From Vibrio astriarenae (lineage in GTDB: Bacteria; Pseudomonadota; Gammaproteobacteria; Enterobacterales; Vibrionaceae): DNA of 64,000 nucleotides. Location: positions 310,001 through 374,000 of the forward strand of contig NZ_CP047476.1 of assembly GCF_010587385.1 (NCBI RefSeq). Reading direction: 5' to 3'. A program made the position numbers and the translations under genes. Positions 1 to 64,000 of this stretch are shown here, piece by piece (position 1 is the first letter of the stretch; every line of letters starts with the position of its first letter). A model generated the notes under the pieces. That model was not told where the DNA came from. It ran no database searches and saw only the letters and a list, made by a program, of their open reading frames with translations.

Positions 1-337
1 CGTGAGTTGCATCTGCGGCGATGATGCACCACATCCCACCAGCACGAAAAAGAGTTGAAACCATAATGAGTGCTAAATAGGTCAGCATTGATACTCTGTC
101 GTGCCATCTTAGTTCACATACATCATGTAAGATCGTCACCGACAATGACAGTTGTAGCGCGAGAGTCAGTGGCTCATTTGTGCCGTTATATGAGACAAAA
201 AGAAGAAGAAGGGCCCAGGTTACAATTCGGAGCCAGGTCTGTGATAGATGGGTCTTTTTCGTTGATTCTTTGTTGGGTGTCAGCTGATGATGAAGTAAGG
301 CGGCAATGACCGTTACAGCGCAAATCAAGTGTAGCAT
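1..337 (-). CDS. Integral membrane protein, unknown family (partial, runs off left edge)
   Basis: An open frame of 112 codons runs from an ATG at 337-335 down to the window edge with no stop. AAGGA (345-349) lies about 7 nt upstream of that ATG. The product is strongly hydrophobic: likely membrane spans fall at about residues 1-16, 37-50, 56-72 and 84-98, with a charged loop (PNKESTKK) at 21-28. I do not recognise the family. The small open frame on the opposite strand here is its shadow. The 275 bases between this gene and the next hold no feature I can support. The alternative, chance openness, is unlikely given the repeated hydrophobic pattern and the ribosome binding site. Confidence 0.6.
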   Translation of the reverse strand, partial: MLHLICAVTVIAALLHHQLTPNKESTKKTHLSQTWLRIVTWALLLLFVSYNGTNEPLTLALQLSLSVTILHDVCELRWHDRVSMLTYLALIMVSTLFRAGGMWCIIAADATH

Positions 338-612
338 CAGACATCCTTATTCTCGCTACGATTAAACTAATGATTTACGCTACTCCCTTTAAGTCAATGA
401 TGCAAATGACTTTTTGTTGAATAATGACAGTGAGTGAGGCTTTTACAATCGCTCATCAATCTGTGTACAGCTTGTTAACCCTCCGGTGTTTTCAGATTAT
501 CAATTTATATACAGTGCCGATAAATCCACCATGAAGGAAAAATAGCTGCAACCATGAATAATACCTCAATGGTGATAGATGAGCTAATCGGTTTATCCGC
601 TAAAGAAAGTGG

Positions 613-1236
613 TTAATCCACGTGCACTTGACAATCTACACCGTAAAAAGCATCAAAGATCATCTCAATATCTCTCGGCAACACTCTACTAGTTGAAAGT
701 GTAGGGATCTGATCTCTTGCAAAAAAGTCGATTGCAGAAACTTCTATATTTTCTTTCGGTTCACCTGAAACATACTCACATAAGAAAAACATTTTGTAGA
801 TGTGGAATGGGTAAGGTGGATGGTAATCGTGAATGGCACGATCGCGTATCGCAATCAATTTAGGGTTAGCAACAACAAGCCCTGATTCTTCATAGACTTC
901 GCGAACGACCCCTTCACTGGGTGTTTCACATACATCAGCCCAGCCGCCTGGCAGTGTCCAGCCACCGTCTTGACGCTCTTTTACGAGTAGCACCTTACCA
1001 TTTCTGATCACGCCGGCCCTCAGGTCAACTTTTGGGGTGGGGTAGCCAGTTTCTGGAATGAACAGCGCCTGAATTTGTGATAGAGGCTTATCACTGATAT
1101 CCGCAAACATTTGGTGTGCGATTGCCTCGACGGCTTTAAATCGTTCAAGGTCATACACATCTTTACTGTATGCCTCGCCAGCTTGCGCAATAGCTTGTAA
1201 CTGCTTGGCCCAATCCAACCACTTTGACATGTTCAC
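613..1236 (-). CDS. Nudix hydrolase with N-terminal NUDIX-associated domain
   Basis: The 207-residue protein carries a perfect Nudix box from G98 to L120 (G-x5-E104-x7-R112-E113-V-Y-E116-E117-S-G119-L), the Mg2+-binding and catalytic motif for cleaving nucleoside diphosphates linked to another group. The first ~65 residues look like the small helical domain found ahead of the Nudix fold in a subfamily of ADP-ribose pyrophosphatase-like enzymes. Substrate cannot be told from sequence; ADP-ribose or a related dinucleotide is a family-based guess. An AGGAG sits upstream of the ATG. It is divergent from the folK-like gene and probably not part of the pterin unit. Confidence 0.88.
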   Translation of the reverse strand: MNMSKWLDWAKQLQAIAQAGEAYSKDVYDLERFKAVEAIAHQMFADISDKPLSQIQALFIPETGYPTPKVDLRAGVIRNGKVLLVKERQDGGWTLPGGWADVCETPSEGVVREVYEESGLVVANPKLIAIRDRAIHDYHPPYPFHIYKMFFLCEYVSGEPKENIEVSAIDFFARDQIPTLSTSRVLPRDIEMIFDAFYGVDCQVHVD

Positions 1237-1428
1237 TCCTAGTTTTGCTCACCTGATGTTGAGACTACCATAACTACATGATATTGCTGTTGTTGATTTG
1301 TGACTAAGACTGCTGCTGCTGTCTCATCTAGTCGCATTATCGCAGGGGAATTAAAGTAACAGAATGAATGAAGTGATCTTAAAGGCGAGGTAACACGTAG
1401 CCTGTGGCTGAAAAAAGGAGAACTTAAT

Positions 1429-1926
1429 ATGGCGACCGTTTATGTGAGTATTGGAAGTAATATCAACCGCGAACACCACATCTCAGAATCCCTCAAAGCC
1501 CTAAACCATCACTTTGCACCTTTGAGTATTTCCGATTTTTACGACTGCGAGCCGGTTGGTTTTAAAGGGGACAACTTTCTAAATCTCGTCGTTGGATTCG
1601 AATGTGACTACACGGTCGCAGAGCTTGCAGACGTTCTACGTCAAATCGAATCAGACAATGGTCGCCAGCGTCAGGCGAAAGAGTACGCGTCACGCACGAT
1701 GGACATCGATATCCTTCTTTATGATGACTTGGTGGGTATTATTGATGGCATCGAACTACCCAGAGGAGAAATCACCGAGTATGCGTTTGTACTTAGACCG
1801 TTGGTCGACCTTGCTCCTAAAGAACGTCATCCTGTTTTGGATATGCCGTTTGAGCAAATCTGGAATCGCTTCGATCAGTCGAGTCAGAAAACTGAACTCG
1901 TCGTTTTCAAGCAGCTCTGTACATAG
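1429..1926 (+). CDS. FolK-like 6-hydroxymethyl-dihydropterin pyrophosphokinase paralogue
   Basis: The 165-residue protein has the HPPK fold: the N-terminal YVSIGSNI strand and the RTMDIDILLYDD signature with the two Mg2+-binding aspartates. HPPK transfers pyrophosphate from ATP to 6-hydroxymethyl-7,8-dihydropterin in folate synthesis. Relative to E. coli HPPK, Arg82, Arg84, Arg92, Asp95 and Asp97 appear kept, Trp89 is Tyr, and the positions of His115 and Arg121 read Arg and Tyr. It sits 110 bp ahead of folX-folE-folM, a tetrahydromonapterin set rather than the usual pcnB/panB setting of the housekeeping folK. It is therefore probably a specialised or weakened paralogue. AAGGAG precedes the ATG. 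Confidence 0.8.
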   Translation: MATVYVSIGSNINREHHISESLKALNHHFAPLSISDFYDCEPVGFKGDNFLNLVVGFECDYTVAELADVLRQIESDNGRQRQAKEYASRTMDIDILLYDDLVGIIDGIELPRGEITEYAFVLRPLVDLAPKERHPVLDMPFEQIWNRFDQSSQKTELVVFKQLCT

Positions 1927-2036
1927 ACCGTGTATTGACTCAGGGAGACGAACGCGGCTGTGACTCGCCTGTGTCGTATTGATCTTTTTCTAAAATGCGC
2001 ACGTAACGGTTGTACCTTCTATGAAAGGACACTGAC

Positions 2037-2429
2037 ATGAATCACAACGCTATCATTACCATCACAAACCTCAGATTGAGAACCTACATTGGGTTCAATG
2101 AAGAGGAAAAGACTAAGCAGCAAGACATTGTTATCAATGCCGAAATTCATTATCCCGCCAACAACCTCTGCCTCTCAGATGACGTAGATAATGCTCTCAA
2201 TTATAAAAACATTTGCAAGACCATCATCAAGCATGTTGAGACCGGAAGGTTTTTGCTATTAGAAAAGCTGACCAGCGACGTACTCGGCATTTGCATTGAC
2301 CATCCGTGGGTAAAGTACGCTCAAGTGAGAATTGATAAACCTCATGCTCTGCGTTTTGCCGACTCTGTTTCGCTCACTTTGAGTTATGAAGCTAACCACG
2401 ATGAGATTACGCAGGGGGTTATCAAATGA
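2037..2429 (+). CDS. folX: Dihydroneopterin triphosphate 2'-epimerase
   Basis: The 130-residue protein closely follows E. coli Fol[53 protein letters not shown], and [14 protein letters not shown] near the C-terminus. FolX epimerises 7,8-dihydroneopterin triphosphate to dihydromonapterin triphosphate and belongs to the same tunnelling fold as FolB. AAAGGA (2024-2029) precedes the ATG. The stop overlaps the folE start by 4 bases (ATGA), so the two genes are translationally coupled. Confidence 0.93.
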
Positions 2430-3064
2430 TAAGTACAGAAGCTGAGAAAGTAAGAAGCGCACTGCTCGAAAGAGGTCTTGAAACCCCGATGCTACCAAGC
2501 GAAATGAACAGTGATGAGAAGTACAACCGGATAAAAGGACTGTTGACGGAAGTGGTTAGCACTTTGGGACTAGATTTAACCGACGACAGCCTTGCAGAGA
2601 CCCCTCATCGAATTGCTAAAATGTACGTACACGAAATATTCTCGGGGCTCGACTACAACAACTTCCCTAAAATGAGTGTGATAGACAACAAGATGTCCGT
2701 TGACGAGATGGTCAAGGTATCTGACATAGATTTGACATCAACGTGTGAACACCACTTCATCACCATTGACGGATTAGCTCAGGTGGCTTACATCCCAGAA
2801 TCAAAGATCCTTGGACTTTCTAAAATAAACCGCATCGTCCGATTCTTCGCTCAACGTCCACAGGTTCAAGAACGTCTCACTCAGCAAATATTGGTAGCGC
2901 TGCAGACTCTCGTTGAAACCGAAAACGTAGCGGTGACGATCAAAGCCACGCACTACTGCGTGAAGTCTAGAGGCGTCATGGATGCAAACTCGGAGACCAC
3001 GACAACCGCTCTCGGCGGCATTTTCAAAACGAACCCACAAACTAGAGCTGAGTTTTTACGATGA
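2426..3064 (+). CDS. folE: GTP cyclohydrolase I, type IA
   Basis: The 212-residue protein is of normal length for FolE. It shows the zinc-site STCEHHF segment (Cys and His ligands), the distal [10 protein letters not shown] segment with the third ligand Cys, and the family core [20 protein letters not shown]. The enzyme converts GTP to 7,8-dihydroneopterin triphosphate, the substrate of FolX just upstream. It overlaps folX and folM by 4 bases each. Placed between folX and folM it probably feeds monapterin synthesis; a separate housekeeping folE may exist elsewhere. Confidence 0.95.
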
Positions 3065-3777
3065 GTGAGACGATATTAATCACTGGGGTAGGGAAACGGC
3101 TGGGCTTCGCGCTCGCGGAGCAGTTGTTATCAGAGGGACACAGAGTTGTGGGCACCTATCGCAGTGACTACCCTCAACTACAGGGATTGCGCGACAATGG
3201 TGCTGACTTGATACAGGTTGATTTCTATCAACAAAGCAGTCTGGATGCCTTCCTAAATTACGTTGGTCAAGAATATAAGGAACTCAGAGCTATAATTCAT
3301 AACGCCTCCGACTGGCGGTCGGAGGACAAGGAAAATCCCAGCAAAGACGCGTTACACATCATGAATCAAATGATGATGGTGCATACTACAGTCCCTTATC
3401 TAATCAACCTAACACTCAAGGACCTTCTATTATCGAGTGATAAAGGGTCAGACATCATTCACATTAGCGATTATGTTGCAGAAAAAGGCAGTAAAAAACA
3501 CATCGCTTACGCAGCCAGCAAAGCCGCGCTCAACAATTTGACACTTTCATTCTCAGCCATGCTGGCGCCGGATGTGAAGGTGAATACGATCTCCCCAGCC
3601 ATGCTTAAATTCAATGACAGTGACGATAAGAGTTACAAGGCCAAAGCTTTGCAAAAAGCACTGATTCCCAGAGAGGCAGGCTTTGAAGAAGTGGTCGATG
3701 CCATCAGGTTTGTGCTTACAAGCCACTATATGACGGGGAGAACGATACACCTTGATGGTGGCAGGCACTTGAAGTGA
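3061..3777 (+). CDS. folM: Dihydromonapterin reductase (SDR family)
   Basis: The 238-residue short-chain dehydrogenase has the NADPH-binding [15 protein letters not shown], the HNASDW segment and the catalytic YAASKAAL. Order, length and neighbours match FolM, which reduces 7,8-dihydromonapterin to tetrahydromonapterin and also acts on dihydrofolate. It closes the folX-folE-folM unit, overlapping folE by the tetranucleotide ATGA. Tetrahydromonapterin is the pterin cofactor of bacterial phenylalanine hydroxylase; phhB lies 4.4 kb further on, but no phhA is in the window. Confidence 0.92.
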
Positions 3778-4037
3778 ACTCCTAGGTGCGTGAATCCCCT
3801 TTTTGATTGCAGTGCAAAGGGCCTTCTATTCTTCTCTTGTAAAGTTCCAATATGACTTTGGAGCTCTACACCAACTTTCCTTAAGCGCAAAGCTACATGA
3901 GCAAAATATTGCTAGTAGGTGGGTTAAAGCTGTGAGTCACTCCAAAGAAACGCGTAAAAGGAGAGAGTTTTATATGTGTTCAGTAGAGTATGTCATGGCA
4001 CAATGACGATAGGATTGGTCAATAAAGGAGCACGTTA

Positions 4038-4688
4038 ATGCCTAATGTAGCGATTATATTGTCTGGCTGCGGAGTCTATGACGGTACAGAGATAAACGAA
4101 GCAGTCTTAACCCTGCTGGAATTAGAACGCAACGGTATCAACTATCAAACATTCGCCCCTGATATGCTGCAAGCTCACACCATCAATCATGCCAAAGGTG
4201 AAGCTACGCAAGAAACAAGGAATGTATTAGTCGAATCCAACAGAATTACACGCTCAGAAACAGGCGCCTTGGAAGATCTAGACGTATCCAAGTTTGATGC
4301 GTTAGTGTTTGTAGGTGGGTTTGGGGCTGCAAAAAACCTCAGTAATTTTGCATTCGATCAACCTCACTATCAAGCAATCCCACAAGTCAATGAAGTCATT
4401 CAAACATTCCATAGCCAAAACAAATGGATCGTGGCCTTATGTATCGCACCTGTTCTGCTCGCAGCGTCACTACCAAATATCAAAGTGACGATTGGTAATG
4501 ATCAAGAAATCGCTAGCTTACTTGAATCGAAAGGCCATACACATGTGGAATGTAAGACTGATAATTTTGTCGTTGATGTGACGAATCAACTCATCACCAC
4601 ACCCGCTTACATGACAGGACAATCTATAAAAGAGGTTCATGAAGGAATACAAGCCACGATTCAACACCTAGGAACCAAAATTAGTTAG
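4038..4688 (+). CDS. elbB: ElbB-like DJ-1/PfpI family protein (glyoxalase)
   Basis: The 216-residue protein matches ElbB along its length: ILSGCGVYDGTEINEAVLTLL, INHAKGEATQETRNVL, GGFGAAKNLSNFA, the nucleophile-elbow cysteine in IVALCIAPVLLA, and TTPAYMTGQSI near the end. ElbB belongs to the DJ-1/ThiJ/PfpI group; the E. coli protein has glyoxalase III-type activity, and older names link it to isoprenoid synthesis without firm support. AAAGGAG precedes the ATG. It is a single gene followed by a hairpin. Confidence 0.88.
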   Translation: MPNVAIILSGCGVYDGTEINEAVLTLLELERNGINYQTFAPDMLQAHTINHAKGEATQETRNVLVESNRITRSETGALEDLDVSKFDALVFVGGFGAAKNLSNFAFDQPHYQAIPQVNEVIQTFHSQNKWIVALCIAPVLLAASLPNIKVTIGNDQEIASLLESKGHTHVECKTDNFVVDVTNQLITTPAYMTGQSIKEVHEGIQATIQHLGTKIS

Positions 4689-4695
4689 TAACAAT

Positions 4696-4717
4696 ACCGG
4701 AGGAAGAAGCCTCCGGT
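4696..4717 (+). terminator. Hairpin after elbB
   Basis: ACCGGAGG and CCTCCGGT form a perfect 8-bp stem with loop AAGAAG just after the elbB stop. The following bases (TCATCT) are only partly T-rich, so it is a plausible but weak intrinsic terminator. Confidence 0.55.
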
Positions 4718-4920
4718 TCATCTGACCTGCATACTATTCGATAGCCAGTGTTTTATTTCCTCTCAGCTCATTGCTACTCAGTACCAGATTACATTTTCAA
4801 ACTACTGTGACCGGCTCCCTTGAAATTAAAATTAACGCTTTTGGTTTCTACCTTGAGCTTTCCATTTTTAAAATGGTTTAGCTAGCCTCTACTTCATTAG
4901 CAATGAAATGAGAAAACAAG

Positions 4921-5904
4921 ATGAACGACATTAATGAATCCATAGAGGAGCTGATCAGTGCTCAATATCCTAATATCACCGGGCTAATTGCCACCGGGTG
5001 CGGTAAAGTGGCACTGGAACATTTTTCACCAGGCTTTTCAGACCAAACCCCAATACATCTTTCTTCTGTAACCAAAAGTATTACCTCAATGTTGTTTGGC
5101 ATTGCGCTTGAGCAAGGGTATATCCAAAGTGTTGAACAGCGAGTCTTGGACTTTTTTCCCGACTACGTATTAAAACGCGGCGAGAGAACATTGCCGCAGC
5201 TTCGGCTTAAACACCTGTTAAGTATGACCGCTCCTTACAAGTTCAGGAGTGAGCCTTATACGCGCGTCTATTCGAGCTACGATTGGACAGCAGCGTCACT
5301 GGATCTGCTAGGAGGTAAGGGTAAGATAGGGCAGTTTAAGTACACGACTCCAGCGTTGCACGTCTTATCGGGGGTGTTGAGCAATGCAACCGGGCAAACG
5401 GTGGCGGATTATGCGAACCAGGAGTTGTTTGCGCCGCTTGGGATTGCTCCGGTGAAAAACATTACTTTAAACGATCGGCAACAGCACCTCGAGTTTATCC
5501 GAGGTGCGCCTGAGCGGGGTTGGGTTACAGACCCTTGCGGTACCAATACACCAGGCTGGGGGCTTGTGCTAAGCACGTCTGACCTAGTTAAGCTGGCTAG
5601 TCTTTACCTTGGAAACGGGTTTTGGGATAGACAACGCTTGGTGTCAAGTGCATGGATACAGCAGAGTACTTCAGAGCAGAGTCGTTTTGGCGAGCGTCGC
5701 TATGGTTTTCTATGGTGGGTGATGCACGAGACCGAACATAACGGCTACTGCGCTTTGGGTGATGGGGGCAATGCACTCTTTGTATCACCGAAGCATGAGG
5801 TGGTGGTAGCCATCACATCGCGTTTTGTACCACGCCCCAAAGATAGGGTGACGCTATTCACTGAGTACCTACTGCCTTTTCTCATGGGCACACGACTTGG
5901 TTAA
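4921..5904 (+). CDS. Serine hydrolase, class C beta-lactamase family
   Basis: The 327-residue protein has the serine beta-lactamase/penicillin-binding fold. The S49-V-T-K52 motif supplies the nucleophile Ser and general-base Lys, and the second motif is Y141-T-T instead of the usual Y-x-N. The hydrophobic helix after S49 and the GWGLVLSTSDLVKLASLYL segment are typical of this esterase/peptidase group. No signal peptide is visible, so it is probably cytoplasmic and not a resistance enzyme; the substrate is unknown. It is convergent with the aldose-epimerase-like gene, with 18 bp between them. Confidence 0.85.
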   Translation: MNDINESIEELISAQYPNITGLIATGCGKVALEHFSPGFSDQTPIHLSSVTKSITSMLFGIALEQGYIQSVEQRVLDFFPDYVLKRGERTLPQLRLKHLLSMTAPYKFRSEPYTRVYSSYDWTAASLDLLGGKGKIGQFKYTTPALHVLSGVLSNATGQTVADYANQELFAPLGIAPVKNITLNDRQQHLEFIRGAPERGWVTDPCGTNTPGWGLVLSTSDLVKLASLYLGNGFWDRQRLVSSAWIQQSTSEQSRFGERRYGFLWWVMHETEHNGYCALGDGGNALFVSPKHEVVVAITSRFVPRPKDRVTLFTEYLLPFLMGTRLG

Positions 5905-5922
5905 ATGGAGCACATCGATAGT

Positions 5923-6882
5923 TTAGGGGCATTGAGCCCGCGCAGCACTCACCTTAATATTCAAATGCCATTTGTGGTCCTCACCGGGCTTTATAACCTG
6001 ACACTGTTTCTTTGATGCGGCTTCGGCAATGGAATCAAATCCTGCGGTGCAGGGTTCAAGAGCAAAGTTATAGTGGCCGTGAAATCCGCCCTGGTTTTTC
6101 CAAATACTTAGCCACGGTACGATCTCGTGATCAACGCTCATCATGACACGTACTGAATCATTTTCGAAGCCGAATTCGTCGCCTTGCTGAAGGTGTTGGT
6201 CGAAGTAAAACTTATCACATAACCCGGACTGTGGTGGATTCAGCTGCGCCAAATCATGCACTCCTTGGTGAGTTGTAGCCTTAGGCCAATTGTGCTGCTC
6301 ACCAAATGGCCCTAATATTGGGCTTGGGTTGCAGACGTTAGTAACCGAGTGCATATGGCTCGGGACAATCAAGCGTGTCTGGGGTGTTGCCGCGAATAGC
6401 GCATGCGGTGTCCACATGTAGGGGAGAGGGGCCGCATCTTTATCAAGGCTGAGCTGATAACGGCATTGAAGCTGATTGCCTTCAAGTGTGATTGATTTAG
6501 ACAGAGTGTACTTGAAGCGGTGGCTGTGAACACTGAACATAATCTGTCCATCGTCTAGAATCTCACTATGCCACGGTAAAGCCCAAACTTCGCCATGATC
6601 AGGTACTTGAAGCCCAGTTCCCGGCATGGTGCATGATGCAATCGTCGGAAAACACTCGTCGAAGCCGCTCATATCGAAATCGCAAAAGTTGGCATTGTAG
6701 GGTGGCAATGCAAGGGTTTGCTGCTGTGACTGATAGAGTAATTCTATTTCATCATGTCCTGAAAATATCTTAAGTGAGCATAGTTTACTACCATATTCGG
6801 GCAACCATTCAGCGCGTAAATAAGGCGTACTCAAAATAACTGAATCGAGGCCTTTGTATTTTCCAAATGAAATGTCAGTCAT
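5923..6882 (-). CDS. Aldose 1-epimerase-like (galactose mutarotase superfamily) protein
   Basis: The 319-residue protein begins with a strand-rich segment ending in WLPEYGSKLCSL. It contains GFDECFPTI and DHGEVWALPW, a central MWTPHALFA (probable catalytic His) and a late FALEPCTAGF (probable catalytic Glu). This is the galactose-mutarotase-like beta-sandwich pattern, distinct from the true GalM at 60.1 kb. It is likely cytoplasmic because no signal peptide is seen. The sugar acted on is unknown, and no sugar operon surrounds it. Confidence 0.78.
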   Translation of the reverse strand: MTDISFGKYKGLDSVILSTPYLRAEWLPEYGSKLCSLKIFSGHDEIELLYQSQQQTLALPPYNANFCDFDMSGFDECFPTIASCTMPGTGLQVPDHGEVWALPWHSEILDDGQIMFSVHSHRFKYTLSKSITLEGNQLQCRYQLSLDKDAAPLPYMWTPHALFAATPQTRLIVPSHMHSVTNVCNPSPILGPFGEQHNWPKATTHQGVHDLAQLNPPQSGLCDKFYFDQHLQQGDEFGFENDSVRVMMSVDHEIVPWLSIWKNQGGFHGHYNFALEPCTAGFDSIAEAASKKQCQVIKPGEDHKWHLNIKVSAARAQCP

Positions 6883-7260
6883 GATTAATGTACGTCCTTG
6901 ATATGTACTGCAACTACGGAGTTCGTGACTAATCTGTGAGAACTAAAGTTACTTAATTTCACCCATTAAACTCTATCTATATCAGTAATTTATTTTGTAA
7001 GTCAATCTGGTTTTTCAGGTTTTATGATGGATGAATTCAAGGGGGTTACAAAGCATCAAATTAAATGAGTAGCAATGGCGTAAAACGGCAAGTTTGATGT
7101 TGTACTTGTTTTTATGATGGAGACATCGAAACAAGTATGAGAGATAAATTATGCGCCAGCTACCATTCAGAACTTCACAACCAGCGGTTGTGACATGGAC
7201 TGAAGCCTGTCAATCAATGACACAACTGCCGAAACAGCTAAATGATCGAGCGAAGAAGCC
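6883..7260. other. Intergenic region with a short direct repeat
   Basis: This 378-bp gap contains the promoter region of the leftward epimerase gene. A 12-bp direct repeat (TTTTATGATGGA at 7020-7031 and 7110-7121, 90 bp apart) is visible. A 42-codon frame starting at ATG 7151 has no convincing ribosome site or protein features and overlaps the next gene, so I do not call it a gene. Confidence 0.4.
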
Positions 7261-7542
7261 ATGTTCAAATCAGTATTAGTACTTGCGACCATCATGCTTA
7301 TTAGTGGCTTTACTGCGAATGAGGTCTATGCAGACACGTTGGTTGTGTCGAACTCAAACAGTGGGTTCGGTCATTGCAAACAGACATTGTCCATGGATGT
7401 GTTGAGCATGGATACACCAGAAGCAACAGTCGAGCATGTCAAAGCGCTAATTGCACAATTTCAAATCGAGGGTGATACGTTGATTCTTGTTCCTTCAACT
7501 GAGGAGGGTATTACTGAGGTGACTGTTAGGGATTGTCTTTAG
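7261..7542 (+). CDS. Small secreted hypothetical protein
   Basis: The 93-residue product begins with a clear signal peptide (charged start, LVLATIMLISGF core, probable cleavage after EVYA-D). The mature part has two cysteines, at about residues 39 and 92, which could form a disulfide in the periplasm. I do not recognise a family. No strong Shine-Dalgarno is seen (GAAGAAG upstream is weak). It stands alone, followed by another unrecognised gene. Confidence 0.5.
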   Translation: MFKSVLVLATIMLISGFTANEVYADTLVVSNSNSGFGHCKQTLSMDVLSMDTPEATVEHVKALIAQFQIEGDTLILVPSTEEGITEVTVRDCL

Positions 7543-7637
7543 TCATAGTGATGGAAATTGTGTCAATGCCCGTTCTTGCCCTGAAGGTGATAGGTCTGTT
7601 AAGGAAGGGGAGTAGTTCAGGCTCCATCAACGAATAA

Positions 7638-8066
7638 TTGAACTGGTGGCGTAAAATGGTAATGGAAGCTGAAATAAAACCACTACTATGGGCAGCCATT
7701 GATAATCGAGGATGCCGAATGCCAATACCTAAACAGGATTTATCATCATTAATTAAAGAAGACACATTGAACCTCTATGCTGACGGACTTCGTGAAGCTT
7801 CAGCATTAACTGAAAAGATGAAACACCTTTTAGATCACGAACAGGATATACAGGATGCTCAAGCTCAGCTGACAATGTGTTTAGAAGATGTCAGCAATCT
7901 ATTCGAAGCCAAAGGGGCAGTGATACCACCCAGGCTCATTCCAGCGGCCATCGTAGGTATCTATTTGTGTCAAACTACCGTGGGAGAGGGGATCACACCT
8001 GAAGAGCGAAAAGAATTGCTGGATATACTGATTAACCGTGATTCAAACATGCAGGATCGTTTTTGA
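7638..8066 (+). CDS. Hypothetical cytoplasmic protein
   Basis: The frame gives up to 142 residues. An internal Met at 7656 or 7662 may be the true start. The product is helical, acidic and lysine-rich with no signal peptide. A proline-bearing hydrophobic segment (VIPPRLIPAAIVGIYL) near residues 95-110 and a GITPEERKELL segment near the end are the only distinctive parts. I do not recognise the family. It precedes phhB by 155 bp on the same strand, but nothing shows they work together. Confidence 0.5.
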   Translation: MNWWRKMVMEAEIKPLLWAAIDNRGCRMPIPKQDLSSLIKEDTLNLYADGLREASALTEKMKHLLDHEQDIQDAQAQLTMCLEDVSNLFEAKGAVIPPRLIPAAIVGIYLCQTTVGEGITPEERKELLDILINRDSNMQDRF

Positions 8067-8221
8067 GTAAACAATACTGAATTAATAGATATTCATACTG
8101 CATGAAGGAAACTAAACACTATACAAAGTCACTTTGCATTACTAATACTTACTATGTACGGGGTTTACTCAGAATGAAGTGGATTTGAGAACGTAGTTTT
8201 TATACGAAGAGGTGTTTAGTA

Positions 8222-8518
8222 ATGAGTGACATATTAAGCTTAGAAGTTCTACAAAGTTCCCTATCAAAGCTAAATGGCACGTCATCGGCAACCTGGCAGC
8301 TCCATCAAGGAAAGCTATATACAGAGCTAGTGTTTGCTGATTTTATACGCGCTTTTGGTTTTATGACTCAGGTGGCGATTCTCGCTGAGAAAATGAACCA
8401 TCACCCAGAATGGTCGAATGTTTATAAAAAAGTAGAGATCAATTTGGTCACTCATGACGCTGGTGGTATCACAGAAAAAGACGTGACTCTCGCTCAAAAA
8501 ATCTCGGCTTTACTCTAG
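8222..8518 (+). CDS. phhB: Pterin-4a-carbinolamine dehydratase
   Basis: The 98-residue protein matches the PCD/DCoH family. It has the MNHHPEW active-site histidine motif at about residues 59-65, followed by the conserved [19 protein letters not shown] and a C-terminal amphipathic helix. The enzyme dehydrates 4a-hydroxytetrahydropterin, recycling the cofactor used by phenylalanine hydroxylase. GAGGTG sits about 10 bases upstream of the ATG. Unlike the usual phhA-phhB operon there is no hydroxylase beside it. The monapterin genes lie 4.4 kb upstream, so the pathway appears partly clustered. Confidence 0.93.
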
Positions 8519-8621
8519 GGAGCTTAAAAGGAAAACCTTATCGAGCAATCAGTAGAGATAACACTCACCCTGATGTGTTAGAGCGAGTGTGTGGGAGCTA
8601 ACCTTTGCTCGAGTAAAACGC

Positions 8622-9485
8622 TTAGATCTTATCTACATGATACTCAAGCTTATGGAAGTTAGCGTGGCTTTCTCCGTCAGTATATTGGTTGTATACACCT
8701 GCTTTGAAGTAACTCGTTAAGTTGCTCCAGTAATCAATGTTATGGTTCACTTTCTCTTCACCGTTGACATTGATGACGAGCTTGCTGTCACCGACAATGA
8801 CATCGAAATCCGTTGGCTGTGGCTCTACAGGGCCAAGGTGGTAGTGAGAGTAAGCATTGCCCGCTTTACATGCTTCTTTACCGATGTTTTCTTTTCCTCG
8901 GTCGCCTTTACAGATTAGGTTGTTTGCCTTAATGATCGCCCAGTACTCGCCTTTGATACCGTTAGACTCTTCCTTCCATACGATACGCAGTAGTGGGTGA
9001 GGAATGCCTTTCTCACCACTGTCTACCCAGCTCTTGTTGTGAACTTGAATGTAAGTGATTTCATTCTGCTTTGATGTAGAGTTCTTCATTGAACCTTCAG
9101 GATCAACGGGTTCAACTGATGAGCTGAGGCGGTAGAAGGTATCAGGCAGGTCACTGCGGAAGTTTTCATGTACGCGGATTTCATTGCGGCGGTGGTCATT
9201 GGCCATTTTAAATACGAGGGCTTCAGACTCAAGGTCGACATAGAATGACTCATTCACCATGCCCTCAAAGTTACTGTCTTCAGCGATTTGAAACTGGTTA
9301 CCTTTTCTGCCATCAGGATCAGAAATTTGCAGTTTAGATGCCGCTAGGATGTTGGCGTATTGCGGATAGTCATTGGGGATACCGCGATCATCGGATGGCA
9401 CGAACATATCAACGCCAGCAAAGGCAGTGCCTGAAATGAGCATAGCAGTGGTTAGGGCTAAAGCACGAGTGTGTAGGGGTTTCAT
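8622..9485 (-). CDS. Secreted alginate lyase, PL7 family (QVH type)
   Basis: The start at 9485 is chosen over an upstream Met at 9527 because it follows an AGGAGA site and begins the signal peptide directly (MKPLHTRALALTTAML then SGTAFA). The 287-residue protein shows the PL7 core: RRNEIRVHE (the R-x-E-x-R strand), IQVHN (QVH, with the catalytic His), and YFKAGVYNQY (catalytic Tyr strand). PL7 enzymes cleave alginate by beta-elimination; QVH in place of QIH is usually linked to a preference for polymannuronate. It has no carbohydrate-binding module. A second PL7 lies 9.5 kb away. Confidence 0.92.
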   Translation of the reverse strand: MKPLHTRALALTTAMLISGTAFAGVDMFVPSDDRGIPNDYPQYANILAASKLQISDPDGRKGNQFQIAEDSNFEGMVNESFYVDLESEALVFKMANDHRRNEIRVHENFRSDLPDTFYRLSSSVEPVDPEGSMKNSTSKQNEITYIQVHNKSWVDSGEKGIPHPLLRIVWKEESNGIKGEYWAIIKANNLICKGDRGKENIGKEACKAGNAYSHYHLGPVEPQPTDFDVIVGDSKLVINVNGEEKVNHNIDYWSNLTSYFKAGVYNQYTDGESHANFHKLEYHVDKI

Positions 9486-9667
9486 TGTATTTGCTCTCCT
9501 TTTTAATAGGCGGTCAACATAATCCATTTGTATTATTATATGTGTGAAATGTATCTAAGAATCGCATTTCGCTTTAGGGAAGGGTTGTTGTTGTGTGAAA
9601 TTACGTGATTGAGATCTAACCGTTTAGCCCTCCGTAGAAGTTTGCGTTACGGCAAAGGAGACTTGAT

Positions 9668-9922
9668 ATGGCTGCGCTATTAGTAAAATCTTTTGAAGGG
9701 GATATCTATCTCGCATACCAAGACGATGGCATCAGACAAACACTCATTACGGACGAGTTAGATAGGGCAATGACATTTAGCAGCCTTCATCAAGTGAAAG
9801 ACTATTGTCTTAACGAAGGCTTTGATTCGGCAACGTTGCAGCACGCCAGTGCGTATGACGAGATGTGTGGAGCGGCGATGCCCACGGCGGCAGAAATGCA
9901 GATGGATTTAAAGTGGTTTTGA
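9668..9922 (+). CDS. DUF6482 family protein
   Basis: The 84-residue protein has an EGDIYLAYQDDG strand pair, a conserved-looking TFSSLHQVKDYC helix, and the YDEMCG motif near residues 64-69. I recall that motif as typical of DUF6482 proteins in Vibrio and Pseudomonas. Function is unknown and there is no signal peptide. GGCAAAGGAG (9651-9660) gives a strong ribosome site. It is divergent from the alginate lyase. Confidence 0.65.
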   Translation: MAALLVKSFEGDIYLAYQDDGIRQTLITDELDRAMTFSSLHQVKDYCLNEGFDSATLQHASAYDEMCGAAMPTAAEMQMDLKWF

Positions 9923-10140
9923 GATCTGATCTGAAATGCACGGCAGCGCGTAGCAACCTACTTATGCCCTTTAGTACTCAAGGTATAAGACTCATTTTTT
10001 GGGGTTTGGTCCTCACGTTATTAGCAAAGGCGCATTGTGTTTTGGGGTGAAAAATTATCCTTGAATACCCGTGCAATGACTGCCGTAGAAAACTGCTGTT
10101 CGGTTTTTGTCGACGCTTATACATGCTTCTTTGTATGGTA

Positions 10141-10166
10141 CGCTCAAACGTTATTGCGTTTGAGCG
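10141..10166. other. Perfect 10-bp inverted repeat (hairpin or dyad)
   Basis: CGCTCAAACG and CGTTTGAGCG are perfectly complementary around a 6-base loop TTATTG. No T-run follows on either strand, so it is not a standard terminator. It sits 17 bp before the first LacI-type palindrome and could be a protein-binding dyad or an mRNA element. Confidence 0.55.
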
Positions 10167-10182
10167 GTGACATTTTGACAAA

Positions 10183-10202
10183 AATTTAAAGCGCTTTAAA
10201 TT
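10183..10202. promoter_or_regulatory. LacI-family operator, distal copy
   Basis: A perfect 20-bp palindrome is centred at 10192/10193 and contains TTTAAAGCGCTTTAAA. The central CG-containing dyad is the style bound by LacI/GalR regulators. It is 103 bp from the regulator start codon. Confidence 0.8.
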
Positions 10203-10272
10203 GTGTAAACTTCGTCGTACGGCTCACAAATCGTTAGTTAACTATTTGCCAATAGTAAGGGGTGATCTTAAG

Positions 10273-10288
10273 TTTAAAGCGCTTTAAA
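10273..10288. promoter_or_regulatory. LacI-family operator, proximal copy
   Basis: TTTAAAGCGCTTTAAA is repeated exactly, 88 bp centre-to-centre from the distal copy and 16 bp before the regulator ATG. The spacing and identity suggest autoregulation, perhaps with DNA looping between the sites. Confidence 0.82.
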
Positions 10289-10304
10289 TTACTTTGAAAA
10301 GACG

Positions 10305-11330
10305 ATGACAACACTAGCAGAAGTTTCGAAATATCTTGGTCTTTCGATGGCGACGGTGAGCCGCGCTATTAATGGCTACCCAGAAGTGAACGAAAAGACA
10401 CGCCAACGGGTGGTGGAGGCCGCAGACAAGTTAGGTTACCGACCGAACAAGGTGGCGCAAAAATTAGCTACAGGTAAATCTAAGATGGTGGGGATCATGC
10501 TTCAGTCTCCGGATGAACTGGTGTGTGCTCCAACCTTTCTCTCTGAGCTCGCTCACATCACCAACTACCTTGGCGTTAATGGATACGACTTGTTGATCAA
10601 CTCCTCATTGCAGGGAGACTCACTTCAAGCGTTGAAAAAGTTTGTATCCAAAAGTGAAGTGGATGGGTTAATTATCAAAGCACCCATGGTGAATGATGAA
10701 CGTATTCAATTTCTGGTTGAGAAAAAGATTCCATTTGTGGTCCATGGTCATGACACCAGTGATTTGGAATATGCGTATTTTGATATTGATAACGCGTCTG
10801 TTTCCGAGCAAGCCTTAGCATTCCTTCATCAGTTAGGACATAGCAAGGTGGCGTTTATTAACTCACAAGAGTCATTGGCATTTGCAAAGACAAGAAGCGA
10901 TGCCTTCCGCCAGAAATGGAGTGAGCTAGGCCTAGAGAGTGAGCAGTGTGAAATATTTCATTGCACACCTGAGGTCACTGCCGGCCGTGAGTTGGCAGCA
11001 GAGTTACTCGTAGGCGAAACACGTCCAACGGCGGTGGTTTGTTCTAGCAGTAAAGTTGCCTATGGAGTGTATATGGCAGCCGCAGAGCTGGGATTAAAAA
11101 TCGGGTCAGATTTGTCCGTTATCGCTCATGATGATGGTATCCAGCACTTCGATACGCGTGAATTTAATCCGCCACTGACAGTAACGCATTCACCGTTAAC
11201 CAACTCCAGTGAGCCGATCGCCAATACTATCGTCAAATTAATCTCTGGCGAGTCGCCGGCTCAACTTCAAACTACCTCACCTGTTGATTTGATTGTAAGA
11301 GGCTCAACAGGAAAGCCAAATTCAAATTAG
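10305..11330 (+). CDS. LacI family transcriptional regulator
   Basis: The 341-residue protein has the LacI N-terminal helix-turn-helix (TTLAEVSKYLGLSMATVSRAINGY) and hinge (GYRPNKVAQKLATGKSK). A periplasmic-binding-like effector domain follows, with VGIMLQSP and SVIAHDDG. It probably senses a sugar from starch or maltodextrin, because the next genes are a GH13 enzyme and a MalE-like binding protein. Two identical palindromes lie upstream. The gap to the GH13 gene is only 18 bp, so they are one transcript. Confidence 0.93.
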   Translation: MTTLAEVSKYLGLSMATVSRAINGYPEVNEKTRQRVVEAADKLGYRPNKVAQKLATGKSKMVGIMLQSPDELVCAPTFLSELAHITNYLGVNGYDLLINSSLQGDSLQALKKFVSKSEVDGLIIKAPMVNDERIQFLVEKKIPFVVHGHDTSDLEYAYFDIDNASVSEQALAFLHQLGHSKVAFINSQESLAFAKTRSDAFRQKWSELGLESEQCEIFHCTPEVTAGRELAAELLVGETRPTAVVCSSSKVAYGVYMAAAELGLKIGSDLSVIAHDDGIQHFDTREFNPPLTVTHSPLTNSSEPIANTIVKLISGESPAQLQTTSPVDLIVRGSTGKPNSN

Positions 11331-11348
11331 TCACAATGGAGATTTGCT

Positions 11349-12581
11349 ATGAGCAATTTTAACCACCCTGAGTGGACCAAGGATAAAAATATTTATGAGG
11401 TCAACTTAAGACAATATACACAAGAGGGTGATATCAAGGCGTTTATGAATCATCTACCTCGTCTGAAAAAGATGGGCGTGGATATTCTTTGGCTAATGCC
11501 CATTCACCCAATCGGTGAGAAAGAGCGTAAAGGGACACTAGGTAGCCAATACGCAGTGAGAGACTATTTGGCACTCGATCCTTCATTGGGGACAAAAGAA
11601 GACCTGAAGGCTTTGATTGACCAAGCACACGATATGGGCATGTACCTTATTCTCGACTGGGTTGCTAACCACACGAGTTGGGATAACGTTTGGGTTGATG
11701 AGCACCCTGAATGGTATAAGCGTAACGAGCAGGGCGAACTGTATCCATACACCTATGTTGATGACAAGAAAACCGAGTATTGGACAGACGTCATCGGCCT
11801 TAACTACGAAAATAAAGCGCTTTGGGATGGTATGACAGAGGCCATGGCTTATTGGGTTAACGAGTTCAATATTGATGGTTTCCGCTGTGACGTTGCAGGC
11901 TTGGTACCTACCCCATTTTGGGAATACGCGACAGAGCGTTTAAACAAGATCAAACATCTGTTCATGTTGGCTGAATGGTCTAAACCTGATTTGCACGATA
12001 AAGCGTTTGATATGACCTACGATTGGGGTTTTTATGTGTTAATCGGTGACATTGTCACAGGTAAGAAAACCGTAGACGATATTCCTGCCTACCTTGACCA
12101 GCTTTATGTGGATTATCCTCATGACGCTTATCGAATGGTGTTTACTAGCAACCACGATAAGAACACTTGGGAAGCCAGTGACGATGAGTACTTTGGGGAG
12201 TCGTTTGAAGCATTTACAGTGCTAGCAGCCACACTGTTTGGTATGCCTCTTATCTACAGTGGGCAAGAGTCAGGTCTGGATAAACGAATTGAGTTCTTTG
12301 AGAAAGACCCGATTGATTGGAAAACCTATAAGTACGATGAACTCTACACTGATCTTCTGTTGCTCAAACGTAATAACCCAGCGTTATGGAATGGAGCATA
12401 TGGTGCAAAACCAACCTTCTTCCATACAGGCAACCCAAATGTCATTACCTTTGTTCGACAAAAAGAAAATAATAGAGTCGAAGTGACAATTAACCTTTCT
12501 AGTGAAACACAAGAATATAAAGATATTAATGGGTCAGAGCAGAAATCCATTAACGCATACGAATATATAATTAACTGCTAA
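11349..12581 (+). CDS. Alpha-amylase family (GH13) glycoside hydrolase, cytoplasmic
   Basis: The 410-residue protein has the GH13 barrel motifs: DWVANH (region I, ~103-108), GFRCDVA with nucleophile D181, LAEWS with acid/base E209, and FTSNHD with D270. It lacks a signal peptide, so it should act on imported oligosaccharides inside the cell, such as maltodextrins; the exact specificity is not readable. It lies between the LacI regulator and a MalE-like gene and begins after GGAG. Translation of the end is AT-rich, but the frame is intact. Confidence 0.92.
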   Translation: MSNFNHPEWTKDKNIYEVNLRQYTQEGDIKAFMNHLPRLKKMGVDILWLMPIHPIGEKERKGTLGSQYAVRDYLALDPSLGTKEDLKALIDQAHDMGMYLILDWVANHTSWDNVWVDEHPEWYKRNEQGELYPYTYVDDKKTEYWTDVIGLNYENKALWDGMTEAMAYWVNEFNIDGFRCDVAGLVPTPFWEYATERLNKIKHLFMLAEWSKPDLHDKAFDMTYDWGFYVLIGDIVTGKKTVDDIPAYLDQLYVDYPHDAYRMVFTSNHDKNTWEASDDEYFGESFEAFTVLAATLFGMPLIYSGQESGLDKRIEFFEKDPIDWKTYKYDELYTDLLLLKRNNPALWNGAYGAKPTFFHTGNPNVITFVRQKENNRVEVTINLSSETQEYKDINGSEQKSINAYEYIINC

Positions 12582-12608
12582 TCCTACAAAAATAAAAGGT
12601 CTGAAAAT

Positions 12609-13787
12609 ATGAAAAAACTAAGTCTATTGAGCTTAGGGGTTGCTTTCGCCCTGAATTCCTTAAATGTCCATGCTTTCAGTGATGATCAAATTACTGTATG
12701 GATGCCATTAGATAAAGGGCAGAAGGGCATGACCTATGCGGTTGAGCAATTCGAGAAAGACACGGGAATTAAAGTAAAAGTTGAGTTTCCAGAGAGTCTC
12801 GAAGAGCGTTATGTTCAAGTTGCTTCGGTGGGTAAAGGCCCGGATATCATGATATTTGCTCATGACCGCTTTGGCGGTTACGCAGATGGTGGTTTGGTTC
12901 GAGAAGTCTCACCTTCGAAAGAGTTTAAAGCACAGTTCCAAGACTTTACCTGGGACGCGGTGAGCTACAAAGGTAAGACGTATGGCTATCCAATCGCAGC
13001 TGAGTCGGTGTCGCTAATCTATAACAAAGATATTATCGATGAACCAATTGAAAACTGGGAAGATGTTTTTGCGCTCGATAAAGCGCTGCAGGAGCAGGGC
13101 AAGCGAGCAATTGCTTGGGATGTGAAAACACCTTACTTTACTCACCCGTTATATTCGAGCGCAGGGGCGTATGTATTTGAAATGGGGGATGAAGGGTTCA
13201 TTGCGGAAAATACCGGTGTTAACTCCCCTGAAGCAAAGGAGACCATGACGTTTCTTAAAAAAATTATCGACCAGGGCGTAATGTCTTCAGATATGGATTA
13301 TGCCCACGCTGAAACCGCTTTTAATAAAGGTCAAGTTGCGATGACAATTAATGGCCCATGGGCATGGGCAAATATAGAAGCAACGGGTATTAATTATGGT
13401 GTGGCAGAATTACCTAAATTTAATGACAAGTCATCTAGACCATTTGTGGGTATTTTAATGGCGGGGATTAATACCGCTTCACCAAATACCGCATTAGCTC
13501 AAGAGTTCATTGAAAACTACATGCTATCTATGGATTCTCTGCGCTTTATGAATAGCCAAGTGTCCATTGGCGTTCCTGCAAGAACGGAGTTTGCACAAGA
13601 GCTTCAAGATGACCCAAGAATTCACGCCTCTCTGATTAATGCACAAAATGGTGACATCATGCCAAACATCCCGCAAATGATGGGCTATTGGCACGGCTTA
13701 GGTGCTGCGATTACCAATGTCATTGAAGAGCGTCAAACCGTTGATCAGGCCCTTGTGGACCTAGAAAAACGCGTACTATCTAAATAA
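12609..13787 (+). CDS. MalE-like maltose/maltodextrin-binding protein
   Basis: The 392-residue protein has a signal peptide (MKKLSLLSLGVAFALNSLNVHA) and the MalE body: YPIAAESVSLIYNKDII, AMTINGPWAWANI and ELPKFNDKSSRPFVGIL. It binds maltodextrins in the periplasm for an ABC importer. No malF, malG or malK is nearby, so it must borrow permeases encoded elsewhere or serve another role. It lies 27 bp after the GH13 gene, under the same LacI-type control, and is followed by a long stem-loop. Confidence 0.9.
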   Translation: MKKLSLLSLGVAFALNSLNVHAFSDDQITVWMPLDKGQKGMTYAVEQFEKDTGIKVKVEFPESLEERYVQVASVGKGPDIMIFAHDRFGGYADGGLVREVSPSKEFKAQFQDFTWDAVSYKGKTYGYPIAAESVSLIYNKDIIDEPIENWEDVFALDKALQEQGKRAIAWDVKTPYFTHPLYSSAGAYVFEMGDEGFIAENTGVNSPEAKETMTFLKKIIDQGVMSSDMDYAHAETAFNKGQVAMTINGPWAWANIEATGINYGVAELPKFNDKSSRPFVGILMAGINTASPNTALAQEFIENYMLSMDSLRFMNSQVSIGVPARTEFAQELQDDPRIHASLINAQNGDIMPNIPQMMGYWHGLGAAITNVIEERQTVDQALVDLEKRVLSK

Positions 13788-13794
13788 TAACCAT

Positions 13795-13852
13795 CTCGCT
13801 CAAATTCGTTCGGCTTCTCATATCCAGCCGAGCGAGTTTGACGAGTTATTTT
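13795..13852 (+). terminator. Long imperfect stem-loop after malE-like gene
   Basis: The arms at 13795-13815 and 13826-13845 pair almost throughout, with one bulge and wobble pairs, around a 10-base loop. TTATTTT follows. It may act as a partial terminator or as a stabilising 3' structure that keeps binding-protein mRNA more abundant than that of the downstream reductase gene. Confidence 0.65.
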
Positions 13853-13863
13853 ACGGAAATACC

Positions 13864-14838
13864 ATGATTTACAAATCGATTAAAGATATTCAAGCTTCTG
13901 CTATGGGTTTTGGCTGCTGGGCAATGGGTGGCACCTGGAATAATGTGACAGATAAAGAGTCTATTGAAGCGGTGCGTGCGGCTATCGACCATGAGATTAA
14001 CTTTTTTGATGTCGCTCCAGTCTATGGGTTAGGTCACGCTGAAATGGTTTTGGGCCAAGCGCTGGAAGGTATCGATCGTTCTAAAGTAGTGATTGCCACT
14101 AAGTGTGGACTTGTGTGGGACGAGAACAAACAAGTGCGAAATGACCTATCCGCTCAGAGCCTAATCAAAGAGGTGGAAGAATCACTCGTCCGACTAAAAA
14201 CAGACTATATCGATTTATACCAAGTTCACTGGCCAGATCCCAATACATCGATTGCCGAAACAGCAGCGGCGCTAGCTGAGCTTAAACGCCAAGGTAAGAT
14301 TCGTCATGTGGGTGTTTCAAACTACTCACTAGCGCAAACTCGTGAGATGATGGAGGGTGTTGAAGTTGCCACCTTCCAAGGGTTGTACAACTTACTAGAG
14401 CAAAACCCGACGCATTACCACAATATCCCATTGCAATACCGCACCCGTGACGAAGTGCTGCCTTTCTGTGCGCAAAATGACATGAAGTATCTGCCATACT
14501 CACCTCTAATGCAGGGGCTGCTTACAGGGGCATTAAAGCGTAGCGGTAACTGGGATAACAATGACGACCGCAGCAACAATCCTAAGCTCAATGGCGAAGC
14601 ATTTCTCCCTTACTACAACTGTGTGGAAGAACTAAAAACGCTAGCGCAAGAGGCGGGAGTGCCGTTACCTCACTTAGCGATTCACTGGTTAGTTGCCCAG
14701 CAAGAAGTGGGTCCTGTAATAGCAGGTGCCCATACGATCGAGCAAGTAAAAGACAATGCGAGTTTCATTCACTCAACGGCTAAACGTGAGGTCCTTGAGG
14801 CAGCCGAGCAAATCGTTGCTAAGTGGCAGCTTGATTAA
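13864..14838 (+). CDS. Aldo/keto reductase
   Basis: The 324-residue protein has the AKR barrel features: GFGCWAMGG at the start, FFDVAPVYGLGHAE containing the catalytic Asp and Tyr, the Lys in IATKCGLVW, and the HWPDPN His. A C-terminal AGAHTIEQVKDN nucleotide-binding segment follows. It likely reduces a sugar aldehyde or related carbonyl with NADPH. It is 76 bp after the malE-like gene and probably the last gene of the LacI-controlled unit. Its substrate is unknown. Confidence 0.9.
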   Translation: MIYKSIKDIQASAMGFGCWAMGGTWNNVTDKESIEAVRAAIDHEINFFDVAPVYGLGHAEMVLGQALEGIDRSKVVIATKCGLVWDENKQVRNDLSAQSLIKEVEESLVRLKTDYIDLYQVHWPDPNTSIAETAAALAELKRQGKIRHVGVSNYSLAQTREMMEGVEVATFQGLYNLLEQNPTHYHNIPLQYRTRDEVLPFCAQNDMKYLPYSPLMQGLLTGALKRSGNWDNNDDRSNNPKLNGEAFLPYYNCVEELKTLAQEAGVPLPHLAIHWLVAQQEVGPVIAGAHTIEQVKDNASFIHSTAKREVLEAAEQIVAKWQLD

Positions 14839-14849
14839 CCCTTTCTAAC

Positions 14850-14883
14850 GAAATCGGGCAGCATTATCCTGCTGTCTGATTTC
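14850..14883 (+). terminator. Terminator after aldo/keto reductase
   Basis: A 14-bp stem (14850-14863 with 14870-14883, two wobble pairs) encloses loop TTATCC and is followed by ATTATCCTCT. It closes the lacI-GH13-malE-AKR unit. Confidence 0.6.
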
Positions 14884-14906
14884 ATTATCCTCTGGTTTTC
14901 TTTACC

Positions 14907-14921
14907 TTAACCACTGGTTAA
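14907..14921. promoter_or_regulatory. LysR-type dyad upstream of first ankyrin gene
   Basis: TTAACCACTGGTTAA is a perfect 7-1-7 dyad that contains a T-N11-A LysR box. A nearly identical sequence overlaps the LysR gene start at 17511, which links that regulator to this promoter. This is inference from the shared sequence. Confidence 0.5.
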
Positions 14922-15039
14922 TTGTCAGCCATTTTACTTTTTCCTAGACTTACCATCACGCAGTAACCACGTAACGTACAGCGCATTTGTATCGGCACCG
15001 CTGCGACTTTAATGTTGAAACCAGTCAATGAGGTTTGTT

Positions 15040-16143
15040 ATGAGAAAGTTCACTTTATCCGCACTCGCTATCGGTTACACAGCAATCGCTGGTATCGCAA
15101 CGCTATCCACCGCCTTTGCCTCTGAGAGCCAGAACTTAGATAACAGCGCTCTATACAAACCTGTCGTAGAGCAAGACGTTTATCGCAACCTGACACCACT
15201 GCACTTAGCCGTGGTTGAGGGAAATGTTGATGCAGCTCGGAAATTGATTGATTCGGGTACAGATATTAATGCGCTTGACCCACTCATGGGAAATGCTCCA
15301 ATTCACTTTGCGGCGCAAGCACACAACTTGCCTATGTTGAAAATGTTGGTAGAAAATGGCGCCTTCGTAAACCTACAGTCCGTTAGATTAGGTGCTTCAC
15401 CTTTGATGCTAGCGGTTTGGTATCGCAATATTGAAGGCGTAGAGTACCTGTTGAGTTTGCCTGATACAGATACATCGATGATGGCGGCTTTTGGAATGTC
15501 TGCTAAAGATTTTAATGACTTTGGTCCGAACCCTGATGATAAGGATGCGATAGCTGATATCGCTAAGATTAATGAGTTGTTCGATCAACGCGAGAAGCGA
15601 TTGCAGGAACAAGCACAAACTGAGAGTGTGATTTTCACAACGCTGGTGTTAAATGAATCGTTGTCTGAAGATGAGAAGCTAGAAGAGATTAAACGCCTTA
15701 TCAAAGGCGGCTCAGATGTAAATGCAATTTCTCCTGTATTGAAAGTCGGCAGTGATTTCCACACTGCACTGTTAGTTGCAGCTCGAAATGGCCATTATGA
15801 GATTGCAAAAGTGTTACTCGAGGCTGGGGCAGATCAGACGATTCCAGGTAACTATATGGCAGCGATCCCCCTTCACAAGGCTGCTTATTTTGGTCGCGCC
15901 GACATGTTACAGCTCCTTTCGCAATACGACGGCTTTGAAACGGTGATCGATGCGATGGGTCCAAATAATGGCTACACGCCGCTTCATGATGCGATCTGGC
16001 ATGGTCATACAGAGGCTGCAAAAGTACTGATAGATGCAGGTGCTGATACCTCAATAGTGGCATTCGACGGGCTTACACCCAAGGCATTAGCGGAGCAGTT
16101 TGGCTATCAAGACATTGTTGGCCTGATAGAAGAGGCTCAGTGA
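15040..16143 (+). CDS. Secreted ankyrin-repeat protein
   Basis: The start at 15040 is preferred to 15028 because GAGG lies 7 bases before it. The 367-residue protein has a signal peptide (LSALAIGYTAIAGIATLS then AFA) followed by ankyrin repeats in two blocks. The first block is LTPLHLAVVEGN and NAPIHFAAQAHN. After a linker, the second is TALLVAARNGHYEIAKVLL, IPLHKAAYFGRADML and TPLHDAIWHGHTEAAKVLI. Ankyrin repeats bind other proteins; the periplasmic partner is unknown. It is a paralogue of the gene at 17612, sharing the GPNNGYTPLHDAIWHGHT segment. One base separates it from the NTF2-like gene. Confidence 0.88.
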   Translation: MRKFTLSALAIGYTAIAGIATLSTAFASESQNLDNSALYKPVVEQDVYRNLTPLHLAVVEGNVDAARKLIDSGTDINALDPLMGNAPIHFAAQAHNLPMLKMLVENGAFVNLQSVRLGASPLMLAVWYRNIEGVEYLLSLPDTDTSMMAAFGMSAKDFNDFGPNPDDKDAIADIAKINELFDQREKRLQEQAQTESVIFTTLVLNESLSEDEKLEEIKRLIKGGSDVNAISPVLKVGSDFHTALLVAARNGHYEIAKVLLEAGADQTIPGNYMAAIPLHKAAYFGRADMLQLLSQYDGFETVIDAMGPNNGYTPLHDAIWHGHTEAAKVLIDAGADTSIVAFDGLTPKALAEQFGYQDIVGLIEEAQ

Positions 16144-16144
16144 T

Positions 16145-16531
16145 ATGAATCGGGCAGAGTTGGAGCATGAAATCGCGAAGGTTATTTTTCCTGCCTTTGA
16201 TCGGCTTGAGGAGGATGACTTTTTCATCCCGTATTTCGAACAGGGTACTCAGTTTGAGATTCATGATGACAAGTTTGTTGGCATTGACGGTTTTAAGCAC
16301 TGGATGGCCGGAAACCGACAGACTTTCAAACCTAATACTCTAGAACACAGCGCCCATTCGTTTGTGTTTGAATCTTTAGAAGATGGAAGGGTAGAGGTTG
16401 AATTTCTGTTGGACTTCAAAGCCGAAACTTTCAGTGGGGAGTATTTTGATTCTGTTGTTCGAGAGAAGTGGCTACTCAACCTTTCATCTCACTCAATAAA
16501 GATAGAGCGATACTTTGTTGAGCCCGCCTAG
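16145..16531 (+). CDS. Hypothetical NTF2/SnoaL-like protein
   Basis: The 128-residue protein has alternating helix and strand character with AKVIFPAFDRL, a central EHSAHSFVFESL and VEFLLDFKAETF. This resembles a cone-shaped NTF2-like fold, but the assignment is tentative. It starts one base after the ankyrin gene, so the two are co-transcribed and perhaps functionally linked. No signal peptide is seen. A strong bidirectional terminator follows. Confidence 0.6.
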   Translation: MNRAELEHEIAKVIFPAFDRLEEDDFFIPYFEQGTQFEIHDDKFVGIDGFKHWMAGNRQTFKPNTLEHSAHSFVFESLEDGRVEVEFLLDFKAETFSGEYFDSVVREKWLLNLSSHSIKIERYFVEPA

Positions 16532-16541
16532 TTATTTGAGG

Positions 16542-16578
16542 AAAGCCCACAGTGTCCAGCGTTGATACTGTGGGCTTT
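16542..16578. terminator. Bidirectional terminator between convergent genes
   Basis: AAAGCCCACAGT and ACTGTGGGCTTT form a perfect 12-bp stem around a 13-base loop, with A-rich and T-rich flanks. It serves the NTF2-like gene and the convergent LysR gene. Confidence 0.82.
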
Positions 16579-16614
16579 ATGTATTTAACCCATGCGCTTT
16601 GATTATTTCTTTAG

Positions 16615-17511
16615 CTATTTCGAGAGTTTAGTGACTAAAAAGTCGACCAACAGTCTTACCCTTGTTGGTTGATATTCTCTCGATGCGTAATATAGCCAAA
16701 CATTGATGCTCTCACCCCAATTATCTTTCAACAAGGGTACGACAGTACCTTGCTCTAATTCTGATTCAAACATCCAACTGCCTAAGCATGAAATACCTGC
16801 CCCAAGGACGGTTGAGACTTTTGCCGCACTAAAGCTGTTTACCATTAAGTGCCCTTGCGCGTCATAAAGAATATTGTCTTTGCCATCATTGAGTCGCCAG
16901 CGGTGTGTTCGGCCAGTGGTAACGGATTTCACTGGAATGAGCCGGTGATTTTCAAGATCTTGAATCGTCTTCGGTTCACCGTTTGTTTCGATGTATTGCT
17001 TGGAGGCAAACACACCAATCTCAGTGAGCATAACTGGGCGAGCGATAAGGCGAGAGTCTTCATTGATGGAAGTGCCGATCCCGAGATCAAAGCCATGCTC
17101 AATGAGGTCGATACTGCGATCCTCAAAGGTGATATCACATTGGACATCTGGGTATTGCTGCATGAACGCTATGATCATCGGCAAAATAATGTCTTGGCCT
17201 ATCGAGCTGGCTGGTAGGTTCATCTTTATCACACCTGACAGACCCTCTCGCTCCTCAGTAAGCGATTCTATACTTTCCTGTATGTGTGCCATGGAAGGGG
17301 CAAGACGGCGAAATAGTTGTTCACCAATCGGCGTTAAACTCAGTGAATGAGAGGAGCGAAGAAAAAGCTTGGTTTGCCACTCTTGCTCAAGTTTCCCTAT
17401 GGCTTTACTGACGGCAGGGGCCGAGATTCCGAGGTCTCTTGCCGCTTGGGCGAAACTGAGTGTTCTGGCGACTTGCACGAAGATGGGCAGTTGGCTTGGT
17501 AGTGACTTCAT
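16615..17511 (-). CDS. LysR family transcriptional regulator
   Basis: The 298-residue protein has the LysR helix-turn-helix (LSFAQAARDLGISAPAVSKAI, KLFLRS) and the usual effector domain ending ARLLVDFLVTKL. It lies between two ankyrin paralogues and is divergent from the second. A TTAACTACTGGTTA dyad overlaps its own start codon, and a near-identical dyad precedes the first ankyrin gene. It probably controls itself and one or both ankyrin units; the inducer is unknown. Confidence 0.93.
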   Translation of the reverse strand: MKSLPSQLPIFVQVARTLSFAQAARDLGISAPAVSKAIGKLEQEWQTKLFLRSSHSLSLTPIGEQLFRRLAPSMAHIQESIESLTEEREGLSGVIKMNLPASSIGQDIILPMIIAFMQQYPDVQCDITFEDRSIDLIEHGFDLGIGTSINEDSRLIARPVMLTEIGVFASKQYIETNGEPKTIQDLENHRLIPVKSVTTGRTHRWRLNDGKDNILYDAQGHLMVNSFSAAKVSTVLGAGISCLGSWMFESELEQGTVVPLLKDNWGESINVWLYYASREYQPTRVRLLVDFLVTKLSK

Positions 17512-17524
17512 TAACTACTGGTTA
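17511..17524. promoter_or_regulatory. LysR-type dyad at the LysR start
   Basis: TTAACTACTGGTTA matches the 14907 dyad at 13 of 14 positions and also has T-N11-A spacing. Its place next to the LysR ATG and 88 bp before the second ankyrin gene fits autoregulation or divergent control. Confidence 0.5.
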
Positions 17525-17611
17525 TGTTAGTGATGCATGTTCCCACACTACCGGTTTGTGATGTTCTAATCAATAATACACTCAAGCAACAGGTCATAGA
17601 GGGTTAAGAAA

Positions 17612-18562
17612 ATGGCACTACCAACATTACACCAATACATTATCGAGAATAATTTTGAGGCTTTTCAACAAGCACTAAACAGTGGTGCAGATAGAAATCA
17701 ACTTGATCCTCTCATGGGTAACTCGCCTTTGCATATTGCGGCTCAGCAGTCTTCCACAAAATGGGTTGAGGCATTGCTTCGCTCTGGTGCGTTTGTCAAT
17801 CTACAGACGCCAAAACATGGTGTAACGCCTTTGATGGTGGCGGTTTGGCATCGTAAACCAGACGTTGCCAGTGTTCTACTGCAGGAGTTAGATATCAATG
17901 TTGAGATTGTTTCAACGTTTGGCTTAAAGGCAGAGCATTTGGTGGAGTTTGGGGCGTCAAAAGACGATGAATTCGGTATGGCTCAAGCCAAAGAACTAGG
18001 GGAGCTCTTTACGCAATATCGTGAACGCCAAACAAAGCAATTGGCAGCGATGCCGGAGCTCAACATAGTGACGAATACAGACCACGCAGACAAGGAGATG
18101 GCTGATGCGATCAGTGCGATCGAGGGCGTGATGACATTGAATCAAACGGCACCAGTCAACTGTTCAGGAAACGATGAGCACACCGCCGTTATGGTGGCAG
18201 CGAGAGACGGAAATGTGCAGGCGTTGAAAGTACTGATGGATAAAGGCGCCGATCAAACCATTCCTGACCACTATATGAAAGCAATACCTTTGCACAAAGC
18301 GGCGTACAACGGTCATCCAGAAGTGATTCGACTGCTGGCAAATTACCCTGGCTTTAAAGAAACGCTCGATGCGCAGGGACCAAACAATGGCTACACACCG
18401 CTACACGATGCGATTTGGCATGGGCATACACTAGCAGCTCAAGCGCTCATTGAGCGAGGTGCTCGCACAGATTTGAAAGGTTATGACGGTAAGACTCCTC
18501 TTGATCTTGCTCGTGAATATCAATACTCAGCGATTGCTGACATGTTGGAGAATATTAATTGA
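17612..18562 (+). CDS. Cytoplasmic ankyrin-repeat protein
   Basis: The 316-residue protein is made of two ankyrin blocks: SPLHIAAQQSSTKWVEALL and TPLMVAVWHRKPDVASVLL, then TAVMVAARDGNVQALKVLM, IPLHKAAYNGHPEVIRLL and TPLHDAIWHGHTLAAQALI. It lacks a signal peptide, unlike its paralogue at 15040, with which it shares LDPLMGN and GPNNGYTPLHDAIWHGHT. The pair looks like a duplication in which one copy gained or lost export. It is divergent from the LysR gene and ends at a strong terminator. Confidence 0.88.
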   Translation: MALPTLHQYIIENNFEAFQQALNSGADRNQLDPLMGNSPLHIAAQQSSTKWVEALLRSGAFVNLQTPKHGVTPLMVAVWHRKPDVASVLLQELDINVEIVSTFGLKAEHLVEFGASKDDEFGMAQAKELGELFTQYRERQTKQLAAMPELNIVTNTDHADKEMADAISAIEGVMTLNQTAPVNCSGNDEHTAVMVAARDGNVQALKVLMDKGADQTIPDHYMKAIPLHKAAYNGHPEVIRLLANYPGFKETLDAQGPNNGYTPLHDAIWHGHTLAAQALIERGARTDLKGYDGKTPLDLAREYQYSAIADMLENIN

Positions 18563-18567
18563 TTTTT

Positions 18568-18606
18568 ACAGCTGATCTTTTGTTAAACGAGGTCAGCTGT
18601 TTCTTT
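18568..18606 (+). terminator. Terminator after second ankyrin gene
   Basis: An 11-bp stem (ACAGCTGATCT with AGGTCAGCTGT, one G-U pair) and an 11-base loop are followed by TTCTTT, just after the stop codon. Confidence 0.72.
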
Positions 18607-18940
18607 ATGTAGCATGTACAAAAACACTGCACTCGTGACCTGCTCATTCATATACATGGTCCATGCTTGGCGAAATGAGTTTTCTTGTTAATCACTGTGT
18701 TGACTACGGTTCTGTAAACATATCAATTCAGTTACAGAAATGTGACGCAGTTAAAATATAAAAAATGCAAAAAGTGCCATCAGTCTCATTTATCTAATCG
18801 TTAGATTTATTTGTATTATAAGAATACGTTAAATTTTGTGGCAATCAATACGTTATATGGAAAACGACCTAATAGCGATAAGTTAGGAGATTTTCTTTCA
18901 ATAATGACTGTAATCTTTGTAATACAATAATGGATTATAT
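18607..18940. other. Promoter region of the CBM32-PL7 lyase gene
   Basis: This AT-rich gap holds no gene. It must carry the promoter of the lyase gene, but I could not assign a specific operator. The ATG at 18941 has only weak ribosome-site matches upstream. Confidence 0.4.
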
Positions 18941-20509
18941 ATGAAACAAACTATTCTAAAGACCTTGCTTGCCTCTTCTGTAGCGCTCGCTGTCGGCTGT
19001 GCAAGCACTGAGGCTCCTACTGCTGATTTTCCCCATAACAAAGAAACGGGTGAAGCCCTGCTAACGCCGGTTGCGATTACTGCAAGTAGCCACGATGGTA
19101 ATGGTCCGGATCGTCTATTCGACCAAGACTTAACAACACGCTGGTCTGCCGCGGGTGATGGTGAATGGGCGACGCTTGATTATGGCACTGTGCAAGAGTT
19201 TGATGCGGTACAGATTGCTTTCAGTAAAGGTAATGAGCGCCAGTCTAAGTTTGATATTCAAGTGAGTGTGGACGGTGAGAACTGGACGACGGTACTTGAA
19301 GACCAGCTAAGTTCTGGAGAAGCGCTAGGCCTAGAGCGTTTTCAGTTTGAGCCAGTAGTACGAGCTCGCTACGTAAGATACGTGGGTCATGGTAATACTA
19401 AGAGTGGCTGGAACAGTTTGACTGAAATGGCGGCGCTTAACTGCCATGTTAACGCTTGTCCGGCAAGTCATATCATTACACCGGAGGTTGTTGCAGCAGA
19501 AGCGACCATGATTGCTGAAATGAAAGCCGCAGAGAAAGCGTACAAAGAATCACGTAAAGATCTGCGCACAGGCAACTTTGGCGCACCAGCGGTTTACCCT
19601 TGTGAGACGACAGTGAAATGTAACACACGTACCGCGCTTCCCGTTCCGACCAACTTGCCGGATCAACCACTTCCAGGTAATGCGCCAAGCGAAAACTTCG
19701 ATATGACACATTGGTACCTTTCTCAACCGTTTGACCATGACAAAAACGGCAAGCCAGATGATGTTTCAGAATGGAACTTGGCTAATGGTTACCAGCACCC
19801 AGAGATTTTCTATACCGCCGATGATGGTGGTATGGTTTTCAAGTCTTATGTGAAAGGGGTTCGTACTTCTACGAATACTAAGTATGCACGTACTGAGCTG
19901 CGTGAAATGATGCGTCGTGGTGATCAGTCGATTCCGACGAAAGGCGTGAACAAGAACAACTGGGTATTCTCTACCGCTCCTATCGAAGACCAAAAAGCCG
20001 CCGCTGGTATTGATGGTGTGATGGAAGCCACGCTGAAAATCGACCACGCAACCACAACAGGTAACGCAAACGAAGTCGGCCGTTTCATTATTGGTCAAAT
20101 CCACGACCAAAACGATGAGCCAATTCGTCTTTACTACCGTAAGCTTCCAAACCAACCAACGGGTGCCGTGTACTTCGCACATGAAAGCCAAGATGCAACC
20201 AAAGAGGATTTCTATCCTTTAGTGGGTGACCTGACGGCTGAAGTGGGTGAAGATGGCATCGCTCTTGGTGAAGTGTTCAGCTACCGCATTGAAGTAAAAG
20301 GCCACGACCTGATTGTGACGCTAATGCGTGAAGGTAAAGAAGATGTTAAGCAAATCGTTGATATGACGGAGAGCGGCTACGATGTGGGTGGTAAGTACAT
20401 GTACTTCAAAGCAGGTGTTTACAACCAAAACATCAGCGGCGACTTAGATGATTACTCGCAAGCAACCTTCTACCAACTAGACGTATCGCACGATCAATAC
20501 CAAGAGTAA
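18941..20509 (+). CDS. Alginate lyase lipoprotein, CBM32 + PL7 (QIH type)
   Basis: The 522-residue protein has a lipobox (LAVGC, Cys about residue 20), so it should be lipid-anchored. Residues ~40-165 form an F5/8-type C (CBM32) module: RLFDQDLTTRWSAAG, WATLDYG, ARYVRYVGHG. A linker with paired cysteines follows. The PL7 catalytic domain has RTELREMM, IIGQIHDQ (QIH, catalytic His) and MYFKAGVYNQN. QIH is associated with activity on guluronate-containing blocks. The architecture and length match AlyB-type lyases of Vibrio splendidus. It differs from the PL7 at 8.6 kb by anchor, binding module and QIH motif. Confidence 0.95.
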   Translation: MKQTILKTLLASSVALAVGCASTEAPTADFPHNKETGEALLTPVAITASSHDGNGPDRLFDQDLTTRWSAAGDGEWATLDYGTVQEFDAVQIAFSKGNERQSKFDIQVSVDGENWTTVLEDQLSSGEALGLERFQFEPVVRARYVRYVGHGNTKSGWNSLTEMAALNCHVNACPASHIITPEVVAAEATMIAEMKAAEKAYKESRKDLRTGNFGAPAVYPCETTVKCNTRTALPVPTNLPDQPLPGNAPSENFDMTHWYLSQPFDHDKNGKPDDVSEWNLANGYQHPEIFYTADDGGMVFKSYVKGVRTSTNTKYARTELREMMRRGDQSIPTKGVNKNNWVFSTAPIEDQKAAAGIDGVMEATLKIDHATTTGNANEVGRFIIGQIHDQNDEPIRLYYRKLPNQPTGAVYFAHESQDATKEDFYPLVGDLTAEVGEDGIALGEVFSYRIEVKGHDLIVTLMREGKEDVKQIVDMTESGYDVGGKYMYFKAGVYNQNISGDLDDYSQATFYQLDVSHDQYQE

Positions 20510-20553
20510 TTGAGCGTTAAAGATACGCCTGCGGGTTATAGTATCTCCAAAGT

Positions 20554-20589
20554 AAAGTCGGCATCACTATTAGTGGTGCCGACTTTTTT
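20554..20589 (+). terminator. Strong terminator after CBM32-PL7 lyase
   Basis: AAAGTCGGCATCAC and GTGGTGCCGACTTT form a 14-bp stem with one wobble pair and loop TATTA, ending in a run of T. Confidence 0.88.
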
Positions 20590-20720
20590 GTAGACCATAA
20601 TCGTCTGGCTGCATATTTTATTGGGCTTATCCGAGCGAGTCTCAATAATAGAAAGGCTTTGTTCTCGTTTTCTGGGCTAACTTTGAAAGAGAGTTAAGTG
20701 AGGAACTAAGGGGAGCGACG

Positions 20721-21389
20721 ATGAAAAATAGAATCGTAATTGCGCTTGTTGTCACAGTACTTTCAGGTTGTGAAGCAACCCAAAGACAAAGTGCGACCAC
20801 AGGCGAATGGGAGACTAACTCGACGACTAAAGGCGCTGCAATTGGCGCCGCTTCGGGGGCTATTGTGGGGCTGATTACTGGGGATAATGCAAAAGAACGC
20901 AGAAAGCGTGCACTCATAGGTGCTGCGGCTGGTGGTGCTGTAGGGGCTGGTGTGGGTTATTACTTCGATCAGCAAGAGGCGGCGTTGCGTCAGGAGTTGC
21001 TTAACTCTGGGGTACAAGTACGTCGTGTCGGGGAAGACCAATTAATTTTGGTGATGGAAAATGGGATAGGTTTTGATACCAATTCATCTTCTCTAAATCC
21101 CTCGATTTATAACACGCTCAATGGTGTCGCGAGAATCTTGGTGGAGTATCCAGAGACCGTATTGCTGATTGATGGACACACCGACAGTACGGGCAGTGAA
21201 AGTTACAACCAACAGCTTTCGGTTCAACGTGCGGATTCAGTTCGCTCGTATTTGAGCGCACAGAAAGTGAGTTTCAGTCGCCTCAATACTCGTGGGATGG
21301 GTGAAAGCAGTCCAATATGTGATAACTCAACAGAACAGGGGCGACGCTGTAACCGACGTGTAGAGATCAACATCTTCCCAGCTCAATAG
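20721..21389 (+). CDS. OmpA-domain lipoprotein with glycine zipper (YiaD-like)
   Basis: The 222-residue protein has a lipobox (VLSGC, Cys about residue 17). A glycine-rich segment follows (GAAIGAASGAIVGLITG and GAAAGGAVGAGVGYYFD), typical of glycine-zipper membrane proteins. A C-terminal OmpA peptidoglycan-binding domain comes last, with LIDGHTDSTGSESYNQQLS, RADSVRSYL and RRVEINI. It likely tethers the outer membrane to peptidoglycan, as YiaD does. GGGGAG precedes the ATG. It is a single gene with its own terminator. Confidence 0.9.
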   Translation: MKNRIVIALVVTVLSGCEATQRQSATTGEWETNSTTKGAAIGAASGAIVGLITGDNAKERRKRALIGAAAGGAVGAGVGYYFDQQEAALRQELLNSGVQVRRVGEDQLILVMENGIGFDTNSSSLNPSIYNTLNGVARILVEYPETVLLIDGHTDSTGSESYNQQLSVQRADSVRSYLSAQKVSFSRLNTRGMGESSPICDNSTEQGRRCNRRVEINIFPAQ

Positions 21390-21396
21390 CTGAACT

Positions 21397-21425
21397 AGAG
21401 CTCCTATGTTAAGGGGCTCTTTTTT
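21397..21425 (+). terminator. Terminator after OmpA-domain lipoprotein
   Basis: AGAGCTCCT pairs with AGGGGCTCT around loop ATGTTA and is followed by a run of T. Confidence 0.82.
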
Positions 21426-21493
21426 CAACGCATTACGTAATTTCGCCTACGCTTTAATAGACACAAATTCCTAAATTACAAAGGAAGGTGATA

Positions 21494-23041
21494 ATGAGCA
21501 ATCCAATTATAGCGTCGAATACGCCCATAAAAGTCGAACTCACAGAAGGTAAGGAATACTATTTTTGTACCTGTGGTCGGTCAAAGAGCCAACCCTACTG
21601 CGACGGCTCCCATGCTGGTACAGATTTTACCCCAAAAGTATTTACTGCCGATAAAACCGAAGATGCCTATCTTTGTCGTTGCAAGCACACCGCAAATGCG
21701 CCATTTTGCGATGGCTCCCACAAGCAATTCAGTGATGAGATGATTGGACAAGAGGGGCCCGGTGTCCAAGTTGCAGACCCTACCGATGCGGCTCCATCTG
21801 CCGCAGCGACCAAAGAAGAACCTACGGTTGAATTTATCCATCAGCTTGCCAGAGAGGGGTTGAGTAAATTAGGACACCATGGCCCAATGACATCGATGGG
21901 GGTTCCAAGACACTTGTTGCCGCACTGGGATGATTTGCAGGTGATGGTGGCACAGATGGCGACTAAGCCGCTTCAAGAGGAAGTGCCGGTGTCGACAGAA
22001 CTTGTTATCGGTCCTAACGCGAAAAAGCCCCTTCGACTGGATATTCCCTTGTTTGTTTCTGATATGAGTTTTGGCTCTTTGTCGGAAGAAGCCAAACTCG
22101 CGCTTTCTAAAGGTGCAGAAATGGCAGGGACTGGAATCTGCTCGGGAGAGGGAGGCATGTTACTGGAAGAGCAGCAAGCCAATAGTCACTACTTTTATGA
22201 ACTTGCCAGTGCGAAGTTTGGTTATTCAGAAGACAAACTAAAAGGCGTGCAAGCTTTCCACTTTAAGGGTGGGCAGGGTGCAAAAACTGGCACTGGAGGG
22301 CACCTGCCGGGTAACAAGAATATCGGCAAAATTGCTGAGGTGAGAGGCATTGAGGAAGGAACATCCGCAATTTCACCACCGACATTTAGAGACCTACACA
22401 CGGTCGAGGACTTTAAAGCCTTTGCCGACCGCGTGCGTGAGATAACCGGTGGAATCCCTGTAGGGTTCAAGTTGAGTGCAAATCATATCGAAGAAGACAT
22501 TCAATTTGCTTTGGATGCGAGTGCTGATTACATCATCCTTGATGGTCGAGGGGGTGGCACGGGGGCAGCCCCCTTAATGTTCAGGGATCATATTAGCGTA
22601 CCGACGATACCAGCGTTAGCAAGAGCGAGAGCCTATCTTGATAAGCAAGGCAAGTCAGGGGAGGTAACGCTGATCATCACGGGTGGATTGCGCGTTCCTA
22701 TGGACTTTGTGAAAGCAATGGCGCTAGGGGCGGATGGTGTGGCAATCTCAAATAGCGCAATGCAATCTATTGGTTGTGTAGCGGCAAGGATGTGCAATAC
22801 AAACAATTGTCCAGCCGGGATTGCGACACAGAAAGCGGACTTAAGACAGCGTTTAAATGTGGATAAATCGGCCAAACAGCTGTGCAACTTTTTCTTAGCA
22901 TCGACAGAATTAATGCAAGTGATGGCGAGAGCCTGTGGCCACAATGCATTGAATCAATTCACGCAAAACGATTTGGCGACATGGAATAGGGAGATGGCTT
23001 ATCTATCTGGCGTCAGATATGCGGGTGTCTCTGATTTGTGA
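21494..23041 (+). CDS. CDGSH-glutamate synthase (GltB central/FMN domain) fusion
   Basis: The ATG at 21494 is chosen over a GTG at 21488 because AAGGAAGG (21481-21488) lies just upstream. The 515-residue protein begins with two CDGSH iron-sulfur motifs (CTCGRSKSQPYCDGSH and CRCKHTANAPFCDGSH). The FMN-binding domain of the glutamate synthase large subunit follows, with GEGGM, FKGGQGAKTG, ILDGRGGGTGAAPL and the 3Fe-4S cysteines CVAARMCNTNNC. The glutamine amidotransferase domain and the C-terminal beta-helix are absent. It is probably an oxidoreductase rather than a complete glutamate synthase; the reaction is unknown. Confidence 0.88.
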   Translation: MSNPIIASNTPIKVELTEGKEYYFCTCGRSKSQPYCDGSHAGTDFTPKVFTADKTEDAYLCRCKHTANAPFCDGSHKQFSDEMIGQEGPGVQVADPTDAAPSAAATKEEPTVEFIHQLAREGLSKLGHHGPMTSMGVPRHLLPHWDDLQVMVAQMATKPLQEEVPVSTELVIGPNAKKPLRLDIPLFVSDMSFGSLSEEAKLALSKGAEMAGTGICSGEGGMLLEEQQANSHYFYELASAKFGYSEDKLKGVQAFHFKGGQGAKTGTGGHLPGNKNIGKIAEVRGIEEGTSAISPPTFRDLHTVEDFKAFADRVREITGGIPVGFKLSANHIEEDIQFALDASADYIILDGRGGGTGAAPLMFRDHISVPTIPALARARAYLDKQGKSGEVTLIITGGLRVPMDFVKAMALGADGVAISNSAMQSIGCVAARMCNTNNCPAGIATQKADLRQRLNVDKSAKQLCNFFLASTELMQVMARACGHNALNQFTQNDLATWNREMAYLSGVRYAGVSDL

Positions 23042-23077
23042 TGAGATAATTGAAGGAAATTTAGGAGTCTAAACAAC

Positions 23078-23106
23078 AAAAGGACCTGAAAGTATCAGGT
23101 CCTTTT
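23078..23106. terminator. Bidirectional terminator between convergent genes
   Basis: AAAAGGACCTGA and TCAGGTCCTTTT form a perfect 12-bp stem with loop AAGTA, with an A-run on one side and a T-run on the other. It serves the glutamate-synthase-like gene and the BCCT gene. Confidence 0.88.
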
Positions 23107-23163
23107 CATGTTGCTTGTGAGTAAGACAACAGCGGAGTTTATTCGCTCTTGTTTGACTCTATG

Positions 23164-24768
23164 TTATTTAGCGACAGTCTCTTGAGTTGAATTACCTTCA
23201 ACCTCAGTCAACATGCCTTTTAGTAGGCTAAAACAGCCGATAACCAAGATGATAGTGAAAGGCAATGCAGCAATAATCGTCACAGATTGAAGCGCTTGAA
23301 TTGAGTCTGTGCCACCAATCCACAGCATCACCATCGCGATAGTTGCTGAAATCACCGCCCAAATCACTTTCTGTTTGATTGGTAGTTCTAACTTACCGCC
23401 TGCTGTCATGCTATCAACCACGATAGAGCCAGAGTCGAGTGTCGTTACGAAGAATACAACGATAAGCGCTACGGCAATCACTGAAAGGATGTTACCAATC
23501 GAATACGCATCTAGCATGTAGAACAAGCTTAGGGAGACATCACTGATACCCTGCTCAGCACCAAGAAGACCGACATTGTTCATGATCTGGTCGATAGCGA
23601 TACCACCAAAGAAACACATCCACAGTGTCGTTACGATGGTTGGGATAACCAATACACAGAATAGGAATTCGCGGATCGTGCGGCCTTTTGAAATACGTGC
23701 TACGAAGATACCGAAGAAGGGTGCATAAGCAACCCACCATGCCCAGTAGAACACCGTCCAACCATGCAGCCAGGTTGAATCTTCACGACCTGCACTTTGG
23801 CTTAGTGGCAGAATGTTTTTCACGTAACCGGTGATACCTGTAAATAGCGAATCAAATACCGTTGTGAAGTTCAGTACAGCAAGGAAACCTAGGAACAGGA
23901 ATGCAATAACCATGTTAAGGTTACTTAGCGCTTTAACACCAGAGTCCATACCACGAACAACAGATACGATTGCTAGACCCATGATGGTTAGGATGATCAG
24001 TAGCTGCAGGAATAGGCTGTTGTCTAAGCCAAATACGTGGCTAATACCACTCGCTGCTTGTGAGCCGCCTAAACCAAGCGACGTTGCTAGACCAAACAGG
24101 ATTACGAGAACCGCCATGACGTCGATTGCGTCACCGATACGTCCCCAAACTCGATCACCGAGTAGAGGGTAGAACACTGAGCGCATAGAAAGTGGCAAGC
24201 CTTTGTTGTAAACAAAGTAAGCTAGGCAGAGTGCAGTCATGCCGTAGATTGCCCAAGCGTGGAAGCCCCAGTGGAAAACAGCAGAACCTAGCGCAAGTTC
24301 GCGCCCTTCAGCGGTGAAAGGTTCAACGTTGAGAGGCGTTCCGAACCAGTTGGTGAAAAACGCGGTCGGTTCAGCAACACCCCAGAAAATAAGTCCGATA
24401 CCCATGCCCGCAGCAAAGAGCATTGAGAGCCAGGAAAGGGTTGAGAATTCGGTTTTTGCATCGTCGCCGCCTAAGCGAATCTTACCCAGTGGTGAGAAAG
24501 CGATACCAAGTGCAAAGATGAGTAGTATGTTGGCACCCCACATGAACACAAAGTCGAATTTGGAGAGTGCTGCGCCTTTAACGGCGTCGATGGCTGCTTT
24601 AGCGTCTGCAGGCGAAAGCAAAAGGAGTGTAACGATGAAAAGGATTGATAAGCCCGCGGAAGCGGTAAAAACGGTGTTGTGGACGTCCATTCCCCATTTG
24701 GTAACGTTGTCCTGACCTACTTGATAATCTGTTGAATCTATACTGTATTTTGTTGATTTATAACCCAT
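23164..24768 (-). CDS. BCCT family transporter (betaine/choline/carnitine type)
   Basis: The 534-residue membrane protein has about twelve spans and the BCCT signatures MGIGLIFWGVAEP and WTVFYWAWWVAYAPF, where the tryptophans form the quaternary-amine binding box. It should import glycine betaine, choline or a related compatible solute across the inner membrane, driven by Na+ or H+. Vibrios carry several such carriers for osmoprotection. No betaine-synthesis genes (betA/betB) are adjacent. The true start is uncertain because the ATG lacks a clear Shine-Dalgarno. Confidence 0.94.
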   Translation of the reverse strand: MGYKSTKYSIDSTDYQVGQDNVTKWGMDVHNTVFTASAGLSILFIVTLLLLSPADAKAAIDAVKGAALSKFDFVFMWGANILLIFALGIAFSPLGKIRLGGDDAKTEFSTLSWLSMLFAAGMGIGLIFWGVAEPTAFFTNWFGTPLNVEPFTAEGRELALGSAVFHWGFHAWAIYGMTALCLAYFVYNKGLPLSMRSVFYPLLGDRVWGRIGDAIDVMAVLVILFGLATSLGLGGSQAASGISHVFGLDNSLFLQLLIILTIMGLAIVSVVRGMDSGVKALSNLNMVIAFLFLGFLAVLNFTTVFDSLFTGITGYVKNILPLSQSAGREDSTWLHGWTVFYWAWWVAYAPFFGIFVARISKGRTIREFLFCVLVIPTIVTTLWMCFFGGIAIDQIMNNVGLLGAEQGISDVSLSLFYMLDAYSIGNILSVIAVALIVVFFVTTLDSGSIVVDSMTAGGKLELPIKQKVIWAVISATIAMVMLWIGGTDSIQALQSVTIIAALPFTIILVIGCFSLLKGMLTEVEGNSTQETVAK

Positions 24769-25180
24769 AATTTAGAGGCATATACATTCATAAAAGGAGT
24801 GAATGCAACGACCGGCTCCGTGTCGATTAAAAGACTGACTAATGTGCGGATTGTACTTAAATATAGGGCCTTCTCCTTAACCCTAATTTTTCTCAATTTG
24901 AAGTGCCAACACTTAGTCACGAGGTGCGTAATATAACACAAAATGAGTAGTTTTTGTGGGTGATTAGGGTTTATGGGTTAAATAAGAGGTCTAATTGGCT
25001 GACTGATTTTCTTTTTAAGGTATTGATAGTAAAGGTTTATTATCAAGTTATGGAATGGAACAAATAAATTTTTAATTTGTTTGAATATACGTCTAAATAT
25101 CGGTGAAATTGAGACGATCTTTACCTTGAAAATGATACCTAAAAAAAGGGAATATTAGTGGCTAAATAGTCACGGATAAG
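24769..25180. other. Intergenic region between BCCT and GNAT genes
   Basis: This 412-bp gap contains the divergent promoters. Apart from the imperfect dyad at 25022-25047 I see no gene or repeat; the leftward 67-codon frame that overlaps the BCCT start lacks protein character. Confidence 0.45.
25022..25047. promoter_or_regulatory. Imperfect 26-bp dyad
   Basis: ATTGATAGTAAA and TTTATTATCAAG are complementary at 10 of 12 positions around GG. It may be an operator for the divergent BCCT or GNAT gene. AT-rich context makes chance possible. Confidence 0.3.
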
Positions 25181-25717
25181 ATGAGAAATATGGATGTAAT
25201 AATAGAGACCGAACGTTTGAATCTTAGACAACTCTGTGATGAAGACTGGCGTCTATTTCACTCTTTGCAATCAGAGCCATCCGTCATTGCATTATGCTTC
25301 GATAAACCCAGTGAGTTTGAAATTAAGAAGAACTTTGAATCACGGCTACCCCAATGGAATATCGATAGCGAGCATTGGTTATGCTTAATGATTATCGATC
25401 AGAAAAGTCAGATGAAAGTAGGTGTGACTGGCTTTCGTCTCTCTGAGGGTGTTGCTGAAGTAGGTTATTTGCTGCTTCCTGAATTTCATGGACAAGGTTA
25501 CGCCACTGAGTCGTTAGAGGCTGTACTGGGTTGGGGTGATCAATTGGGCGTCATTTCGGGTTTCCAAGCGGTGGTCACTCAAGGGAATACTGCATCAGAG
25601 CGTGTCTTACAGAAGTGTGGTTTTTACTTGTCTAAAAAGGTTGAGAACGCCTATGAAATCGGTGGGAAGTTGTTTGATGATCATGTCTACGTAAGGGCTG
25701 GTAATCAGACAAATTAA
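25181..25717 (+). CDS. GNAT family N-acetyltransferase
   Basis: The protein of up to 178 residues has the RimJ/RimL-type GNAT layout: IETERLNLRQLCDEDW at the start, VGYLLLPEFHGQGYATESL as the acetyl-CoA pyrophosphate loop, and NTASERVLQKCGF near the end. It transfers an acetyl group to an amine, on a small molecule or a protein N-terminus; the target is unknown. The start is either 25181 or 25190 (MDVIIE), and the upstream sequence does not decide between them. It is a single gene. Confidence 0.85.
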   Translation: MRNMDVIIETERLNLRQLCDEDWRLFHSLQSEPSVIALCFDKPSEFEIKKNFESRLPQWNIDSEHWLCLMIIDQKSQMKVGVTGFRLSEGVAEVGYLLLPEFHGQGYATESLEAVLGWGDQLGVISGFQAVVTQGNTASERVLQKCGFYLSKKVENAYEIGGKLFDDHVYVRAGNQTN

Positions 25718-25851
25718 GTGGTCATCAAACTCTGGAGCGACACCTTTCATTTCATGTCTCTATAAGTAATCGGAAAACCATACCTGAAACAAAAGTATAC
25801 AAATCATCGGCATTACCTTGTGGTTGAAGATGGTAATATTAGATTGTTGTT

Positions 25852-25878
25852 AGCTGCACTCATAGTGCGGCTGTTTTT
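25852..25878 (+). terminator. Terminator downstream of GNAT gene
   Basis: AGCTGCAC and GTGCGGCT (one wobble pair) around TCATA are followed by GTTTTTT. It lies 135 bp beyond the GNAT stop, so it ends either a long 3' region or a separate short transcript. Confidence 0.65.
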
Positions 25879-26002
25879 TGGGCAATAGAGGCATACTGGT
25901 TAGATTGCCTAAGTGCTAGGCCCAAGGCATGGAAGCATTGCAGATTAGGATTCGAGGGACCGAAAATTTACAGCCCTGAGCTGACTATAAAAAGAGGTTA
26001 CT

Positions 26003-26317
26003 ATGTCATTATTCGTTGACAATGCGATTGCTGGTTGGATTCAAAAAGCGGAAAAAAGTGGTGAGCTAAAGAATAATGCTTACCGAGGCAAAGCCATCGA
26101 TAATGATGAGTACTTTCAAACACCTGCTGAACACCGTCTAGGTATGAAAATTCTTAAGGACGCCAACTGCGTCCCTCCTGCTGTTGAAGTAATGAAGAAG
26201 ATTGAAGCCAAAAGAGAAGAGCTCGACAAAGCAACCGATCCTAGCGAGGTCGCGCAGTTGGAAGCCGATATTCGCGCGCTTGAGCTGAAGAAGAACCTTT
26301 TGGTAGAGACTCAGTAA
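26003..26317 (+). CDS. DUF1992 (DnaJC28-type conserved domain) protein
   Basis: The 104-residue protein matches DUF1992: DNAIAGWIQKAEKSGELKN, a short linker, then HRLGMKILKDANCVPPAVE and a C-terminal coiled coil (IEAKREELDKA). In eukaryotes the domain occurs with a J domain (DNAJC28), but bacterial members stand alone and have no settled function. It is cytoplasmic. AAGAGG lies 8 bases before the ATG. It is a single gene followed by a hairpin and convergent with the hybrid kinase. Confidence 0.8.
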   Translation: MSLFVDNAIAGWIQKAEKSGELKNNAYRGKAIDNDEYFQTPAEHRLGMKILKDANCVPPAVEVMKKIEAKREELDKATDPSEVAQLEADIRALELKKNLLVETQ

Positions 26318-26350
26318 GCGATTTGATGGCTTAAAATGAGTACATGATTT

Positions 26351-26384
26351 GGGTTGTGTGTTCTCGATGACATCCAACCCTTTT
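26351..26384 (+). terminator. Terminator after DUF1992 gene
   Basis: GGGTTG at 26351 pairs with CAACCC at 26375-26380, the stem continuing with mismatches, and TTTT follows. Confidence 0.6.
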
Positions 26385-26414
26385 GATATTTTTATCGCCT
26401 ATCGTTAGTTACGA

Positions 26415-29400
26415 TTATTTAAATCGTTCCATCTTATCCAGCAACACGTCCTTTTTGACGGGTTTAGACAGGTACTCATCCATTCCGCAGTCAAAACAGC
26501 GTTGTATATCATCATCAATCACACTGGCAGTCAGTGCGATGATTGGCGTGCGTTTAAGACCATTCTCTTGTTCATACACCCTAATGTCTGCAGTAGCGCC
26601 AAAACCGTCTTTGTTTGGCATCATGCAATCCATGAGGATAAGCAAATATTGGTTTCCTGCCTCAATGAGATCCACGGCTTCTTGTCCGTCATTGGCGATA
26701 TCAAAGGTGTATCCAGCATTTTTCAAATGAGTAGAGGCGACTTTTTGATTAACTTTGTTATCTTCAACAAGCAAAACCTTAGCTTGAACAGTTTGAGAAG
26801 GTGTATCCACTTTCTCTGGAGTGACCGTTGTGCTACTGACCTCCGGAGGAGTGATTCTCTCGATTTTGTCTTGCAGTAAATTAGCTTTGAATGGTTTAGG
26901 GACATAGTCGTCCATACCAACATCGAAGCAGCGTTGAATATCATCGTCTAGTACGCTGGCTGTCATTGCAATGATTGGGGTAGGGGCTTTCTCGTTACTT
27001 TGCTCCCAGGCGCGAATCGCTTGCGTTGCTTCAAAGCCATCCATGACGGGCATCATGCAATCCATCAATATGAACAAATACCCTGGATGCGCCATGACTC
27101 TGTCGAGTGCTTCCTGACCATTGTTGGCGATATCACATTCGTAACCCATCTTTTGCAGGTTAACCGTGGCCACCTTTTGGTTAACCTTATTATCCTCTAC
27201 CAGTAAAGCTTTGCGAGATACATTAGCTCTGAGCTCAACGACATTTTTTTGCGGTTGGCGTGAGCTTTGCTTAGAAGCACTGGCGCGGACAGCCTTGGTT
27301 AAGCGATTACCAAGCAATGGGTAGCTGACCAAACCATCGATTAATTGACCATAGTCATGTTGAGACTGCCCGTAATTTCGAACGAGACAAATACTTTGGT
27401 GTTCGTTTTGGTGTCGAATAGCGTGACAGTCATCGAGTGCTTGTTGCAGCTCTTGCTGACAAAGTACGATCACACTGTCGTCATCCAGTTCTTTAATATC
27501 CGCAGGTGTGTTGAAGGTGGCAGCCACAGAGATATTGTAGTATTTGAGTTCATTTGCAATCGCGTCTCTCATCTTACTTGGGGTGCCAACAATACAGACA
27601 GAAATAGGAGCTTGCTCTTTGGTTGCTACGTAATAATTTTCGATAACCTCAAGTTCGAGATCGAAATAGAAGCAACTGCCGTACCCTTTGCGCGAGTGAA
27701 TCTTAATTTCACCGCCCATTAATTCGATTAACTGTGTGCTGATAGCAAGACCAAGGCCTGTACCACCGAAGTTTCTCGTGGTGGAGTCATCTTCTTGGGT
27801 AAATGGCTTGAAGATTTGCTCTTGTTTCTTCTCATCAATACCGATGCCCGTATCAATGACTTCAAAACGCAGTGTAGAGGCTTTTCCACTTACAGAAAGC
27901 ACTTTTGCGGAGATAGTGACACCACCCGTTTCAGTAAACTTGACCGCGTTAGACATGAAGTTCATGAGAACTTGTCTTAATCTGTGGTCATCCACCATGA
28001 TCCGGTAGGGGAAATCGTCAGAGATATCGACATTGATGGAGAGGTTCTTCTCTGCCGTTTTTGGGGCGACAATGGCAGCGATGTCGAATAGCGTCTCACG
28101 AATCGTGGTGTGGTGATGTGAGATAATGAGCATTCCTGATTCGATCTTTGAGAAATCGAGAATGTCATTGATTAGGCTAAGGAGTAGCTGAGAAGACGTC
28201 TCAATGGTGTCGACATAGTCGCGTTGCGTTGCACTTAAGTCTGTATCTGTGAGTACCTCAGAGATACCGATAACGCCGTTTAGCGGAGTTCGTATCTCGT
28301 GCGACATGTTAGCGAGGAAACTACTCTTCGCTTTACTCGCTTGCTCTGCTTTTTCCTTTGCTAGCAACGCCTCTTCTTTAGATTTTATGATTCGATTTTG
28401 ATTTTCAATCCGCTCCTCCGCCAGCTTATTTACCTGCCGTGCAAAACTACTTAACTCGTCACGCCCACCAATCTTGAGTCTGGTTGGCATTTCATTGGTG
28501 TCTTCCATCTGTCTGAGGAAGCCGAGTATTTCAGCGAGTTTTTGTGAGATACGAGTTGCGAGACTGGTTCCGATAACGATAACGATGATCGCCATGACGC
28601 CGAGAACAACAAAAAACAGCGTACGTTGTTTTTGAAATTCACTCACCAGCGTATTCATCTCCACCACAAGTTGACTGTTGATGACATCAGCAACGTTAGA
28701 GATAAGGTCTAGTCGAGCATCTAAGGCTTGAAAGCCAAATTTGATGTCTTGGGGCGAAATAGGGGTGGTTGCCATGTTGAGTAGCTGTTGTCGAAACTCA
28801 TATGAAACCTCAAAAGCAGCATTTGAAAAGGCAGTCAACAGCAGTTTCACCTGCTGCTCGTCAGCATTCAGGGCAACGAATCGATCAATATAGAGCTGCT
28901 GGTTTTTAATATAACCAACCAACATATCGTGATAGTCGACTTGTTCTAATCTATCTAAACTCGCATCCTGATTGTCGTGCAATAGGTGAAGGTGCCAGTT
29001 CTCTTCTGATGCCCAAAGTAAGAGCCAGTTAAGTTGATAGAGTGCGTTTTGGTGGCCTTCTATTGTCGCTATTCCACTTTGAATTGGCTCTTTTTCGAGT
29101 AGCAATAGAACCTGGGTATAAATATCGACTAGCCACTCTGACTGCTCTTCAATCTCCTCCATTCCTTGCGCTTGTGTCAGGTCTAAGCTGGTTTGATAAA
29201 GGTCATCGACTAATTGCTTAACAATAATGGGATCTTGAGTGGGGAGCGCTTTGGGAATGAGTTCTGTGAGTCTTTGGTACGTGCCTTCTAAATTGCTTGA
29301 GTCCCTGTCCATTCGCGCTTGATGAGACTCTTTGTACAGGGAAGACAAACTGTCGACAAATTGAATCCCTCCTTCGATGGTCTTTAAGCTGGTTAGCTGA

Positions 29401-29519
29401 CTATCGAGACCATTAATTAAGCGTACAGATAGCAGGCAAACAAACAGCAATGGCAGTGATAACGCCAAGGTAAGCTTCACTTTAACCGACATTTGGTTTA
29501 ACCAATTCATGACGTTCAT
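26415..29519 (-). CDS. Hybrid sensor histidine kinase with two C-terminal receivers
   Basis: The start at 29519 follows AAGGA by 8 bases; an upstream in-frame Met at 29594 has no such site. In the 1034-residue protein, TM1 is ~15-36, the periplasmic helical sensor is ~37-300 (perhaps NIT-like, not certain), TM2 is 301-321 and a HAMP follows. HisKA has H407 in [10 protein letters not shown], and HATPase has [12 protein letters not shown] degenerate receiver-like segment lacks the Asp. REC1 ([23 protein letters not shown]) and REC2 (same motifs) then follow and look like a recent duplication. There is no HPt domain and no adjacent response regulator, so the output partner is encoded elsewhere. 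Confidence 0.93.
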
Positions 29520-29719
29520 ATCTTTGTCCTTGCAGATGATAGGCTCTGTGTTTATTGCTTTTATGCTAAGGAAGCTAGGACAAAAAAACGTCAAATCAAG
29601 GCAGATGCACTTGTAAGGGTGGTCAGATGGATATCGACAGAGCTTGGTTTGACTTGATTAGTAAACCATTCTCAATAGAGTTGGGTGCCCCTAATAGACT
29701 CGCGAGGCACTCGAACACG

Positions 29720-30850
29720 TTAGACCAACTTGTAGAATCTTGGAGAGTAGCCGCGACTCATAGAATCAACCATTTTCAACATCCTTGGTAGTGCATAGTT
29801 GAAGAAGATCCGATATCCATCGCAAAGCAAGTTTTGCTTATTGGATTGGTCTCGGTATTTTGGACATCCGCCGTTACAAAGTGGCAAGAAATCGCAGCGG
29901 TGACAGTTCTCATTAAGGTGTTTTTTTGTCGCGGCGAATGCGCGCTGCTGTTGACTTGAAACCATCTCTTGGAGGGAGTCTTGGTGACTGTTGCCCAATT
30001 CATACTGCTTATAGGGGTAGTGTTCACAACTAAACACTGCTCCACTTTTCTCAAGCATGAGCTGCTGCCCACAGACTTCACTGTGATGACACATCTGGCT
30101 TGGATGCCCCATTAAGATCATCAAGCAGTTTTCGAACAACTGGACGTGTATTTTTCCAATATCATCTTTACACCATTCATCGAAAACATCGCACAAAAAT
30201 TGTCCCCATTGCTCACCATTAAGAGACCAGTCGTAGTTTGAACGCCTATCCAGTTCATGATCGAGGCAAGGTTGAAACTGAAGGTAGGTGCTATTGGCTC
30301 GTTTAAGAAATTGATAGATCTGAGCACCATGGCGATAAGTTCTGTTGTTCACAACAGTGAGGGTGTTGAACTCTACATCATGCTCTTTAAGCAAAGAGAG
30401 CCCGCGCATGGTTCTCTCGAAGCTTGATTGTCCATCAGTATCAATTCGTGCGATGTCATTGAGCAGATTTGGTCCATCCACACTAATACCCACCATCACG
30501 TTGTGCTGTTTGAACAGTTGTGCCCATTGTTGATTGATTAAAGTGCCGTTGGTTTGAAACGTATTAGCAATGCGCTTCGCACCCGCCCACTTATGTTGGA
30601 GCTCAAAAGCCAGCTCATAAAAGGCTCTACCTCGCAAAAGGGGCTCGCCACCGTGCCAGATAAAATCAACGACTTGGCTATGTTTGGGTTGAGATTGAAT
30701 GTGGTTCTTAATCGAGACTTCAAGGGATTCAGTTTCCATTGGCGAGCCACAGCCAGTGTCGCTATTTAAGTAGTAGCAATAGCTGCAATCGAGATTACAG
30801 TTAGAACCAACGGGTTTAATTGTGAGGCTGAAAGGGAGTGTTTGTGTCAT
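29720..30850 (-). CDS. Anaerobic sulfatase maturase (radical SAM, anSME)
   Basis: The 376-residue protein has the radical-SAM cluster motif C18-x3-C22-x2-C25 (CNLDCSYCYY) and a C-terminal SPASM region with multiple cysteines (CEHYPY, CHRCDFLPLCNGGC). anSME enzymes oxidise a Ser or Cys of a sulfatase to formylglycine. The sulfatase just upstream is of the Ser type, a matching pair. The start at 30850 is preferred because an upstream Met at 30916 lies inside a terminator hairpin; the Shine-Dalgarno at 30850 is weak. Expression likely depends on read-through of that hairpin. Confidence 0.93.
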   Translation of the reverse strand: MTQTLPFSLTIKPVGSNCNLDCSYCYYLNSDTGCGSPMETESLEVSIKNHIQSQPKHSQVVDFIWHGGEPLLRGRAFYELAFELQHKWAGAKRIANTFQTNGTLINQQWAQLFKQHNVMVGISVDGPNLLNDIARIDTDGQSSFERTMRGLSLLKEHDVEFNTLTVVNNRTYRHGAQIYQFLKRANSTYLQFQPCLDHELDRRSNYDWSLNGEQWGQFLCDVFDEWCKDDIGKIHVQLFENCLMILMGHPSQMCHHSEVCGQQLMLEKSGAVFSCEHYPYKQYELGNSHQDSLQEMVSSQQQRAFAATKKHLNENCHRCDFLPLCNGGCPKYRDQSNKQNLLCDGYRIFFNYALPRMLKMVDSMSRGYSPRFYKLV

Positions 30851-30900
30851 TGATTGCTCTTTCGATTTCTTTGTGATGAAGCCGTCCTTGTCTCTTAGTA

Positions 30901-30937
30901 AAAAGAGCCACTCCATGAGAGAGTCTGGAGTAGCTCA
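30901..30937 (-). terminator. Intercistronic terminator/attenuator between sulfatase and maturase
   Basis: On the minus strand GAGCTACTCCA and TGGAGTGGCTC (one wobble pair) are followed by TTTTT. It lies between the sulfatase stop and the maturase start, which should lower maturase mRNA relative to the sulfatase. Confidence 0.8.
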
Positions 30938-30946
30938 AGTCGTGAG

Positions 30947-32497
30947 TTAGTCTATGGTGTCATTACCCATACCCACGCCTGTGCCTTTTTGGATTGGCGG
31001 ATACTCCTTGAGCGACTGTTGATACTCACCGATCGCTTGATAGAAGTATGGGAGCACCCAAGACTTTTGCTTCATCCAGTGGTACCAACCCGTTGTGTCT
31101 GGTGAGCGCTCATAAGGGTCTGCTTTGATGTTCACCAAGACACCAAACGGCCACTCTTTGGCTGGCTCTGTCCAGGTGGTTTTGGTTTTTAGGTGCACTT
31201 TCCACTCATTGACGCGCACGGCATTGAGGCTGCTTTCGTTGTAGAAGAAGAATTCGCTACGAAGACTTTCGCCGCCGTTAGCCAGCATCTCCATTTGGTT
31301 ATAGCCATCTAAATGAGCAACACGCTCTCTGCCTTCGATGTTCTTACCCTCTAACAGTTGTTGCTTAATGTCATGTTCACCTGCCGCTGCCATCAGCGTT
31401 GGTAGCCAGTCTTCAGCCGACATTAGACCGTCAACATAGGTACCTTGAGGGAATTTCTCAGGCCAACTCACCAACATAGGGACGCGGAAACCACCATCCC
31501 AGGTGGTGCCTTTTTGACCACGGAATGAAGCCGCGCCACCATCAGGCCAGTGGTCAGCATTCACACCATTGTCGGAGGTAAACATCACGATAGTATTATC
31601 GAGCTCGCCAAGCGATTCGAGTTTATCAAGCAGAACACCCACCTGATCATCCAACTGTTTCAGGGCATCGTAATAGGTTGAGGTTTGGCTAGAGCCTTCG
31701 TACTCATCGTTTACATGAGTAATCGTGTGCATGCGTGATGGGTTAAACCACATGAAGTAGGGTTGATCGCCATTTTGCTCTTCGTGTGTATCGAGCCAAT
31801 CCGTCGCGAAGTTCAAGAACTCCTCATCGATTCGCTTCATACGCTCTTTACCCAATGTGCCTCTGTCGGTGATTTTCTGTTTACCAACCACCCCAAACCT
31901 TGGGTCTATCGTGTCATCATGTTCGCTGGTAGCTACTGAGTGGATAACATTGCGCGGAATGCCAATGAAGTTTGGATCTTTTGGAAACTCAGGTTGTTCC
32001 GGCATTTCCATCACATTGAGGTGGTAGAGAAACCCATAGTACTCTTCAAAGCCATTCACCGTAGGTAGGTGGGAGTTATTGTCACCCAAATGCGATTTAC
32101 CGACGTGAACGGTGGCGTAACCTTTTTGTTTGAGAAGCTCGGCGAGAGTAGGGATTTCTTGGCGCATGCCGAGTTTTGACCCTGGCTGACCCACCGAAGT
32201 TAAGCCAGTACGAAACGGGTATTGGCCAGTGATGAAGGCTGAGCGGCCCGCTGTTGAGCTTGATTGTGCGTAGTAGTCACTGATCATGACACCGCGATTG
32301 GCGATGCGATCGATATTAGGTGTTTCAATCGCGCCGAGACCTCGGTGATAAGAAGACAGATCCATCGGAGCGACATCATCGAGCATGATGGTGACAATGT
32401 TTGGCGCTTTGGCAAGGGCAGGTGAGGCAGCGAGCAATGCACTTGCCGCGATTGAAAGTGCGACGGCACTTTTAACGAACTTGTTTGGGCATTTCAT
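30947..32497 (-). CDS. Secreted sulfatase, Ser-type (S1 family)
   Basis: The 516-residue protein has a signal peptide (AVALSIAASALLAASPALA), metal-binding D40-D41 in IMLDD, and the maturation site S81-T-A83-G-R85. The latter is the S-x-A-x-R form in which Ser becomes formylglycine. VHVGKSHLGD and FTSDNGVNADHWPDGG supply further active-site residues. It hydrolyses sulfate esters in the periplasm or outside; the substrate (polysaccharide, aryl or alkyl sulfate) is not readable. It is divergent from a LysR gene, with a TATTAA-N5-TTAATA dyad between them, and has its maturase gene downstream. Confidence 0.94.
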   Translation of the reverse strand: MKCPNKFVKSAVALSIAASALLAASPALAKAPNIVTIMLDDVAPMDLSSYHRGLGAIETPNIDRIANRGVMISDYYAQSSSTAGRSAFITGQYPFRTGLTSVGQPGSKLGMRQEIPTLAELLKQKGYATVHVGKSHLGDNNSHLPTVNGFEEYYGFLYHLNVMEMPEQPEFPKDPNFIGIPRNVIHSVATSEHDDTIDPRFGVVGKQKITDRGTLGKERMKRIDEEFLNFATDWLDTHEEQNGDQPYFMWFNPSRMHTITHVNDEYEGSSQTSTYYDALKQLDDQVGVLLDKLESLGELDNTIVMFTSDNGVNADHWPDGGAASFRGQKGTTWDGGFRVPMLVSWPEKFPQGTYVDGLMSAEDWLPTLMAAAGEHDIKQQLLEGKNIEGRERVAHLDGYNQMEMLANGGESLRSEFFFYNESSLNAVRVNEWKVHLKTKTTWTEPAKEWPFGVLVNIKADPYERSPDTTGWYHWMKQKSWVLPYFYQAIGEYQQSLKEYPPIQKGTGVGMGNDTID

Positions 32498-32553
32498 AAA
32501 GTAGTCTCCATAAATGAGCTTAGAGATGGTAAGAGAAATGCTGGCTTCGTGGG

Positions 32554-32570
32554 TTAATAGCTACTATTAA
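32554..32570. promoter_or_regulatory. Second dyad in sulfatase-LysR intergenic region
   Basis: TTAATAG-CTA-CTATTAA is a perfect 7-3-7 inverted repeat. It overlaps the TATTAA-N5-TTAATA site by 6 bases, giving three copies of the half-site in a row, as expected for a multi-site LysR operator. Confidence 0.6.
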
Positions 32571-32581
32571 TAATTTTAATA
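32565..32581. promoter_or_regulatory. TATTAA-N5-TTAATA dyad, site 1
   Basis: This is a perfect 6-5-6 inverted repeat with centre TAATT. It contains a LysR T-N11-A box placed symmetrically. It lies 68 bp from the sulfatase start and 58 bp from the LysR start. Confidence 0.72.
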
Positions 32582-32638
32582 AAGGTAAGGTCATTTGAGT
32601 TTATACTATTAACATATCTTATGTTTGGTGGGCCAACG

Positions 32639-33532
32639 ATGACGAAAGACTTGAATCTATTGCGACTGCTTGTCGTATTGAGTGAGGAAAAGCAGACAAC
32701 GACAGCAGCACGGCGATTGCACGTGAGCCAGCCCACGATCAGCGTGATGTTGCGTAAGTTGAGGGATCAGTTCAATGACCCCTTGTTTGTCAGAGATAAG
32801 AACAAGCTAGAACCGACAGTTAGATGCCAGCAGATACTTCAGGGACTACCATCGATTTTGGATAGTATTGATGCCTTGTACCTAGATGAAGAGACATGGG
32901 ATATCAGTCAAGTTTCTGGTGAGGTGACCCTGATATTTTCACCACCACTGATGTCGACTATAGCGGCTCCGCTCGTTCAATTACTTTCCAGCAAAGCACC
33001 GAATGCGACAGTAGATTGTTATCATTGGGGTTTTGATGCTTTGCGTGATATTGAGCTAAAAAACAAGTGTTGGGGGTTCAGTGCGTTGCCGATGGACACC
33101 AATAAAAACATCATGCAAAAAGACATTGGCAATGACGAGTTTGTTGTTGTCATGCGTAAAGATCATCCGATAAATGGCAACAGTCTCAACGAAGTTCTGG
33201 ATTATCCACTTTGCGTTAATTTGGTTTATGGCGACTCTGGAAGTTCGCGCAGTGAACAGATATTTAGAAAGATGCATCGAGACAAAAAGGTCGGTGTCCG
33301 TACAAGTGATGTTATGGTTATGCTTCATTTGGTGGAGCAAAGTGACTATTTGGGCATCGTCTCTAAACACCTGTTACCCAAATTGGATGAGCGCTTTCGA
33401 TATGTTGACTTACCTATAGAACTCCCTGAAGAGGCGCATTATCGACCATTGGCGCTGTTTTCTCATCAGAGAAATCGACATGATCCTTTGACCCAATGGC
33501 TTCATGAGCGAGCATCCACTCTGTTGTCTTAG
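32639..33532 (+). CDS. LysR family transcriptional regulator of the sulfatase block
   Basis: The 297-residue protein has the LysR helix-turn-helix (KDLNLLRLLVVLSEEKQTTT, RRLHVSQPTISVML, DPLFVRDKN) and an effector domain ending PLTQWLHERAS. The start at 32639 has GGTGGG a few bases upstream; an alternative ATG is at 32621. It is divergent from the sulfatase, and the dyad between them recurs at three other promoters up to 39.4 kb, so it is the best candidate to bind all of them. The inducer is unknown, perhaps a sulfated compound. Confidence 0.93.
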   Translation: MTKDLNLLRLLVVLSEEKQTTTAARRLHVSQPTISVMLRKLRDQFNDPLFVRDKNKLEPTVRCQQILQGLPSILDSIDALYLDEETWDISQVSGEVTLIFSPPLMSTIAAPLVQLLSSKAPNATVDCYHWGFDALRDIELKNKCWGFSALPMDTNKNIMQKDIGNDEFVVVMRKDHPINGNSLNEVLDYPLCVNLVYGDSGSSRSEQIFRKMHRDKKVGVRTSDVMVMLHLVEQSDYLGIVSKHLLPKLDERFRYVDLPIELPEEAHYRPLALFSHQRNRHDPLTQWLHERASTLLS

Positions 33533-33563
33533 TTAGTGGAAACACCGGACTTCAAACGATGAT

Positions 33564-33587
33564 CAAGCGGGCCAAGTTGCCCGCTTG
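33564..33587. terminator. Hairpin between convergent LysR and DUF1254 genes
   Basis: CAAGCGGGC and GCCCGCTTG form a perfect 9-bp stem with loop CAAGTT. Flanking T or A runs are short, so termination strength is uncertain. Confidence 0.6.
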
Positions 33588-33598
33588 GTTTATCGAGC

Positions 33599-34966
33599 TT
33601 ATGACTTTTCTACCTTAGTAAACGGCGTCGCTTTCCATTTATCCGTTCGTACTTCCTCTCCTGGGGTATACATTCTCAGGATCGAGTACCAAGCATGATT
33701 AGGGATAGGCAAGAAGTTAGGGTTGTCTTCTTGGCCTTCAGTATCAGAACTCATGTAGATGGTATAGGAGCCGTCAGGGTTTGCCTTTAATGTTCTATCT
33801 CCCCTGGAGTGGCGGTTCATCTGATTCGACTCCATTAACCGAGTCTTAGCGCTATAGGCGGTGTAAGACCAAAAACCACCATCATTGATGTCAGGCGCAG
33901 TAAAGGTCACGGTGTAATCGTATTTACTGCCATCTAAGGGCTCACCATCAGCATCGAAGAAGTCACCCGCATACATAGTATGCTCTGCGGGCAATCCCCA
34001 CTGTCCCATCAACGTGCCATACGCATGTTGATAGCTCGGAACCTGAGTCATCTGATCTCGCGTGCCTAATACGTCTCTTGAGTCGTCAAAACCGGCATTT
34101 TTTATGCGGTCCAAGCCCTGTTTCTCACCGGCTGCAATCAAGTCAAGTTCTTGCGGTGTAAATTCAATCCCTTGAGGGTAGCCAAGTTTAACGAAATCGA
34201 ACTGGGCGAGTAGTTCCGAATCATGTTCTCGCATAGTGCCTTCAGAAAGGATGAAGTTGGTTCGCTCAGCCCAGTTTGTTTTTTTAGGATTCGGATAGTT
34301 TCTTTCTATCGGCTCGGGACCTTTTTCGCCAAGGAACTCAGACAGTGTTCTGATATTCCATTGGTCCATGAGTTTTTGTGCTTGGGCTGAATCGTCTCCA
34401 CCCAGGTCCATGATTCGTCCCATCATTTTGACCAGTGGGTGCTCCACGTAGATAACTTCATCAACACTATCAGGAATCTCTCCTTCCCAGCCTTCAACTG
34501 CATACATAAACATGCCCCCTTTTTCGCCTCTATCAGGAGAGCCAAAGGCTGAGTCTGTAAAGTGCTGCATGTTCATAGTGTGGAACAACCAATAACGGCC
34601 CTCATCGTGATCAGGAATCGTGACGATGACCGGTTCAGCACCAAGATCCATCCAGCCCATCAAATGCAACGTGTCATTGTTGATGGAAGGATGAGCGGTA
34701 TAGGTGTCATCGGCAAGCTTTCTGATGTTTTGAAACTGGTTTAATGGGTAATCCGCTTCAACCACTGTGGTATAGAAGTATTTATAAGCCTCATCAATGC
34801 TGTAGGCATACTCGTAGGCCAGTTGAGCAAGAGTTTGTGGGTTGTTCTCTTGCGCTGTTTGAGTGGCTATATTCAACGGAATGGAGTCTGCTGATTGGTT
34901 TTGGGCGCAAGCAGGCGTGCAGATGACGATGCTGGATATCGCCAGAGACAATAGACGCTTTTTCAT
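33599..34966 (-). CDS. Secreted DUF1254/DUF1214 protein (copy 1)
   Basis: The start at 34966 follows GAGG and begins the signal peptide (RLLSLAISSIVICTPACA). The 455-residue protein has the DUF1254 N-terminal region (SINNDTLHLMGWMDLGAEPVIV, YWLFHTMNMQHF) and the DUF1214 C-terminal region (FTAPDINDGGFWSYTAYSA, YTIYMSSD, NHAWYSILRMYTPG). The function of this pair of domains is not established. A Cys near the signal-peptide end (ACAQ) is not a classic lipobox. It is divergent from a second DUF1254 gene, with two TATTAA-N5-TTAATA dyads between them. Confidence 0.86.
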   Translation of the reverse strand: MKKRLLSLAISSIVICTPACAQNQSADSIPLNIATQTAQENNPQTLAQLAYEYAYSIDEAYKYFYTTVVEADYPLNQFQNIRKLADDTYTAHPSINNDTLHLMGWMDLGAEPVIVTIPDHDEGRYWLFHTMNMQHFTDSAFGSPDRGEKGGMFMYAVEGWEGEIPDSVDEVIYVEHPLVKMMGRIMDLGGDDSAQAQKLMDQWNIRTLSEFLGEKGPEPIERNYPNPKKTNWAERTNFILSEGTMREHDSELLAQFDFVKLGYPQGIEFTPQELDLIAAGEKQGLDRIKNAGFDDSRDVLGTRDQMTQVPSYQHAYGTLMGQWGLPAEHTMYAGDFFDADGEPLDGSKYDYTVTFTAPDINDGGFWSYTAYSAKTRLMESNQMNRHSRGDRTLKANPDGSYTIYMSSDTEGQEDNPNFLPIPNHAWYSILRMYTPGEEVRTDKWKATPFTKVEKS

Positions 34967-35078
34967 TTTATCGGCCTCATAGATTTTGATCAGTAGGGAT
35001 TCGTTATTGGTTTCAACGTAGTCATTGAAGGTTTGAGACAATATAGAGAAAAAGCACAGAAGGGTGTTTGATAACAGG

Positions 35079-35095
35079 TATTAAGAATTTTAATA
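35079..35095. promoter_or_regulatory. TATTAA-N5-TTAATA dyad, site 2
   Basis: Perfect 6-5-6 inverted repeat with centre GAATT, 113 bp upstream of DUF1254 copy 1. Confidence 0.72.
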
Positions 35096-35170
35096 ATTAA
35101 TACGCGATTTGTGAGCAATAGGGGGCTAGAGGAGCGCAATCTGCAGTTTTGTATTGAGTCAAACATGCTC

Positions 35171-35187
35171 TATTAAAATTGTTAATA
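35171..35187. promoter_or_regulatory. TATTAA-N5-TTAATA dyad, site 3
   Basis: Perfect 6-5-6 inverted repeat with centre AATTG, 85 bp upstream of DUF1254 copy 2. Confidence 0.72.
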
Positions 35188-35271
35188 CTAACTATAGGTA
35201 TACATAGATTCGTCACTCTGCTTTCCGCCTTTATTCTTGGTTGCAACTACACTACATATCGAGGCTTCACT

Positions 35272-36648
35272 ATGAAGAAGTCATCCCTAGCGTTATCACT
35301 TTGCACAGCGCTTAGCTTGCCTTTGCACGCTGAAATCACCCCTTCACCAGAAGAAGAGCTCGCTTACCACTTGGGTCTCCAAGCGGTTATCTATGGAGCA
35401 GGACCATTAACGGTTGCGGCGGTACGAGAAACGTCTACATCAGTTTCTATACCGATGGACAATGCGATGGCACCGCTAAATCAGATGGGAAAAACTCGCC
35501 AGTTGTCGGGCCCGCAAGACCGCATCGTCCCAACAGTCAACAACGATACGATGTATTCTCAAGCGCATTATGATTTGGACTTAGCTGGACCTATGGTCAT
35601 TGAGATCCCGCGAACGGATGACCGTTACTATATCGTCCAGTTACTCGATGCGTATTCCGATTCGATTACCGATCTCTATGAGGGAAACACTGGTTCTCAA
35701 GGGAGTAAGGTATTGCTTGTGAATGACGACTGGCAAGGTAAAACCCCGGCAGGGATTGATCATGTCGTGCGTTCACGTACGCCTATGGTTTGGCTAATTC
35801 ATCGTACGGGTGTGTTTGGACCAAAAGATCAGCAGGCCGCGGTTGAGGTACATGATCGTTTCATCACTTATCCATTAGCAGAGCTTGGAGAGTCACATGG
35901 TCCTACCAAGTTGGCTAAAGCACAGGGACGTATTCCTGAGATGACCAAGCCTGTTGGTTTAGATTGGTTTGCCTTGATCGACCGAGAGATACGCAAAAAC
36001 CCGTTGCCTGAATCGCAAGCCATGGTGGCGCAATTTGAATACCTTGGCATTGGTGGCGATGAGCCGTTTGATGAAAGCAAACTGACCGAGGCGCAAAAAC
36101 GAGGGCTAATGAGAGCCTTAAAATCAGCCCAATCGATCATTCAATACGCAGGGCGCAGCGTGGGTACGACCAACAATGGCTGGTCGATGATGTTTGAAGG
36201 TGGTCAGTATGGTAATGATTACCTGAGTCGTGCCAGCATCAACCTGCGCGCTGCAGGTCTAAATGTGCCAGAGCGAGCACTCTATCCGAACCGTTACACC
36301 GATAGTCAGGGTAAACAGCTAAACGGTGACAATCAGTATCGAATGGTAATGCCAGCGGATGCACCAGCAGAGGGGTTTTGGTCACTGACCATGTATGACG
36401 CAGAGAACTTGTTCATGGTAGAAAATGAGATCGACCGTTATTCGATTTCTACCAATAGAGCTGAAGAGCTAAAGTTTGCGCAAGATGGCACCCTTCCTAT
36501 CTGTATTCAACATACCAAACCTACCGACGAGTCATGTAACTGGCTTCCGGCACCCAAAGACGATTTCTATCTGCATATTCGCTTGTATGAGCCAACCAAA
36601 GCAGTGTTGAACAACGAATATGAAATGCCACAAGTGCACAAATTGTAA
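35272..36648 (+). CDS. Secreted DUF1254/DUF1214 protein (copy 2)
   Basis: The start at 35272 follows GAGG and begins a signal peptide (SLALSLCTALSLPLHA). The 458-residue protein has the DUF1254 core (TVNNDTMYSQAHYDLDLAGPMVIEI, YYIVQLLDAYSDS) and the DUF1214 end (PAEGFWSLTMYDAENLFMVEN, CNWLPAPKDDFYLHIRLYEP). It resembles the divergent copy 1 in layout but differs clearly in sequence, so the duplication is old. It is followed by a hairpin and a FadL-like gene, suggesting a shared role with an outer-membrane channel for hydrophobic molecules. Confidence 0.88.
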   Translation: MKKSSLALSLCTALSLPLHAEITPSPEEELAYHLGLQAVIYGAGPLTVAAVRETSTSVSIPMDNAMAPLNQMGKTRQLSGPQDRIVPTVNNDTMYSQAHYDLDLAGPMVIEIPRTDDRYYIVQLLDAYSDSITDLYEGNTGSQGSKVLLVNDDWQGKTPAGIDHVVRSRTPMVWLIHRTGVFGPKDQQAAVEVHDRFITYPLAELGESHGPTKLAKAQGRIPEMTKPVGLDWFALIDREIRKNPLPESQAMVAQFEYLGIGGDEPFDESKLTEAQKRGLMRALKSAQSIIQYAGRSVGTTNNGWSMMFEGGQYGNDYLSRASINLRAAGLNVPERALYPNRYTDSQGKQLNGDNQYRMVMPADAPAEGFWSLTMYDAENLFMVENEIDRYSISTNRAEELKFAQDGTLPICIQHTKPTDESCNWLPAPKDDFYLHIRLYEPTKAVLNNEYEMPQVHKL

Positions 36649-36655
36649 TGATGAG

Positions 36656-36678
36656 ACGCTTCCTAAAGGAAGCGTTTT
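36656..36678 (+). terminator. Hairpin between DUF1254 copy 2 and FadL-like gene
   Basis: ACGCTTCC and GGAAGCGT form a perfect 8-bp stem with loop TAAA and a short T tail. It may attenuate transcription into the FadL-like gene 24 bp further on. Confidence 0.65.
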
Positions 36679-36701
36679 GCTAATGTACAGTCGGAGTACA
36701 C

Positions 36702-37865
36702 ATGATACCTACTCACTATAAATACAGCGCATTAGCGCTGACTTTGTTTTCGTTTAACAGCCATTCCGCTGCAACGCTAGTGTCTGAGATGAGCCAGCTC
36801 AATGTTGGCACAGCAGGTGCTGGGTCAGCCATATTAGCTGAAGGGGCATTCACCGCATATTCTAACCCTGCTGCTATGTCTCATATCGACCAAGCGCATA
36901 TCGCCATCAATATGGCGATGATGAAATTGGGCATTAATTATCAAGATGATCGTGACTCTTCACTGGACAGTGATAATGCGGGTGGTGCGCAACCGTATGG
37001 TTCGCTTTATGCGATCTCACCGCTCAATGAGCATGTTCGGTTGGGTTTATCATTGGTGGCTACAGGCGGGAGTGGACTTGACTACGGCAGTGATTATTCG
37101 GGAAAGCTTGGCTTGAATGAGTTGCAGCTCAGTGTGTTGCAGTTCAACCCCTCTCTAAGCTATGAGGTGAGTGAACAACTGAGTTGAGGCTTGGGTGTTC
37201 AAATCGATCGGGCATCCTTTGAGCAGACTTTTCTGGGAGAGAGGGCGAATTTAGAATCAAGCTCGTATGCACTTGGCTACAACCTTGGTGCCACCTATCT
37301 TCTCTCTTCGAAGCATAAGCTTGGGTTAACGTTCCGCTCAAAAATGGAACATGACTTAGAGGGTGATTTATCAGTACTCAACCGAGAGTTTGAGAGTCAA
37401 GTAGGCTTGTTGAACGCGGCGAGGCTAGAGGCCTCTGGTTATCATCAACTTACTCAGCCGATCGCACTGGTTTGGAGTCTGGGGCAAGAGTTTTGGAGTG
37501 AAAATGACCAAACCTTAGTTCGCCTCAGTGATACAGAAATTTCAAAACCGCGCAGGTTTGAAGACGTTTGGTTTGCGTCATTAGGGAGCAAAATTGCCCT
37601 CACTCATAAATTTGTCATGGAGTTGGGGGTAGGCTACGTAAGTTCACCATTAGAGGATTCGTCACTGCAATCATCGGATTTGCCGGTAGATCAGCAGGTG
37701 CGATACAGCTTAGGCGGTCGCTACCAATGGGACAAAACGACTAACATCAACATGTACTACAGCTATGTAGACTACGGTGAACCTGAGATAAACAGTGGTG
37801 CAATGCAAGGTCGATACGATAACGACAATCACTTTGTCGGTGTCGAGCTAGATTACCGATTCTAA
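36702..37865 (+). pseudogene. FadL/OmpP1-family outer-membrane protein gene interrupted by in-frame TGA
   Basis: One continuous frame of 388 codons encodes a FadL-type protein: signal peptide, LNVGTAGAGSAILAEGAFTAYSNPAAMSHI, strand-rich barrel, and a C-terminal strand ending VELDYRF. A TGA at 37185-37187 cuts it after residue 161 (SEQLS-stop-GLGVQ). Both halves read well on either side, so a single substitution such as TTA to TGA explains it. FadL proteins carry hydrophobic compounds across the outer membrane. CGGAG precedes the ATG. It follows the DUF1254 gene and would have supplied its uptake channel. Confidence 0.85.
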
Positions 37866-37895
37866 ACCACGAATCGACCTTAATAGCTGAATATG

Positions 37896-37934
37896 AAAAA
37901 TGCCATCGCAACTTCAATTGCGGTGGCATTTTTT
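37896..37934. terminator. Bidirectional terminator after FadL-like gene
   Basis: AAAAATGCCATCGCA pairs with TGCGGTGGCATTTTTT (one wobble pair) around a short loop, with A-run and T-run flanks. It serves both convergent units. Confidence 0.85.
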
Positions 37935-37965
37935 GTTAGCAGATGCTTGGTCTTTGATGGGTAAT

Positions 37966-38997
37966 TTATAGGGCAGACAAGAATGACTTTGCCGAGGTTA
38001 ACCTGAGTGTTGCTCCACCAATAATGTCCAAAAAACCTAAAAGCTGATGGGGTTTATTAGCGCTAATCAAAGCTGAACCAGTCGCTCCAATCGGGATCAT
38101 TGCCATCGTCTCTCTATCCACCTCCAGAATCACCGTTCTACCTACAGGCGCTGAACCGCGCTGAATATGACTTGAGACAGCTTGCTCTCTTGGCAGCAGG
38201 TTTCCTTGTGCTTCCCCTGTCGCTTTGACTACACTGTGCACGCGAGAACGAAATATTTGTCCTGGGTATGCATCAATATAGAATTCACTGAATTGTCCGG
38301 GTTCGATGTTTCCATAAGCTTGATCTGGGATACGCATTTCAACGAACTTCTTACTGGTGTCCCATAGGTGCATAGAACCCACACGTGTTCCGTCAGCGAC
38401 GTAAACGTGAGTGACCATTCCATCGAACGGGGCTTGAACGGTTAAACGGGAAAGACCAAATTCAAGGCTGCCTTGTTTAGCAAGCAAGCCATCTAGTTTG
38501 GCTTGAAGAACTTTCATCTCCGCTTCAAGCACTTCTACTCTGTCCTGTGCGTTCTCGAGGTCTTTGACGCTGACATGCTCTGCCATGGATTCGTTTCGAA
38601 CTAAATCGCGTTTGGCTTGTGAAAGCTGAACATTTTTTGCTTCAATAGGGCGCGTCACTTCCTTGAGGCCTGATTTTACCTCAGTAATGGCGGCAGTGAT
38701 TTTGTCATCTTTCAGAGTATAAAGAACGTCTCCTTGTTTCACTTCCTGGTTATGAACGACATGAACTTTGTCCATATGTTGCCCAAAGGCGGGAGATAAG
38801 ACAGCGTGAGGCGATTTAACCGTCGTTGAGTTGGTTAAATCAATGGGAGAGTAAAATCGATGGCCTAAAAATAGTGCAATGGCGAGCAGAATACCGATTG
38901 TCGTAGTGATGAAGTAGTTTCGTGCCGTCGGTTTGAGCACTTTAAACTTGAACAGAAGCCACACAACCAGTAAATACGGCAGCATAATCTCTTTCAT
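37966..38997 (-). CDS. HlyD-family membrane fusion protein (YibH/YiaV-like)
   Basis: The start at 38997 overlaps the stop of the DUF3302 gene by 4 bases (ATGA). The 343-residue protein has one N-terminal membrane span (FITTTIGILLAIALFLG) and a biotinyl-lipoyl-like segment (VVHNQEVKQGDVLYTLKDDK). A coiled-coil hairpin with VEVLEAEMKVLQAKLDGLL and a barrel region (VQAPFDGMVTHVYV) follow. It matches the E. coli YibH/YiaV pattern of an inner-membrane adaptor next to a DUF3302 protein. No transporter or outer-membrane factor is adjacent, so its partner is unknown. Confidence 0.88.
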   Translation of the reverse strand: MKEIMLPYLLVVWLLFKFKVLKPTARNYFITTTIGILLAIALFLGHRFYSPIDLTNSTTVKSPHAVLSPAFGQHMDKVHVVHNQEVKQGDVLYTLKDDKITAAITEVKSGLKEVTRPIEAKNVQLSQAKRDLVRNESMAEHVSVKDLENAQDRVEVLEAEMKVLQAKLDGLLAKQGSLEFGLSRLTVQAPFDGMVTHVYVADGTRVGSMHLWDTSKKFVEMRIPDQAYGNIEPGQFSEFYIDAYPGQIFRSRVHSVVKATGEAQGNLLPREQAVSSHIQRGSAPVGRTVILEVDRETMAMIPIGATGSALISANKPHQLLGFLDIIGGATLRLTSAKSFLSAL

Positions 38998-39230
38998 GAG
39001 CGTGCCCCTTTTAGCCAAAGCTGAACTTTGTCCCAGTCAGTGACAATCGCAATGACGGCGAGTATCCACAACGGCTTGTATACGAGCCCTAGTAAACACA
39101 ACCAAAAAACCAACTTTGCTTGGGCCAACCCTCGCTCTTTGGCTAAGTGTTTGGGGATAGAATGGATATGCCACAGTTTGGCAATTACCCAAACAGCAAT
39201 AGCTACTGTAACAACAACGACAAACCACAT
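38994..39230 (-). CDS. DUF3302 inner-membrane protein (YibI/YiaW-like)
   Basis: The 78-residue protein has a first membrane span (VVVVTVAIAVWVIAKLW), a HSIPKHLAKERGLAQAKL loop, and a second span (LVYKPLWILAVIAIVTDW). This is the DUF3302 layout found beside HlyD-type proteins in E. coli (YiaW/YiaV, YibI/YibH). It overlaps the adaptor gene by 4 bases, so the two are translated together. A TATTAA-N5-TTAATA dyad lies 139 bp upstream, in the gap shared with the SGNH hydrolase gene. Confidence 0.85.
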   Translation of the reverse strand: MWFVVVVTVAIAVWVIAKLWHIHSIPKHLAKERGLAQAKLVFWLCLLGLVYKPLWILAVIAIVTDWDKVQLWLKGARS

Positions 39231-39537
39231 GAATTCGATTGATTCGAGAAGTGGATAGACACTAGGATAAGTTTATAAGTAAGGTTAGTAGGGTGTATCA
39301 ACATAGGTGACCTCCGTATTTTAGCGTTCAATATACGAAAAGATGCACTTAAGTTGCGCTATACCAACTATTAAGAATCTTAATACACTGACTATCCCAA
39401 GTGACTGTTGTTTTTGATAGAATTTGACGCTTTGAAGTCACGAAATATGTGTAAAGTGATGGGGTTATTAGCCCAAACGATACAAAATTATTCGTGGAAT
39501 ATGTTGCTCGTAAACGTACAAAAGGAAGGCATTGATA
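39231..39537. other. Divergent promoter region of DUF3302 and SGNH genes
   Basis: This 307-bp gap contains the fourth copy of the dyad (39369-39385) and a strong AAAGGAAGG ribosome site (39521-39529) for the hydrolase gene. I see no other gene. Confidence 0.6.
39369..39385. promoter_or_regulatory. TATTAA-N5-TTAATA dyad, site 4
   Basis: Perfect 6-5-6 inverted repeat with centre GAATC. It lies 139 bp from the DUF3302 start and 152 bp from the SGNH hydrolase start. Confidence 0.72.
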
Positions 39538-40164
39538 ATGAAAAGCGTATTGTGTTTTGGAGACTCCAACACGTGGGGCTACGCGCCAGACTTACCTCGT
39601 CGCTTTAACATGAGTGAACGTTGGACGATGCAACTGCAATTGTTACTTGGAGATCAATACCGCATCATTGAAGAAGGGTTAAACAGTCGCACAACCGTGT
39701 TTGAGGACCCGTTTGAACCTGGTAAAAAAGGCTTGGATTATCTGTATCCTTGTCTGGAAAGCCATCACCCAGATTTGGTGGTGTTGATGCTGGGAACCAA
39801 TGATCTCAAAACGCGTTTTAATGTCTCTGCCAGCGATATTTCTAAGGGCGCAGCGAGGCTGGTGGAAATGATTCAGCGGTTCCATCATGGCTTTATGGCT
39901 AAACCTGCAGATGTCCTTCTCGTTTCGCCAACTCTGGTATTTGAGACACGCATTGGATTTGAAGGGTTTGACGGTGCGGCTGAAAAATCTAAGCAGCTCG
40001 GCCACTATTTCAAACTTCGATCTGAAGAGCTAAATTGCCACTTCTTGGATGCCGCTGAATTTGTCGAGCCTTGTGCTGTGGAAGGCGTGCATTGGCCGCT
40101 TGATCAACATACGAAATTCGCTCATCGATTGAGTGAAATCATTCCGACGTTGTTCAATGAGTAA
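39538..40164 (+). CDS. SGNH/GDSL-family hydrolase
   Basis: The ATG at 39538 is chosen over a TTG at 39532 because AAAGGAAGG lies 8 bases upstream. The 208-residue protein has the GDSL block I (VLCFGDSNTWGYAP, nucleophile Ser about residue 9), the GTND block (VVLMLGTNDLKTRF) and the late D-x-x-H pair in EGVHWPLDQH. No signal peptide is visible. It is probably an esterase or deacetylase for a small ester; arylesterase-like members have the same length. It shares its upstream region, with dyad site 4, with the DUF3302/HlyD pair. Confidence 0.92.
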   Translation: MKSVLCFGDSNTWGYAPDLPRRFNMSERWTMQLQLLLGDQYRIIEEGLNSRTTVFEDPFEPGKKGLDYLYPCLESHHPDLVVLMLGTNDLKTRFNVSASDISKGAARLVEMIQRFHHGFMAKPADVLLVSPTLVFETRIGFEGFDGAAEKSKQLGHYFKLRSEELNCHFLDAAEFVEPCAVEGVHWPLDQHTKFAHRLSEIIPTLFNE

Positions 40165-40181
40165 CTATTTGGGCTAAAACG

Positions 40182-40223
40182 AATAGAGTGCAGACTTGCG
40201 TTCTCGCGCTCTATTAGGTTTTT
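40182..40223 (+). terminator. Terminator after SGNH hydrolase
   Basis: AATAGAGTGC and GCGCTCTATT (one wobble pair) enclose a 14-base loop, followed by AGGTTTTTG. Confidence 0.6.
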
Positions 40224-40289
40224 GTTTAGATTTGGAGGCGTTAGGGCTAAAATTAACACCAGCCAGCTTAATACACTCCTAGGTCACCT

Positions 40290-41081
40290 TTGCAGTTATC
40301 CAAGTTCAAATATAAAACCCGAAAAGGCCCGGACTATCGTCATGGGGAGCAAACGTCTTTTCTTGAAATCAAAGAGACGTTTGGTTTGGGTAGCATCCGC
40401 GTCGGTAAGTGGGTGAATTCGGAAGAGAAGGCGCTTGCGGCAAACCTAATTTTCGACTCATTAGCTGATCTTGCTTATACCCTAGCGCTACCACCAAAAG
40501 CCATTGGCTTGCGAGGCACTTTAGGGTTGGCGTTTGGCACTGGTGGACGAAAAGGGGTACAAGCGCATTACGCACCAAACTTACGAGAGTTGGCACTCGC
40601 TAAGAATGCAGGGGCTGGAGCACTGGCGCACGAATTTTGGCATGCTTTTGACCACTACATTGCTGAAAAAGCATTTGATATTGGCGATCGTTCTGGCCCG
40701 CAACGCTCCATTTTGTTTGCAAGCAACTGCTGGCTGCGAAATGCAGCGCTTATTGAACACCCATTGAACACAAAGCTGCTGGAAATATTTGATGTCACCC
40801 TGCTGAGCGAGGATGGACAAGATAGGCATGACTATGTGGCTAGGAGTGTGAAAGCGGATAAAGCCGTAGGCAGCAACTACTTTTCATTACCGACCGAAAT
40901 GATGGCGCGCGCTTTTGAATCGGTCATAGAGAGTCATTCTGATATTGATAACTCGTATCTTGTGTCTGGCACCATGCAGCGAGATAGCTTTCCCCTATAT
41001 CCAGATTTAAATCATAGAAAACGTATTTACGACGCACTTCAGGCCTATTTTAGACCGCTTGGTGAGGCGTTAAGCCGCTAA
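40290..41081 (+). CDS. CLCA_X family protein (LPD1-like, HExxH)
   Basis: The 263-residue frame begins at TTG 40290 with a weak AGG upstream; no in-frame ATG fits an N-terminus that matches the family. The body has IGLRGTLGLAFGTGGRKGVQAHY, then GAGALAHEFWHAFDHYIAEKAF, a zincin-like H-E-x-x-H motif. YFSLPTEMMARAFESVIE and a C-terminal RIYDALQAYFRPL follow. The pattern resembles the LPD1 domains of phage polyvalent proteins and the CLCA_X family of vibrios, which I recall by name only. It may be a metalloprotease-like protein; the substrate is unknown. It is convergent with the next gene, 6 bp apart. Confidence 0.75.
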   Translation: MQLSKFKYKTRKGPDYRHGEQTSFLEIKETFGLGSIRVGKWVNSEEKALAANLIFDSLADLAYTLALPPKAIGLRGTLGLAFGTGGRKGVQAHYAPNLRELALAKNAGAGALAHEFWHAFDHYIAEKAFDIGDRSGPQRSILFASNCWLRNAALIEHPLNTKLLEIFDVTLLSEDGQDRHDYVARSVKADKAVGSNYFSLPTEMMARAFESVIESHSDIDNSYLVSGTMQRDSFPLYPDLNHRKRIYDALQAYFRPLGEALSR

Positions 41082-41087
41082 ACTAAG

Positions 41088-42089
41088 CTACTTATCCAGT
41101 AACATGTTAAGCATTTGCTCACGGGATTCTTTGCTGCTGTTTCTATGAGTGATGTATTCGACGTGCTCTAGTGAAGTCCGCTGTTTAGACAATTGAATGC
41201 TCCACATCGGTTCTATTTGGTTAGGCATCATGGAATAACGGACATCGAAAATCGCCATTGGTTCTGAGTTATCTTGTGCTAAATACCCATCAGAGAAACG
41301 GCTAAAGCGTGTAATGTCTTTTGCTTGTTGTGAGTCTTTTTCGAGCCAAGCAAAATCTTGTTTAATATTGAGCTTAGGAATAAACTCACCTTCATAGATA
41401 CGAATTGTCCGACCAGCTCTTATAGCATCGGCATGAAATGCCTCATTGGTCTCGTAAACGGATTTCCAAACCACAATATTGCCAAAGCTAGGTTTAGCGA
41501 AAAGGCGAACAGGTTGGTGCTGGCGCTGTTGAGCCAATAACCAAGCAGCCGACTCTGCGCGTTCACGTTGAATCAAACCAAGAGTGGGGTAGGCGACAGC
41601 CCAAATCAAAGCGACTCGTGCTACCCAAGGTGTTCGTTTTAAACTCGCTGTGAACATGAGGGCCAAGAGTAAAAAAGTAAATAACGGGTCGATAACAGAT
41701 ACAAGATTCCATGCATAACGCTCATCGGACAGAGGCCAAAGAAGTTGTGTACCATAAGAGGTGCACGCATCAAGCAGCGCATGGGTGGCAAATCCGAGAA
41801 GGCAAAATAGCGAACTTTGCTTGAAGGTGAGCTTCCAACGCCTGCCAATGATTGGATGTAAAACCACTGCACACAATAGGCTTCCTATTGGGATAAAGAG
41901 CAGTGAGTGGGTGAACTGGCGGTGATATTCCAAAAACAGCAAAGGATCACTGGACGAGCGTATCAACACGTCGAGATCGGGTGCCATGCCAGACAAAAAA
42001 CCAATGATGCCACCAACAATGATGTGTTGTTTGTTACTCACCGATTGAGCGAGTGACGCACCCAGCAATCCTTGTGTGATTGGGTCCAT
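41088..42089 (-). CDS. YdjM-family membrane-bound metal-dependent hydrolase
   Basis: The start at 42089 (MDPITQG) matches the family; Met at 42098 is an alternative. The 333-residue protein has MDPITQGLLGASLAQ, GMAPDLDVL and YHRQFTHSLLF, whose acidic and His residues probably bind metal. CLLGFATHALLDACTSYGTQLLWPLS and several membrane spans follow. The family (DUF457, YdjM) is known as LexA-regulated in E. coli but its reaction is not settled. The C-terminal ~130 residues are soluble and unrecognised. Confidence 0.88.
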   Translation of the reverse strand: MDPITQGLLGASLAQSVSNKQHIIVGGIIGFLSGMAPDLDVLIRSSSDPLLFLEYHRQFTHSLLFIPIGSLLCAVVLHPIIGRRWKLTFKQSSLFCLLGFATHALLDACTSYGTQLLWPLSDERYAWNLVSVIDPLFTFLLLALMFTASLKRTPWVARVALIWAVAYPTLGLIQRERAESAAWLLAQQRQHQPVRLFAKPSFGNIVVWKSVYETNEAFHADAIRAGRTIRIYEGEFIPKLNIKQDFAWLEKDSQQAKDITRFSRFSDGYLAQDNSEPMAIFDVRYSMMPNQIEPMWSIQLSKQRTSLEHVEYITHRNSSKESREQMLNMLLDK

Positions 42090-42175
42090 AGCTTCCATGA
42101 CGACTGATTAATAACTAATACTAATCATAGTCTTAGCTTGCCGGTTTTCGAGTTATGATCTCAGGTATCGCAATG

Positions 42176-42200
42176 AGAAAGTGTTCCGCGCACACTTTCT
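42176..42200. other. Perfect 9-bp hairpin ahead of SDR gene
   Basis: AGAAAGTGT and ACACTTTCT form a perfect stem around TCCGCGC. It lies in the 258-bp gap between the leftward YdjM-like gene and the SDR gene. TGTCTCT follows. It may be an operator, a 5' leader element or the end of an unseen short RNA. Confidence 0.5.
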
Positions 42201-42347
42201 TGTCTCTAAGCTAAACTGAAGTTGGCACGATCGGAATGGATGATGGCGTCTTTTGATGTCTATTGGCATGAATGGAGTACCTATACTGCACGCAACGGTT
42301 AACCGAGTTGACCGACACTCAATAAGTCTTGAATAGGGGAAGTCATT

Positions 42348-43130
42348 ATGTCGAACACAGCATTAATCACAGGCGCATCAGGTGGTATTGGTCTTGAACT
42401 TGCAAAAATTCATGCCAGCAAGGGTGGTGACTTAGTCTTGGTTGCACGCTCGAAAGAGAAGCTTATCGAACTTAAAAATGAGTTGGAAGCAAGCTACGGT
42501 GTAAAAGTGGAGGTGATTGCATCTGATTTATCTCAACCTAATGCCGCACAAGCTTTGTTTGATAAGACACAGGCGTTAGGGCTGAAAATTGATACCTTGA
42601 TTAACAATGCGGGTTTTGGCGGACACGGCAAATTTCATGAGCGCTCGCTTACCGATGAACACTCAATGATGCAAGTCAACATCGTGGCGTTGACCGATTT
42701 GGCTCACCTTTATTTGAAAGGGATGGTTGAGCGTAATAAAGGTCAAATTCTGAATGTCTCCTCAACCGCTTCGTTTATTCCGGGGCCTCTACAAGCGGTG
42801 TATTACGCAACCAAGGCTTTTGTTACCTCATTCAGCCAAGCCGTCGCAGAGGAAGTGCGTGATAGCAACGTGACGGTGACGGCATTATGCCCAGGTGCGG
42901 TGGCAACAGGTTTTGTTGCAGCAGGTAACCTAGAAGGCGTTGATGTTTGGAAAAATGCGAAGTCTCCTCGTTCTGTTGCTGAGTGTGGATACCAGGCGAT
43001 GGAAAAAGGAGAGTTGGTGGCCTTTAACGAGACATCACTGAAGTTCATGCTCAACTGGATCATTCCGTTCTTACCGCGTAAATTGGTGCTAAAAATTTCT
43101 CGTCAAGCGATGGAAAAGAAGGGCAAGTAA
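42348..43130 (+). CDS. SDR family NAD(P)-dependent oxidoreductase
   Basis: The 260-residue protein has the classical SDR motifs: TGASGGIGLELAKIHA (cofactor), NNAGFGG, the catalytic Ser in LNVSSTASFIPG, YYATKAF (Tyr-x3-Lys) and ALCPGAVATGF. It reduces or oxidises a hydroxy/keto group with NAD(P)H; the substrate is unknown. The C-terminal hydrophobic segment (FMLNWIIPFLPRKLVLKI) is common in short-chain enzymes acting on lipids. An AraC regulator gene follows 35 bp downstream and may control it. Confidence 0.92.
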   Translation: MSNTALITGASGGIGLELAKIHASKGGDLVLVARSKEKLIELKNELEASYGVKVEVIASDLSQPNAAQALFDKTQALGLKIDTLINNAGFGGHGKFHERSLTDEHSMMQVNIVALTDLAHLYLKGMVERNKGQILNVSSTASFIPGPLQAVYYATKAFVTSFSQAVAEEVRDSNVTVTALCPGAVATGFVAAGNLEGVDVWKNAKSPRSVAECGYQAMEKGELVAFNETSLKFMLNWIIPFLPRKLVLKISRQAMEKKGK

Positions 43131-43165
43131 ACCCAACTGGTCGAATAGTAGAAAGAAGTATTTAG

Positions 43166-44158
43166 ATGAAAAGAGCAGAGAAGTTTGTCATACCGAACAG
43201 TTGGCGGGTTATGTTTAATGATCTCGGAATCAGCCTACAGGCGGCGCTGGGTTATGCCCAGCTACCTATTGGCCTGTTTGACCAAACGAAAATCCAGCTA
43301 TCTCCATCTCAGTACTTTCAATTTTGGGATGGCATAGAGAGAGCGGCTCAAGACCGAGGGATTGAGCTTCCGCTAAAGCTGGCAGAGGTGATGAGCTTCG
43401 AATGTTTTGATGCGCCGATTTTTACTGCTATTTGCAGTCCCAACCTTAATGCGGCGATGAAAAGGCTGCAAGCGTACAAGCCTCTCATTGGCCCGATGAT
43501 TATGGACTTAGAGTTTACAGACTCGGAGACTAAATTAGAGTTGAGCTGCTATGGCTATGAGGGTGAACGTCCGCGCACGTTTAATTTAACCGAACTGGTT
43601 TTCTTTACCCAATTAGCACGCTTGGCAACGCGAAAACACATTAAACCTGTTGAGATTGTTTTGCCGACAATGCCAAGCGATATAGAGGCTTATCAAGAGT
43701 ATTTTGGTTGTGAGATAAGCCAGGGTACAAAAACTGCAATCAGCTTTGATGCCAAAGACGCCAAGACTCCGTTTCTGACCAACAATCAGACAATGCTCGG
43801 GGTACTTGAGACAGAGGTGAAAAAACAGCTAGATGCGATTAGCGAGTTTCAAGCAACATCAGCGCGAGTCTATGAACACCTGATGGATATCCTTCCTCAA
43901 GGAGAGAGCTCTATCGAGGTAGTCGCCTCAAATATGGCCATGAGTAAACGGACTCTGCAAAGAAAATTGGCAGCAGAGGGAAAGAGCTATCAAGCGATCC
44001 TTAATCAAGTGAGAGAGGATTTAGCGCACTACTATTTAACCAAAACAGATCTCCCAATCGCAGAAGTCTCATTCTTGCTTGGCTTTCAAGAAACGAATTC
44101 ATTTACACGAGCTTATACCGCTTGGGCGGGTGTTTCTCCAACTCAAGTGCGAAACTAA
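43166..44158 (+). CDS. AraC family transcriptional regulator
   Basis: The 330-residue protein has an N-terminal region typical of the arabinose-binding-like domain of the OruR/ArgR-type AraC group. The C-terminal double helix-turn-helix follows, with SIEVVASNMAMSKRTLQRKLAAEG and LPIAEVSFLLGFQETNSFTRAY. It likely senses a fatty-acid-like or small organic effector. It is on the same strand as the SDR gene (35 bp) and is followed by an outer-membrane protein gene. Confidence 0.92.
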   Translation: MKRAEKFVIPNSWRVMFNDLGISLQAALGYAQLPIGLFDQTKIQLSPSQYFQFWDGIERAAQDRGIELPLKLAEVMSFECFDAPIFTAICSPNLNAAMKRLQAYKPLIGPMIMDLEFTDSETKLELSCYGYEGERPRTFNLTELVFFTQLARLATRKHIKPVEIVLPTMPSDIEAYQEYFGCEISQGTKTAISFDAKDAKTPFLTNNQTMLGVLETEVKKQLDAISEFQATSARVYEHLMDILPQGESSIEVVASNMAMSKRTLQRKLAAEGKSYQAILNQVREDLAHYYLTKTDLPIAEVSFLLGFQETNSFTRAYTAWAGVSPTQVRN

Positions 44159-44306
44159 TCATCACAAGCAATAGCTGAATGGGCCATTGCTTCCACTCTC
44201 GAGATGCCCTTGTTGTCGTTAAATGGCTATTTTGCTTTTTGTAACTCGTTAATATTCGCTGCGCAAACAGAGTGCTTCTGTCTGCGTTCATGCGGAGAAA
44301 ACGAAT

Positions 44307-45131
44307 ATGAAAGTAAAACCATTAGTCGCGCTTGTTCTTTGTAGTGTATCAGCGCTTGCTGTTGCTTCTGCCGGTGACAAGCAGGTGACTGCAGAAAAAG
44401 CAGCGCAAGAACTGGCAAATCCGAATACGGCTTATGCAAGCCTAAATTTTAAGTTTCAGTATAACGGCGGCTACGAAGACGGTGGGAGTAGCTTCGTTTC
44501 GGTTTTCCAGCCTACGATGCCATTCCCTCTCGATAACGGCGATAAGATCATCTTTAGGCCCGCAGTCTCTTATATCGATAATGATTTTAACGTTGGTGCG
44601 ATGAAGCAAGACCAATCAGGCGTGTCGGATATTAGCTTTGATTTAGCTTATGCTCCGAAACTCGAAGGCGGCAATATCGCTGCTGTGGGTTTGATCGCCT
44701 CTTTGCCAACGGGGAGCAACGAGCTCTCTTCGGATCAGTTTGCTATTGGCCCTGAACTCCTTATCGGTAAGGCGAGTGCAGAGCGTGTCATTGGCGCGTT
44801 TCCTAACCATCTAGTAGGCGTCGCAGGCTCTGGGACTGACGAGCAACGCATTAATAAAACATCAGCGCAGCTGTTCTGGGTAGAGATTTTGAGTGGTGGT
44901 TGGACTGTCGGTTCTTCACCCACCATGACCTATGACTGGAATACTCATCAAGCGGAAATTCCACTTAACTTAAGTGTATCAAAGACAACCGTCATCGGCG
45001 GAAGACCTTGGAAGCTGGGTCTAGAGGCGAACTATTACATCGAAAAAGATGAGAGGACACGCCCAGACTTTATGATTGGTTTCAATATTACACCTGTGGT
45101 TGAAAATCAGCTTACTCGCTTATTTGATTAA
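44307..45131 (+). CDS. Outer-membrane transporter-like beta-barrel protein
   Basis: The 274-residue protein has a signal peptide (VALVLCSVSALAVASA) and strands with alternating hydrophobic residues: LNFKFQYNGGYEDG, FRPAVSYIDNDF, AVGLIASLPTGSNEL, LGLEANYYIEKD. The GLIASLPTG segment recalls barrel proteins annotated as phenol-degradation MetA-pathway or simply transporter. The C-terminal LTRLFD ends in Phe-Asp, unlike a classic barrel. Its cargo is unknown; the nearby SDR and AraC genes may belong to the same pathway. Confidence 0.72.
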   Translation: MKVKPLVALVLCSVSALAVASAGDKQVTAEKAAQELANPNTAYASLNFKFQYNGGYEDGGSSFVSVFQPTMPFPLDNGDKIIFRPAVSYIDNDFNVGAMKQDQSGVSDISFDLAYAPKLEGGNIAAVGLIASLPTGSNELSSDQFAIGPELLIGKASAERVIGAFPNHLVGVAGSGTDEQRINKTSAQLFWVEILSGGWTVGSSPTMTYDWNTHQAEIPLNLSVSKTTVIGGRPWKLGLEANYYIEKDERTRPDFMIGFNITPVVENQLTRLFD

Positions 45132-45336
45132 GTGAGATCTGATTAAGGTAAGAGTTATCCCCTCACGAACTTGTTGTGTTTCATTTGTCGACTATAGTCA
45201 AATTAGGCGCACAACAATCTAAATATTTTCAATGAATTAATGTTGTGTGTAGAAGTTCATGGATGAGCGGTGTAATTGCTAACAAAAAATAGCAGAGTAG
45301 AGATTAGCACGGCGTTAAAAAAGCTAGGAGTTGACA

Positions 45337-46488
45337 ATGTGTGAACAAAAAGAAGAGACCAAAGAGTTGCTAACCCAGGCGTTTACCGCTTCCCTGATTC
45401 GATTTGCGGTGATCTCTTTTCTGGTTTTAATGTGTTTTTGGGCGTTCGCGCCTTTCTTACCCATTTTGATGTGGGCAATGGTGCTGGCTATTGCACTTTA
45501 CCCGGCGCGCCGTTGGCTTGAGTTTAAATTGAATTGGTCTGCCAGCAAAGTATCGACTTTGATTGTACTGGTGGGTGTGCTGTTAATCGGGGTTCCAACC
45601 ACAATGGTGGCTAACTCTTTTGCAACGAAGACACTGGATGCCTATGAAGATTATCAACAGGGTGCGCTAGTAATTCCTGCTCCAAAAGCAAGCGTTGAAG
45701 ATTGGCCGCTTGTTGGCGAAGACGTTTACGATGCTTGGAGTGAGGCGAGCACAGATATGTCGAGCTTTATTGATAAGCGTCAACCGCAGTTGAAAGCCGC
45801 TTCCTCGTGGTTGGTATCAGCGGCGGGTGGGGCAGCAAGTAATGTCTTCTTCATGATTGGTGCAATCATTGTTGCTGGGATCATGTTAGCTTGGGCAGAG
45901 CCTGCGACTAAATCAATGCGCAAGATTTTTACCAGCTTTTCGGATGAGGCGAAAGGGCCAGAACTGCATAACCTGACGACCGCGACGATTCGACAAGTTG
46001 CGATTGGCGTCATCGGGATTGCTTTCCTAACTGCCATGACCTTTGGCGCGACGGTAGCCCTAGCGGGCGTACCAGCGGCTGCGCTCTTTACCGTCATTGC
46101 GCTTCTATTTGCAATCATGCAACTGCCGGTGACATTGATTGCGATTGTCACAACCGCGATTCTTTGGTCAATTGAGGGCAATTCAACACTGCACAACGGC
46201 ATCTTTACCGTGCTGATGATTGCGGCAAGTTTGGTGGATAACGTGTTGAAGCCGATGATTCTTGGTCGAGGTTTAGAAGTACCGATGCCAGTGGTATTGA
46301 TTGGCGCGATTGGCGGTATGATGTCGGGTGGTATTCTTGGGATGTTTGTTGGTGCGGCATTCTTAACGGCGGGCTATCAGGTGTTTATGAAGTGGGTAGA
46401 CAGTGAAAGTGATAAGAAGCTGCCTCAAGACTCAAAAGAGAGCAAGGACAACGATCTAGCAAATTCAAAAGCGCAGCCTACAGAGTAA
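45337..46488 (+). CDS. AI-2E/PerM family inner-membrane transporter
   Basis: The ATG at 45337 follows TAGGAG (45325-45330); a TTG at 45331 is a poorer start. The 383-residue protein has about eight membrane spans in the AI-2E arrangement: FAPFLPILMWAMVLAIALYP near the start, the central VFFMIGAIIVAGIMLAWA, and the C-terminal pair KPMILGRGLEVPMPVVLIG and GGMMSGGILGMFVGAAFL. The family includes exporters of autoinducer-2 and Na+/H+ antiporters, so the cargo is not set. The hydrophilic Lys/Asp-rich tail is normal. A strong terminator follows. Confidence 0.92.
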   Translation: MCEQKEETKELLTQAFTASLIRFAVISFLVLMCFWAFAPFLPILMWAMVLAIALYPARRWLEFKLNWSASKVSTLIVLVGVLLIGVPTTMVANSFATKTLDAYEDYQQGALVIPAPKASVEDWPLVGEDVYDAWSEASTDMSSFIDKRQPQLKAASSWLVSAAGGAASNVFFMIGAIIVAGIMLAWAEPATKSMRKIFTSFSDEAKGPELHNLTTATIRQVAIGVIGIAFLTAMTFGATVALAGVPAAALFTVIALLFAIMQLPVTLIAIVTTAILWSIEGNSTLHNGIFTVLMIAASLVDNVLKPMILGRGLEVPMPVVLIGAIGGMMSGGILGMFVGAAFLTAGYQVFMKWVDSESDKKLPQDSKESKDNDLANSKAQPTE

Positions 46489-46497
46489 AACGAATAG

Positions 46498-46523
46498 CCG
46501 GAGCATCATTGCTCCGGTTTTTT
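46498..46523 (+). terminator. Terminator after AI-2E family gene
   Basis: CCGGAGCA and TGCTCCGG form a perfect 8-bp stem with loop TCAT and six T residues. Confidence 0.9.
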
Positions 46524-46568
46524 CTATTGAATAACTTGTTAGATTTGAGTTGGCAAATAACAAGAAGG

Positions 46569-47264
46569 TTATGTTAGAGCGTTATCGAATATTTTTAGCA
46601 TGGTGTCATTTCTAATATGCCCCAGTTGACTTAGCTTGAATAGACAGTGGTAATCTTCTTGAATGTACTTGACCAAATTCGCTTTCCCAAGTGGGCTCAG
46701 TTCACTTGGCACCGTGGTCTTGTTTAGCTTTTCAATAGGTTTATTATCGTTATTGACACCCAAGTAATGTTCAATGTCAGCATTGAGGCTTTCTTGCATC
46801 AAGCCCCCTTTAATCATCGAAGTCGGGCATTTTTTCAAGAAGTCTTCAAGGTAAAATGAGATTCGCTCACGCAAGTGATGGATAGTTTCAAAATCTGCAG
46901 CGACGTCGGGGTTAACCTTGCCTGAATCATCAAACAAACCTTGAGCCAAGTTGTTAATGTTCTGATACTATTTAAAAATTTCAAATTCAGCATCGAACCG
47001 ATTGTTTTGAGTTTGATCGACAACCACTAACTTATACCTCCAATTAAATGCAGAAATACATCGACTAATTGGATCGCGAGCGACAATGTAGTAATTTTGA
47101 TTTTTTATATAAAGAAGTTTTGTTACATGGACAGCGTGGGTTATTTCTAGCTTTGTAGGCTCTTTCATTGCACTTCGCAGTGAAGATCCGCCGCATTTAC
47201 CAATGTGAATTAAGACATTTTCATGATTGCGTTGTTCTAAATATCGTTTAAACCTATATAGCAA
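46569..47264 (-). pseudogene. Sulfotransferase-family gene interrupted by in-frame TAG
   Basis: One continuous frame of 232 codons encodes a small sulfotransferase-like protein. VLIHIGKCGGSSLRSAM is the 5'-phosphosulfate loop and VARDPISRCISAFNWRY is the 3'-phosphate site. A C-terminal helical half carries LRERISFYLEDFL. A TAG at 46968-46970 splits it after FEIFK. The apparent start is TTG 47264 behind AAGGAG. It would transfer sulfate from PAPS to an acceptor. Since no frameshift is needed, a single substitution explains the break. The gene could also be expressed with low read-through. Confidence 0.75.
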
Positions 47265-47367
47265 AGCTATCTCCTTAAAAAATCGAACACTCCAAGTAGC
47301 AGGCCGGTTTGTTTCATCGTCAGTCTAACTTGCAATCAAATTATCATAATCCTATACAAATAAAGTC

Positions 47368-47384
47368 TATTAACCTTATTAATT
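47368..47384. promoter_or_regulatory. Near-match to the TATTAA-N5-TTAATA dyad
   Basis: TATTAA-CCTTA-TTAATT matches 11 of the 12 fixed bases. It lies 104 bp upstream of the broken sulfotransferase gene. The region is AT-rich, so chance is possible. Confidence 0.3.
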
Positions 47385-47667
47385 ATTTAGTCATTATCTC
47401 AATGAAAAATGAGCTGTTTTTCATGCTTGACCCACGTCCAAGCTGAGGGGCTGTGTGTATATACATAGAAACGGGAGCAGATGAAGTCATGATGTTTTTT
47501 GGGATGCTTACTTACGAGTAACATATGGTTTCGGCTAGAACCATACATAAACTGAAATTATGTCTTAACCAAAGTTGATGATCTACATTCTTTCCTCAAA
47601 AATGCACATACTCCTCTAATCAACTTAGCACGGACAGAGTCATCGACTTTCCGCTAACTTAACCCAT

Positions 47668-47710
47668 CACATGGATGTGTTCCTTGATAGATAGATAGTT
47701 AGGAACTCAC
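47668..47710 (+). repeat. Leader repeat, copy 1
   Basis: CACATGGATGTGTTCC (47668-47683) and TAGGAACTCAC (47700-47710) recur with small changes at 48977-49015. In both copies TAGGAACTCAC is followed by two bases and an ATG. Confidence 0.6.
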
Positions 47711-47712
47711 AC

Positions 47713-47784
47713 ATGAAAAGTATACGCATTGTAACCCTCATGACATTAGCTGCACTTGCTGTGGTGTCGATCGTAAATTGCTGA
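47713..47784 (+). CDS. 23-residue hydrophobic peptide, possibly a relic signal peptide
   Basis: ATG 47713 follows AGGA by a normal spacing and opens 23 codons: a charged start (MKSIRIV) and a hydrophobic core (LMTLAALAVVSIVNC) ending in TGA. The leader before it matches the leader before the MBL-fold gene at 49018, whose protein begins MKHCRTLTTLAGAILIST. It may be the remnant of a duplicated 5' end, or a true small membrane peptide. It is too short to place in a family. Confidence 0.4.
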   Translation: MKSIRIVTLMTLAALAVVSIVNC

Positions 47785-47860
47785 TTTGAGCTCCTTTGCT
47801 CATAGAGGCGTCAGGTAGTCGACTTGACAGTTAAAAATAATGAATTGTAGGAAATTCCAA

Positions 47861-48241
47861 ATGAAAAAATCAGTTATCACCGGACTCGTAAGTTTGGGTA
47901 CATTAGTCGGTTTTTCGGCTCATGCCGCACAGCACGATCACGATACCTTGTTTAGCCAAGACAACGCAATTATGGCCGCCGCCGCAGTTGAAACTGTAAA
48001 CCAATATTGTGTCGAGCAAGGGACAATGACAAAGGATTATGTCACCAAGCAGTCGCTAGTGATGAGAGAAACAATAGAAGGTCTGTCGGCGGAAGTGCTG
48101 GGGCAAAGATTTCAGTTCAGCGAAGAACACGAAATGTACCGAGAGGGTATAGCTATGGGAATTCAACTCATTGAGGACGCTGAGGAGAAAGGGAATGTGA
48201 AGCAAATCTGCTCTCAACCAAATAGTGAGGCTTCTCTATGA
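47861..48241 (+). CDS. Small secreted hypothetical protein A
   Basis: The start at 47861 follows TAGGAAA and begins a signal peptide (ITGLVSLGTLVGFSAHAA). The mature part, about 107 residues, is His-rich at its N-terminus (QHDHDTLF), otherwise acidic and helical, with two cysteines in QYCVEQG and KQICSQ. No family is recognised. Its stop overlaps the next gene by 4 bases (ATGA), so it forms a translationally coupled pair. The pair precedes the MBL-fold gene on the same strand but has its own terminator. Confidence 0.6.
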   Translation: MKKSVITGLVSLGTLVGFSAHAAQHDHDTLFSQDNAIMAAAAVETVNQYCVEQGTMTKDYVTKQSLVMRETIEGLSAEVLGQRFQFSEEHEMYREGIAMGIQLIEDAEEKGNVKQICSQPNSEASL

Positions 48242-48690
48242 AAAAAATAATTGCTGTTGCAACAATGCTGTATTCAGGGATTGTGTTGGCCTGTGGCGCA
48301 CATGTGCATAACACTTTGCCTCACTATGAAAACTATACCGAATCTTTGGTTGCAATGTCAGTATGTAAAGTTAATGAACATATTTCGGAAGAGCAGTCTG
48401 CAGTCTGGTTTAAGAAATTGGCTTGGGCTGCAAATGGCACTGATGAGGAGTTGTTTGAGCACTATGCACACTTTGCAGCAGATCATGTAAATAGTATTGC
48501 ACAGGATGATGATATGCTTCCACGATGGGATAGTTCATACTGTGATAATCAGTTTTTTGAAGTGATGGCAATGGAACAAGTTATTTTGGAAGAGCTTTAC
48601 GATGAACAAGAATTGGCTGACCGAGAGTTTAACCGCTTAATTAAGCGCACTGGCGAGAATAGTGCTAATCACTCTGGATTTTATAATTAA
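48238..48690 (+). CDS. Small secreted hypothetical protein B
   Basis: The 150-residue protein has a signal peptide (MKKIIAVATMLYSGIVLA, then CGAHVHN). The mature protein starts with Cys and has further cysteines in MSVCKVNE and SSYCDNQ, plus many acidic and His residues. The Ala-Cys junction could be a lipobox-like site, but position -3 is Val and the match is partial. No family is recognised. It is coupled to gene A by an ATGA overlap. Confidence 0.6.
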   Translation: MKKIIAVATMLYSGIVLACGAHVHNTLPHYENYTESLVAMSVCKVNEHISEEQSAVWFKKLAWAANGTDEELFEHYAHFAADHVNSIAQDDDMLPRWDSSYCDNQFFEVMAMEQVILEELYDEQELADREFNRLIKRTGENSANHSGFYN

Positions 48691-48750
48691 TTAGATTCCT
48701 ACAATGGCAAAAGGAGTTGCCTCTTATATTACATAATTTGTCCATAGTTT

Positions 48751-48776
48751 GGCTCACCTTAGGGTGGGCCTTTCTT
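48751..48776 (+). terminator. Terminator after secreted pair
   Basis: GGCTCACC and GGTGGGCC (one wobble pair) around TTAG are followed by TTTCTT. Confidence 0.75.
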
Positions 48777-49017
48777 GTCTTGGTCGAGCTCAAGTGGTAA
48801 CGCGAACTTAGGATACATTATTTGTAGTTGTGTAATTAGCTGAAATAGAGCTGACACATAAATCAAATTGAGGTTTCAACAAAAGATAGCTCTATCCATT
48901 CCCATCCAATAAGTGGAGATAATAGCGTCATCAACAGGGCATGGGGTGAATGTTTGAGGTCACTGCCCATTCGCAACACATGGAAGTGATTCCGTTTACT
49001 TTTGTAGGAACTCACTT
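48777..49017. other. Promoter region of MBL-fold gene with leader repeat copy 2
   Basis: CACATGGAAGTGATTCC (48977-48993) and TAGGAACTCAC (49005-49015) repeat the copy 1 leader. No gene is supported in the rest of the gap after the terminator. Confidence 0.5.
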
Positions 49018-50634
49018 ATGAAACATTGCAGAACGTTAACTACTCTTGCTGGCGCTATTTTGATTTCAACTAGCGCTTTTGCTAATAACCCATTTGAACA
49101 CTATCAGTCTGAAAACTCAGCGAGTTTTAGCGGGTATAAACACTTTAATTATGAACAAAATGTCAATACAGATGAACTCCTTAAACAAGGAGGCAAAATC
49201 TATTCGTCTCCTGAAGAGATTCACGCCATCCTACAAGGTGGTTTAAAAACTGACATTAATACCGGTGAGGAGCTGTGGAAAGAAGGCTTGATGTTTGATG
49301 GTATAGAGCCGATGGATCACATGGTTACTGCTGCAAACTGGTACCCCAGAACCGAAGAGTTACTTCACAATGAAATGCGAGTGACTTACATGGGGACCTC
49401 GCCAATGATTCGTCCAGGACAAGCGAATACATCGATTTATGTGGAGCTTGGTAATGGTGATAATTTTGTTTTTGACCTTGGTGAAGCCTCTATTGCTAAC
49501 TATATCGGTGCGGGGGTCGCACTTAATGAGTTAGACAAAGTGTTCATTACTCATTTGCATGTAGATCACTTTGGTTCTCTGCCTTATTTGTACCAATTCG
49601 GCGGTTGGAATGGTCGTTGGGAGAAACCACTAACAATTTACGGCCCTTCTGGTCGTAACCCGGAAGACGGTACACGTCACATGGTTGAGGGCATGTTACA
49701 AATGCTGTCTTGGCACCAAGATGCGTTCGACGTTTTCCCTTCGGGCAATGATATTGAGGTCGTAGAATTCGACTTTAAAGATGATGGTGGTGTTATTTAT
49801 GATGTGGATGGTGTTCAGATATCGCATTGGCGTCGTTCGCATGCAAAAGATGGTGCTTCAGCATACCGTCTAGATTGGCAGATTAATGATGATGAAAACC
49901 TGTGTTTTATTTGGACAGGTGATGGTCGTCCAACTGAGCTTGATGTCAAATACGGCCAAAACTGTGATTTGTTTGTTACGGAAGTACAAACTGAGCTGGT
50001 AGGTATTGCATCGATTGTGCAAGGGGTTCCTGCCTTTCTAACACGTTACACTATTGATACTCACCATACTTCCGGTTACGCAGCGGGCTGGCTGGCTAAC
50101 GAAGTACAGCCAAGGCTCTTCATGACAACGCATATGGAGTTTGACCCATACTACAACAATGAGACGGTAGCGCAGGTGCGCGAGCACTGGAAGGGGCCAT
50201 ACCACTTTGGTGCGCCAGACATGATCGTTGCTAACGTGACACCTGACAAAGCATGGGTTCGTGAAGGGATCATTCCTGACTTTCCAAATAACCGCGCCCC
50301 ACAATTTAACTTGAATGATGGTGAAGTATTCCGTGTTCCAATGCCGAAGAACTCTCGTGCCGACATTCAAGAACAAGAAATTCGTGATTTGGAAATCGAT
50401 GAAGCGTTGTATTACCCAGAGGGCTACCACCCAGATTTACTAAAAGAGTGGCCATTAGATCGAGATCTAATTGTACCAACGGAAGCGCTTCCAGAAAGCA
50501 TGAAGCGTGGCATGGGTGAGAAACAAAGAATGGTAGATGAGATGCGTGAAGCCCACGGTTTGGAGCCTCGTTCTGTACACCGAAAGAATTCTTCAGACCC
50601 TTACCGAGATACTCGTGAAGGTAATACAAAATAA
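49018..50634 (+). CDS. Secreted MBL-fold metallo-hydrolase
   Basis: The 538-residue protein has a signal peptide (LAGAILISTSAFA) and a metallo-beta-lactamase-fold core. H179-L-H181-V-D183-H184 is the dinuclear metal motif, IWTGDGRPTELDV gives a metal Asp and FMTTHMEFDPY a His. The N-terminal ~115 residues and C-terminal ~130 residues are extra and unrecognised. It resembles large MBL proteins sometimes named after the GntH-like group, a weak recollection only. The substrate is unknown. A His-rich barrel gene follows after 64 bp, with a hairpin (50646-50665) between. Confidence 0.82.
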   Translation: MKHCRTLTTLAGAILISTSAFANNPFEHYQSENSASFSGYKHFNYEQNVNTDELLKQGGKIYSSPEEIHAILQGGLKTDINTGEELWKEGLMFDGIEPMDHMVTAANWYPRTEELLHNEMRVTYMGTSPMIRPGQANTSIYVELGNGDNFVFDLGEASIANYIGAGVALNELDKVFITHLHVDHFGSLPYLYQFGGWNGRWEKPLTIYGPSGRNPEDGTRHMVEGMLQMLSWHQDAFDVFPSGNDIEVVEFDFKDDGGVIYDVDGVQISHWRRSHAKDGASAYRLDWQINDDENLCFIWTGDGRPTELDVKYGQNCDLFVTEVQTELVGIASIVQGVPAFLTRYTIDTHHTSGYAAGWLANEVQPRLFMTTHMEFDPYYNNETVAQVREHWKGPYHFGAPDMIVANVTPDKAWVREGIIPDFPNNRAPQFNLNDGEVFRVPMPKNSRADIQEQEIRDLEIDEALYYPEGYHPDLLKEWPLDRDLIVPTEALPESMKRGMGEKQRMVDEMREAHGLEPRSVHRKNSSDPYRDTREGNTK

Positions 50635-50645
50635 CTAAAAAGAGA

Positions 50646-50665
50646 GGGGCATTAAATGATGCCCC
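50646..50665 (+). other. Intercistronic hairpin
   Basis: GGGGCAT and ATGCCCC form a perfect 7-bp stem around TAAATG between the MBL-fold and barrel genes. With no T-run it is more likely an mRNA-processing or attenuating element than a terminator. Confidence 0.45.
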
Positions 50666-50698
50666 GAACCTACGCCTTAATTTCGGGACATAAAAACA

Positions 50699-51445
50699 AT
50701 GAAGCATATACAATTCATCTTATCACTTATTTCGCTATCCATTATCAACACAAATGCCTTTGCACATGGGAATGTCGATATATCGAATGGTTCACAAATT
50801 GATGTTTATGTAGCCAATGAAAAGCACCATGGGCACAGTTCCTCTGACTCAGAGAAAGCGTACGGCATCGAGGCTGTTTGGATGCATGATACTGGCTTCT
50901 TTATTTATGCAGAAGCAGAGACAGGAGCACATGATTTTTATCAGTTTGGTGGTGGTAAGTATGTAAACGCGGCAGATAATATAGGTTTATTTGCATATGG
51001 TGCTTATGCTCAAGGAGGTTACAACGATAGCAATGAGCTCAGAGCGAGACTAGGAATTGACTATCAAGCAACTCATGAGCTCGGTTTTCATGGTAGAGTC
51101 GGTTACGACTATGGGAACAGCAAAACATCTTCAGTTCACGAGCATGAGCATAGCTTTCACTCCCAAAGCATTGAATCAGCCAGAAGCAATCTCGGCCGTA
51201 TAGATATGGGTTTTAGCTACGAGTTGGGCCAGGTAGCAGAGTTCTCATACAACTACGTGATGCAAAGGCAATTTGTATCTGAGCTTGTGGAGGATAACGA
51301 CACCAACTTGCATTATGAAGCTCGCCTTACCTACACAGCAACTACATTAAAACCTTATGTAGAGTATCGCCAGACTAACAAGGCATTTGACCAGCATCAC
51401 TTTGAAGAAAGTACTGTTCAATTTGGTATCTCGTTCAACTATTAG
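50699..51445 (+). CDS. His-rich outer-membrane beta-barrel protein
   Basis: The 248-residue protein has a signal peptide (FILSLISLSIINTNAFA) and a barrel of alternating strands: GFFIYAEAETGAHDFYQF, LRARLGIDYQAT, LGFHGRVGYDYGNS, AEFSYNYVMQRQF, LKPYVEYRQT. It ends VQFGISFNY with a C-terminal aromatic. Two His clusters (KHHGHSS and HEHEHSFHS) lie in predicted loops and could bind metal. The layout is porin-like, perhaps near the KdgM group, but this is uncertain. It is probably co-transcribed with the MBL-fold gene. Confidence 0.7.
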   Translation: MKHIQFILSLISLSIINTNAFAHGNVDISNGSQIDVYVANEKHHGHSSSDSEKAYGIEAVWMHDTGFFIYAEAETGAHDFYQFGGGKYVNAADNIGLFAYGAYAQGGYNDSNELRARLGIDYQATHELGFHGRVGYDYGNSKTSSVHEHEHSFHSQSIESARSNLGRIDMGFSYELGQVAEFSYNYVMQRQFVSELVEDNDTNLHYEARLTYTATTLKPYVEYRQTNKAFDQHHFEESTVQFGISFNY

Positions 51446-51474
51446 GTTTTCAATTGGAGGCAAGATTTACAATC

Positions 51475-51569
51475 GGCCCTCATATAAAAGGCTGCATGAA
51501 CTTTTTGTGTCTTTCTTTAAACATGAGAGATTAAGATCTCGCGCTAGGTTATGAGGGCCTTGTATTTTT
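51475..51569 (+). ncRNA. Structured element: long-range stem with nested hairpin and T-tail
   Basis: GGCCCTCATA (51475-51484) and TATGAGGGCC (51550-51559) are perfectly complementary across 65 bases. The interior has its own dyad (GAGAT-TAAG-ATCTC), and TTGTATTTTTT follows. It could be a large terminator for the barrel gene or a small RNA with a 10-bp closing stem. Only the structure is seen. Confidence 0.5.
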
Positions 51570-51710
51570 TGAGTCTTTAATGAGTATAATAACAGTCGCT
51601 ACCGCAACAAAATGTTTATCTCCTCACACAAATTCAAGCATTTGCCTTTTGCTGTCAATATTCTGTCCTAGACTCTAGTTTTATTCTCGAGGAAAAGGGG
51701 TGGATGCTCT

Positions 51711-54191
51711 ATGTCTTTCTTAAGTCGTTGGTTTGACAATATTTCGATTGAGAAGAAGATACTCGCCTGTTTTTCCATTCCCTTGCTACTACTCATCCTT
51801 GTATCTGTGTCGGTACATCATAATACACGCTCGATGGTAGAGGACAGCGATTGGGTCGCCCACACCCATAAAGCGATCGCGAGAGCGCAAGAGCTATTGA
51901 GTCTAATCGTGGATAAAGAGACGGGAAAACGTGGTTTTCTGATTACGGGAGACGAAGTATTTTTAGAGCCCTTTAATAAGTCGCTTGTCTTGTGGGATGA
52001 GAAGATGGCGGCTTTATCTTACCAGGTGAGTGATAACCCTCCTCAGGTTGAAAGATTAAAAGTTATCGATGATTTACACAGTCGATGGCTTGTTGAAACG
52101 GGCTGGAACGAAATCGAACTCAGACGCTCGGTTCGACAAGGTATAGAACCAATGAATAAAGTCATCGATTTAGTCAGAGAAATGAATGGTATGGCAATTG
52201 TTGATGAGATCCGTCAGCACATAGATACCTTTATTAAAATTGAAGAACAACTCATAGAGATACGCATTCAAAACTCTCGAGATTCTGCAAACAGAACAAC
52301 GTTAGTTCTTGTGATGGGGACTTTGTTCGCAGCGATAGTGTCTACAATCGTTGGCTTTTGGACATCTGGACGAGTGAAAAGAAGAGTTGGACTTCTCTTG
52401 AAGGCGACGAAAGAGGTGACGCTTGGAAATCTAACCAAAGGTTTAAACACTTTAAGCTCGAGCCATCATTTAAAAGGAAAAGATGAAATAGCGAGATTGA
52501 CTCTCGGCTTGAAAGAAATGGCCACAAGCTTAGTGCTGAGCGACAAAAACATGCGTGAGTACAATGAGAGGTTGCAGGAGGAAACGAAAAAAGCGGAAGC
52601 GGCTGCGGTGGCTAAATCAGACTTCCTTTCAACGATGAGTCATGAGATCCGCACTCCAATGAATGGTGTGATTGGGATGACCAACTTGTTGCTTGATACT
52701 AAGTTGGATGAGCAACAGCAGCGTATGACGGAAACCGCGAGAAATAGTGCAGAGTCCTTGCTGTCGATCATTAATGATATTTTGGACTTCTCAAAAATTG
52801 AAGCGGGAAAAATTGACCTTGAGATTATCGATTTTGATTTGGGTGAGCTCGTTGAGGACATAGGCGGCATGTTGTACTTTGCTGCAGAGCAAAAAGGCGT
52901 ACAGCTGATTTGCCCCGCAACACCCATTATGGCGCAGTGTTATCGAGGTGACCCGGGGCGGATTAGGCAGATTTTAAATAACCTGGTTAACAACGCAATA
53001 AAGTTTACCGAAAAAGGCGAGGTTGCTGTTTATGTTGATGTCGAAGAAAAAAATCACGACGATTCATTGCTACGTTTCCGAGTTAAGGATACTGGGATTG
53101 GCATAAGTGGTGAGCAACAGCGAAAACTCTTCTCACGTTTCTCTCAAGCGGATAGTTCCACCACACGTAAATATGGCGGAACAGGACTGGGGCTTGCCAT
53201 CAGTAAAAAGCTGACTGAGATGATGGGGGGCGAAATAGGTGTTTATAGTGAATCAGGCGAGGGGTCGACGTTCTGGTTTACGCTTCGGCTCGAGAACTCG
53301 GAACAGAACGCCATCGTACACCTGCCTAGCGGTGACCTACGAAATAAACGCGTTTTGGTAGTCGACGATATCGAAACGAATCGCAATTTAATGGCTCAAA
53401 TTCTGGAAAGGTGGAAGATTCCTCATAAGCTCGCATCGAGCGGCAAACAAGCTTTAGCAATGATGAGAGAGGCAGAACACAAGGGCAGTGCGTTCGATAT
53501 TGCGATTCTTGATTACCAAATGCCAGAGTTAGATGGGATTGAACTTTCTAAACAAATTCTGGCGGATAACCAACTCAAAACGACTCGCTTGGTCATGTTC
53601 TCATCGGTTGCTCAGCGAGGAGATGCAAAGATAATGCAAGCTGCAGGCTTTAGCGGTTATTTGACCAAACCAATGCAACAATCTGACTTAATGGGTGTGT
53701 TAGAGAAAGTATCGGGATTAACAGAAGACAGCCCGAAAGAGACTTTTGTGACGAAACATACGCCAAGTACAAAAACGCAGTTTAACGCACGTATCTTAGT
53801 GGTGGATGACGTCACCACGAACCAGATAGTGCTTCAATCTCTTCTTAAGAAACATGGAATTAGTGTTGATAAGGCCAAAAGTGGTGTTGAGGCACTGGCT
53901 GCTTTGCGAAGCCAGGCTGAGTACGATTTAGTGTTCATGGATTGCTTGATGCCAGAAATGGACGGTTATGAAGCAACTCAAGAAATACGCAACACTGATA
54001 ATGTAAATATTGATCACTCTATTCCAGTGATAGCAATGACCGCGAATGCGATGCAAGGCGATAGAGATAAGTGTATTGCGGCTGGTATGGATGACTACCT
54101 GACAAAACCAATTAACAAAAAAGCGCTAAGTGATGCTTTGGATAAGTGGCTATCGCATTTGTCTCAAGCTGAAGAAATTAATGAGAGCTAG
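51711..54191 (+). CDS. CHASE3 hybrid sensor histidine kinase with two receivers
   Basis: The 826-residue protein has TM1 ~17-36, a periplasmic CHASE3 sensor ([19 protein letters not shown], ~70-90), TM2 ~196-216 and a HAMP (~217-285). HisKA has H311 in [10 protein letters not shown], and HATPase has [10 protein letters not shown] and [14 protein letters not shown]1 ([23 protein letters not shown]) and REC2 ([23 protein letters not shown]) follow. The stimulus is unknown. No response regulator is adjacent, and the kinase has no HPt domain, so phosphorelay partners lie elsewhere. Confidence 0.94.
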
Positions 54192-54289
54192 TAGGTATTA
54201 CTTTGAACTGAATCGCGGCTCAGATTTCTCTTTAGTTACCCTTTGCTTTGCCCTATGTAAATTAGAGAAGAGCATAGGGAGAGAGAAAA

Positions 54290-54688
54290 ATGATTTTAAA
54301 GAGAATTGAACAAGTGTTGGATCTCAACAGCTTGTCTTATGAAGCAGGTATAAATGTCATCTACATTAAGCTCGGTGGTGGTGCAAATAACGTCAAAATT
54401 CAATATCAGCATTCCGATAATACTTTTCGAACATCACACGGTTTTTGGAATCAAGTGATGGTGTCCTTGTTTACGATCAGCGCCTTTATGATAATTAGTC
54501 ACGCGATACCAGGTTGGAACTACTCTTGGTTGATTTTGATACTTGCTGTGAATTTCTTGAGCGCGATGGTGATACAAATTATCACTGAAATTCGGTTATT
54601 AGATTTGAGGGCGCAGCTCAGAGAAGTTGGTATATACCTGACTCCTGCGAGTCAGTTTGAGTTTCGGAAGAGCAAAGTTGGACAGTGA
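54290..54688 (+). CDS. Hypothetical protein with two membrane spans
   Basis: The 132-residue protein has a soluble N-terminus (LDLNSLSYEAGINVIYIKLGG), then two membrane segments at ~63-77 (VMVSLFTISAFMIIS) and ~83-101 (SWLILILAVNFLSAMVIQI). A charged C-terminus (EIRLLDLRAQLREVG) follows. GGGAGAG precedes the ATG. It is a single gene 98 bp after the hybrid kinase. No family is recognised. Confidence 0.6.
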   Translation: MILKRIEQVLDLNSLSYEAGINVIYIKLGGGANNVKIQYQHSDNTFRTSHGFWNQVMVSLFTISAFMIISHAIPGWNYSWLILILAVNFLSAMVIQIITEIRLLDLRAQLREVGIYLTPASQFEFRKSKVGQ

Positions 54689-54722
54689 AGTGTGTTCATT
54701 GGTGGAGTCGACCACCTAATGG

Positions 54723-54753
54723 TGAGGCATAAACGCCAGAGGATTATGCCTCA
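54723..54753. terminator. Hairpin between convergent genes
   Basis: TGAGGCATAA and TTATGCCTCA form a perfect 10-bp stem around an 11-base loop. Neither side has a clear T-run, so it is a likely but unproved terminator; GGTGGAGTCGACCACC lies a little upstream. Confidence 0.55.
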
Positions 54754-54785
54754 GTTCGATAATGGGTTGAAATAGCGCGTTAAAT

Positions 54786-54986
54786 TTACGCAGCATACTT
54801 CGACAACTCGTGTGGGTAAACACGCATGCCGCTCAGTGTATTTTCGTACACAGACAATTCGTTGATGTATGACCAAGCCGTAATGTCTGTCCCCGTTTGT
54901 GCTGCAAGACGCATAATCATATTGTCGATATCACGACCAGCATAGTCTTTCTGTGGCACGAAGAGTTGTTTGATTACTGTTAACAT
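54786..54986 (-). CDS. Small hypothetical protein
   Basis: The 66-residue protein has a strong AAGGAG ribosome site 7 bases before the ATG, which makes it a real gene. It contains IDNMIMRLAAQTGTDITAWSY and ends RVYPHELSKYAA. It is helical, charged and has no signal peptide. I do not recognise the family. It is divergent from the protease gene 445 bp away. Confidence 0.6.
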   Translation of the reverse strand: MLTVIKQLFVPQKDYAGRDIDNMIMRLAAQTGTDITAWSYINELSVYENTLSGMRVYPHELSKYAA

Positions 54987-55431
54987 AGTAAAGCTCCTTT
55001 TTGTAATTAACTTTCAAATCTGTATGTTAGAAACAATAGACTAAAATCATTTTGTGATCAAGGTTTGGTTTTACGTGTCATTAAATGTTCATGGATAGTC
55101 TTTTATTTGTAGCCAAATGACGAATGGTTACAGTTTAGTACGGGACAGCTCGAGTTTCTTTAATCATTTGTTGTGAATTTTGAATCGTGACTAAAAGCTG
55201 AATGTGCCGGTACTGGTGATGTTAGGCGATGTCTCTTTTTGAATAAGTCGCAATTTAGAAGCACATAGAAAGTTGCAGGTATCCCTCGCTTTTCTAAACT
55301 TTAGCGCTAAAAGCAGTCGGTCTCATAGCAACATGAGTCATTACAATAATTATGACTGCCGTGTAGTAGCGATAGTCAGTCGGCCTCTTAAAACAAAGTT
55401 ATTTATACCGAAACAGCTTAGGAGAGCGACC
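54987..55431. other. Intergenic region before protease gene
   Basis: This 445-bp gap has no gene I can support. The frame of the protease extends into it, but the ribosome site and signal peptide both place the start at 55432. No clear operator or hairpin was seen. Confidence 0.5.
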
Positions 55432-57486
55432 ATGTATCTACGGGACTTTGGAGTCGTTAAGTTCGTCTTATTGTGTTTGATGATTAATTCTGGAAGTGCT
55501 TTGGCTGCGAAGCATAATAATGAACAAGTACGTCCAGGAACCGTGCTGTACAAGTTAGTTGAGGGGGCTGAGCCGAATCAAGTTCGGGGCCTTAATGCCA
55601 TACTAAGAGGGCAAGGTTTGGTAAGCCAAGTCGTATTGGATGGTTCACAAATTGCCATTGCAACCTTTGACCATAAGGGTAGAGAAAAGGCAATAGCGAA
55701 TATTTTGAAAAACAGTGGTTATGTTGAGTTTGCAGAGCCTGATGTGGCCGTTGTACCGACCATTTCTCCCAATGATACTTATTTCGATAACCAATGGCAT
55801 CACACTGCGGTGAACAGTCAACAAGCCTGGGAGGTGACAACGGGCAGTTCTTCAGTATTGGTCGGTGTGTGTGATACTGGGTTTGATGTTGAACATCCAG
55901 ACCTCAAAGATAATCTAAGGATCGATCTTGCTTATAATGCAGAGGACGACAATACCAATATCTTCGATGCCGATGGGCATGGTACTGGCTCTGCAGGGAC
56001 ACTAGGTGCATTAGGTAATAATGGAATAGGTGTGGCAGGGGCAAACTGGAATGTCGACATAATTCCTGTGAGGATTGCAATCAGTGACGAAAACAGCTCT
56101 GCTTACATTTCAACAATGGCAAAATGCATAGAATATGCAGCTGACAACGGCGCTCGTATTGTCAACCTGAGCTATGGGGGTATTCAATATGCAACGATTG
56201 ATGCGGCTGCAAAATATTTGCGAGCTCGAAATGGCTTACTGTTTATGTCCGCAGGTAATGATGGCCAAGAGTTTGCTTCATACCCTGATTATGAAAGTTT
56301 CGTAGGTGTTGCAGCAACGGATCAGAATGATGAAAAAGCGAGCTTTTCAAATTGGGGTACTTTCGTCGATATTACAGCGCCAGGAGTGAGTATCGCAACG
56401 ACATACCCAGACAACCGTTATGTGTACTACAGCGGTACGTCATTTTCGTCACCTTTGACGGCTGGTATTGCTGCCCTCATGGTTGCTGCTAATCCAGAAA
56501 TCACTCCGAAACAAATTGAACAAGGGTTGTTTTCAACTGTTACTGATCTAGGCGCTTCTGGAGATGATGTTGTATTTGGGCACGGTTTAGTTAATGCGTT
56601 AGCCGCAGTGAACTATGCAAGTAACTTAAATAGCTACAGTGCTCCGCAGTCAACAATTACAATCGATAACTTTAAGTCGGAATATAATTTAGATGAGTTG
56701 ATTCATTTTAATGGCAGTACTTCGTCTGATGCAGATGGCACAATACAAACCTATTCTTGGGACTTTGGTAATGGAGAAACTGGCGAAGGCAGCACATTCT
56801 CGTATAGTTATGCTTCTGCGGGTACTTATACGGTTACTCTGACTGTCCAAGATGACGATGGATTGAGTGACTCTACGACAACAGAGGTGGTCGTTGTTGA
56901 TTCAACTGTTCTCGTAGCGCCATCGGGATTGATAGGCGACGTGACAGGGCCTAATGTCAAATTAACATGGCAAGATAATAGTTCGAATGAAAATGGCTTT
57001 TTGGTTGAGCGTGGCGTAAAACGACGTGGCCGTATCAATTTTGAAGAGTTAGAAATTGTACCGGCTGGTGAAACCACTTTTACCGACACTGTTGCATCAC
57101 CCGGAGAGTATCGCTATCGCGTAAGTGCTGTGAATGCGTCTGGTTCAGCAACCTCTGACACTATCGTCGTGTCGGTTACAGACACCGAGCCTTCACCTCA
57201 ACCTGGTACGTTGCCATCACCAAGTAATTTATCAGGTACATTGTCTAACAATGTCGTAATGCTATCTTGGAATGATAATTCAGAGGGTGAGTTGGGCTTT
57301 ATTGTTGAACGAGGCCGGAAAGAGAAAGGGACTGTCAATTTTTATGAAGTGTTTAGAACACAAGATGCAAATTATACCGATAATATCAGTGATCTTGATG
57401 GCGGCAATTATGGTTATCGAGTGAAGGCGTATAATGATGCTGGAGAGTCGGGTTACAGCAATACAATGGAATTTCGTAAAAAGTAG
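55432..57486 (+). CDS. Secreted subtilisin-like (S8) serine protease with PKD and Fn3-like repeats
   Basis: The start at 55432 follows TTAGGAGAG (55419-55427) and begins a signal peptide (VVKFVLLCLMINSGSALA). The 684-residue protein has a propeptide (~26-110), then the S8 domain with D148 (VCDTGFDVEHPDL), H183 (DGHGTGSAGT) and S337 (SGTSFSSPLTAG). A PKD domain follows (FNGSTSSDADGTIQTYSWDF, YTVTLTVQDDDG), then two Fn3-like repeats, each with a basic patch (ERGVKRRGRINF and ERGRKEKGTVNF). It is exported and likely degrades extracellular protein; no sorting signal is seen. Confidence 0.94.
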   Translation: MYLRDFGVVKFVLLCLMINSGSALAAKHNNEQVRPGTVLYKLVEGAEPNQVRGLNAILRGQGLVSQVVLDGSQIAIATFDHKGREKAIANILKNSGYVEFAEPDVAVVPTISPNDTYFDNQWHHTAVNSQQAWEVTTGSSSVLVGVCDTGFDVEHPDLKDNLRIDLAYNAEDDNTNIFDADGHGTGSAGTLGALGNNGIGVAGANWNVDIIPVRIAISDENSSAYISTMAKCIEYAADNGARIVNLSYGGIQYATIDAAAKYLRARNGLLFMSAGNDGQEFASYPDYESFVGVAATDQNDEKASFSNWGTFVDITAPGVSIATTYPDNRYVYYSGTSFSSPLTAGIAALMVAANPEITPKQIEQGLFSTVTDLGASGDDVVFGHGLVNALAAVNYASNLNSYSAPQSTITIDNFKSEYNLDELIHFNGSTSSDADGTIQTYSWDFGNGETGEGSTFSYSYASAGTYTVTLTVQDDDGLSDSTTTEVVVVDSTVLVAPSGLIGDVTGPNVKLTWQDNSSNENGFLVERGVKRRGRINFEELEIVPAGETTFTDTVASPGEYRYRVSAVNASGSATSDTIVVSVTDTEPSPQPGTLPSPSNLSGTLSNNVVMLSWNDNSEGELGFIVERGRKEKGTVNFYEVFRTQDANYTDNISDLDGGNYGYRVKAYNDAGESGYSNTMEFRKK

Positions 57487-57524
57487 TCGTTAGTAAATAA
57501 GCATTAGTGAAGCGCCAAAACAAA

Positions 57525-57550
57525 ATAAAGGGATGAACACATCCCTTTAT
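57525..57550. terminator. Bidirectional terminator after protease gene
   Basis: ATAAAGGGATG and CATCCCTTTAT form a perfect 11-bp stem with loop AACA. It lies between the protease and the convergent yidA gene. Confidence 0.85.
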
Positions 57551-57562
57551 TATTTCACACTC

Positions 57563-58372
57563 TTAAGCGTTTAACACAAACTGCTCAATACATACCGCAA
57601 CACCGTGCTCGTCATTACTTACAGTGATGTGGTCAGCAATCTGCTTAGTCTCTTCCATCGCGTTTGACATAGCGATACCTAGACCAGCGTATTTCAACAT
57701 GTGGTGATCGTTTTCTGCATCACCCATGGTCATTACTTCTTCCTGTTTAATACCCAAGTGCTCAGCAATGGCAGCGACACCGATACCTTTATTTGCTGAA
57801 GGGTTTAGGAACTCTAAGAAGAACGGTGCACTTTGTACAACAGTGAACTCTTCGCGAAGCTTAGGATCAAGTTTTGAAATCGCTTCCGTCAATGCTGCTG
57901 GCTCGGCAACGATCATCGCTTTAATAATAGGGTGATCATCTGAAAGTGATTCAAAGTTCATCTCAGTGATATCAAGACCATTAATGTTCGCCTCGATATC
58001 CGTGTATGGGTTGTGCTCGGTGGTAATCAGACCATGTTCGGTGCTGAATGCGTGAACATAAACGCCTAACTCTTTTGCAAGACGCGCAACGCGTTTTGCA
58101 TCTTTGCCAGTGATGGTTTGCTGGTGAATGATTTCACCTGTCGCAATGTTCTGCACCATTGAGCCGTTGTAGCAAAGGATGAAATCTTTGTCAGAATTAA
58201 TGTTCAGAAGCTCAAGCTTGTCGAGCATGCCTTGCATCGGGCGGCCTGAGGCAAGAACGACCGTCACGCCAGCGGCACGCGCTTTTGCAATCGCATCTTG
58301 GTTTTGTTGAGAGATGGCTTTGTCGCTACCCAGTAGCGTGCCATCCAAGTCTAGGGCAATGAGTTTGTACAT
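57563..58372 (-). CDS. yidA: Cof-type HAD-IIB sugar phosphatase
   Basis: The 269-residue protein has HAD motif I (LIALDLDGTLL, the catalytic Asp pair), motif II (VLASGRP), the Lys in SANKGIGVAAIAEHLG and motif III (MTMGDAENDHHML). Length and segments such as SAPFFLEFLNPSANKG match E. coli YidA, which removes phosphate from hexose phosphates and related compounds. It is on the same strand as the isomerase and galM, but a terminator lies between, so it is a separate transcript. Confidence 0.9.
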   Translation of the reverse strand: MYKLIALDLDGTLLGSDKAISQQNQDAIAKARAAGVTVVLASGRPMQGMLDKLELLNINSDKDFILCYNGSMVQNIATGEIIHQQTITGKDAKRVARLAKELGVYVHAFSTEHGLITTEHNPYTDIEANINGLDITEMNFESLSDDHPIIKAMIVAEPAALTEAISKLDPKLREEFTVVQSAPFFLEFLNPSANKGIGVAAIAEHLGIKQEEVMTMGDAENDHHMLKYAGLGIAMSNAMEETKQIADHITVSNDEHGVAVCIEQFVLNA

Positions 58373-58484
58373 CTATACTTACCGAACTGAAAAATAAAAA
58401 GAATCAAAAACTGGTCAGCATTTTACCGCGATTTGTTCATTTCGGGTCAAATACTTTTATTAAGTTTTCATTCACCACTGAATA

Positions 58485-58530
58485 AAATAAAAAAGAGCCC
58501 CGAACTGGGCTATGTCAGTCCGAGGCTCTT
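58485..58530 (-). terminator. Terminator after fucose/arabinose isomerase gene
   Basis: On the minus strand an 11-base arm (58520-58530) pairs with 58493-58503 with mismatches and ends in CTCTTTTTT, downstream of the isomerase stop. Confidence 0.72.
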
Positions 58531-58559
58531 GTCCACACGTTATGTGTTTGGTTAAGGCA

Positions 58560-60050
58560 TTAGCCTAAGAAAGTACAAGGAATTTCGTTAGGGTAACGCT
58601 CTGAAGCAGGTTGGTTGTAATCAATCTCTTCAACACCCAGTAAGTTCAATACTTGATACAGAGTTTTGCCCACGTGACCAAAGGCAATACCCGCATGGTG
58701 AGGGTAGCGTTTTTGGATAAGGACGTGGCGGTAGAAACGCTTCATCTCAGGAATCGCAAATACCGCGATTGAACCGAATGACTCAGGGTCGATGTCAAGA
58801 ATGTTGCCTTGTGCAACGTAAGAACGAAGCTTGGTATCAGCCGTTGATTGTAGACGGAATAGGGTAACGTCTCCTGGCTTGATTTGGCCTTCTAGCGTAC
58901 CGCGTGTGATGTTTGGCTCTTCGGTTGGTTCTAATAGGCTGTGCATGATTTTTTGGAACCGCAGCTGTGAGTTCTTCATACAGCTTGAAGCCGTATTACC
59001 ACAGTGGAAGCCCATGAACAGGTCTTTCTCTGTGTAGTCTCCCATGATCTCTTGATTCGCTTCAACCATGTCTTTTGGCACCGTGTTATTGATGTCAAGC
59101 AGTGTAGCTGGGTGATTGGTCGCACAAGTGATCATGTACTCAGACAGCGCACCATAGATGTCAACTTCACAAGCGACTGGAATGCCGCGTTCAGCTAGGC
59201 GAGCGTTTACATAACAAGGCACGAAACCGAAGAACTTCTGGAATGATGGCCAGCACTTATTGGCGAAAATACCGAACGTAGAGCCACCAAGGTTGTTCTT
59301 ATGGAAATCAAGTAGAGCCGCTTCGTATTGAGCCAGCTTAGGCAGTAGATCTGGGTATGGGTTGTTGTCACCCAACTCTTTTTCCATGTCCGCGATGATG
59401 GCTGGAATATCTTCATGACCTTCTGCTTCAAGGTACATGTCGTACAGGTCTAGCTCACTGTTTTCCATGATTTCAACACCAAGGTCGAACAGGGCTTTGA
59501 TTGGTGCGTTACAAGCGACAAAGTCTTGTGGGCGAGGGCCAAAACTAAAAATTTTAAGACCTTTAAGACCCAAAATAGTGCGAGCGACTGGGACGAAGTC
59601 ATCAATCATGTCAGCAACTTCAGTAGGTGTGCCCACTGGGTACTCAGGGATATGTGGACGAATGTTGCGTAAACCCGCGCTGTATGAAGCGTTCAGCATT
59701 CCACAGTATGCATCACCGCGTTGATCTGCGAGACATGATGTTGACTCTTCCGCTGCCGAAACAAACATAACAGGGCCATCAAAGCGCTGTGCCATCTGTG
59801 ATAGCGGGCCTTCAGGTCCAAAGTTACCAAGATAAATAACCAGTGAATTAAGCTGCTTAGCCGTCGCCTCTTCTAGTGCTTTCACCATATCGTTTTCATT
59901 TTCGATGATGGTTTCTAGCTCAATAATTTCGATATCTTTTTCAGTACACGCTGAAACCACCGCCTGACGGCGTTGCTGTGACAGTGATAGTGGGAAACAG
60001 TCACGGCTCACCGCTACGATACCCATTTTAACTTGTGGAATATTAATCAT
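58560..60050 (-). CDS. L-fucose/L-arabinose isomerase family protein
   Basis: The 496-residue protein belongs to the fucose/arabinose isomerase fold: SLVIYLGNFGPEGPLSQM, LKGLKIFSFGPRPQDF, a LLDINNTVPKDM segment, FMGFHCGNTASSC, and the GIAFGHVGKTLYQVL end. These enzymes interconvert aldoses and ketoses using Mn2+. The length is close to arabinose isomerase and shorter than E. coli FucI (591). It lies 92 bp after galM on the same strand; the sugar is not known. Confidence 0.85.
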   Translation of the reverse strand: MINIPQVKMGIVAVSRDCFPLSLSQQRRQAVVSACTEKDIEIIELETIIENENDMVKALEEATAKQLNSLVIYLGNFGPEGPLSQMAQRFDGPVMFVSAAEESTSCLADQRGDAYCGMLNASYSAGLRNIRPHIPEYPVGTPTEVADMIDDFVPVARTILGLKGLKIFSFGPRPQDFVACNAPIKALFDLGVEIMENSELDLYDMYLEAEGHEDIPAIIADMEKELGDNNPYPDLLPKLAQYEAALLDFHKNNLGGSTFGIFANKCWPSFQKFFGFVPCYVNARLAERGIPVACEVDIYGALSEYMITCATNHPATLLDINNTVPKDMVEANQEIMGDYTEKDLFMGFHCGNTASSCMKNSQLRFQKIMHSLLEPTEEPNITRGTLEGQIKPGDVTLFRLQSTADTKLRSYVAQGNILDIDPESFGSIAVFAIPEMKRFYRHVLIQKRYPHHAGIAFGHVGKTLYQVLNLLGVEEIDYNQPASERYPNEIPCTFLG

Positions 60051-60142
60051 AGTATTGCTCTCAGTATTAGATGCCGCTACATAACGTCTGCTTAAGGCTT
60101 GTAGCGACGGATTGTTTATAGGCGAGATGAAAGGGCTCGCTG

Positions 60143-61180
60143 TTATTTTGAAATTTGGTAACTCACGCGGTGACGATACTGCTCGCCAGCTTCATACATA
60201 CAGGTTGCTGCGTGACTCATGTTGACTTGGTCTGGGTAGCATTGGGTTTCGAGACAGAAACCTGATCGTTTGCCGAGTACTTTTCCGTTATGGCCGATTT
60301 CGTTTTCGATGAAATTACCGGTGTAGAACTGCATGCCGATTTGATCACTGTAAACCGACAAGGTTAAGCCTGAGTCTGGGTCAGTGACGGATGCATTTTT
60401 AATGATCGGTTGGTCTGCATCGACACCATCAAAACACCAGCAGTGGTCATAGCCACCCGCCATAGATAATTGTTGGAAGTCTGAATCGATAGATTGACCA
60501 ATCGCGACAGGTGCTCTGAGATCCAATGGAGTAGCTGCGACTGAGCGTACTTCTCGCGGAATCGCCTTGCTATCGACGTGTAGGTATTTGTCGGAATGAA
60601 TTTGTGCAATATGGTCAAGAACGTTATCGGCATCACCAAGATTGAAGTACGAGTGTTGCGTCATGTTTAGAGGCACTGTTGCATCAGGAATCGCAGAGTA
60701 CTCAATATTGAGGTGGTCGCTGTCTGTCAGCTCATACACAACCTTAAACTGAATATTCGCAGGGTAGCCCGCTTCTTCTGCCTTCATCGCAACAGAAAGT
60801 ACGATTCTATTATCGAACGCCTGTTCAACAGCCCAACGTTTTGCACCAATGTTGGCAGAAGCACCATGAAGGTGGTTGTCGCCTTCATTATTTTCTAAGT
60901 GAACAATTTGCCCTTGGTATTCATAACACCCATTAGCAATGCGATTTGCCCAAGGGCCAACCACACAACCAAAAAACACACGGCCTTCAATGTATTGCTC
61001 TGGTGTGTCATAGCCCAAAACGATATTTCGGCGCTGCTCGTGTTTGTCTGTGGTAAAGAAGTTAACGATGATGGCACCGAGATCTGAGATATCTACCTGA
61101 GTACCATTTCGGTTGGTGAGCGAATAGAGCGAGTATTCACCCCAAACTTTTGGTTTTAATGCTTCTTGTTGTGCCAACAT
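60143..61180 (-). CDS. galM: Aldose 1-epimerase (galactose mutarotase)
   Basis: The 345-residue protein has the GalM signatures: GCVVGPWANRIANG, the catalytic His in NHLHG, MTQHSYFNLGD with the second His, and the catalytic Glu near the C-terminus (SGFCLETQCYPDQVNM). It interconverts alpha and beta anomers of galactose or glucose. It is divergent from an outer-membrane protein gene and upstream of the isomerase gene, so a sugar-uptake and catabolism block is likely. Confidence 0.93.
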   Translation of the reverse strand: MLAQQEALKPKVWGEYSLYSLTNRNGTQVDISDLGAIIVNFFTTDKHEQRRNIVLGYDTPEQYIEGRVFFGCVVGPWANRIANGCYEYQGQIVHLENNEGDNHLHGASANIGAKRWAVEQAFDNRIVLSVAMKAEEAGYPANIQFKVVYELTDSDHLNIEYSAIPDATVPLNMTQHSYFNLGDADNVLDHIAQIHSDKYLHVDSKAIPREVRSVAATPLDLRAPVAIGQSIDSDFQQLSMAGGYDHCWCFDGVDADQPIIKNASVTDPDSGLTLSVYSDQIGMQFYTGNFIENEIGHNGKVLGKRSGFCLETQCYPDQVNMSHAATCMYEAGEQYRHRVSYQISK

Positions 61181-61576
61181 AATAATCCCTCGCTTTAGTT
61201 AAGGCTATTTTGGCTTGGAGCAGCTCGTAGGCGCTATTACGTTTCTTGAGTAACGTTTTCACAAAAATCACTATGTTGATAGGGGTCATATAAATTCCGC
61301 TGATATCACCAATTTTTACGAAATAGCGTCAATTGAAAGACAAAAAACAGAATATTCATCACTCGTTACGTTATCTGTTTTCCCGATGTGAACGGTGTTG
61401 TTGTCTAAATTCGTTAATTAATTTGTTCGGTGAATGTTATCTTATGAAATGCGTAATTTGATATTTCATCTATATCAGTTATGACATTGTTGAGCAATCC
61501 ATCAGTTTACATAATTCAGTCTCTAAAAAGTTCTCCAGTAATACGGACGTTGCTGAACATCAAGGTGGAGACAATC
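61181..61576. other. Divergent promoter region of galM and outer-membrane protein
   Basis: This 396-bp AT-rich gap must hold both promoters. I see no gene, and no operator I would defend. GGTGGAGA (61564-61571) is the ribosome site of the outer-membrane protein gene. Confidence 0.5.
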
Positions 61577-62374
61577 ATGGAAATGAACAAAAGAATTATC
61601 GCTTTATCGGGTGTTGCAGCTTTAAGCTTCAATGCGGTTGCTGAAGAAGAACTACAAGATATGTCTGATCCGCTCGCGGTTTATACCCAAGCTGGTATTG
61701 GCTACACAGATAAAGGCCTAAACTTAAAAGTGGGTCAAGCCTACGACACGGGCAATCCAGATACGATGGGCATGCACGTTCTAGAGTTCAAAGGCATAAT
61801 GGGTGAAGACCTTGGCTGGAATGGTGACGCACGTCAGGGCAACGATAACAGCATAGATAGCTTCCGCTACCGTCATTTTGGTGTGGACTTGACTAATGGT
61901 CGTGGCTCACAGGTCGATGTGAATATGGCTTTCAAGACAGATAATGGTACACAAGGCACTGCTTCTTATAGCTTTATCCAAGCTCTACCTAAAATGGGGC
62001 CTGTAAACCTTTACCCTCTAGCGGGTGCGGGTGTGGCTTTTGGCGATACGTTTGACGCCGACCGTCCTGATGCTCAAGCACAAGACCGTTGGGATATTCA
62101 CGGTACGTTTTACGTCGTAGGTATGTACGGCAAAGTAGAGATTACCGACAAGATTTGGCTGAACTACAACCCAATGTACATGGGTACTATGTCAGGATCT
62201 TCAGCATACAAAGATAACGGCTTTGGCGTGGGCAACGACACTGTATTCGCTCACGAAGCGGCTATCTCATACCAAATCAACCCTCGCTCAAATATCCGAT
62301 ACTTTGCGAACTGGACGGAATATACAGATTTTTCCGACGGTGACCATCGCATAGAGTACAACTACCAATTTTAA
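61577..62374 (+). CDS. Outer-membrane beta-barrel protein, unknown family
   Basis: The start at 61577 follows GGTGGAGA; an alternative Met is at 61583. The 265-residue protein has a signal peptide (IIALSGVAALSFNAVA) and strand-rich segments: YTQAGIGYTDKGLNLKVG, FRYRHFGVDLTNG, IWLNYNPMYMGTMSG, and a C-terminal strand (HRIEYNYQF) with the aromatic end typical of barrels. The cargo is unknown; the divergent galM and isomerase suggest a sugar or oligosaccharide. It is followed by a perfect palindromic terminator. Confidence 0.78.
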   Translation: MEMNKRIIALSGVAALSFNAVAEEELQDMSDPLAVYTQAGIGYTDKGLNLKVGQAYDTGNPDTMGMHVLEFKGIMGEDLGWNGDARQGNDNSIDSFRYRHFGVDLTNGRGSQVDVNMAFKTDNGTQGTASYSFIQALPKMGPVNLYPLAGAGVAFGDTFDADRPDAQAQDRWDIHGTFYVVGMYGKVEITDKIWLNYNPMYMGTMSGSSAYKDNGFGVGNDTVFAHEAAISYQINPRSNIRYFANWTEYTDFSDGDHRIEYNYQF

Positions 62375-62389
62375 GTGTTGATATACAAG

Positions 62390-62416
62390 AGCGCCTGAGC
62401 TCAGGCGCTTTAGTTT
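62390..62416 (+). terminator. Terminator after outer-membrane protein gene
   Basis: AGCGCCTGAGCTCAGGCGCT is a perfect 20-bp palindrome, followed by TTAGTTT. The first of three consecutive hairpins. Confidence 0.75.
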
Positions 62417-62580
62417 AAGTGGTTATCCCAATAAGTTTATGAACAAAAAGTTATTGGGATGAGTTCTTGCGACTTGTCCTGCTTATTCTGATGGAACCAA
62501 GAGTAGCAGTTTGTCTATGATAGCTTTGCTTAGCCTCATTCACTTCAATTTGTCAGAGAAAGTGAATGAGGTATTTTTTT
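62417..62580 (+). ncRNA. Candidate small RNA between OMP and LysR genes
   Basis: After the OMP terminator comes a perfect 10-bp hairpin, ATCCCAATAA (62425-62434) with TTATTGGGAT (62451-62460). It is followed by a perfect 12-bp stem, CCTCATTCACTT (62534-62545) with AAGTGAATGAGG (62560-62571), and a long T-run. That second structure is a very strong + strand terminator with no + strand gene of its own. The region may be a 3'-UTR-derived or independent small RNA. Its promoter is not identified. Confidence 0.5.
62534..62580 (+). terminator. Strong + strand terminator before LysR gene
   Basis: A perfect 12-bp stem with a 14-base loop is followed by TATTTTTTT. It faces +, away from the leftward LysR gene, so it ends a + strand transcript. 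Confidence 0.88.
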
Positions 62581-62581
62581 A

Positions 62582-63496
62582 TCAATGACTTGAAGAGGGT
62601 GGGAGGACTTTTTCTATCAAAGACTCAATCCAGTGGAAGCGCGATGATTGAAGGAATCGGCTGTTGTAGATCAAACCAAGGTCTAGTTTGTTATATGTGG
62701 TCTTTTCATGAACTTTGATTAAGGCGTAATTGTCGTTTGGTAGTGATTCCAAGATGCTCATAGGGCATACAAGAACGGCGTCTGAATGACGGATTTCTTT
62801 GAGGAGAGGGTTGATATTTTGCGACCGCATGCGTGGCTTAAAGTGCTTGAATGCCTGAAGTTTCTTAACAATCATCTGGTCAGAATTAAATTCAGGAACA
62901 ATCAGACCTAACAGGTCAAGATTCGCAAAGTCATCGAGGTCTAATACTGCGCCTGCTCTTGGGTGATCTTTCCGGCACAGACCTTGAAAAGAGTATCCAC
63001 CCACTTTGACTTGTCTGAGTTGCTTGCTGACATCTAACGGATAAAAGTTAATTGCAAAATCGAGTTCACCTGTGAGTAATTGCGTTGCTGTTGTGACGGT
63101 GTAACTGTGCAGCTCGATAGTGACATTGGGTGCTTGTTCCGATAGCGCTTGTATGATCTTGTAACCGTGCGTTTCCATGATAAACGCATTGAGAGCGATG
63201 CGAAGCGTGCCATTCAATTCCTCAGGCTTAAATTCCGTGCTTTGAAGGCTGACTTGAAGTTCATCTAACAATCGTGGAAGAACATTCGCCAGTTCCTCCG
63301 CTTTGGGGGTAAGTGTGAAGCCTCGTGACTGACGAATGAACAGTTGGTCACCTATCTCACTGCGTATCTTAGCAAGGTTACGACTGACAGCAGGCTGGCT
63401 AGTACCCAGTATTTCCGCCGCTTTGTTGGTGTTTTGCACCTTAAGTAACACGATGAGGGTTTTGAGTAGGTTTAAATCAAATTTAGCAAGATCCAT
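62582..63496 (-). CDS. LysR family transcriptional regulator
   Basis: The 304-residue protein has the LysR helix-turn-helix (FDLNLLKTLIVLLKVQNTNK, EILGTSQPAVSRNLAKI, DQLFIRQ) and an effector domain with DFAINFYPLDV and RKDHPRAG. It is convergent with the outer-membrane protein gene and single. Its target is unknown; the divergent MCP-side region (63497-63582) shows no clear T-N11-A dyad. Confidence 0.92.
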   Translation of the reverse strand: MDLAKFDLNLLKTLIVLLKVQNTNKAAEILGTSQPAVSRNLAKIRSEIGDQLFIRQSRGFTLTPKAEELANVLPRLLDELQVSLQSTEFKPEELNGTLRIALNAFIMETHGYKIIQALSEQAPNVTIELHSYTVTTATQLLTGELDFAINFYPLDVSKQLRQVKVGGYSFQGLCRKDHPRAGAVLDLDDFANLDLLGLIVPEFNSDQMIVKKLQAFKHFKPRMRSQNINPLLKEIRHSDAVLVCPMSILESLPNDNYALIKVHEKTTYNKLDLGLIYNSRFLQSSRFHWIESLIEKVLPPSSSH

Positions 63497-63582
63497 AGTG
63501 ACGTTTCAATGATATAACCAAAATGATATGTCGATATTAGAAGATATGGCTCTAGATGCAATAGGAATACGAATAGAAAAGA

Positions 63583-63620
63583 TAAAAGCCGCAAAAGGGT
63601 ATGGCACCCGTTTGCGGCGT
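63583..63620 (-). terminator. Terminator after chemoreceptor gene
   Basis: On the minus strand GCCGCAAA-CGGGT and ACCC-TTTTGCGGC pair as a two-part stem and are followed by TTTTATCTTTT. Confidence 0.78.
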
Positions 63621-63650
63621 AGCGCAGCCCGCTTGGCAATAGACTGCTAA

Positions 63651-64000
63651 TTAGTGAATGAACTGCTCGCGGATGACCGTCACATTCTGATTGCTTATCT
63701 CACCTTGTTTGTAGATGGTATCGAGCTTTTGAGCGATGGCGATATTGCTCTTTAACAGCTGGTCTGTCTCTTCAACATGTGAATCAATGTCTTGAATATT
63801 GTTCAAGATGCTCACCGTTTGCTGGTTTGCGTTGTTCATTTCTGATGACGCAATATTCACATCTTGAGAAATCTGCGTTATCTGTTGGAGCAAGCGCGCC
63901 ACACTGTCACGTGAATCGTTCAGAGAAGTTTGAGTGTTTTGCGCTAGCTTTCGCACTTCATCAGCGACAACAGCAAACCCTCGACCGTATTGGCCAGCAC
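63651..64000 (-). CDS. Methyl-accepting chemotaxis protein, C-terminal part (cut by right edge)
   Basis: The frame is open to the window edge and its first visible residues, AGQYGRGFAVVADEVRKLA, are the conserved signalling tip of chemoreceptors. The remaining 100 residues form a heptad-rich coiled coil (SLNDSRDSVARLLQQITQIS, NNANQQTVSILNNIQDID) and end EQFIH without the pentapeptide for CheR/CheB docking. It signals to CheA through CheW. The sensor domain lies outside the window. Confidence 0.93.
   Translation of the reverse strand, partial: AGQYGRGFAVVADEVRKLAQNTQTSLNDSRDSVARLLQQITQISQDVNIASSEMNNANQQTVSILNNIQDIDSHVEETDQLLKSNIAIAQKLDTIYKQGEISNQNVTVIREQFIH

Follow-up and report, generated by a model that had tools for sequence, protein, structure and literature searches.

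The LysR-type regulator encoded at 32639-33532 is probably (at roughly 87%, judged from sequence comparisons) a local activator of four promoters, acting through a directional operator made of three half-sites. It lies in a window of 64,000 nucleotides from Vibrio astriarenae, the whole stretch of DNA analyzed here. The LysR would recognize TATTA-N7-TAATA-N5-TAT and, through operators 1 to 4 in turn, would switch on a sulfatase and its maturase, the first of two DUF1254/DUF1214 genes, the second of these together with a FadL-like gene, and a DUF3302-HlyD pair. The sequence evidence for such regulation is strong and comes from the rarity of the site in the genome, its conservation before orthologues, its co-occurrence with the LysR, and the geometry of operator and promoter; from these we infer binding, activation, operon extents, and a ligand. 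The regulator itself is an ordinary LysR-type protein, and no description of its regulon or operator was found in the literature searched (open-licence PubMed Central papers). The genes concerned are as follows.

29720-30850, minus strand: anaerobic sulfatase maturase, radical SAM/SPASM (TIGR03942, 456.1 bits against a cut-off of 349.45, run on 29720-30847).
30947-32497, minus strand: sulfatase with a signal-peptide-like N-terminus (PF00884; S-x-A-x-R Ser-type active-site motif).
32639-33532, plus strand: LysR-type regulator, presumed activator (HTH_1 PF00126, 5.5e-16; LysR_substrate PF03466, 4.9e-14).
33599-34966, minus strand: DUF1254/DUF1214 protein copy 1 (Pfam; relative of VPA0106, PDB 3u07).
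35272-36648, plus strand: DUF1254/DUF1214 protein copy 2 (Pfam; the partner most constantly found with the LysR).
36702-37865, plus strand: gene for a FadL-like outer-membrane channel (PF03349 on both halves).
37966-39000, minus strand: HlyD-family periplasmic adaptor (PF16576).
38997-39260, minus strand: small protein labelled DUF3302 in an earlier, sequence-only reading of this DNA (start provisional).
39541-40164, plus strand: SGNH/GDSL hydrolase, a neighbor without support as a target in the window (PF13472).

The regulator carries the N-terminal HTH_1 and C-terminal LysR_substrate domains by which LysR-type proteins are defined, and the interrupted T-N11-A dyad typical of their sites is present upstream of neighboring target genes. 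The Ser-type motif of the sulfatase and the TIGR03942 match of its partner together identify a Ser-type sulfatase with an anaerobic maturase; lying on the same strand with a gap of about 96 bp, the two genes are likely to be cotranscribed. Both DUF1254/DUF1214 copies exceed the Pfam gathering score for each of the two domains. The sequence-only reading had included a FadL-like channel in the system, and a gene with PF03349 is indeed present, but in the source genome it is interrupted by an in-frame TGA at codon 162. Profile searches of the window gave no Pfam or NCBIfam match for the small DUF3302-labelled protein, copies of which, 86 to 92% identical, adjoin HlyD in three relatives (L071, L072, and L104).

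A pattern scan of the window confirmed the four exact TATTAA-N5-TTAATA dyads of the sequence-only reading, at 32565-32581, 35079-35095, 35171-35187, and 39369-39385. All four are intergenic, given starts at ATG 32497 (minus) for the sulfatase, 32639 (plus) for the LysR, ATG 34966 (minus) for copy 1, and ATG 35272 (plus) for copy 2. An alternative TTG start for copy 2, giving a longer ORF, would overlap site 3.

Conservation of the site was followed in 39 loci, namely 37 fetched stretches of about 20 kb around LysR relatives, the V. hannami locus (L009), and the window; L012, with a LysR relative at 24%, was left out of the counts, and its fetched stretch held no dyad site at up to one mismatch. 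LysR relatives at E <= 1e-75 are patchily distributed, occurring in 36 of 296 Vibrionaceae genomes. Two others come from different families: G048, of a second family, has one at 61%, and its contig encodes a DUF1254 protein labelled Motilimonas eburnea; G422, of a third, has one at 47%. Sites were counted as the core TATTA-N7-TAATA within -250 to +60 of gene starts, with heuristic ORF calls. In varied gene order, 37 of the 39 loci have the LysR together with sulfatase, maturase, or DUF1254 genes. The core precedes such a gene in 36 of these 37 clusters at no more than one mismatch and in 32 of them exactly; the counts are not independent, since many loci are closely related, 14 of the 39 being members of one tight clade of the tree. 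That the motif should recur ahead of orthologues in related vibrios, as the sequence-only reading had proposed checking, is borne out by these figures.

Exact cores stand before DUF1254 copy 2 in 22 of 33 cases, before the sulfatase in 21 of 35, before the maturase in 14 of 29, and before DUF1254-c, a third kind of DUF1254 protein about 30% identical to copy 2, in 11 of 16; none was found at 335 control ORFs of at least 150 residues from these loci. Allowing one mismatch raises the numbers to 26, 25, 16, and 12, and that of the controls to 12 of 335. The 14 maturase sites belong to a single clade, where maturase and copy 2 are divergent neighbors sharing one exact site, and this site is directed at copy 2. 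In alignments the dyad forms a conserved island amid diverged upstream DNA. Before the sulfatase, its distance to the start codon is about 67 bp in relatives ranging from the window as far as Photobacterium (L083 and L086), whose sites have the variant form TATTAG-N5-CTAATA. A site before DUF1254 copy 1 occurs in 1 of 19 copies examined and a site before the DUF3302 gene in 1 of 4, each time the window's own; the counterpart operator of L072 and L104 precedes a DUF1254-c gene instead. Only L081 among the clusters has no core even with one mismatch allowed; its second half-site has decayed before a DUF1254-c gene that is itself in two pieces about 1.45 kb apart. Two imperfect sites, neither with the additional half-site described below, are found in L085 (genome G111), while G422 has TATTG-N7-TAATA, one mismatch from the core, between LysR and DUF1254-c and no strong site before copy 2.

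These alignments also change the definition of the site. The TATTA and TAATA halves of the original dyad are conserved across relatives, but positions 6 and 12 differ between clades, and a further conserved TAT, five bases beyond the dyad in upstream alignments, belongs to the site and gives it a direction. Among the intergenic sites with a cluster gene on exactly one side, to which the count was restricted (n=43), 39 have TAT facing the target and 1 has it on the opposite side. For the sequence logo, five sites at up to one mismatch were removed by hand, four within coding sequence and one intergenic (L085 18526). Loci of the 14-member clade have an array of four half-sites ahead of copy 2, in which the TAT doubles as the start of another dyad, slightly imperfect and displaced by 22 bp (e.g., L078 11713). 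The four operators of the window match the extended pattern exactly and are oriented by their TAT as follows.

32557-32581, minus strand: operator 1, TATTA-N7-TAATA-N5-TAT, toward the sulfatase.
35071-35095, minus strand: operator 2, toward DUF1254/DUF1214 copy 1.
35171-35195, plus strand: operator 3, toward DUF1254/DUF1214 copy 2.
39361-39385, minus strand: operator 4, toward DUF3302-HlyD.

The directions of sites 2 and 3 agree with their earlier assignment to copies 1 and 2. Sites 1 and 4 had each been given two divergent targets, of which the sulfatase and DUF3302-HlyD are retained; TAT and the -10-like box both face these genes, and the LysR and SGNH genes lie on the far side. It is nonetheless conceivable, if rather unlikely, that site 1 also controls the LysR gene and site 4 also SGNH, as both genes diverge from these sites in the window and autorepression of a divergently transcribed regulator gene is common among LysR-type proteins. 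Against such wider wiring, there is no TAT on the LysR or SGNH side, and an exact core precedes only 3 of 38 LysR genes (5 of 38 at one mismatch). The three belong to the window, L009, and L106, and in each of them the divergent sulfatase shares the site. In V. hannami, SGNH shares its strand with DUF1254 copy 2 and FadL and lies downstream of both.

The spacing from operator to promoter is as regular as the direction. Operators 1, 2, and 4 of the window begin 50 bp upstream of a sigma-70-like -10 box without a recognizable -35, and at the promoter of copy 2 the -10-like box stands 11 bp, or one helical turn, farther away. The candidate boxes, all identified by sequence match, are the following.

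32526-32531, minus strand: -10-like TACCAT, +50 of operator 1.
35040-35045, minus strand: -10-like TATATT, +50 of operator 2.
35232-35237, plus strand: -10-like TATTCT, +61 of operator 3 (11 bp beyond the other three).
39330-39335, minus strand: -10-like TATATT, +50 of operator 4.

Offsets of the TAnnnT motif of sigma-70 -10 boxes, numbered from the dyad's first base, were counted over 37 sites, hand-picked as one or a few per LysR clade and all with TAT at +22. The motif stands exactly at +50 in 30 of the 37; elsewhere between 26 and 73 no offset has it in more than 5 (reached at +61), and on the opposite side 3 sites have it at +50. All seven exceptions are promoters of DUF1254 copy 2 (the window, L009, L106, L071, L073, L072, and L104), and the LysRs of these loci form one clade in the tree; TAnnnT is at +61 in five of the seven, at +62 in L009, and at neither position in L106. 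The 30 sites gave no signal of a -35 box (best match 2.77 of 6, versus a random best-of-five of 2.89). With transcription expected to start about 7 bp past the -10-like box, the dyad would be centered near -54 and TAT near -40. An operator upstream of the promoter, with its third half-site beside the polymerase and no -35 box, suggests the layout of an activator-dependent promoter. LysR-type proteins can activate or repress, and direction and spacing by themselves are compatible with repression; the position of the dyad upstream of the predicted promoter (center about -54) rather than over it, at promoters that lack a -35, makes it quite improbable that the LysR binds these operators mainly as a repressor.

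If the LysR is the activator of these genes, the two should travel together, and they do. DUF1254 copy 2 (E <= 1e-130) is present in 32 of 296 genomes, and the LysR accompanies it in all 32: 31 have it at E <= 1e-75, and in G153 it is split between two contigs. For the sulfatase, E <= 1e-150 gives 35 of 296 genomes, 34 of which have the LysR (33 listed plus G153). Fisher tests for the two associations gave p of about 6e-38 and 5e-38, values that are overstated because the genomes are related. The exception, G244, has sulfatase, DUF1254-c, and maturase genes, and its best LysR relative is at only 29%; no such site was found before any of these three genes. Conversely, two genomes (G288 and G289) have deep-branching outgroup relatives of the LysR without the cluster, and their loci contain no exact site; one of the two (L102; G289) shows a single one-mismatch core without TAT. 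Control of the same genes by some other regulator that binds the sites draws support from L073, where the LysR gene is about 7 kb from the sites and thus not beside them. We regard this as very unlikely in view of the near-perfect co-occurrence with the LysR, the lack of a site in LysR-less G244, and the LysR-type T-N11-A form of the dyad.

Activation by the LysR also agrees with the rarity of the site. In the 4,799,333-bp genome (2 contigs, the window occupying positions 310001-374000 of one of them), the exact TATTAA-N5-TTAATA dyad occurs four times, always in the window cluster, and the reversed control pattern occurs once; the earlier statement that the window holds no further perfect copy therefore extends to all 4.80 Mb, and the random-rate occurrence that a genome-wide scan might have revealed was not seen. 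The extended pattern is likewise found exactly four times genome-wide, only in the cluster, and 100 dinucleotide shuffles of the window gave an expectation of 0.00 for the exact dyad. At up to one mismatch the genome contains 30 dyads and 23 control matches, so nothing above background is visible away from the cluster. Among the 296 family genomes, 218 contain an exact dyad somewhere and 36 the LysR, so the bare dyad occurs also without the regulator. Despite this background, the confinement of exact copies to the cluster in the source genome, their absence from all 335 control ORFs, and the conserved direction and -10 spacing leave almost no room for the dyads to be chance AT-rich palindromes or nonregulatory repeats. 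The single LysR regulon of the sequence-only reading accordingly keeps its sulfatase, DUF1254, and membrane-fusion genes, on grounds of rarity, conservation, co-occurrence, and geometry, and loses the LysR and SGNH genes as targets.

In LysR-type regulators such as OxyR, CbbR, and BenM, a T-N11-A dyad lies upstream and an extra half-site lies toward the promoter. The window's regulator shares these features and the HTH_1 and LysR_substrate domains with LysR-type regulators generally and differs from them in its target set (sulfatase, DUF1254/DUF1214, and DUF3302-HlyD) and its operator. Its best NCBIfam matches, YidZ (81.7 bits, cut-off 314) and LeuO (80.1 bits, cut-off 262), are so far below the cut-offs that membership in either was rejected. 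The choline-sulfate utilization regulator TIGR03418 was also rejected (27.8 bits versus a cut-off of 324.8). SftR reportedly controls an arylsulfatase and an uptake system and no DUF1254 genes, and would differ from the present LysR in that respect; likened by description only, both are LysR-type and linked to sulfate-ester use. SftR is named in a reference list (PMC9694294) as a LysR-type regulator of sulphate ester metabolism in Pseudomonas putida. In V. parahaemolyticus, excerpts of two reports give 0.463-fold expression of VPA0601 ("arylsulfatase regulator") with calcium (PMC11176486) and 0.356-fold expression of VPA0602 (LysR) with chloramphenicol (PMC10562556); our guess, from names and order, is that these are orthologues of cluster genes.

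What the system does can be suggested only tentatively. The likeliest purpose, weakly inferred, is that an organic sulfate ester is captured, desulfated, and processed in the periplasm, with the ester or its product as inducer. Among solved structures, the sulfatase is closest in sequence to PsFucS1 (PDB 7AJ0, S1_13; E 1.5e-48), described in PMC8484680 as a fucoidan-active sulfatase with a Cys-type signature, in contrast to the Ser-type signature of the window's enzyme; PsFucS1 is too distant to fix the substrate. It is also possible, though speculative, that the core of the pathway is formed by the DUF1254/DUF1214 proteins rather than the sulfatase, as new enzymes or binding proteins for an organic, often sulfated, perhaps amphipathic molecule, with FadL-like uptake, handling by DUF3302-HlyD, and sensing by the LysR. 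G245 and G048 retain the LysR, operators, copy 2, DUF1254-c, FadL, and HlyD and have no sulfatase in the fetched 20 kb (for G245, none genome-wide at E <= 1e-150), which suggests that the sulfatase may serve one substrate class around a DUF1254 core. G111 and G116, with LysR and sulfatase and no copy 2 at the cut-off used, speak against that order. The DUF1254/DUF1214 proteins share their fold with VPA0106 and VPA0735 of V. parahaemolyticus (PDB 3u07, 2p3y, and 3vb9); structures are thus solved, but no function for the family or for these two members was found in the literature searched. A relative of copy 2 at 64% is listed for Aliivibrio fischeri. The inducer of the LysR, once identified, would tell which molecule the DUF1254/DUF1214 proteins handle, and the directional operator allows sites to be assigned to genes in other vibrios. 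Relatives of these proteins are widespread, with Vibrio, Shewanella, Cupriavidus, Mycobacteroides, and others among the matches listed.

The promoter of the DUF3302-HlyD genes may have been inherited, by deletion, from a third kind of DUF1254 gene (DUF1254-c, about 30% identical to copy 2). In two of the loci fetched around LysR relatives, L072 and L104, DUF1254-c heads the unit behind the counterpart of operator 4 (39361-39385, minus strand), followed by a 250-residue exported protein, DUF3302, and HlyD. Positions 39260-39385 of the window retain the operator, a -10-like box (TAnnnT), and a GGAGGTCACCTATG leader, but DUF1254-c is absent there; thus, DUF3302-HlyD possibly took over the DUF1254-c promoter. 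Some databases label DUF1254 proteins phosphatidylserine decarboxylase (e.g., the relatives P0004, P0007, and P0057), a name unsupported by the Pfam and fold results obtained here.

The exported-looking protein is conserved, and Pfam returned no match for it:

Window 61583-62371 and L104 14804-15583: exported-looking conserved protein, ~250 residues

The loci compared were L009, L012, and L071-L107, 39 in all; 9 of them, L104 itself included, carry the protein within or near the clusters at about 55% identity or higher. The window copy (58% identity) lies ~22 kb away from the cluster, with no operator nearby.

Two further features of the window were noted:

36702-37865: FadL-like outer-membrane gene with an in-frame TGA at codon 162
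47360-47384, minus strand: extended operator with one mismatch

The relative of the FadL-like gene in locus L107 is one uninterrupted open reading frame of 394 residues, and the TGA reflects either a sequencing error or a broken gene. The one-mismatch operator lies ~95 bp upstream of two short open reading frames (46569-47264) that share one frame and are separated by a stop; their sequence looks like that of a sulfotransferase, with no match in Pfam. Together, these elements are perhaps a decaying fifth target.

Variation was also seen among relatives. In locus L081, decay of the operator amounts to two changes, both in the second half, and the DUF1254-c gene behind it is split into two pieces ~1.45 kb apart, a combination that hints at relaxed selection. 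Locus L071 (genome G140) carries two LysR relatives (61-62%) ~2.4 kb apart within one cluster, each adjoining a different part of it.
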